32,605 nt of DNA, from the NCBI GenBank assembly GCA_023265155.1, contig JAHFUL010000019.1, positions 1 to 32,605 on the forward strand, written 5' to 3'. This stretch comes from Acidobacteriota bacterium (GTDB lineage Bacteria; Acidobacteriota; Vicinamibacteria; Vicinamibacterales; CAVVIG01). The notes below the pieces were generated by a model. It saw only the letters and a list, made by a program, of their open reading frames with translations, was not told where the DNA came from and made no database searches. Below are positions 1-32,605 of the stretch, piece after piece; within the stretch, counting starts at the first letter, position 1, and the number at the start of each line of letters is the position of its first letter. The position numbers were made by a program, and so were the translations under genes.

Positions 1-1810
1 GCTGCTCGTCGAGCTCGCCGAGTGCGCGTGCGAGGTCTTCCTCCAGCCGAGCCGCCGTCTGCGCCTGACGCAGACGCTCGGTCAAGTCTGATAACTCGGG
101 AACTGTCGGATCAATGTCACGAACCCGCTCGAGCGTTTGCGACGCCTCGTCGAGACGGCCGTTCATCAGCGCTGTCCGGGCGCCTGTCAGCAGCGTCGTG
201 AGACGCTCGACACGCTCGTGTTCGACGCGCCGCTGTTCTTCAATCTCACGAAGGGTGAGACGCAGTTCTTCGAGCGTACCCGCCACGAGGGCATTCGACG
301 TCGGTTGGAGCGCCTCCAGCGACTGGAGTGCCGCCTGGTGTTCACCATTGAGGAAGCGGCGCCGGGCGTCGTCGACGCCGGCGCGGATACGAGCCTCCTC
401 CTGTCTCTGCCTGAGTGCGGGTTCCGCCGCGACCCTGACAGCCTGCGCTTCGGCGTTGTCCGGGTCGAGAACCAACGCCTGCTCGACCTCGTGCAGCGCC
501 GATGTCAGATTGCCGCCCTCATATGCCGCCCGCGCGCGGCTGATCGTCTCGCGAACAGCCGTTGAACGCACACGGGTTTCTTCTGCCAGGACCTCGTCAC
601 GAACTTTCGCGATCTCGGGGTGGGTGCGTGACAGCTGGGACGCGGCATCCAACGACCTCCGCGCCGCGGTCGTCGCTCCGCGCGTCAGGTGCTGTCGTGC
701 TTCGGCGAGCTGCGCCTGTACTTGCTGTTCGTTGATCGTCGCGTGAATACGATCGATGCGCGAGATGGCTCGTGCGTCGGAGGGGTTGAGCATCAGTACC
801 TGTTTGCACGATGCGATCGCGGCCTGATAGTCCCCTGAATCAAATGCGCGCTGCGCGGCGGCCAGATGTTCTTCAATTTCCTGCGACCGTGATCTGGTCA
901 CGTCGCGATTGGCCGGGGGTGGTGTTTTCCGCGCCGGAATCGGCACATCCGGAGGCGAGATCTCAGTCGGCGGCGCAGCCTTGACGGCGGCCGCCTGCGG
1001 ACCCAGGCGAATGCTTGTCAGCTCCTTCTGAACGGCCGCGATATTCTGAAACCGTCGATCCGGATTCGTCTCGAGCGCCCGGTCGACCAGGCGCACGAGA
1101 CGCGGGTCGAGGTCCGGGCAGTATTCAGTGATAGGCCTCGGGACGCCGTTCAAGATCTGATGAAACACCTCGTCAGGAAGCTGGCCCGGGAAGGCTCGTT
1201 GATGCGATAACAGCTCATACAACACCGCGCCTAGAGAGAAAATGTCCGCTCGGGTGTCGACGGGAGTGCCTTTGATTTGTTCCGGGGACATGTAGTTCAA
1301 CGTCCCCATGATCGTGCCCGGCACGGTTATCCCGGTGGCGATCAGTTTGGCGATTCCGAAGTCCAGAATTTTGACGGTTCCCTCGGGGCCCACGATCAGA
1401 TTGGCTGGCTTGATGTCCCGATGAACGATGCCTGCCTCATGAGCGTGCGCAAGCCCGGCGCAAACCTCTTCAGCCAGCTGCAGCTTGCGCTGGACAGATA
1501 GCGGCGGCCGCAAGCACACCAGGTCGGCGAAGGTTTCGCCCCGAACGTACTCCATCGCGATGAACGGCAGGCCGTCGTGTTCACCCACGTCGTAGATGGT
1601 GACGATGTTGGGATGACTCAGGCCGCCGGCAGCCCTGGCTTCGCGGGAGAAACGGTCGCGAAGCTCCGGGGTGTCGTATTCGCGTCTGAGCAGCTTGATG
1701 GCCACGTAACGACCGATCCGCGGATCGCGCGCGCGATAGAGTGCACCCATCCCGCCATGACCGATCAGGTCGACGACCTCGTAGCGCCCGAGGAATGGTG
1801 GAATCTTCAC
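1..1810 (-). CDS. Serine/threonine protein kinase with C-terminal TPR-like/coiled region (3' end outside window)
   Basis: Minus-strand reading frame open to the window edge; likely GTG start at 1810 (V/M-KIPPFLGRYEVVDLIGHGGMGALYRARDPRIGRYVAIKLL). Kinase motifs IVHRDIKPANL, KILDFGIAKL and GTLNYMSPEQIKG, followed by an Ala/Glu/Arg-rich repeat region. Absent from the ORF track because it runs off the window. Confidence 0.93.
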   Translation of the reverse strand, partial: MKIPPFLGRYEVVDLIGHGGMGALYRARDPRIGRYVAIKLLRREYDTPELRDRFSREARAAGGLSHPNIVTIYDVGEHDGLPFIAMEYVRGETFADLVCLRPPLSVQRKLQLAEEVCAGLAHAHEAGIVHRDIKPANLIVGPEGTVKILDFGIAKLIATGITVPGTIMGTLNYMSPEQIKGTPVDTRADIFSLGAVLYELLSHQRAFPGQLPDEVFHQILNGVPRPITEYCPDLDPRLVRLVDRALETNPDRRFQNIAAVQKELTSIRLGPQAAAVKAAPPTEISPPDVPIPARKTPPPANRDVTRSRSQEIEEHLAAAQRAFDSGDYQAAIASCKQVLMLNPSDARAISRIDRIHATINEQQVQAQLAEARQHLTRGATTAARRSLDAASQLSRTHPEIAKVRDEVLAEETRVRSTAVRETISRARAAYEGGNLTSALHEVEQALVLDPDNAEAQAVRVAAEPALRQRQEEARIRAGVDDARRRFLNGEHQAALQSLEALQPTSNALVAGTLEELRLTLREIEEQRRVEHERVERLTTLLTGARTALMNGRLDEASQTLERVRDIDPTVPELSDLTERLRQAQTAARLEEDLARALGELDEQ

Positions 1811-2202
1811 AGAGTCTGTTGAATGCCTGGCTTTAGCCTCAAAGCCCCCGGTGAACGTCGATCACCGCTGACGGGTCGGTCTCGCCAGTGCGGTCGGCGC
1901 CAGGGGTCGGCGATCTGCGGGTCCCGCTCGTTCATCACACTCATGCGCAGCCGGCCCACCGGGCGAATCACGCTCGTCGTCAACTCGTCAGCGGCAGCGA
2001 CTTGTACCACGGGCTGCCAAGGTGCTCGCGGTACCTTTTCAGTCTTTGAACGGGAAAGCGTTCACTATAACAGGGATCGGGAGCAAACCACGGATTGGAC
2101 AGGCATTCCGGACGGCCTCGAAGCGCCTCATGCGAAAAGACTCATGTGATTGATTTTTGTCCCCACGGAGAAAACCCGCGCTAAACTGCTTCCAACGTGT
2201 GG

Positions 2203-3063
2203 ATGATCAAGCTGCTCACTCGTTCGTTGCGCTCTGTTGCACCCGTGCTTCTCTGGTCTCTCTTCGTCAGCGGTCCGCTTGCGGCTCAATCACCGACGCC
2301 GCGACCGCGGCCGCCAGCACCCGGGACGATGGTGTTCGTGCACGTCAGGAACGCGGAGGGCCGTTTGATGGCGGGCGTTCAGGTGCAGGTGAGCGGCGCG
2401 AGCACTGGCCAATTCACGACCGATATCGAAGGGACCGTTCGCCTTCCGTCGATGAGAGACGGCTCCTATCATCTCCTGTTCGAGCGAGACGGGTTCACTG
2501 CGGTGCAACGGGAGCTGACGTTGCGCGGCGGGCGGCCGGATGTGATTGATGTCGTGCTCAGTATTGCCCCCCCGCCCGAACCTCCGGTGCTTCCCGAGCC
2601 AACATCACAACCACTGCCACCGGCTCCGTCGGTGTCGCCAGAATCTGCTCCGCCAGCTGTGACGTCGTCCGGGGCGGTGACGAGAGGGGAAACGGCAGCA
2701 CGGGAGAAGACGGTCTCAATCACGAGCTTTCTCGAGAAGAACTTCATAGGCGGCCGGCAGCCGCTCAAAGAATCCGTACTCGGTTGCACGACGACGGCAC
2801 GAACGAGGCTGTTGCAACTCCGAGATGCGCTCGCGGAACACGCGCACGGCACCCTCGACGAGACGCTCTACGTGATCGCCGGTGAAGGAGCTCTGGTCGT
2901 GCCGAAGCACGATGACGTGCCTCTTGGGCCAGGCTCGCTGGCGATTATTCCGAGCGGCGTACCGCACGCGATCGAGCGTCGCGGCAAGAACCCGCTGATT
3001 CTCCTGTCGACACTTTCAGGAGAGCCCTGCCACGAGGAGACGACGCCGCAGAAGCAGGAATGA
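2203..3063 (+). CDS. Secreted protein with N-terminal carboxypeptidase-regulatory-like (Ig-like) domain and C-terminal cupin domain
   Basis: Signal peptide (LLWSLFVSGPLAAQS), GTMVFVHVRNAEGRLMAGVQVQVSG...GTVRLPSMRDGSYHLLFERDGF module, Pro-rich linker, then cupin-like LDETLYVIAGEGALVV...LGPGSLAIIPSGVPHAIERRG. Confidence 0.75.
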   Translation: MIKLLTRSLRSVAPVLLWSLFVSGPLAAQSPTPRPRPPAPGTMVFVHVRNAEGRLMAGVQVQVSGASTGQFTTDIEGTVRLPSMRDGSYHLLFERDGFTAVQRELTLRGGRPDVIDVVLSIAPPPEPPVLPEPTSQPLPPAPSVSPESAPPAVTSSGAVTRGETAAREKTVSITSFLEKNFIGGRQPLKESVLGCTTTARTRLLQLRDALAEHAHGTLDETLYVIAGEGALVVPKHDDVPLGPGSLAIIPSGVPHAIERRGKNPLILLSTLSGEPCHEETTPQKQE

Positions 3064-3170
3064 ACCGAAAGCCTCTGCGTGAGGTTCTAAGTAGAAGGGA
3101 GTTCTGCCGCGATACCCGCGAACCTCAGTAACCCGCTAACCTCTGGGGGTGTGCTAGGGTATGAAATGAC

Positions 3171-3452
3171 ATGGCTTCGAAGTCGGCGCCCATCTATGCC
3201 AACGTGGTCCATATTCGGCTAACGGACAACGAGCTCGTTTTCGAATTCGGTTCGCATTTTCCGGATAAGGGGGCAGACCAGGCACCACCCTCAGACTACG
3301 TACCAGATGTGCGCGTGGTTTTGCGGTCCGGCGTGATGGAGGCGATTGTCCAGGCTCTGTCGAAGACCTTTGAGGAACGCCAGGAGGCGAACGCTGAAGG
3401 GAGTGGTACCAGCGCGGCCCCGAAAGTTGATATTGAGGTCCACAACCCATGA
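3171..3452 (+). CDS. Small conserved protein, DUF3467-like
   Basis: 93 aa; YANVVHIRLTDNELVFEFGSHFP...VPDVRVVLRSGVMEAIVQALSKTFEE resembles the DUF3467 pattern; ATGA overlap with the next ORF. Confidence 0.6.
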   Translation: MASKSAPIYANVVHIRLTDNELVFEFGSHFPDKGADQAPPSDYVPDVRVVLRSGVMEAIVQALSKTFEERQEANAEGSGTSAAPKVDIEVHNP

Positions 3453-3895
3453 CTCTGTGCGTTGCGGATTTTGCTGAGCCCGAAATTGTTTCCTGGCGCG
3501 TTGATAGCCGGACCACGGCTCCTGCTGCTCCGATCCGACCCGACGTCGTGGTAAGGCGCGTTACCCCTGCTGGTTTTTGGCTGCTGGGAGCGCAATTTTT
3601 TTGTTCCTTTGCAGATGTTCGTTCTCCACGGGCGGGTGTCATTACGCAATTGGAGGACGGCTATGAGGTTCTGCAGCCGATTCCGTATCGGGTTTCACGA
3701 CAGGGCGAGCAAGACTTCATTGCGACTTTTGAGGAGGGCAACATCGCGATCAGCGGTGTCGACCCGCACGATGCTTATCAAAGCCTGCTAGCTGATATTC
3801 TCGACACGTTCGACTCCCTTGTGGCCGCGCCTCGATTGAGTCCGGCCGCTGTCCGTCAGCTTAACGTGCTCCGCGAATTCATCAGGCGTGGCTAG
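3449..3895 (+). CDS. Hypothetical protein with HicB-like C-terminal region
   Basis: 148 aa; QDFIATFEEGNIAISGVDPHDAYQSLLADILDTFDSLVAAPRLSPAAVRQLNVLREFI resembles HicB-like antitoxin folds; start overlaps the upstream stop (ATGA). Confidence 0.55.
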   Translation: MTLCVADFAEPEIVSWRVDSRTTAPAAPIRPDVVVRRVTPAGFWLLGAQFFCSFADVRSPRAGVITQLEDGYEVLQPIPYRVSRQGEQDFIATFEEGNIAISGVDPHDAYQSLLADILDTFDSLVAAPRLSPAAVRQLNVLREFIRRG

Positions 3896-4166
3896 CGTTC
3901 TCACTGCGCGAGAAGCCCTGGCAATAGCGAAGAAGCTGGACGCAGAACTGTCTGAGGGCCGGAAACACCTACGGGTGACCGTTCGGCTCAACGATCAGTT
4001 GGTAGGCAGCTACGGAATTCGACGAGGCGGGAATCTCCCGCACGATTTCGTTCCCCGCCAAATTCACGCAACAACCCGTCAGGCGATCGATCTCGCTCGC
4101 TGTCCGCTAACAAAAGAAGCGTTCGCAGCCATACTGGTTCAACAGGGCATTATTCACGCGACGTAG
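3888..4166 (+). CDS. Small basic protein, HicA-like / candidate toxin
   Basis: 92 aa, GTG start overlapping the upstream stop by 8 bp; VTVRLNDQLVGSYGIRRGGNLPHDFVPRQIHATTRQAIDLARCPLTKEAFAAILVQQGII. Confidence 0.5.
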   Translation: MASVLTAREALAIAKKLDAELSEGRKHLRVTVRLNDQLVGSYGIRRGGNLPHDFVPRQIHATTRQAIDLARCPLTKEAFAAILVQQGIIHAT

Positions 4167-4289
4167 CCCGAGCCGTTGCTATCGGTTTGTTGCCTTCACC
4201 CCCAAACGGCAGGTCCGAGTGCCTTCAGGATCTGTGTGCTACCTGGAATCTGCGTGTCTGTCGGAATCGCGATAATTCCTGAGCAGAAG

Positions 4290-4364
4290 TGGTGACCCGG
4301 GCGGGGATCGAACCCGCGACCCTCTGATTAAAAGTCAGATGCTCTACCACTGAGCTACCAGGTC
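4290..4364 (-). tRNA. tRNA-Lys (anticodon TTT), CCA encoded
   Basis: Reverse complement GACCTGGTAGCTCAGTGGTAGAGCATCTGACTTTTAATCAGAGGGTCGCGGGTTCGATCCCCGCCCGGGTCACCA; acceptor GACCTGG/CCGGGTC (one T-G wobble), TTT anticodon, GGTTCGATCC T-loop. Confidence 0.97.
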
Positions 4365-4455
4365 GTTGCGCAGCGATTCATTCTACTCTCCGGCCAGGCC
4401 CTTTTTTCTTTCACGCTATACTGATTCGGATCCTCGCGCGCAGCAAAATCACTGT

Positions 4456-4842
4456 ATGACGAAAAATGCCGCCCGTCTCGTGCTCGTCGTGGAAGACGAC
4501 GTGTCGGTTCGCCGTCCACTCGTGAAATTTCTCGAAATGCACGGCTTTTCGGTGTCGACGGCGGAGACGTCCGACGAAGGGCTCGAGGCGTTGACCAAGC
4601 AGCGGTTCGTGGCGGCCGTGATCGATTTGCGGCTCCGGCGTGGCAGCGGGCGCGACATTGTCGTGGCGACGCCGGCCGAGATCCCGGTCATCATTTTCTC
4701 GGGCGTGCCTTCGGAGTCCGCGGAGCTCGAACGCGTGCGGCCGAGGACCCGACTCATCGAAAAGCCGTATTCCCTCGTGCTCCTCGTCGAAGCGCTCGAA
4801 GAGATGCTCGCCGGGGCCGGCTCACAGAATCTTCATCCCTAG
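4456..4842 (+). CDS. Single-domain response regulator (CheY-like receiver)
   Basis: LVLVVEDDVSVRRPLVKFLEMHGFSV...AAVIDLRLRRGSGRDIV...PVIIFSGV...LIEKPYSLVLLVEAL. Confidence 0.87.
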   Translation: MTKNAARLVLVVEDDVSVRRPLVKFLEMHGFSVSTAETSDEGLEALTKQRFVAAVIDLRLRRGSGRDIVVATPAEIPVIIFSGVPSESAELERVRPRTRLIEKPYSLVLLVEALEEMLAGAGSQNLHP

Positions 4843-5739
4843 CGCCGACAGCGCCAGTTCGGTCCCGAGCTGCGCGGTCATGTTGCGAATGTCGAGCGTC
4901 GGATTCACTTCGACCAGATCGAGCGAGGTGAGCAGGCCCGAGTCGGCGACGATTTCCATCACCATGTGCGCTTCACGATAGTCGAGCCCGCCCTTCACCG
5001 GCGTGCCGACCCCCGGTGCAATCGACGGGTCGCACGCGTCCATGTCGAAGGAGACGTGGACGCCTGCCGTGCCCGTGCCCGCCAGCCTGACGGCCTCCTC
5101 CACGATGGTGGCGATGCCCTGCCGGTCGATATCCTTCATCGTGAACACGTGGACACCTGACGCGCGAACGGAGACCTTCTCGCGTTCGTCGAGATTGCGG
5201 ACGCCGATGAGCACAGTGTGAGCCGGAATGACTTTCGGGCTGAAACCACCGACTCTGGCGAGCTCGGCCGGTTCCTGGCCGAGGAGCGCCGCGAGCGGCA
5301 TGCCGTGCACGTTGCCGCTCAGGGTGGTGGCCGGTGTATTCATATCGCCGTGCGCATCGACCCACAGAAGCCCGAGGGGCAGTCCTCGCTCCTCTCTGGC
5401 CCAGGCCGACACGGCAGCGACCGACCCGGCGCCGAGGCTGTGATCGCCGCCGAGCACGATCGGCAGCGCGCCCTCGTTGAGCGAGGCGAGCGCGACGTCA
5501 TGCAGGCGCTGGCAGACGCCGGCGATGTCGTCGATGTACTTCTTCCGATCGTCCTTTGCATGACGAATCTCTGGAATCGGCGCGACCAGATCGCCTTTAT
5601 CGACCGTGGGCCAGCCGAGCGCCTCGATGCGGTCCCGCAGGCAGGCGATGCGGAACGCCGACGGTCCCATGTCCACGCCTCGCCGGCCGGCGCCAAGATC
5701 CAGTGGTACACCGATCAGGTGAATAGCTTTCATCAGCAC
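4822..5739 (-). CDS. rocF: Arginase
   Basis: LIGVPLDLGAGRRGVDMGPSAFR, LGGDHSLGAGSV, LLWVDAHGDMNTP, HVSFDMDACDPSIAPGVGTPVKGGLDYREAH: ureohydrolase metal-binding motifs. Confidence 0.95.
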   Translation of the reverse strand: MLMKAIHLIGVPLDLGAGRRGVDMGPSAFRIACLRDRIEALGWPTVDKGDLVAPIPEIRHAKDDRKKYIDDIAGVCQRLHDVALASLNEGALPIVLGGDHSLGAGSVAAVSAWAREERGLPLGLLWVDAHGDMNTPATTLSGNVHGMPLAALLGQEPAELARVGGFSPKVIPAHTVLIGVRNLDEREKVSVRASGVHVFTMKDIDRQGIATIVEEAVRLAGTGTAGVHVSFDMDACDPSIAPGVGTPVKGGLDYREAHMVMEIVADSGLLTSLDLVEVNPTLDIRNMTAQLGTELALSALGMKIL

Positions 5740-5805
5740 CTTCTTTCGTCTGCCTTCGGATTCCAGCTCTCTGCTTTCAGGCGAGGATCAGGAGAAGGCG
5801 GTGTC

Positions 5806-7311
5806 TCATGTGGGACGGCCTGCACTTGGCCGTGCGCCGCCGGCCAGAAAGCGTGAAACCCTGTCGGCCATCGCGCGGCCGTCGGCAATGCAGTCGGGGA
5901 TGCCGACGCCACGAAACCCGCTGCCGGTGATGAATAGACCCGGGTGAGCCTCGAGCAATCGGTCGATCGCCTGCATTCGCGCCAGATGACCGACCTCGTG
6001 CTGCGCGCTCGCGCGGTCCCACCGGTACACGCGGGTCAGGAGCGGCGGTCCCATCACGCCGAGGATCGGCCCGATCGCGGCCAGCGCCCGCGTGGTCAAT
6101 GCCTCGTCGGACAGTTCGAGCGCCCTCGGGTCGCGTGCGCCGCCCACGAAGACGCGGAGGAGCACACGGTCTGCAGGGGCACGATGCGCCCATTTCGACG
6201 AGAGCCACGATGCCGCGAGAATTCCAGTCGCTTCGACGCGAGGAACCACGAAGCCGGATCCATTGAGGGGATGCTGAACCGCGGTCCGCGGGAACGCCAT
6301 CGCGATAGTGGCTGTAGAGGCGTAGGGTATCTGGTCGCACAGGCGCGCGAGCGCCTCGTCTGCATCGCGGATGACATTCGCCGTGACGTAGGCCGGAGTT
6401 GCAAGAACAAGGGCAGAGGCGTGGAACCGGTCGTTCGAGGATGTTTCGATTGAGAAGGAGGGGGCTAATGGGTTCGCGAAGTTCGCTGGGTTCACCGGGT
6501 TCACGAGGTTCGTTGGGTTCACCGGGTTCACGAGGTTCGTTGGGTTCACCGGGTTCACGAGGTTCACCGAGTGAATTACCCGGGCGACTGGTGTGTTCAG
6601 GCGAATCGCGCCCGCGGGGAGGGCAGCGACGAGGGCCTCCACCATCTCACTGAGGCCACCGGGAAGCGATCGAAACGCTCCGTCCGGCGACGCCTGGCTC
6701 GGTTGGCGCCGGAACGCCCGGAGCAGGCTCCCATGTTGTCGCTCGGCTTCAGTAAATCGGGGAAACAGCGCTCGCAAGGAGAGGCGATCGACGTCGCCGG
6801 CATGGATCCCGGCCAGCAGCGGCTCGGCGAGATACGCGGTGGCTTCGGCGCCGAAGCGCCGCGTCATGAACGCGCCAATGGACTCGTCCGAGTCGTCTTC
6901 CAGAGGCCGAGGCGGTACGAGGATTTCGGCTCCCATGCGGAGCTTGCCGGCCCAGGAAAAGAGCCGCGTTCGCACGAACGGGCCCACACGCGTCGGAATC
7001 CCCAGAACAGACGACGAGGGGAGCGGATGCAGAGTCTGGCCCCGTTGAATGAACGCCAGCCGTGGTGGCTTGGTTGGAATCAATCGATCGCCGAGCCCGA
7101 GCGCTCGACAGAGTTCGATGCCATCGGGCTTTTGCACGAGGAGCGCGTCGGGCCCGCCATCGATCGTGTATCCGTCAACCCGCTCGCTCAGAATCACGCC
7201 ACCGGCTCGTCTGCCCGCTTCAAGGAGAACGAACGGGTATCCGCGGCGATCCAGCTCGTAGGCTGTCGCCAGTCCGGCGATGCCGCCGCCGACGATGACC
7301 ACCGGTTGCAT
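5806..7311 (-). CDS. hemY: Protoporphyrinogen oxidase (HemY/HemG-type flavoprotein)
   Basis: N-terminal VVIVGGGIAGLATAYELDRRGYPFVLLEAGRRAGGVI; C-terminal LFITGSGFRGVGIPDCIADGRAMADRV; adjacent to hemH and hemE. Contains an in-frame VNP/TNL repeat. Confidence 0.93.
   Translation of the reverse strand: MQPVVIVGGGIAGLATAYELDRRGYPFVLLEAGRRAGGVILSERVDGYTIDGGPDALLVQKPDGIELCRALGLGDRLIPTKPPRLAFIQRGQTLHPLPSSSVLGIPTRVGPFVRTRLFSWAGKLRMGAEILVPPRPLEDDSDESIGAFMTRRFGAEATAYLAEPLLAGIHAGDVDRLSLRALFPRFTEAERQHGSLLRAFRRQPSQASPDGAFRSLPGGLSEMVEALVAALPAGAIRLNTPVARVIHSVNLVNPVNPTNLVNPVNPTNLVNPVNPANFANPLAPSFSIETSSNDRFHASALVLATPAYVTANVIRDADEALARLCDQIPYASTATIAMAFPRTAVQHPLNGSGFVVPRVEATGILAASWLSSKWAHRAPADRVLLRVFVGGARDPRALELSDEALTTRALAAIGPILGVMGPPLLTRVYRWDRASAQHEVGHLARMQAIDRLLEAHPGLFITGSGFRGVGIPDCIADGRAMADRVSRFLAGGARPSAGRPT
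6470..6568. repeat. 27-bp in-frame tandem repeat (9-bp sub-period) within hemY
   Basis: Copies gggttcaccgggttcacgaggttcgtt at 6488-6514 and 6515-6541, a near copy at 6542-6568, and a degenerate partial copy at 6470-6487; encodes NLVNPVNPT on the minus strand. Confidence 0.95.
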
Positions 7312-7327
7312 CAGTTTCCTGCCAGTT

Positions 7328-8224
7328 TCATAGGTGCTTCTGGACGAGATCCTGCAGCATGGCGATGAACGTGGGCGAGGTATTCAGGGAGTCCGTCCGC
7401 CGGAGCGTGGCCCCGCCAGACTCCGCCGTCGCGCGGGCTTGAACGTCGATGTCGAACAGGATCTCGGTATGGTCGCAGACGAACCCGATGGGTGCGATCA
7501 AGAAATGCCGGGCGCCCTGCGCCATGCGCTCGATGATCAGCTCGCTGATGTCCGGACCAATCCATGGCTCCGGCGTTCGGCCAGCGCTCTGAAACGCCCG
7601 ATAGTAGGGCGGCCGGAGCCGGGCAAGTCCGGCCACGCCGTCCGCGGTGGCAGCGACTTGCGCGGCATAGGGATCGCCGCTGTCGATCACGCGTTGCGGA
7701 AGTGCGTGGGCGGTGAACACGATCTCTTCGTCGTCTTCCGGGTCTTCCGGGTCTTCCGGGCAAGCCGCGCGAAGTTTCTCCGCGAAAGCCTCGAGCAACA
7801 GCGGGTGATCGTGGAACGCAGGTACCTGATCGAGGCGCATCCCGGCGGGCAGCGCCTCCAGTGCGGCGTCGAAATATTTCGTGACGCTCAGCGTCGAAAA
7901 CTGCGGCGCGAGCGGAATGCCGATGACGCGTGTGACGCCCGCGGCTGCCAGTTTCTGAAGCGCGTCCCGGATGAACGGCGTCCAGTTCCTCATGCCGACA
8001 GCGACGGGGATCTCCGGCCCCAGCCGCTCGCGGAGCGCCGCGGCCTGCGCCAACGTATGCTCCGTCAGCGGTGATCGGCCGCCAATGGCTTCATAGTTGT
8101 GCCGCATTTGGGCGACGAGCGCATCGGAGGGCGGCCGTCCGCCACGGACCAGGCGCAGGTACTCGGGCATTTCGTCCATCGAGGACGGCGTGCCGTGCGC
8201 CATCAGGAGAATGCCGGTAATCAC
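7328..8224 (-). CDS. hemH: Ferrochelatase
   Basis: GILLMAHGTPSSMDEMPEYLRLVRGGR, HNYEAIGGRSPL, VFTAHALPQRVIDSGDPYAAQ, PWIGPD, LIAPIGFVCDHTEILFDIDVQA. Confidence 0.96.
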   Translation of the reverse strand: MITGILLMAHGTPSSMDEMPEYLRLVRGGRPPSDALVAQMRHNYEAIGGRSPLTEHTLAQAAALRERLGPEIPVAVGMRNWTPFIRDALQKLAAAGVTRVIGIPLAPQFSTLSVTKYFDAALEALPAGMRLDQVPAFHDHPLLLEAFAEKLRAACPEDPEDPEDDEEIVFTAHALPQRVIDSGDPYAAQVAATADGVAGLARLRPPYYRAFQSAGRTPEPWIGPDISELIIERMAQGARHFLIAPIGFVCDHTEILFDIDVQARATAESGGATLRRTDSLNTSPTFIAMLQDLVQKHL

Positions 8225-9309
8225 GTCCGGCGGTGTACGTAACGGGCGAGCGCCTGCACGTGCTCGACCGGGGTCGAGGGGAGGATGCCGTGGCCCAGAT
8301 TGAAGATGTGGCCCGGTCGTCCCGCGGCGCGCGCCAGCACGTCGTCGGCGGCGGCGAACATGCGGTCGGTCGGACCAAGCAGCAGCGTGGGATCCAGATT
8401 GCCCTGGACGGCCCGATCGGTCCCGACACGCTCCCAGGCGTCGTCGAGCGGCGTTCGCCAGTCGATCCCGATGACGTCGCCGCCGGCCTCGCGCAGCTCG
8501 GGCAGGATCGCGCCGGTGCCGACACCGAAATGAATCGTGGGGACTCCCGATGTCGCGAGCACGTCGAAGATACGTCGCGTGTGCGGGAGGACGAATTCGC
8601 GGTAGTCGCGCGCATTGAGCGCGCCCACCCAGGAGTCGAAGACCTGCACGGCATCGACTCCGGCTTCGATCTGCGCGGTGAGATAGTCGGCTGTGACGTC
8701 GGCCAGCCGTTCACACAGGCGATGCCACGCGGCGGGCACGCCGTACATCAGTGCCTTGGTTTTCGCGAAATTGTTCGAGTGTCCGCCCTCAATCGCGTAC
8801 GAGGCGAGCGTAAACGGGGCGCCGCCAAAGCCGATCAGTGGAAGACGTCCCGCGAGCTCGATCTGGATCTGCCGAATCGCCTCGAGCACGTGCGCGAGCG
8901 CGTCGCGCGGGTTGAATCGGCGCAGACCATCGATGTCCGCTTCCGTCTGGATGGGGTTCTCGATGGCCGGACCCTCGCCGCGGATGAAATCGAAGCGGAT
9001 CCCCATGGGCTCGAGGGGCAGCAGCAAGTCGGAGAACAGGATGGCCGCATCGATCTCGAGGCGGCGGACTGGCTGCAGCGTCACTTCGGTCGCCAGTTCC
9101 GGCGTGCGGCACAATTCGAGCAACGAGTATCGCTCTCGCAGCGCCCGATACTCGCTCATGTACCGGCCCGCTTGTCGCATGAACCAGACGGGCGTCCGAT
9201 CGACGGGCTGCAGGCGGCAGGCGCGGAGAAATCGACAGCCCGAATCGGTCAGTGGGTCACCTTGGGAAGAAGCAGCGTGCGGGCCAGGGTGACCAAATCT
9301 TCGAGCCAC
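8221..9309 (-). CDS. hemE: Uroporphyrinogen decarboxylase (5' end of ORF uncertain)
   Basis: RTPVWFMRQAGRYMSEYRALRERYSLLELCRTPELATEVTLQPV, ILFSDLLLPLEPMG, GFGGAPFTLASYAIEGG, VQVFDSWVGALN, FNLGHGILPSTPVEHVQALARYVH. ATG at 9309 overlaps the receiver gene; the native start may be further downstream. Confidence 0.95.
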   Translation of the reverse strand: MARRFGHPGPHAASSQGDPLTDSGCRFLRACRLQPVDRTPVWFMRQAGRYMSEYRALRERYSLLELCRTPELATEVTLQPVRRLEIDAAILFSDLLLPLEPMGIRFDFIRGEGPAIENPIQTEADIDGLRRFNPRDALAHVLEAIRQIQIELAGRLPLIGFGGAPFTLASYAIEGGHSNNFAKTKALMYGVPAAWHRLCERLADVTADYLTAQIEAGVDAVQVFDSWVGALNARDYREFVLPHTRRIFDVLATSGVPTIHFGVGTGAILPELREAGGDVIGIDWRTPLDDAWERVGTDRAVQGNLDPTLLLGPTDRMFAAADDVLARAAGRPGHIFNLGHGILPSTPVEHVQALARYVHRRT

Positions 9310-9677
9310 AAGGGTTTGAATTTGAGCGCCGCGCCGAGCTGCTGCAGTTCGGCCGAGATCCGGTCGTCGAGGAAGTAGTCGCCGGTGACGATGGCCACAG
9401 GCGTGTTACGTTGTTGGTCGTTCGCCCTGAGTCTCCTCAGGAAGGAGAGGCCATCGACCAGTGGCATGCGCAAGTCGAGAATGATCGCGTCCGGGCGAGC
9501 CGTTTCAGCTTCGCGAAGGCCCGTTTCTCCGTTCATCGCGGTGAAGACTTCGTATCCTTCGAGCCGAAGAATTCGCGCGAAGCTGTGTGTGACGCTCTCG
9601 TCGTCGTCGATGATAAGGATCGTCCCGGTCGGGCCATCGGAGCGGAGCGCTGACACGCGGTTATTGTAACAGACCAT
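9249..9677 (-). CDS. Single-domain response regulator (CheY-like receiver)
   Basis: ILIIDDDESVTHSFARILRLEGYEVFTA...DAIILDLRMPLVDGLSFLRRL...PVAIVTGDYFLDD...LKFKPLWLEDLV; internal ATG at 9677 fits the domain boundary better than the ORF start at 9776. Confidence 0.87.
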   Translation of the reverse strand: MVCYNNRVSALRSDGPTGTILIIDDDESVTHSFARILRLEGYEVFTAMNGETGLREAETARPDAIILDLRMPLVDGLSFLRRLRANDQQRNTPVAIVTGDYFLDDRISAELQQLGAALKFKPLWLEDLVTLARTLLLPKVTH

Positions 9678-9827
9678 GGAATTTAGGGGCCTTCGACAAG
9701 GCAGGACGTTGGGTAGAATGCGTCGAGGCCATGTTACACTTAGGGGTTTCCTACCCGTGAGTAACCAGACGTTCACCCCTGCTGCGACTCCAGAAGTCCA
9801 CGGTCACCGCTGGCGCGGAGACTCCTG

Positions 9828-10412
9828 GTGAGTCCGATTCTGGTGCGGCCGGTCCGCGAACAACTCGAGCACGACCGCATTATTCGGCTTCTCCTGGTCA
9901 AGTCTCGACGCCGCTATGACGCGGGTATGAATCCAGGCACCGAGCAGAACGCCGCGGTTGGCAGCGGCACTTCCTCCGTCTATCCCGATCTGGTCCTGTT
10001 CTCGCAGGAGCGCGGCCATCGCCTGCAGGCGGTCGTCGAGGTTGAGACCGGCGAGTCGGTCAACCATCTGGAGGCGCTCGCACAGTGGGCGAACTTCGCC
10101 AAACTCAAGGCCGCGTTCCACTTGTACGTCCCATCAGGCATGGTCGAGGTAGCGCGGCGGCTGTGCGAGGACAATCAGATCCATGTGAGCGAGATCTGGA
10201 GCTATCACAGCGTGGGGGACGAGGTTCGGTTTACGCTCGTGCATCGCACCCGTGAGGTGGTCGCGGTCCCGAAACCGCGTGGGACGGCAGCTCCAGTCCG
10301 CGCCAAGGTGAGGGCAGGCGCTGCAAAAAAACGGACGGCTCGCAGCAGCACGAAGCCCCGGTCGCGCGCCAAACCGACGAAGAAACGCGCACGAACACAG
10401 AGGCGAAAGTAG
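9828..10412 (+). CDS. Conserved hypothetical protein, PD-(D/E)XK-like core with Lys/Arg-rich C-terminal tail
   Basis: GTG start; SSVYPDLVLFSQERGHRLQAVVEVETGESVNHLEALAQWANFAKLKAAFHLYVP, then the basic tail AKKRTARSSTKPRSRAKPTKKRARTQRRK. Confidence 0.6.
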   Translation: MSPILVRPVREQLEHDRIIRLLLVKSRRRYDAGMNPGTEQNAAVGSGTSSVYPDLVLFSQERGHRLQAVVEVETGESVNHLEALAQWANFAKLKAAFHLYVPSGMVEVARRLCEDNQIHVSEIWSYHSVGDEVRFTLVHRTREVVAVPKPRGTAAPVRAKVRAGAAKKRTARSSTKPRSRAKPTKKRARTQRRK

Positions 10413-10415
10413 GCC

Positions 10416-11072
10416 GTGCCCTTCGTCAGGTTTTCACGAGACAAGCGCGGCTGTGAGTACGTCTACCTTGTTCACGCTCCCGTCAGTCGCGGCGGCGCGT
10501 CGCGTCCTCGTGTGCTCTACTGGTATCGGACTCCGCCGGGAGTGAGAGTCGGCCGGGAGCCTTTCGACGCACCGGTCCGCGAAGCGCTCGAAGCGCAAAA
10601 CCCCGATCTGACCTTTGACTGGCAAGAAATTCTCGAAGCGCAGGCGCCGCCGCCGCCGGAGGTCGAACACTGGCGTGAGCGCCGACGGGCAGAACGATCC
10701 GCCAAGCTGGCCCGGGCCGCCCGGGAAGAGCCGTCCGCTGCCCCAGACCCGTGGGCCGATGCCGTCTCAAATGCCAATAGCCCGGGCGAGCAGCGGGCCG
10801 GGGAGCCAGCGACACCGACTAACAGTCCCGAGGTAGCGCCGAGTACCGCTCTTCCGGAGGCGGACACTGCAGCGTCGGCGGAGCAGCCCACGGGCCGTCA
10901 GCGACGCCGTGGGGGTCGCCGACGCAGGCGAGGAGAGGAGATCCAAGCCAGGCAGCCGTCGACGCCGCTTGCGTCCGACGCACCTGCCGTCGCCGCGCCA
11001 CCAGAGCCCCCACCGCTCGATTCCTCCGAGGATCAGGACGACGAGACCACCACTCCTTTTCGGCCGTCTTAA
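10416..11072 (+). CDS. Conserved hypothetical protein with low-complexity C-terminus
   Basis: GTG start 3 bp after the preceding stop; ordered N-terminus MPFVRFSRDKRGCEYVYLVHAPVSRGGASRPRVLYWYRTPPGVRVGREPFD, then an Ala/Pro/Arg-rich region with GRQRRRGGRRRRRGEE. Confidence 0.6.
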   Translation: MPFVRFSRDKRGCEYVYLVHAPVSRGGASRPRVLYWYRTPPGVRVGREPFDAPVREALEAQNPDLTFDWQEILEAQAPPPPEVEHWRERRRAERSAKLARAAREEPSAAPDPWADAVSNANSPGEQRAGEPATPTNSPEVAPSTALPEADTAASAEQPTGRQRRRGGRRRRRGEEIQARQPSTPLASDAPAVAAPPEPPPLDSSEDQDDETTTPFRPS

Positions 11073-11115
11073 TCCCGACCCGGCCATCCAGCCGGCGTGG
11101 CATAATGAGCAGGCT

Positions 11116-12468
11116 ATGGCTTTACCACACAACAGGTTCTGGTCGTTCGCGGTCTGGGCTGGATTGACGGCCACTCTGGCGGCGCAAACGCCTGCCGCTC
11201 AACAGCCGCCGCAAACCCCCGCCAGGCAACAGCCGACGTTCCGCGTCCAGATCGAGCTCGTCTCAACCGACGTGACCGTCAAGGACGAGCGTGGTCTGTT
11301 CGTGGACGACCTCCGGCAGGACGAGTTCGAGGTTTACGAAGACGGCGTCAAGCAGAAGATCGTGTCGATGACCATGTCGCACGGCGGCCGGATCTCGAAC
11401 GTGCTCGCGGCGCCGCCTCCGCCCCCACGCGAAGGAGTGGTTCTGCCGTCGGTTCGCAAGGTCAACGATACCTCCGGCCGCATCTTCCTGTTCTTCGTCG
11501 ACGACTCGAATCTGCAGTTCCGGAACTCACCAAAGGTCCGGCAGATCTTTCAGAAGATCGCCAAGCAACTGCTGCACGACGGCGACATGTTCTCGATCGT
11601 CTCGAGCGGCACCTCCACGATTTCGGTCGGGATGACCTACGACCTCAAGCGGCTCGATCAGGCCGTGCAGAAAATCACGGGCGACGGACTGACCCCGAGC
11701 GAGCTCGTCGAACGAAGCATAGGCGGCAGCGAAGGACCAACCGAGTTGCGATTCCGCGCGCACGTGGCGTTCTCCACCGTGTTCGACGCGCTCGCGCAGC
11801 TCGAGCAGGTGCACGACCGCCGGAAGGTCCTCGTCTGGATCAGCGAGGGGTACGACTACAACCCGTACCAGGCGTCGCGGTACGGTCTGCTCGGTCCCAA
11901 CTCGTCGTTCAGTCAGGGGCTCGGGAACCTGCTCGATAACATGTCGGCGCTGCCCGAACCCGACCCGGGTGCTGATCCGTCCGCGGTGGGCAACTCGGAC
12001 AATCCACTCAAGCCGTCGTCACTGAACGCCGCGGGAATACAGAGCGAGACATTTTCAGACGCGGATCTCTTCCGTGACATCGCCGAGCTGACGAGAGTCG
12101 CCAATCGAGCCAATACCACGATCTACACCGTAGATCCGCGCGGCCTGGTTGGTGCCATCGACATCGATCAGAACGTTAACCCGCGAGAGTGGAGCGAGTA
12201 CGTGCGTAAGTCGCAGGATACGCTGCGCATCATTGCCGAAGAGACGGGCGGCACTGCGCTCGTGAACAGCAACGACTACGACAAGGGGCTGAAGCGGATC
12301 GACAACGAGTCGAGCGATTATTACGTGCTGGGCTACTACTCGAGCAATGCGGACCGGACGAGGGCCCGTCGCAAAATCGCCATCAAAATCACTCGAAAGG
12401 GTGTGAACTGGATCGCGCGCGAGGAGTATCTGATCAAGGCGACGCAGATCGGGGGTCCGCGCCCTTAG
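11116..12468 (+). CDS. VWFA-related Acidobacteria-type secreted protein
   Basis: Signal peptide, then FRVQIELVSTDVTVKDERGLFVDDLRQDEFEVYEDGVKQKI...IFLFFVDDSNLQF...RKVLVWISEGYDYNPY...IYTVDPRGL...SSDYYVLGYYSSN; typical of the VWFA-related domain family TIGR03436. Confidence 0.9.
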   Translation: MALPHNRFWSFAVWAGLTATLAAQTPAAQQPPQTPARQQPTFRVQIELVSTDVTVKDERGLFVDDLRQDEFEVYEDGVKQKIVSMTMSHGGRISNVLAAPPPPPREGVVLPSVRKVNDTSGRIFLFFVDDSNLQFRNSPKVRQIFQKIAKQLLHDGDMFSIVSSGTSTISVGMTYDLKRLDQAVQKITGDGLTPSELVERSIGGSEGPTELRFRAHVAFSTVFDALAQLEQVHDRRKVLVWISEGYDYNPYQASRYGLLGPNSSFSQGLGNLLDNMSALPEPDPGADPSAVGNSDNPLKPSSLNAAGIQSETFSDADLFRDIAELTRVANRANTTIYTVDPRGLVGAIDIDQNVNPREWSEYVRKSQDTLRIIAEETGGTALVNSNDYDKGLKRIDNESSDYYVLGYYSSNADRTRARRKIAIKITRKGVNWIAREEYLIKATQIGGPRP

Positions 12469-12500
12469 CAGTCCGTGGCGCAAGGGAGTTGCCGCTCGAA

Positions 12501-12552
12501 AAAGGGGTCAGACCCCTTTGCGACACGCGAACACACAGGGGTCAGACCCCTT
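12501..12552. repeat. Two copies of the palindrome (A)AGGGGTCAGACCCCTT
   Basis: 12501-12519 AAAGGGGTCAGACCCCTTT and 12537-12552 AGGGGTCAGACCCCTT. Confidence 0.9.
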
Positions 12553-12784
12553 CTTCTGCATGCGCCGCCGACTGTCTCCTCCCCAATCCCCATAAAGTTG
12601 ACACCCAGGGCAGGCGACTGGTGAGTTGCCGAGCTTCCAGCCCGAGAAACGGATCGAGCACCGTCTTGATTCTTGCGAGGCCGTGCAGCCGCAGGCATTG
12701 CGCCGGCAGCCGGGATGGGAACGTCGCATGGTGCGGCCGAGCGCGGTCGCAGCGTTGAATCGTCTCGTGGTAAGAACTATGAGG

Positions 12785-12812
12785 CTGTACAGCCACAGAT
12801 GTGTGGCTACAG
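12785..12812. repeat. Hairpin-forming inverted repeat
   Basis: CTGTA(CA)GCCACA-gatg-TGTGGCTACAG: 11 bp of pairing with a 2-nt bulge. Confidence 0.8.
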
Positions 12813-13470
12813 GGTCACCGGATAACCGAAACCTCGGTCAGGAGGCTTTACTGGCGAAGACAACAGGAGGCATGACAGTCGGTCGAGAGGCGGCAACAGT
12901 ATGGTTGCGTCGGTGACCCTGACTGCCGCAGCGCTCACCCTTCTCCTCGACGTAGCTGACTTCGCGGCTGGTCGCGACTTCGCGATATCGGCCGATGACA
13001 CAGCCGCACCCGAGAGTCGTTAAGCCCAGAAACCGAACGAGACTCATTGAAATCGATCCTCACTTCCCGCCGAGCAAACTCTGTGCCGCTGAGCTTCTGG
13101 CGCCGAAAACGCTGAGAGCTTTGTGCTCCTATAAGGATATCGGCGCCCTGGAAGAAAGATATCCGTCGAACCTGGAAAATAATAGTTGCGTGAACCAGAC
13201 AATCGAAGGACTGATCCAAATAACAGGAGAGGGATGGCTGCCGCGTTCGGCTTGCGCGTCCAGGCCCCGGGCGCAAACGGGTTGCCGCTTGACCGCCTCC
13301 TTCGATCGCCCGGCCTTCGACGAGGCGTTCGACCAGGTCAAGAGGCACCCGGCGGCGGCGACAGGTATCAGGTCCATGACACTTTTCGCATGGAAGGTAC
13401 GTTTGCAGGACACAGGCACCGCGCAGAGCCGCGCCAGCCAGGCCCGCCGCGCAGGGTAGGAAAGGAGCCG

Positions 13471-14766
13471 ATGATGCGAACGCTATCGCTGGCGCTCGTC
13501 GCGGCGTACGCAGTGTCCGGCTTGAGCCGGACCGTGATCCCCGCGCAACAACTATCCGGCATCGAAACGCTTCTCCAGGAGCCTGCGGTCCGCGGCGCCC
13601 TCGATTCGGCTAGGAGCACTGAGTCTCTGACACTCGACGACCAGGTTCGGTTTTGCCAGACGGCGGCGCCGCCTTTTCGCGAGGCCGCCCGAGGCGAGCA
13701 TTTGCGGCGTGCGTTTGTGCAGCTCGGGCTGCAGAATGTGCGGGTCGATCCCGAAGGGAACGTGCTTGGCGATCGTCCAGGACTGACGCCCCGTCCGCAT
13801 GTCGTCGTGGCGGCCCATCTCGATACCGTCTTCCCGCCCGAAACTGACGTCACCGTCAGGCGCGCGGGCGCCACGTTCAGCGGTCCCGGAGTCGGCGACA
13901 ATTGCCGGGGCCTGGCGGTGCTCGTGGCAATTGTCAGAGCCTTACGGTCGGCAGGAGTGAAAACTCCGGGATCGATCACGTTCGTGGCGAACGTCGGGGA
14001 AGAAGGACTTGGCAACCTGCGCGGTGTCAGGGAGCTCTTCGGCGTGGGCAAGGGCGGCGCCGGTTCCGCGAGAACGGCGCCACGACCCGACATCGATCGC
14101 TTTGTGTCGATTGACGGTCCCGGCGTGTACGTCAGCCACATTGCTGTTGGAAGCCACCGATACCGAGTGACGTTCAAGGGCCCAGGCGGCCACAGCTATG
14201 CGGCGTTCGGTACCGCGAGCGCGATTGGGGCGCTCGGACGCGCCGTGGCGAAAATCGCTGAACTTCAGGTTCCGGACCAGCCAAGGACCACCTTCAACGT
14301 CGGACGGATCGGCGGCGGGACAGCAGTGAACGCCATCCCATCGGACGCATGGATGGAAGTGGACCTTCGCTCATCGGATCGGGCGGCGCTCGCGTCGGTC
14401 GACGCGAAATTCCAGCGCGCCCTCGAGGCAGCCGTCACTGAAGAAAACGCCCGGTGGGGAAGGGCAGGGGTGATCACGGCGTCGCGAGAGCTTGTCGGCG
14501 ATCGGCCATCCGGATCGATACCGGCCAGCAGCTCCATTGTGCAGACGGCGCTTGGGGCGGCGAACATGCTCGGGTTGAACGCTCAGTTGTCGGAGGCGTC
14601 AACCGACGCGAATCTTCCCATCAGTTTGGGAATCCCCGCGATTACGATCGGCGGCGGCGGCGTTGGCGCCGACGCCCACGCCTTGACCGAATCGTTCGAC
14701 AGCACCGAGGCGTGGAAGGGCACGCAACACGCGCTGCTCGTGACTGTCGCGCTCGCGCAGAAGTAG
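13471..14766 (+). CDS. M20-family metallopeptidase (secreted)
   Basis: GGAG ribosome-binding site before ATG 13471; HVVVAAHLDTVFP, GPGVGDNCRGLAVLVAI, FVANVGEEGLGNLRGV, YRVTFKGPGGHSYAAFGTASAI, GGTAVNAIPSDAWMEVDLRS. Confidence 0.92.
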   Translation: MMRTLSLALVAAYAVSGLSRTVIPAQQLSGIETLLQEPAVRGALDSARSTESLTLDDQVRFCQTAAPPFREAARGEHLRRAFVQLGLQNVRVDPEGNVLGDRPGLTPRPHVVVAAHLDTVFPPETDVTVRRAGATFSGPGVGDNCRGLAVLVAIVRALRSAGVKTPGSITFVANVGEEGLGNLRGVRELFGVGKGGAGSARTAPRPDIDRFVSIDGPGVYVSHIAVGSHRYRVTFKGPGGHSYAAFGTASAIGALGRAVAKIAELQVPDQPRTTFNVGRIGGGTAVNAIPSDAWMEVDLRSSDRAALASVDAKFQRALEAAVTEENARWGRAGVITASRELVGDRPSGSIPASSSIVQTALGAANMLGLNAQLSEASTDANLPISLGIPAITIGGGGVGADAHALTESFDSTEAWKGTQHALLVTVALAQK

Positions 14767-14769
14767 CCG

Positions 14770-15300
14770 TCAGGGGGTCTGTTTCAGCTGCTGAAAGCGT
14801 TCGAGATCCCTCGATCGCTGGCGGACAGCCTGCAGGCGAGCCTGAACGAGACGGATGAGAAAGAGCAGGTGGAGCAACCCCACGACGCCGTACTCGATGG
14901 CGATGCCACCGGCGAGCACGACCGGAACGAAGTTGAAGAGGGTCGCCAAACCGAAGATGATCGCGAACAGCGGATCAGGCGCGCCTCCTGGAAAACGCCT
15001 GCCGTACGCCATCGCCTGCTGCTCCCACTTCCGCACTGACTCGTCGTCTTCGTAGAAGACCTGAAGGTAGCGACCGATTCGCTCCACGCCGGTATGGAGG
15101 GCGAAGACGCCCTCGAACGCGGCAGCCAGTACGAGAAGGGGGAGGAGCGTCGCCACTGCCCAGGGAGCCCACGCGATTGTCAAGACCGTCAGACTGCCCC
15201 ACGCCGTGATTCCGGCCAGGACGAGCCAGACCCGGACGGTGCCGCGCTCCCGAATCGTGTCGCGAAGGGCGCGATAATCCTCCAGTTCACGCGGCGTCAC
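14770..15300 (-). CDS. Predicted integral membrane protein
   Basis: 176 aa with hydrophobic segments VWLVLAGITAWGSLTVLTIAW, AVATLLPLLVLAAAFEGVFAL and LFAIIFGLATLFNFVPVVLAGGIAI. Confidence 0.7.
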   Translation of the reverse strand: MTPRELEDYRALRDTIRERGTVRVWLVLAGITAWGSLTVLTIAWAPWAVATLLPLLVLAAAFEGVFALHTGVERIGRYLQVFYEDDESVRKWEQQAMAYGRRFPGGAPDPLFAIIFGLATLFNFVPVVLAGGIAIEYGVVGLLHLLFLIRLVQARLQAVRQRSRDLERFQQLKQTP

Positions 15301-15490
15301 ATTTTCTCCTGGGACTCCCGCTCGGGGCCTCCTGAGACTTGTGCTCGGCGGTAGACCGACCGATAAGCGGCCTGTGGGAGCTGGACCCGCAAGCTGGACC
15401 GGATCGCGCGATAATTCCCTTGCAGTCTATGAATTGTCTGCTAAGCTCGTTCAACGTTCGGCCCCAATTTCATACGCTGAGAATGCTCTG

Positions 15491-16576
15491 GTGATCAGAA
15501 AACCATTTTTCTGGATCGCTTCTGTTGTGCTGATCGGGCTTGTCGGGATCGCCGTTCCGACGACCGCAGCCCAGACGGCGAAACCCTCGACGCCAGCCGC
15601 CGCAGCTGGCGCTCGTCCGCGAGCGAAGGCCACCACCGCGAAGCCTCCGGCGACCAAGGCGGCGCCCAAGCGTTCAGCACCGCGATCTCAGTCGCGCGCA
15701 ACGACGCCTGCCCGCGCGCGCGCGACGGCGAACGCTCGCGAGATCGCCAACACAATTCTCCCCCGCTACAAGGTCGACGCGAGCGGCGACCTGGTGCCCG
15801 ACCTTCGCGCGGCGGCGGCGATTATCCTCAACCCGGAGACCGGCGAGGTGCTCTGGGAAGAGAACTCCCAGAGCCAGCGCTCGATTGCGAGCATCACCAA
15901 AGTGATGACCGCGGTCGTTTTTCTCGAGAGCAATCCCGATCCGATGCAGGAAGTGACGATCGCCCGCGGTGACGTCTATCAGGCGTCGACGACGAAATTG
16001 CGCGTCAACGACCGGGTGACCATCGACGATCTTCTGCACCTGCTGCTCATCCCTTCGGACAACGCTGCGGCTCGCGCCATCGCCCGCATCTCACCACAAG
16101 GATCGACCGATTTCATCACACGCATGAATACGAAAGCGGTCGAGATGGGCCTCGTCAGCACGCGCTACGCCGATCCTTCGGGCCTGCTCTCGGACAACGT
16201 GTCGTCGGCGTACGACATGGCCCGTCTCATCGCCTCTGCCTCGGCGGACGAGCGGATTTCGTCGATCATGCGCACGCCGGAGTACACCGTGCACGCGGCC
16301 AAGCGGACGTTCACGTTCCGCAGCACGAATCAGTTGCTCGGCAAGGGGGATTTCGATATCCGCGCCGGGAAGACCGGCTTCATCACCAAGGCAGGCTACT
16401 GCCTGGCGACGCTCCTCCAGTTGCCGCAGGGCGGTCAGCAGGTGGCGGTGGTGGTGCTGGGCGCGCGCTCGAACGCCGGGCGCTTCCTTGAAACGCAGAA
16501 CCTCTTCAGCTGGCTGTCGAACAAGGCCTCGAGTATCTTCGCGACACAAACTCCAGTCGCCGCCCCTCAGGAGTAG
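15491..16576 (+). CDS. dacA: D-alanyl-D-alanine carboxypeptidase (peptidase S11, PBP5/6-like)
   Basis: S-x-x-K in SIASITKVMTAVVFLE, S-x-N in PSDNAAARAIA, KTG in RAGKTGFITKAGYC; signal peptide after a probable GTG start. Confidence 0.93.
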   Translation: MIRKPFFWIASVVLIGLVGIAVPTTAAQTAKPSTPAAAAGARPRAKATTAKPPATKAAPKRSAPRSQSRATTPARARATANAREIANTILPRYKVDASGDLVPDLRAAAAIILNPETGEVLWEENSQSQRSIASITKVMTAVVFLESNPDPMQEVTIARGDVYQASTTKLRVNDRVTIDDLLHLLLIPSDNAAARAIARISPQGSTDFITRMNTKAVEMGLVSTRYADPSGLLSDNVSSAYDMARLIASASADERISSIMRTPEYTVHAAKRTFTFRSTNQLLGKGDFDIRAGKTGFITKAGYCLATLLQLPQGGQQVAVVVLGARSNAGRFLETQNLFSWLSNKASSIFATQTPVAAPQE

Positions 16577-16598
16577 CGCGGGGCTCGCGCGGCAAACC

Positions 16599-17468
16599 TC
16601 ACCCCACATATCCACGTTGCATCGCCGCTGCGTCGAGCGGAAGCGTGGCGATCGCGTCCACCGACACCAGCACGGGCCTCGTGCTGTGACGGCCGTCGTA
16701 GGCCTTCAGGTACCGCCGGCACACGTCACAGGCATAGACGCGGTAACGGCCGTCGCGCGTGGCGAACGAGGTGACGAGGGACCGGTCGGCATTGGCACAA
16801 AACGGACACGCGAGCGCGTCGAACGCCCACTGGGCAAGGCAGCGGCCGCAGACGAGCCGCCGCTCCGCGCTCGGCATGATGCAGGCGAACTCCGGTTCCC
16901 AGCCGCAGAACGGGCAGTGGCCGTACCGCCAGATCTTGGGATCGACGGACTGTACCAGCGCTTCAGCGCAGCGAGCCAGGAAGGGCCGTAGCGCCAGCAC
17001 GAGCACCTGGTCGAGGCTGGCTGGCGATCCCGCTGGAGTGCGGTCACTTGGATTCATCCCCGGCTCGACGCCTGCCGTCGCCTGGTACCACTGACTGACC
17101 AGTGGTTCCAGCCTGTGGCCATCTCGTCCGAGCGTCAGAATCTCCTGGTGCTCGGTGCGATCAAGTGCCTCATACCGGTACAGGATGTCTGCGGTCTGGC
17201 GAAACGTCAGGCGGAAATCACTCCAGTTCAGCGGAATGTCCCCGAAGCGCACGATGGGGCGTCCGGCTCGTTGCTGGGCGGCGAGCCAGTCCGCGTCCGA
17301 TTGGATCCAGGGTAGCGGCACTCGGCCCTGGATCCGGCGCTGGACGTCCATGAGCGCGAGCTGCATGGCGACGGCGGACTCGAGCTCCGGGTGCGCGATC
17401 CCGAGCTCTTTGAGCTCCACGACTTCGCGCGAATCCCGGCGCGAGGTGCGGGCGGCAGGTTGAGTCAC
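16599..17468 (-). CDS. fdhE: Formate dehydrogenase accessory protein FdhE-like
   Basis: Four CxxC motifs: HCPFCGWEP, LVCGRCLAQW, ACPFCANADRSL, YACDVCRRYLKAYD; terminal Asp-rich DAIATLPLDAAAMQRGY typical of FdhE. Confidence 0.87.
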   Translation of the reverse strand: MTQPAARTSRRDSREVVELKELGIAHPELESAVAMQLALMDVQRRIQGRVPLPWIQSDADWLAAQQRAGRPIVRFGDIPLNWSDFRLTFRQTADILYRYEALDRTEHQEILTLGRDGHRLEPLVSQWYQATAGVEPGMNPSDRTPAGSPASLDQVLVLALRPFLARCAEALVQSVDPKIWRYGHCPFCGWEPEFACIMPSAERRLVCGRCLAQWAFDALACPFCANADRSLVTSFATRDGRYRVYACDVCRRYLKAYDGRHSTRPVLVSVDAIATLPLDAAAMQRGYVG

Positions 17469-17498
17469 GGCGAGGATTGTACAATTGGCGGGCCTGAC

Positions 17499-18962
17499 AT
17501 GGCTGCGACTCGTCGAGCGGCGACTCGGCTACCGTCGGTTCTGATGATCGGCTCGGAAGCACTGCCGTTTGCGAAGACCGGCGGACTTGCCGATGTGCTC
17601 GGCGCCCTCCCGCCTGCGCTCGGACGCCTGGGCTGGGACGCCACGCTCGTTCTGCCTCGCTACCGGGGCGTCAGAGACGGCGTGTTCGTCGATCGCATTC
17701 CGATTTCGGTAGGTGGGCAGCCGGCCAAGGTGGGATTCTTTGAAGCGCGCGTCAGCGACAGAGCGACAGCGATCCTGGTCGACGCGCCGGATTTGTTCGA
17801 CCGCGACGGGCTCTACGGCTCTGAACACGTCGACTATCCGGACAATCCGAGGCGGTTCGCGCTCCTCGCCCGTGCAGCGCTGGAGTGGGCGGCGCTCCGT
17901 GGAACGCGGCCGACGGTCGTGCACGCGCACGACTGGCAAAGCGGGCTGGCTCCGGTGTACCTGAAAACGCTTTATGCCGGCCACCCGGTGTTGAGCGGCA
18001 CACCGAGCGTGTTCACGATTCACAATCTCGCGTACCAGGGTCTGTTCAGTGCCGATTGGATGCCGCGACTCGATGTGCCGGCATCGGTCTTTTCCCAGGA
18101 GGGTCTCGAGTTCTGGGGGCAGATCAGCTTTCTGAAGGGCGGTATCAACGCCGCGGAAGCGATCACCACCGTCAGTCCCCGTTATGCCGAGGAGACGCAG
18201 ACACCGGAGTTTGGCTGCGGTTTCGACGGCGTGCTACGCCGGCGCGCGGCCGATCTCGTCGGCATTCTGAACGGCGTTGATGTCGACGAGTGGGATCCGC
18301 AGCGGGATCCGTATCTGCCCGCACATTACAGCGCAGCGGATCTTGCCGGGAAAGCCGTCGCAAAGTCTGAATTGCTGTTGCGGTTCGGTCTGGCGCGGGA
18401 TCCCTCCGCCATGAAGCGGCCGCTCATCGGGATGATTTCGCGGATGGTCGATCAGAAGGGACTGGATCTCGTCGCCGCGCTCGCCGATCGACTGCCGGTC
18501 CTTCCCGCCTCGTTTGTCGTTCTGGGCGCGGGCGAACCGAAATACCAGGACTTCTGGCGCAGGCTCGCCGCGAGGTTCCCCGATCGGATCGGCGCGCGGA
18601 TCGGGTTCGATGAGCCGCTCGCGCACCTGATTGAGGGTGGCGCCGACATGTTCCTGATGCCGTCACGGTTCGAGCCCTGTGGCCTGAACCAGATGTACAG
18701 CCTCAGGTACGGCACCGTTCCAGTCGTGCGTGGGGTGGGTGGTCTGTTCGATACGGTGCGCGAGGGTGCCACGGGCTTTGTCTTCGACCAATACACGCCA
18801 GAGGCGCTCCTGGAGACGCTGCGCCGTGCGCTGGCAGCCTTTGGTAATCCTTCAAAATGGCGGGAACTGCAGCTCGAGGGCATGAAACAGGATCATTCCT
18901 GGGACCGTTCCGCCCGGGAGTACGTCACAATATACGAGAAGGTGAGCAGGAACCCCGGCTGA
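17499..18962 (+). CDS. glgA: Glycogen/starch synthase (ADP-glucose)
   Basis: LMIGSEALPFAKTGGLADVLGALPPALGRLGWDATLVLPRY; VHAHDWQSGLAPVYLK; FTIHNLAYQGLF; LMPSRFEPCGLNQMYSLRYGTVPVVRGVGGLFDTV. Confidence 0.97.
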   Translation: MAATRRAATRLPSVLMIGSEALPFAKTGGLADVLGALPPALGRLGWDATLVLPRYRGVRDGVFVDRIPISVGGQPAKVGFFEARVSDRATAILVDAPDLFDRDGLYGSEHVDYPDNPRRFALLARAALEWAALRGTRPTVVHAHDWQSGLAPVYLKTLYAGHPVLSGTPSVFTIHNLAYQGLFSADWMPRLDVPASVFSQEGLEFWGQISFLKGGINAAEAITTVSPRYAEETQTPEFGCGFDGVLRRRAADLVGILNGVDVDEWDPQRDPYLPAHYSAADLAGKAVAKSELLLRFGLARDPSAMKRPLIGMISRMVDQKGLDLVAALADRLPVLPASFVVLGAGEPKYQDFWRRLAARFPDRIGARIGFDEPLAHLIEGGADMFLMPSRFEPCGLNQMYSLRYGTVPVVRGVGGLFDTVREGATGFVFDQYTPEALLETLRRALAAFGNPSKWRELQLEGMKQDHSWDRSAREYVTIYEKVSRNPG

Positions 18963-19041
18963 GAGCAGCCGCGGTCATCAATGCCGGCCGCACAGGGGGT
19001 GACGGCTCGGGTTGTTTTGCCCCGCAACAGATAGGACGACG

Positions 19042-19371
19042 ATGGCAGCGGAGAATGTGCAGACGTTCACGGATGGTAATTTCGAGGCGTCGGTTCTGAA
19101 GGTTGGCGGCCCCGTGCTGGTTGACTTCTGGGCGGAGTGGTGCGGCCCCTGCAAGCGGCTGGCTCCCACCGTCGATGCGCTCGCGCTCGATTACGGCGGG
19201 AAGGTGACAATCGGCAAGCTGAATGTCGATGAGAATCCGTACACGACCGTCAAGTTCAACGTTCGAGGCATCCCCGCGCTGCTCCTGTTCAAGGGCGGCC
19301 TGGTGGTCGATCAGGTCGTCGGTCTGATGCCCAAGGAAGACATCAAGAAGGTCATCGACAAATATCTGTGA
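19042..19371 (+). CDS. trxA: Thioredoxin
   Basis: [49 protein letters not shown]. Confidence 0.97.
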
Positions 19372-20309
19372 TCCGAAACGTCATCATCATCGGGTCTGGC
19401 CCGGCGGGACTGACCGCCGCCTTGTATACCGCTCGCGCGAACATGCAGCCGCTGGTCATCGAGGGGCTGGAGGCGGGCGGTCAGCTGATGCTGACAACGC
19501 TCGTCGAGAACTATCCCGGCTATCGGGAGGGCATCATGGGGCCCGACCTGATAGCCGATATGCGCGTCCAGGCCGAGAAATTCGGGGCGGAAATCATACA
19601 GAGCCAGGTGACGGCCGTGGAGCTCTGCGCCCTGCCCCTTGTCGTTCGGACGGCGGAGGCGGAGTTCCGGGCGCGAACCGTCATCATCGCAACCGGCGCC
19701 TCGGCGCGACTCCTCGGGCTGCCGTCCGAGCGCACACTGATGGGGCACGGAGTGTCGACCTGTGCGACCTGTGACGGTTATTTCTTCCGCGGTCAGGAGA
19801 TCGCCGTTGTCGGCGGCGGCGACTCGGCGATGGAGGAAGCCCTGTTCCTCACGAAATTTGCGACGAAAGTGACCGTTGTGCACCGGCGCGGGACGCTCCG
19901 CGCGTCAAAAATCATGCAGGACAAGGCGCGAGCGAACGCGAAAATCGAGTGGCGCCTGAACGCCGAAGTGGATCAGATCAACGACACCACCGCGGGCGAG
20001 GTGACGTCGATGATGCTGCGCGACGTGAACACCGGCGCCAGGACCGAACTGCCGGTGAGCGGCGTGTTCGTGGCCATCGGCCACACGCCGAACACGTCGT
20101 TGTTTCATGGACAGATCGAGATGGATGCGAACGGCTACCTCCTGACGCACGACGGCGCGAAAACGAGCGTGCCGGGGGTCTTTGCCTGCGGGGATGTGCA
20201 GGATCATGTCTATCGGCAGGCCATTACGGCGGCGGGAACCGGCTGCATGGCGGCGCTGGATGCCGAGCGTTACCTCGACGGCCTCCCGGAACATCTGCAG
20301 ACGGCGTGA
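19368..20309 (+). CDS. trxB: Thioredoxin-disulfide reductase
   Basis: [70 protein letters not shown]; 4-bp overlap with trxA. Confidence 0.96.
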
Positions 20310-20373
20310 GAAGAGGCCAATCGTCGATCTGCAAATAGTAAATCGCCAGATCGTCAATCGCCAAATCCCGCTC

Positions 20374-21450
20374 TCAGTCTATCCACCCTCCTCCCACCAC
20401 CACGTCTCCGTCGTAGAAGACCGCCGCCTGGCCGGGCGCGATCGCCAGCTGGGGAGCGTCGAAGATCACCTCGGCGCGCCCGTCGCCAATCGATCGCACG
20501 GTCGCGGGCGCAGGGTGATGGCGATGACGGATCTGGGCCGTGACACGGAGCACGCCGGCCGGCACGTCGATCATCCAGTTGACGCCCGACGCCGTCAGCC
20601 GTGTCTGTTCGAGCGACTGCTTCGGCCCGACGACCACTTGCCGCTCGCCAGGCCTGAGCGCCACCACGTACAGAGGGGCGCTGTTCGCCCCCCCGGGCGC
20701 GGTCACAAGCCCAAGACCTTTCCGCTGGCCGACCGTGAAGCGATGGATGCCCCCATGTTGGCCGACGACGCGGCCGGCCTGGTCGACGATGGCGCCGTTG
20801 GTCGATGAGGGTGGCGCACGCCGCTCGATGAACGACTTGTAGTCGTGATCGGGGACAAAGCAGATTTCCTGGCTGTCAGGCTTGTCCGCCACGGGGAGCC
20901 GCCGGTGGCGGGCGTACGCGCGGACGGCCTCCTTGTCGCGATCCCCTACTGGAAAGCACGCACGTGCCAGCTGATCCCGTGTGAGTGAAAAAAGGAAGTA
21001 TGCCTGGTCTTTGGTCGCATCGACGCCTCGCCTCAAGAGGTGCCGTCCGGAGACCGGGTCGCGCTCGACCCGTGCGTAGTGGCCCGTCGCAACGGCGTCG
21101 GCGCCAAACCCGCTCGCCCGATCGGCTAGCGTGGCGAACTTGAGATCGCTGTTGCAATGGGCACACGGCAGCGGCGTCCGTCCAGCCGAGTACTCGCGGA
21201 CGAAGTTGGCGATGACCTGTTCGTCGAACTGCCGCTCGAAGTTCATGATGTAGTGCGGGATGTTGAGGGCGGCGGCGACCCGCCGGGCATCGTGAAGATC
21301 CTCGAGGGAGCAGCAGCTCCCGAACGGGCGATCCCCAGAAAAGTCGTAGAGCTGCATGGACAGACCGATGACGTCGTGACCCTGCTCAGCCAGCAGGGCG
21401 GCGGCCACCGACGAATCCACACCGCCCGACATCGCGACGACTATCCGCAT
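20374..21450 (-). CDS. mnmA: tRNA-specific 2-thiouridylase MnmA
   Basis: MRIVVAMSGGVDSSVAAALLAEQGHDVIGL, RTPLPCAHCNSDLKFATL, GHYARV, DQAYFLFSL, DSQEICFVPDHDYKSFI, FTVGQRKGLG. Confidence 0.96.
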   Translation of the reverse strand: MRIVVAMSGGVDSSVAAALLAEQGHDVIGLSMQLYDFSGDRPFGSCCSLEDLHDARRVAAALNIPHYIMNFERQFDEQVIANFVREYSAGRTPLPCAHCNSDLKFATLADRASGFGADAVATGHYARVERDPVSGRHLLRRGVDATKDQAYFLFSLTRDQLARACFPVGDRDKEAVRAYARHRRLPVADKPDSQEICFVPDHDYKSFIERRAPPSSTNGAIVDQAGRVVGQHGGIHRFTVGQRKGLGLVTAPGGANSAPLYVVALRPGERQVVVGPKQSLEQTRLTASGVNWMIDVPAGVLRVTAQIRHRHHPAPATVRSIGDGRAEVIFDAPQLAIAPGQAAVFYDGDVVVGGGWID

Positions 21451-21478
21451 GACACCTCTGTCGTCCACCGCCAGAGAA

Positions 21479-21527
21479 CCACGAAATCACGAAGTCACCA
21501 GGATGAGAGACTTCGTGTTCTTCGTGG
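21479..21527. repeat. CACGAA-type imperfect inverted repeat
   Basis: Left arm ccacgaaatcacgaagtc (21479-21496), right arm gacttcgtgttcttcgtgg (21509-21527). Confidence 0.85.
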
Positions 21528-21556
21528 CCTCGTGATGCACACGCGACTCAAAGCAG

Positions 21557-22735
21557 CTACGTGCGCCCGACTGCCTGTGCGCCGGGCCGGCTCCTCAAGC
21601 TTCGCAGCTTCTCGACGAGTCTCGGCAGCACGGCCACAACGCGATCGACTTCCTCCTCGGTCGAGAAGATCCCCAGACTGAATCGCAGCGAGTTCTGCGT
21701 GCGATGGGTGGGAAAGCCCATCGCGCGCAGCACGTGCGACGGCTCCAGCGTGCCAGACGAGCACGCAGACCCCGTCGAAATTGCCACGCCGTCGAGATCG
21801 AGCGCGATGAGGAGGCTCTCGGCCTCGACGCGATCGAAGCTGATGTTCGTCGTGTTCGGCACCCGGGCCGTCCGCAAGCCGTTGATCGCGGTGCCAGGCA
21901 CTTGGCGCAGGATTTCTTCCTCCAGGCGATCCCGGAGCGCACCCAGACGGCCGGCCTCGCCGGGGATTTTCGCGAGCGCCAGACGCGCGGCCAGACCCAG
22001 TCCGGCGATTGCCGGCACATTCTCGGTGCCGGCGCGGCGATTCCGTTCGTGTTTGCCACCGGTCAAGATGGGCTGCATCCGTGTGCCGCGCTTGATCCAG
22101 AGCGCCCCTGCGCCTTTGGGCCCGTTGAACTTGTGAGCAGAGAGCGCCAGAGCATCGACGCCGAGCGCGCGCACATCGACCGGAATCTTGCCAACCGACT
22201 GCACGGCGTCTGTGTGCATGAGGGCGCCGCGCCCGTGGGCGATGGCGGCAATCTCGGCGATGGGCTGAATGGTCCCGATCTCGTTGTTGGCGTGCATCAC
22301 GGATACGAGGGCGGTCTCGTCGGTGAGGGCCTCACGGATCCGATCCAGTGACACGACTCCCGATTGGTCCAGCTGAACGAGCGTGGTGCTCCATCCGCGC
22401 CGGGCGAGCGCCTTGAACGTGTTGAGGACCGCCTCGTGTTCGATGGCGGTCGCGACCAGATGCCGACGCCCCGTTGCCTCGAGCGCTTCAGCCATGCCTC
22501 GAATGGCGAAGTTGTCCGACTCGGTTCCGCCGCTCGTGAACACGATTTCCGACGGATCGGCGCTGATGAGCCGAGCGACCGACGATCGCGCGTCGTCCAT
22601 TGCGGCCTTGGCCTGCTGGCCGAAGTGGTGCACACTCGAGGCATTTCCGAAGATCTCACGCGTGGCGCGGTCGACGGCGTCAGCCACGCCAGGAGCCAGA
22701 GGGCTCGTCGCGTTGTAGTCAAAGTAGACACGCAT
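21557..22735 (-). CDS. iscS: Cysteine desulfurase (NifS/IscS family)
   Basis: VYFDYNATSPLAPGV, IVFTSGGTESDNFAIRG, HANNEIGTIQPI, LMHTDAVQSVGKIPVD, LSAHKFNGPKGAGALWIK, STGSACSSGTLEPSHVLRAMG. Confidence 0.95.
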   Translation of the reverse strand: MRVYFDYNATSPLAPGVADAVDRATREIFGNASSVHHFGQQAKAAMDDARSSVARLISADPSEIVFTSGGTESDNFAIRGMAEALEATGRRHLVATAIEHEAVLNTFKALARRGWSTTLVQLDQSGVVSLDRIREALTDETALVSVMHANNEIGTIQPIAEIAAIAHGRGALMHTDAVQSVGKIPVDVRALGVDALALSAHKFNGPKGAGALWIKRGTRMQPILTGGKHERNRRAGTENVPAIAGLGLAARLALAKIPGEAGRLGALRDRLEEEILRQVPGTAINGLRTARVPNTTNISFDRVEAESLLIALDLDGVAISTGSACSSGTLEPSHVLRAMGFPTHRTQNSLRFSLGIFSTEEEVDRVVAVLPRLVEKLRSLRSRPGAQAVGRT

Positions 22736-22786
22736 GTGTGAACCTTACATCCTATCACTCCCGCTAACCATAGGTAACAAAAGGAC

Positions 22787-22836
22787 TAGACAAGGTTCTA
22801 GGGGAACCATATACTGACTGGACTTTGGGGTCCCCA
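22787..22836 (+). promoter_or_regulatory. Putative sigma70-type promoter with dyad in spacer, plus downstream palindrome, upstream of the bactofilin gene
   Basis: TAGACA (22787-22792), 17-bp spacer, TATACT (22810-22815); spacer contains GGTTC-TAGGG-GAACC (22794-22808); TGGGGTCCCCA at 22826-22836. Confidence 0.6.
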
Positions 22837-22890
22837 GCCCCACAACGGCAGATACCTTTGGCGCCCGGCCGTGGATAGTCGGAGGATGAC

Positions 22891-23436
22891 ATGTGGAAAC
22901 GGGATGAAGCCGTCCGGCCCGCCGCCGGACAACAGCCGGCTGCGCCGCAGCCACCCGCGCCGAGCGTGGCCGGGACCACTCCAGGTCCTCGTTTTGAAAC
23001 GGGCAGCAGTATGGAGAAGGACATCGTGAACATCGGAAAGTCTGTCGTCATCAAGGGCGAACTGAATGGCAGCGAGGACCTGACCATCGAAGGTCACGTC
23101 GAAGGCACGATTCAGCTTCGCGACCACGTCCTGACGATCGGGCCGAACGGCCGCATCAAGGCGCAGGTTTTTGCGAAGGCCGTCATCGTTCTCGGTGAAG
23201 TGACCGGCAATGTGACTGCCAGCGACAAGGTGGACATTCGCGACGCGGGATCGGTGGACGGCGACATCGTTTCGCCACGCGTGGCGATTGCGGAGGGCGC
23301 GCATTTCCGCGGCAGCGTCGACATGCAGCGCAAGGGCGTTGCCGCCGCGCCGCCGCCGCCGGCCGCCAAAGCGACCCCGCAGAGCCCTGCTGCGCCGCAG
23401 CCGGTCCCGCAGGTCGCTGCCGTCCAGCGCGCCTGA
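22891..23436 (+). CDS. bacM: Bactofilin (polymer-forming cytoskeletal protein)
   Basis: NIGKSVVIKGELNGSEDLTIEGHVEGTIQLRDHVLTIGPNGRIKAQVFAKAVIVLGEVTGNVTASDKVDIRDAGSVDGDIVSPRVAIAEGAHFRGSVDM: right-handed beta-helix bactofilin core; GGAGG ribosome-binding site. Confidence 0.93.
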   Translation: MWKRDEAVRPAAGQQPAAPQPPAPSVAGTTPGPRFETGSSMEKDIVNIGKSVVIKGELNGSEDLTIEGHVEGTIQLRDHVLTIGPNGRIKAQVFAKAVIVLGEVTGNVTASDKVDIRDAGSVDGDIVSPRVAIAEGAHFRGSVDMQRKGVAAAPPPPAAKATPQSPAAPQPVPQVAAVQRA

Positions 23437-23497
23437 ACGAGAAGTCAGACGAGGAAGGGCAGAAGTCAGAAGGACTTCTAACTTCCCCCTTCTGAAC

Positions 23498-24139
23498 ATG
23501 GGTCTGCTAGATCGCATTGCACCGCGTCGAAGCGAATCGGAGCCCTTAGCCCCGACCGTCGTTGTCGGCGACCCCACCTTTTCCACGAAAGCGCTTCGCA
23601 AGTTCCTCACGGCCCTGACGGCTCGCGAGTCCCCCGTGCTCCTCGACCTGGGTCCTGTCGTCGGCAGCAACGTGAGCTTCTTCGGCGAACAGCTCGGCTG
23701 CAAGATTTTCGTCGAGGACATCTTCGCGGATCTCGATCGACATGTCCGGGGCGACAAGATCGATGCGTTTCCTGATTTTCTGAAGAAGCGCTTTCACCAG
23801 GTTGACGATTCGGTAAACGGCATTTTGTGCTGGGATCTCATCGACTATCTCGATCGGGCGTCCGCGCAGGCCCTTGCCGGGCAATTGACCCGGGTGCTGC
23901 GGCCGGAAGGGGCGCTCCTGGGATTCTTCGGGACGGCACAACCACCTGACATCCGGTATACGAAGTACATCATTGTCGACGAACTGAATCTGAGGCATCG
24001 CTCGTATCGCGCGGCCCGCGGGCGACAGACAATTCTCCTGAATCGCGATATCATCCGGCTGTTCGGAGGCCTGAGGGTGTCGGATTCCTTCCTCCTGCAG
24101 AACAACCTCAGGGAAATCCTCTTTCGAAAGCCTGCATAG
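23498..24139 (+). CDS. Putative class I SAM-dependent methyltransferase
   Basis: VLLDLGPVVGSNVSFFGEQLGCKIFVEDIFADLDRH; NGILCWDLIDYLDRASAQALAGQLTRVLRPEGALLGFFG. Confidence 0.7.
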   Translation: MGLLDRIAPRRSESEPLAPTVVVGDPTFSTKALRKFLTALTARESPVLLDLGPVVGSNVSFFGEQLGCKIFVEDIFADLDRHVRGDKIDAFPDFLKKRFHQVDDSVNGILCWDLIDYLDRASAQALAGQLTRVLRPEGALLGFFGTAQPPDIRYTKYIIVDELNLRHRSYRAARGRQTILLNRDIIRLFGGLRVSDSFLLQNNLREILFRKPA

Positions 24140-24148
24140 GTTCCCGGT

Positions 24149-24261
24149 CACGAAGGCCACGAAATCACGCAATCACGAAACCGCACGCGGAGCCCAACGT
24201 GCGATCCGAGCTTCGTGTTTCCGAGTTTCGTGTCTCCGTGTTTTCGTGGCTTCGCTTCGTG
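24149..24261. repeat. Long CACGAA-type imperfect inverted repeat
   Basis: Left arm cacgaaggccacgaaatcacgcaatcacgaaacc (24149-24182), right arm gtttcgtgtctccgtgttttcgtggcttcgcttcgtg (24225-24261). Confidence 0.85.
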
Positions 24262-24325
24262 TCCTTCGTGGCTTCGCGGCATGCAGGCGGTCGAACATTC
24301 CCCTGCCGCTCGCAAGAGGGTAGAC

Positions 24326-25126
24326 GTGGCGCGTCCAGTCATTGCCCTTCTGACGGATTTCGGTCTAAGGGATCATTACGCTGGCGCGATGAAGGGTGTC
24401 GCGCTCGGGATCTGTCCGGAAGCGACGCTCGTCGACATTTCCCACGAGATTCCGGCGCATGACGTCCTGGCCGGAGCCCTCGAGCTCTCGGCCGCCTATC
24501 GATACTTTCCAGCCGGGACCGTCTTTCTCGTCGTGATCGATCCAGGCGTCGGATCGGCGCGCCGCGGCATCGCGGCCGAGGTCGGAGGCTACCGCTTCGT
24601 CGCTCCGGACAACGGCGTGCTGTCGGTCGTCCTCGATGCCGTGCCGCCTGAGAATCAGACGGTCGTCGTTGCGCTCACCGAGGCCCGTTACCAGCGACCC
24701 TCGGTCAGCCGGACGTTCGAAGGCCGCGACCGTTTCGCACCGGCTGCGGCATGGCTGGCGTCGGGCGTCGATCTGGCGGCGCTCGGGCCGCCGGTGGAGG
24801 CCGAGCGCCTGCAGCTGCCCCGACCCACGCTGTCGGACTGCGCCATCGACGGAGAGGTGCTGCGCGTCGATCGATTCGGCAATCTGATCACGAATATCGA
24901 TCGCACGACCGTCGAGAATCTTGCGGACGGTGGGCGGCTGACGATTCGAATCGGCGGGTGCGAGCTCCCCGGCGTGGTCTCGACCTACGCCGAGGCCGCG
25001 CCGGGTCGCCTGTGCGCGCTGTTCAGCAGCTCAGATCATCTGGAGATTGCGGCCAACGGCGCCAGTGCGGCCGCCGAGGTCCACGCCACCCGCGGCACGA
25101 AGGTCCGCGTCGTGCGGGGACCTTGA
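24326..25126 (+). CDS. S-adenosyl-L-methionine hydroxide adenosyltransferase (SAM hydrolase, DUF62)
   Basis: VIALLTDFGLRDHYAGAMKGVALGICPEATLVDISHEIPAHDVLAGALELSAAYRYFPAGTVFLVVIDPGVGSARRGIA, FVAPDNGVLS, TFEGRDRFAPAAAWLASGV, VDRFGNLITNI. Confidence 0.95.
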   Translation: MARPVIALLTDFGLRDHYAGAMKGVALGICPEATLVDISHEIPAHDVLAGALELSAAYRYFPAGTVFLVVIDPGVGSARRGIAAEVGGYRFVAPDNGVLSVVLDAVPPENQTVVVALTEARYQRPSVSRTFEGRDRFAPAAAWLASGVDLAALGPPVEAERLQLPRPTLSDCAIDGEVLRVDRFGNLITNIDRTTVENLADGGRLTIRIGGCELPGVVSTYAEAAPGRLCALFSSSDHLEIAANGASAAAEVHATRGTKVRVVRGP

Positions 25127-25153
25127 ACCTTCGTGATACCATCCCCCCCGCCC

Positions 25154-26377
25154 ATGATCAGCTTCGAACTTTCGGACGAACAGCGATTGCTCGAGCAGTC
25201 CGTCCGCGAGTGGGGCTCGCGGGAAATCGCTCCACATATTCGGGACGCCGATCGTCAGCACCGGTTCGATCGCGAGCGTGTGCTGGGCGGCATGGCCGCG
25301 CTCGGTCTGCTCGGCATCTCGGTTCCCCAGGAGTACGGCGGGGCCGGGATGGATTACATCTGTCTCGGTCTCGCGAGCGAGGAGCTCGAGTACGTCGATA
25401 CGTCGCTGCGCGTCATCATGTCGGTGCACGCGGGCCTGAACTGCCTGTCGCTGCTGTCGTGGGGGACTGAAGATCAGAAACAGCGGTATCTCGTCCCTCA
25501 AGCGCAGGGCAGGAAGATCGCCGGCTATGGCCTGACCGAGCCCGGCGCGGGGAGCGACGCGCGCGCGATTCAGACAACGGCGGCGAAGAACGGCGACCGG
25601 TACGTGCTCAACGGCGAGAAATCATGGATCTCGCTGGCGGATGTTGCCGACAGCTTCATCGTCATTGCGTGGACAGACGCGGAGAAGAAAAAACAGCGCG
25701 ACCCTGGTGGCCTCAGCGCGTTCATCGTCGAACGCACCTTCAAGGGCTTCTCGAGCGGGCCGATGAAGGAGAAGTGGGGCATCCTCGCGGGCAACACCGG
25801 CTGGTTCAAAATGGACGGCGTCGAGGTGCCCGAAGAGAATCTGATTGGCCGGGCGGGCGAGGGTTTCAAGATCGCGATGTTCGCGCTCGACCAGGGCCGC
25901 TTCACGGTCGCCGCCGGCGCCACGGGCCTCATCCGCGCGTGTCGCGACGCGAGCGTGAAATACGCCAGGGAGCGGCACGCCTTCGGCGTCGAGATCGGAC
26001 AGCACCAGCTCGTCAAGGAAATGATCGCGCAGATGGAGTCGGACTATCAGTCGGCCCGGCTGCTGTGGCTCCGATCGGGCTGGATGAAGAACAATGGCCA
26101 GCGCAATACGAGGGAGACCGGACTCGCGAAGTGGTTTGCCACGGTCGCGTCCGAACGGGCGGCCGGTGATGCTGTGCAGATCCACGGGGCGAACGGCTAC
26201 TCCGACGAGTATCCGGTCGGCCGCTTTTACCGGAATTGCAAGGGCGCGGTCATCTACGAAGGCACGCGCGAGATTCACAAGCTGATGCAGGCCGATTATC
26301 TGCTCGGCTATCGAACCGATCGCCCGACCAGGTGCGAGCTCCCGGCCTACAAGCAGGAAGTCAAGAGTCAACACTGA
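25154..26377 (+). CDS. Acyl-CoA dehydrogenase
   Basis: MISFELSDEQRLLEQSVREWG, ISVPQEYGGAGMDYI, GYGLTEPGAGSDARAIQTTA, LNGEKSWISLADVADSFIV, QIHGANGYSDEYPVGRFYRNCKGAVIYEGTREIHKLMQADYLLG. Confidence 0.96.
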   Translation: MISFELSDEQRLLEQSVREWGSREIAPHIRDADRQHRFDRERVLGGMAALGLLGISVPQEYGGAGMDYICLGLASEELEYVDTSLRVIMSVHAGLNCLSLLSWGTEDQKQRYLVPQAQGRKIAGYGLTEPGAGSDARAIQTTAAKNGDRYVLNGEKSWISLADVADSFIVIAWTDAEKKKQRDPGGLSAFIVERTFKGFSSGPMKEKWGILAGNTGWFKMDGVEVPEENLIGRAGEGFKIAMFALDQGRFTVAAGATGLIRACRDASVKYARERHAFGVEIGQHQLVKEMIAQMESDYQSARLLWLRSGWMKNNGQRNTRETGLAKWFATVASERAAGDAVQIHGANGYSDEYPVGRFYRNCKGAVIYEGTREIHKLMQADYLLGYRTDRPTRCELPAYKQEVKSQH

Positions 26378-26392
26378 GAATGCCGTTCATTT

Positions 26393-27376
26393 ATGGATTC
26401 TGATCTCTCGCTCGAATTCTTGAGGGTCGTCGAGGAAGCCGCAATCGCCTGCGCGCACACGATGGGCAAGGGCGATCGGCACCATTCCGATCACGTGGCA
26501 GTCGAGGCGATGCGGCGCGTCATGGACACCGTGCCGATCGACGGCACCATCGTCATTGGTGAAGGTGAGCGCGACGAGGCGCCGATGCTGTACATCGGCG
26601 AAAAAGTCGGCATGGCCCAGTCGAAAGGGAACGGGGGCTTCGAGCAGGTGGATATCGCCGTCGATCCGCTCGAAGGGACGAATCTCTGCGCAACGGGCGC
26701 GGCCAACGCCATCGCCGTACTCGCCGCATCGAACCGCGGTGGCCTGCTGCACGCACCGGACCTCTACATGGAGAAGCTGGTGGTAGGTCCGAGCTCGAAG
26801 GATCATGTGAATCTCGACGCGCCCGTTCAAGAGAATCTCACCGCGATCGCGAAGTGCCTGGACCGGCAGGTGGAAGATCTGGTCGTCATCGTGCTGGAGC
26901 GCGAGCGGCACCAGAAGCTCATCGCAGACATCCGCGCGACCGGAGCCCGCATCCGGCTCATCGGGGACGGAGATCTGTCGGCTGGCATCGCGGCGGCTGT
27001 CGTGGGATCGGGGGTCCACGCGGTGATGGGCACAGGAGGCGCGCCGGAAGGCGTGATCACGGCCGCTGCCATGCGCTGCCTGAACGGCGAGATCTTCGCA
27101 CGGCTCGTCGTGACGAAGCCTGAGCACGAGGAACGTTGCCGCACGATGGGGATCACGGATTTCAAGAAGGTCTACCGATCCCGGGACCTGGCGTGTGGGG
27201 ACAGCATCATTTTTGCTGCGACGGGAGTGACGGACGGGACCCTGATGCGGGGCGTCCGGTTCTTCGGCGACGGCATCCGCACCAGCTCGGTGATTATGCA
27301 GAACAATCCGCACCGGATCCGGTTCATCGACAGCATTCACGTCGCGCCTTCGGGCGACGTCAAGATTCACTTCTGA
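26393..27376 (+). CDS. glpX: Class II fructose-1,6-bisphosphatase
   Basis: [96 protein letters not shown]. Confidence 0.97.
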
Positions 27377-27381
27377 TTCGC

Positions 27382-28020
27382 GTGATCAGGCTGCGGATCG
27401 ACGCGAACCTGCCCGACCCCGCCGTGATCGATACCGCCGCAGCCGCGATTCGCCTGGGCGGGCTGGTCGCTCTGCCCACCGACACGCTCTACGGCCTGGC
27501 GGCCGATCCGTTCAACCGCGAAGCCGTGCAGCGGGTCTTCGCGGTCAAGAGGCGCAGCGCCGGGCAGCCCTTGCCGCTGGTCGCCGCGGACCTTGCGCAA
27601 CTGGTCCGACATATCGGCGAGCTCTCGCCATCGGTTCGGCGGCTGGCCCTCCGTTTCTGGCCCGGTCCGCTCACGCTCCTCGTGGCTGCTCCGCCGGCGA
27701 TTGTCGCCGAAGCGACCGGCGGGACCGGGCGCATCGGCGTTCGCGTGCCCAATCACCGAGTGGCGCTCGACCTCTGCCGCGCCTGCGATCGCCCACTCAC
27801 GGCCACCAGCGCGAATGTCAGCGGACAGCCTGCGTCGGACGACCCGGATGTCGTCGCCGCCTCATTTTCTGACCGCTCCCAGATCGATCTACTCCTGGAC
27901 GCGGGCAGGACGACGGGCGGACCGCCGTCAACGATCGTGGATCTCACAGGAGATGCGGCGCGGCTTGTACGGGCCGGTGCCATTGGATGGGAAGAAATTC
28001 TGGCATGCCTGCAGGCGTAA
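27382..28020 (+). CDS. tsaC: L-threonylcarbamoyladenylate synthase (Sua5/YrdC/TsaC family)
   Basis: IRLGGLVALPTDTLYGLAADPFNREAVQRVFAVKRRSAGQPLPLV, FWPGPLTLLV, GVRVPNH, PLTATSANVSGQPA, STIVDLTGDAARLVRAGAI. Confidence 0.93.
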   Translation: MIRLRIDANLPDPAVIDTAAAAIRLGGLVALPTDTLYGLAADPFNREAVQRVFAVKRRSAGQPLPLVAADLAQLVRHIGELSPSVRRLALRFWPGPLTLLVAAPPAIVAEATGGTGRIGVRVPNHRVALDLCRACDRPLTATSANVSGQPASDDPDVVAASFSDRSQIDLLLDAGRTTGGPPSTIVDLTGDAARLVRAGAIGWEEILACLQA

Positions 28021-29318
28021 GCCGGACCTTCGGGTCGGGCGTTCGCACGTCCACCCGCGGCTCGCGCGCTCGCGAGCGAGCGGCGCTGGTTGGTCTCGTC
28101 GCGGGACGCGCGCGCCGGCTCGACGCTGAGCGCTCGATGGACGAGCTGGCTGGGCTCGCCGACGCCGCCGGCGCCGACGTGGTGCTGCGCGTGCTGCAGG
28201 AGCGGGCGAAGCCCGACCCGGCGACCTTTCTCGGTTCCGGCAAAGTGGAAACGCTGGCGGTGTCGTGCAGCGAGACGGGCGCCGGCCTCGTCATCTTCGA
28301 CAGCGAGCTGACGCCGGCACAGCTCCGTCAGATCGAAGAGAAAGTCGGGCAGAAGATCCTCGATCGCACCCAGCTCATTCTCGACATCTTCGCGCGCCGG
28401 GCTCAAACGCGCGAAGGCAAGCTGCAGGTGGAACTGGCACAGCTCAAGTACCTGTTGCCGCGCCTCGCGGGATCCGGTGACGCGCTGTCGAGGCTCGGCG
28501 GCGGGATCGGGACCAGGGGCCCTGGTGAAACGAAGCTCGAGACCGACCGCCGTCGGATCCGCGCGCGCATTCATTCCATCAGCGGAGACATCGAACGCGT
28601 GCGTCAGCGCCGGGCGCAACTGCGGGAGCGCCGCCACAAGGCGTCGGTCCCCACCGTCGCGCTCGTCGGCTACACCAACGCCGGCAAGACAACGCTGTTC
28701 AATCTACTGGCGGGTGCACGCGCGGAAGTTTCGGATGCGCTGTTTGTCACGCTCGACCCGCTCGTGCGGCAGGTGCGGCTTCCGGACAATCGCGAGCTCC
28801 TCGTCTCCGATACGGTCGGTTTCATCGATCGGTTGCCGCACGCGCTGGTGGCCGCCTTTCGGGCCACGCTCGAGGAGGTCGTGGGGGCCGATCTCGTCCT
28901 GCACGTCATCGACGCGGCAGCGCCCGATCGCGAGCGGCGGATCAGCGCGGTTCAGCAGGTGCTCGAGGAGCTCGGAGCGACCGGTGTGCCGATTGTCGAG
29001 GTCTACAACAAGTGCGATCAGCTCACGGCCGACGAGCGTCGCCGGCTGCAGGATTCGGATCCCGCCGCCCTGTGCATCTCCGCACTCCGGCACGAAGGAG
29101 CGGATGAGCTGGTGGAAACCATCGCCTCCCGTCTGGCTCTGGATGTCCGGCGTGTGACGCTCGCCTTCGATCCGGAGAGCCCGGTCGATCGCCAGCGGAT
29201 CGCTCAACTCTATCGGTTGGCCCGGGTCCTCGTTCACGAGTCCCGCGATGGCCGCGTCTCCATCGTCGCCGATGTCCCGCGACGCCTCCTCGCACGCCTT
29301 CGGCCCGACGCGAGGTAA
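27987..29318 (+). CDS. hflX: GTPase HflX
   Basis: TFLGSGKVETL, IFDSELTPAQLRQIEEKVGQKILDRTQLILDIFARRAQTREGKLQVELAQLKYLLPRL, GGGIGTRGPGETKLETDRRRI, VALVGYTNAGKTTLFNLL, DTVGFIDRLPHALVAAFRATLEEV. The start could instead be ATG 28005. Confidence 0.97.
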   Translation: MGRNSGMPAGVSRTFGSGVRTSTRGSRARERAALVGLVAGRARRLDAERSMDELAGLADAAGADVVLRVLQERAKPDPATFLGSGKVETLAVSCSETGAGLVIFDSELTPAQLRQIEEKVGQKILDRTQLILDIFARRAQTREGKLQVELAQLKYLLPRLAGSGDALSRLGGGIGTRGPGETKLETDRRRIRARIHSISGDIERVRQRRAQLRERRHKASVPTVALVGYTNAGKTTLFNLLAGARAEVSDALFVTLDPLVRQVRLPDNRELLVSDTVGFIDRLPHALVAAFRATLEEVVGADLVLHVIDAAAPDRERRISAVQQVLEELGATGVPIVEVYNKCDQLTADERRRLQDSDPAALCISALRHEGADELVETIASRLALDVRRVTLAFDPESPVDRQRIAQLYRLARVLVHESRDGRVSIVADVPRRLLARLRPDAR

Positions 29319-29330
29319 ACTTTGATTATC

Positions 29331-30703
29331 ATGCGCACGCCCGCAGTCCTCGTCCTGATTGGACTGATCGCCGTGGGCGCGTGCGCGCCGAAAATTATTC
29401 CGGCGCCTGTCGTCACCGCGCCAAGATTCCCGCAGTTCACGCAGCCCCCGGTGCCGGAGTCACTGGCGGGGACGAGCGCGGTGAGCGCCTACGATCTCGG
29501 CTGGCGGCTGTTCCAGGCGGGCGACCTCAAGACCGCCGAGCGGGCATACGCGACGGCGCTGAAAGCATCGCCGTCTTTCTATCCGGCGGAAACCGCGAGC
29601 GGCTACCTCGAGCTCTCACGCAGCGATCCGAAGGCCGCGCTGCCGTACTTCGACAGCGCGCTGGAACACCGGCGCGACTATGTGTCTGCGCTGGTGGGAC
29701 GCGGCCAGACGCTCGCGGCCCTGGAGCGCGAGTCGGAAGCCGCTGAAGCCTTCGCCGCGGCGCTGGCGGCCGATCCCTCACTTGTCGATCTCTCCCGCCG
29801 CATCGAGGTCCTCAAGTTCCGCGGGGTAGAGAAGGATCTGGCTGCGGCCCGGCAGGCGGCGCGGTCAGGCAGGCCCGACGAAGCCATCCGCGCGTATCAG
29901 GCCGCCATCGCGAGCTCGCCTGACAGCGCGTTTCTCTATCGTGAGCTGGCCGCCGCCGAGGCGGAGAAGGGCGAGACCGATCTCGCGCTCGCGCACGTCC
30001 AGCGGGCGACGTCGCTCGATCCCGCCGATGCCGCATCGTTTGCGCAGATGGGGGAGTTGCTCGAAGCACGCGGAGACGTCGACGGCGCTCTCGCCGCGTA
30101 CACATCGGCGCTGACCCTCGAGCCGAGCGAGGTGGTGGGGGCGCGGCGCGACGCGGTCCGCGCGCGCGCCGCCCTGGCGCGTCTCCCCGAGGAGTACCGC
30201 GCGATTGCGGAGGCGCCGCAGGTCACACGCGCGGATTTGGCCGCGCTGATTGGGGTTCGTCTCGGAGCGCTCCTGCAGTCCGTGCGGACCGGCGATCCCG
30301 TCGTGGTCACCGACACCCGGGCAAACTGGGCCGAGCCGTGGATCATGACCGTCGTTCGCGCCGGCGTGATGGAGCCGTACGAGAACCACACCTTTCAACC
30401 GAGGGTGGTCGTTCGCCGGGTGGACCTGGCCCAGGCCGCAAGCCGGCTGCTTCAACGTCTTGCCGCGATGTCACCCACGCTGGCCAGGCCGTGGGAGAAC
30501 GCGCGCGGGCGCTTCAGCGATATGACGCAGGGCCATCTGGCATATCCGGCCGCGTCGGTTGCCGTGGCAGCGGGCGTGATGGCCGTTGGTTCGGACACCG
30601 CGTTCCAGCCTTCGCGCCCCGTGACGGGTGCCGAGGCGGTCCAGGCCGTCCGGCGATTGGAGACACTGGCCGGACTTCCCGGCGCCCGAGACAGCAATCG
30701 GCC

Positions 30704-30707
<4 letters not shown>
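29331..30707 (+). CDS. TPR-repeat lipoprotein with C-terminal SLH-like region
   Basis: Lipobox-like LIAVGAC at the N-terminus; TPR-like repeats (YDLGWRLFQAGDLKTAERAYATALKASP...); C-terminal WIMTVVRAGVMEPYENHTFQPRVVVRRVDLAQAASRLL resembles an SLH segment. Confidence 0.75.
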
Positions 30708-31257
<550 letters not shown>

Positions 31258-31261
<4 letters not shown>

Positions 31262-32346
31262 ATCGTAGCCTTCGTGCCGGCTTCGCGATGTCGCTGGCTC
31301 TCGCGAGCGGGGCCCCTGCGCAGAGCGCCTCGAAGCAAGCCGTTGTCGACACGGCTGTGGGGACCTTCATCATCGATCTCACGCCGGCGGCCGCACCCAA
31401 TCAGGTCGCGCATTTCGTGAAAACCGCCGAGGACGGTGGGTACGACGGAACGATCTTTCACCGGATGGTGAAGTACGGCATGGTGCAGGGCGGCGATCCG
31501 TTGACGAAGGACCCCGCAAAACGAAGCACGTACGGCACCGGAGGCCTGAACGCCGTCAAAGCGGAATCGCGCGCGCCGAAGATGACCGCAGGCTCGGTGG
31601 CTGCAGTGATGATTCCCGGCAGGCCGGACAGCGCCGGGGCGCAATTCTTCGTGGTCATCGTCGATCAACCGGCGCTCGACGGACAGTACACGGTCTTTGG
31701 CCACGTGTCGGATGGTCTGGAGGTCGTGCAGAAGATTTCGGAGACGCCGACCGATGCCGCGGGTCTGGCGACGGAGCGTGTCGAAATCCGCCGGGTGACC
31801 ATCCGGGACACGCCACCGCCCGTGCCCGAGCCGTTCTCCACCGAATCCATCCAGGAGCTCGCGCTGTATCGCGCGATCCTGGACACCAGCGCCGGACCAG
31901 TGGCGATTGAATTGTTTCCGGACAAGGCGCCCGGACATGTTCGCCAGTTCCTGCGCCTGGCCCAGAGTGGGGTCTACGACGGCATGGCCTTCCACAGAGT
32001 GGTGCCAGGGTTCGTCATCCAGACGGGCGCCCTGTCTTCGCGCTCTCTGCCGCTGACCGACAAACAGCAGAAGCTCGTTCAGAATCTGCAGCCGGAATTC
32101 AACGACACGAAGCACGTGAAGGGGATTGTCTCGATGGCCCGCGGAGATGATCCGGCGAGCGCGACCACCTCGTTCTTCATTTGCACGGGCGTGGCCAGCG
32201 CGCTCGACGGTCAGTATACGGCGTTCGGGCGAGTGGTCGAGGGCTTGTCGGTCGTTGACGCCATTGAAGGCGCGCCCCGGACGAATGAGACGCCGAACGT
32301 CCGCATCGACCTCAGGACCGTGCGCGTCGAGCGGACAAAGCCGTAG
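31258..32346 (+). CDS. Secreted peptidyl-prolyl cis-trans isomerase with two cyclophilin domains
   Basis: Domain 1 DGTIFHRMVKYGMVQGGDP...SAGAQFFVVIVDQPALDGQYTVFGHV; domain 2 DGMAFHRVVPGFVIQTGA...SATTSFFICTGVASALDGQYTAFGRV; ATGA overlap with pgsA. Confidence 0.93.
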
Positions 32347-32358
32347 CGCGGTACGCAG

Positions 32359-32379
32359 CGCGGCCCTTTTAGGGCCGCG
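32359..32379. other. Perfect 9-bp stem, 3-nt loop hairpin (possible transcription terminator or repeat element)
   Basis: CGCGGCCCT-TTT-AGGGCCGCG, 12 bp after the cyclophilin stop; no T-tract follows. Confidence 0.6.
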
Positions 32380-32389
32380 TATTCGCGGG

Positions 32390-32526
32390 GCCGAGAGCCC
32401 CGCGCTACGAGGGGCGGCGTTTCACGTCGCCGAGAGCCCCGCGCCACGAGGGGCGGCGTTTCACGTCGCCGAGAGCCCCGCGCCACGAGGGGCGGCGTTT
32501 CACGTCGCCGAGAGCCCCGCGCTACG
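32390..32526. repeat. 39-bp tandem repeat, about 3.5 copies
   Basis: Unit gccgagagccccgcgc(t/c)acgaggggcggcgtttcacgtc at 32390-32428, 32429-32467, 32468-32506, and a partial copy to about 32526. Confidence 0.95.
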
Positions 32527-32605
32527 TCGTCGGAATCACTCTCGTCACCCGGATAGGGACGCCTACCAAATACTCCACCTGAATCCGATCACCCGGCTCG
32601 AGGTT
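32522..32605 (-). CDS. C-terminal end of an unidentified protein (5' part outside window)
   Basis: Minus-strand open frame NLEPGDRIQVEYLVGVPIRVTRVIPTT followed by TAG at 32522-32524. Confidence 0.55.
   Translation of the reverse strand, partial: NLEPGDRIQVEYLVGVPIRVTRVIPTT

What the first reader, a model, noticed from the sequence alone, without database searches (positions are those of the whole stretch)
3171..4166. Three-gene, translationally coupled DUF3467-like / HicB-like / HicA-like cassette beside tRNA-Lys
Three short ORFs (93, 148, 92 aa) have overlapping stop/start codons (ATGA at 3449; GTG at 3888 overlapping a stop at 3895), so their products are probably made in fixed ratio. The second ORF ends in FIATFEEGNIAISGVDPHDAYQSLLADILDTFDSLV...RQLNVLREFI, resembling HicB-type antitoxin folds. 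The third (SYGIRRGGNLPHDFVPRQIHATTRQAIDLARCPLTKEAFAAIL) resembles small HicA-like proteins. The first resembles DUF3467, which is not a usual toxin-antitoxin component. A tRNA gene lies about 120 bp downstream, a common integration hotspot. A three-part toxin-antitoxin-like or defence module is the best candidate here for something undescribed.
Basis: partly seen in the sequence, partly recalled or inferred. Interest (0 to 1): 0.62.

Follow-up and report, generated by a model that had tools for sequence, protein, structure and literature searches.

The report
Diverged three-gene HicBA-like toxin-antitoxin cassette
Three tiny overlapping genes form a cassette that recurs in scattered bacteria: a HicB-type antitoxin, a HicA-like putative RNA-cutting toxin that standard profiles miss, and often a first gene of unknown function (DUF3467-like) that may control the antitoxin.

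Summary
In detail: ORFs of 93, 148 and 92 aa at 3171-4166, with an ATGA and an 8-nt overlap, 123 bp from a tRNA-Lys. No Pfam, NCBIfam, PADLOC or PHROGs model calls ORF2 or ORF3. The ORF2-ORF3 pair recurs intact, in that order, in 10 other loci of Acidobacteriota and Planctomycetota. A DUF3467-like gene precedes it in five of them. All three genes show purifying selection. ORF2 has a partial RNase-H (HicB) fold: HicB sequences rank first and second in a PDB profile search, and the best structural match is an annotated antitoxin. ORF3 is modelled with high confidence as alpha-beta-beta-beta-alpha plus C-terminal helices, with an invariant His where HicA has its GSH motif. An intermediate family links it to HicA, but Foldseek against the PDB finds no HicA. 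ORF3 was never found intact without ORF2, whereas ORF2 outlives it. The tRNA is not part of the system. Best reading: a diverged hicBA toxin-antitoxin pair with an optional third component acting on the antitoxin's disordered N-terminal extension; three separate deletions remove that extension together with ORF1. The third component's role is inferred. New variant of a known kind.

The parts
3171..3452 (+). ORF1, DUF3467-like first gene (93 aa); proposed accessory or control component
   Evidence: Pfam PF11950 E 0.0019, 18.6 bits, below the 25-bit cut-off; profile comparison with Acidobacteriota DUF3467 proteins z 11.8, 0/120 shuffles; DUF3467-like genes, 15-33% identical to it, in the same position in L018, L019, L025, L039, L040
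3449..3452 (+). ATGA overlap of ORF1 stop and ORF2 start
   Evidence: sequence
3449..3628 (+). ORF2 N-terminal extension (residues 1-60), predicted disordered, variable between loci
   Evidence: pLDDT 45-55; deleted together with ORF1 in L017, L023, L117
3629..3892 (+). ORF2 HicB-like core (residues 61-148), partial RNase-H fold; putative antitoxin
   Evidence: pLDDT 93-97, strands 78-85, 89-94, 99-103 then helix 106-126; Foldseek best PDB match 3k6q antitoxin, prob 0.99; profile search of PDB sequences ranks HicB 6u0i and 6hpb first and second
3888..4166 (+). ORF3, HicA-like putative toxin (92 aa), alpha-beta-beta-beta-alpha plus two C-terminal helices
   Evidence: mean pLDDT 89.8; linked to HicA through L043-L045-type proteins, z 19.9 and 7.9; adjacent to ORF2 in all 11 intact loci
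3966..3968 (+). His27 codon of ORF3, invariant in the close family, at the start of strand 2, where HicA has its GSH motif; candidate catalytic residue
   Evidence: alignments A4 and A9; strand 27-34 in the model; equivalence to HicA is inference
4041..4043 (+). His52 codon of ORF3, invariant in the close family, after strand 3
4290..4364 (-). tRNA-Lys(TTT); neighbour, not judged part of the system
   Evidence: absent from other loci

Best explanation
The cassette is a highly diverged hicBA-order type II toxin-antitoxin module. ORF3 is a HicA-like dsRBD-fold ribonuclease using a conserved histidine, and ORF2 carries a HicB-like partial RNase-H core that binds and silences it. Overlapping genes keep synthesis coupled. 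The frequent but dispensable first gene (DUF3467-like ORF1) is a third component that most likely acts on the antitoxin through its disordered N-terminal extension, stabilising it or sensing a signal, much as SecB-like chaperones act on the extensions of TAC antitoxins. Shown: the genes, their conserved order, selection, and the joint loss of ORF1 with the ORF2 extension. Predicted with good confidence: the ORF2 core fold and the ORF3 model. Inferred: ORF3 toxicity and RNase activity, ORF2-ORF3 binding, and every functional statement about ORF1.
For: Pair conserved in 11 loci. ORF2 fold is HicB-like and HicB tops the PDB sequence ranking. An intermediate family with the same gene order bridges both proteins at once: ORF2-like to far2 z 19.4 and far2 to HicB z 8.5; ORF3-like to far3 z 19.9 and far3 to HicA z 7.9. 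ORF3 model is alpha-beta-beta-beta-alpha with His27 at strand 2. A top viral structural match (prob 0.99) comes from a phage genome that encodes a 76-aa protein with a GGKH motif and a marginal HicA-profile match, E 0.02. Purifying selection. Asymmetric decay: in L017 and L117 ORF3 is deleted or frameshifted while the HicB core stays open, and no intact ORF3 was found without ORF2. In L023 one deletion removes the end of ORF1 and the ORF2 extension but keeps the core and ORF3.
Against: No Pfam HicA or HicB match for window ORF2 or ORF3; direct ORF3-HicA profile comparison is marginal (2/120 shuffles reach it); Foldseek finds no HicA for ORF3 among the 50 best PDB matches. ORF2 has no recognisable DNA-binding domain. 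ORF1 is missing or different in L021, L022, L026, L036. ORF1 and the ORF2 extension are adjacent, so one deletion can remove both without any functional link. Nothing was tested at the bench.
Confidence: 0.55

Rival explanations
1. A plain two-gene diverged hicBA toxin-antitoxin pair; ORF1 is an independent passenger with no role in the module.
For: ORF1 is absent or replaced by unrelated genes in 4 of 11 intact loci and partly deleted in L023, where ORF2 core and ORF3 stay intact. DUF3467 genes otherwise occur without HicB-like neighbours.
Against: ORF1 keeps the same position and overlapping junction in 6 loci from distant lineages, is under purifying selection, and ORF1-bearing loci tend to have longer ORF2 extensions (71-104 residues against 20-67, with L036 at 98 an exception, start codons uncertain).
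Confidence: 0.25
2. ORF1 supplies the missing transcriptional control: ORF2 lacks a DNA-binding domain, and ORF1 binds the operator or bridges the complex to DNA.
For: No HTH, RHH or Phd domain in ORF2; known DBD-less HicB classes leave regulation unexplained (PMC10865869).
Against: DUF3467-like proteins show no known DNA-binding motif in the profile searches; no palindromic operator found upstream of ORF1.
Confidence: 0.12
3. A domesticated or non-toxic regulatory pair that kept HicBA-like folds but not RNase toxicity.
For: Motif around His27 is GRKH-like rather than GSH and the distant L044/L045 relatives lack the His; sparse curated-profile support.
Against: His27 and His52 are invariant in the close family; patchy spread and loss of the toxin-like gene before the antitoxin-like gene fit a toxin.
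Confidence: 0.08

Closest known systems
hicBA toxin-antitoxin modules (HicA PF07927 dsRBD RNase; HicB partial RNase-H antitoxin), classes 2 and 7 of Gerdes 2024 (PMC10865869)
   Same: hicB-then-hicA order, small overlapping genes, HicB-fold core, alpha-beta-beta-beta-alpha toxin model, no DNA-binding domain in the antitoxin, patchy mobile distribution
   Different: no match to the curated HicA or HicB models, GRKH-type instead of GSH motif, extra C-terminal helices with an invariant Cys72, disordered N-terminal antitoxin extension, and a DUF3467-like first gene that is not among the 14 listed contexts
[quoted passage not shown]
   Same: TA pair plus a third small protein in one operon; antitoxin with a variable extension
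   Different: third protein is DUF3467-like with no SecB match, lies first in the cassette, and the extension is N-terminal instead of C-terminal; chaperone dependence untested
DUF3467 (PF11950)
   Same: ORF1 matches the profile at sub-threshold score; the other ORF1-like proteins share its C-terminal helix with the SP..A..L pattern
   Different: DUF3467 genes occur mostly once per genome in Acidobacteriota (180 of 297 genomes) and the 30 loci inspected have no HicB-like neighbour

Membership tests
HicBA type II toxin-antitoxin | conserved adjacent pair of two small genes | tested here: met
   11 loci, spacing from a 20-nt overlap to a 3-nt gap
HicBA type II toxin-antitoxin | HicB partial RNase-H fold | tested here: met
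   model and Foldseek 3k6q prob 0.99 (E 0.053); PDB profile ranks HicB first and second, though E-values are weak, 0.12 and 0.21
HicBA type II toxin-antitoxin | HicA dsRBD fold | tested here: inconclusive
   secondary-structure order fits, no HicA among best PDB matches, distant viral support, profile link only through an intermediate family
HicBA type II toxin-antitoxin | match to curated HicA (PF07927) or HicB (PF15919) model | tested here: not met
HicBA type II toxin-antitoxin | catalytic histidine in GSH-type motif | tested here: inconclusive
   His27 invariant and placed at strand 2, but motif is GRKH-like
HicBA type II toxin-antitoxin | antitoxin DNA-binding domain (present in many classes, absent in classes 1, 2, 7, 8 of PMC10865869, so not required) | tested here: not met
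   none found
HicBA type II toxin-antitoxin | RNase toxicity neutralised by HicB | not testable with these tools
   bench assay needed
TAC (toxin-antitoxin-chaperone) | SecB-like third protein | tested here: not met
   no SecB match for ORF1 or its relatives by sequence; the fold of ORF1 was not modelled
TAC (toxin-antitoxin-chaperone) | antitoxin dependent on third protein through an extension | not testable with these tools
   only the disordered extension and its joint loss with ORF1 are seen
DUF3467 (PF11950) | score above the curated cut-off | tested here: not met
   18.6 against 25 bits; profile comparison still z 11.8

The most novel reading that the evidence does not exclude
DUF3467-like proteins are a new, SecB-unrelated class of antitoxin guardian: the antitoxin's N-terminal extension makes it dependent on ORF1, so loss or titration of ORF1 frees a HicA-like RNase. 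An unrelated first gene (DUF6941-like in L045) may play the same part in the sister family.
Probability: 0.25. Interest if true: 0.72.

Novelty: new variant of a known kind. Interest (0 to 1): 0.47.

Why it matters
It extends the HicBA superfamily to proteins that current TA and defence annotation misses, and it offers a concrete case for asking how antitoxins without a DNA-binding domain are controlled and whether DUF3467, a widespread domain of unknown function, can act as a third TA component.

Tried and rejected
Searches of ORF1-ORF3 in plasmids, and of ORF2 and ORF3 in phages, gave nothing; a viral-contig scan with ORF3 gave no relative. A single-protein genome-contig scan with ORF2 found nothing. 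Folding ORF2 and ORF3 as one chain by reading through the two TGA codons of L027 was dropped because the alignment misplaced the ORF2 C-terminus. The CrpP, spanin and GNAT hits are far below cut-off or weak and rejected. tRNA-driven integration rejected as a general feature. The minus-strand ORF 3154-3642 rejected as a gene because the opposite frames are conserved. Defence-island enrichment was not tested against a control, so neighbours are reported only as context.

Full report
Observation. The three ORFs, their lengths and overlapping junctions are as described, and tRNA-Lys lies 123 bp downstream on the other strand. The cassette has 57% G+C against 64% for the window. The host is an unnamed, 66%-complete genome in the same phylum as named Acidobacteriota loci found below.

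Known families. Pfam finds only DUF3467 for ORF1, below the cut-off (18.6 against 25 bits), and nothing for ORF2 or ORF3. NCBIfam, PADLOC and PHROGs give only weak, unconvincing matches. The host genome has no match to the HicA or HicB_lk_antitox models.

Conservation. ORF2 and ORF3 each find relatives in sampled Acidobacteriota genomes, and a two-motif scan of 84,980 species genomes gives seven loci. With two Planctomycetota and further Bryobacterales hits the intact pair is known from 11 loci: the window, L018 (same record as L024, Thermoanaerobaculia), L019 (same as L027), L021, L022, L023, L025, L026, L036, L039 and L040. L036 is the most divergent, its ORF2 matching the profile only at E 0.0003. 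A DUF3467-like first gene stands upstream in the window, L018, L019, L025, L039 and L040. L021 and L036 have other first genes; L022 has a HigB/HigA-type pair (Gp49 and HTH_37) and L026 none. The system is rare: 4 of 396 sampled Acidobacteriota genomes match the ORF3 profile, one of them only at the E = 0.001 limit, and 2 of 294 in the phylum of L026. Nei-Gojobori estimates give dN well below dS in every usable pair, so all three genes are under purifying selection. ORF2 cores and ORF3 of L018, L022 and L023, from different classes, differ by only about 0.6-1.4 synonymous substitutions per site; this suggests horizontal transfer but was not compared with housekeeping genes.

ORF2. AlphaFold2 gives a disordered N-terminus (residues 1-60, pLDDT about 50) and a confident core (pLDDT 93-97) with three strands followed by a long helix. 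Foldseek's best PDB match is 3k6q, described as an antitoxin (prob 0.99, E 0.053); 2yzt, which I recall as HicB-like, aligns at 1.5 A over 43 columns. A profile of the family searched against all PDB sequences ranks 'Antitoxin HicB' first and second (6u0i, 6hpb), over the N-terminal HicB region (E 0.12 and 0.21).

ORF3. The model (mean pLDDT 89.8) is helix, three strands, then three helices, matching the HicA order plus extra C-terminal helices, as described for some HicA classes (PMC10865869). PDB Foldseek returns no HicA in the top 50 and no significant match. In the viral library a top match (prob 0.99) is a 76-aa protein of Synechococcus phage S-RIM8. That genome encodes a 76-aa protein with a GGKH motif and a marginal HicA-profile match (E 0.02), but I could not confirm that it is the same entry. 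Direct profile comparison of ORF3 with HicA is marginal. A sister family (L043-L045) bridges the gap: with ORF3 z 19.9 and with HicA z 7.9, none of 120 column shuffles reaching either score; its partner gene likewise bridges ORF2 and HicB, z 19.4 and 8.5. Two independent bridges in the same gene pair are the strongest argument for homology. His27 and His52 are invariant in the close family and Cys72 in all 14 sequences aligned.

ORF1. The window protein resembles DUF3467 (z 11.8), and the ORF1-like proteins of other loci do so over 23 columns (z 7.8), but the window ORF1 and the others do not match each other directly above shuffles. DUF3467 itself occurs in 180 of 297 sampled genomes, mostly one copy each, and none of 30 inspected loci has a HicB-like neighbour. 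The sister pair in L045 is preceded by DUF6941 instead. So the constant element is the pair; the first gene varies.

Natural deletions. L017 and L018 flanks are 96-98% identical, but L017 has lost ORF1, the ORF2 extension and most of ORF3, keeping the HicB core. L117 (second copy in one genome) has lost the end of ORF1 and the start of ORF2 and has a frameshifted ORF3. L023 has lost the end of ORF1 and the ORF2 extension but keeps core and ORF3 intact. Thus the toxin-like gene is lost while the antitoxin-like core stays, no intact ORF3 occurs without ORF2 (L041 is an interrupted fragment, L042 is cut by the contig end), and loss of ORF1 goes with loss of the extension. Adjacency alone could explain the last point.

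Context. Other loci lie beside a type IIG restriction enzyme (L018, L017), a truncated HsdM and a Schlafen AlbA_2 gene (L023), a HigBA-type pair (L022), a YhcG nuclease (L111), a BrnA antitoxin (L112), a DUF433 gene (L043), an HTH antitoxin-like gene (L115) or in a prophage-like region (L113). No control set was run, and the window copy itself sits between a cupin gene and the tRNA.

Comparison. Gerdes 2024 lists 14 HicA contexts; the passages and figure legend read here contain none with a DUF3467-like gene (PMC10865869). TAC systems combine TA pairs, including HicAB, with a SecB-like chaperone acting on a C-terminal antitoxin extension (PMC5105189). Full-text search found one paper mentioning DUF3467, on an unrelated subject, and none with HicB. 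Makarova 2009 treats HicAB as a strict pair (PMC2701414). The cassette works like HicBA and its antitoxin has the HicB fold, but it fails the curated profiles; it is filed as a new variant.

Noticed in passing
L043:992-1689, L044:1175-1758, L045:1486-2590: A second, sister family of HicB-like/HicA-like pairs in Bryobacterales, in L045 preceded by a DUF6941 gene; no curated HicA/HicB call.
   Followed up: partly
L113 (G613:C1:2736000-2750000): The divergent Planctomycetota pair lies inside a prophage-like region with capsid and virion morphogenesis genes.
   Followed up: partly
L018:7648-11658: A 1336-aa type IIG restriction-modification enzyme lies next to the cassette in both genomes of one genus.
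   Followed up: partly
L023:3604-4249: A deletion joins a remnant of ORF1 to the ORF2 core; the toxin-like gene stays intact.
   Followed up: yes
L036:2338-2943: An unrelated 202-aa first gene without family match precedes the Planctomycetota pair.
   Followed up: no
L119:35607-35837: Cyanophage S-RIM8 encodes a 76-aa protein with GGKH motif, annotated hypothetical, weakly HicA-like.
   Followed up: partly
window 3171-3452: The host genome holds two DUF3467 matches; one is probably ORF1 and the other an ordinary copy elsewhere.
   Followed up: no
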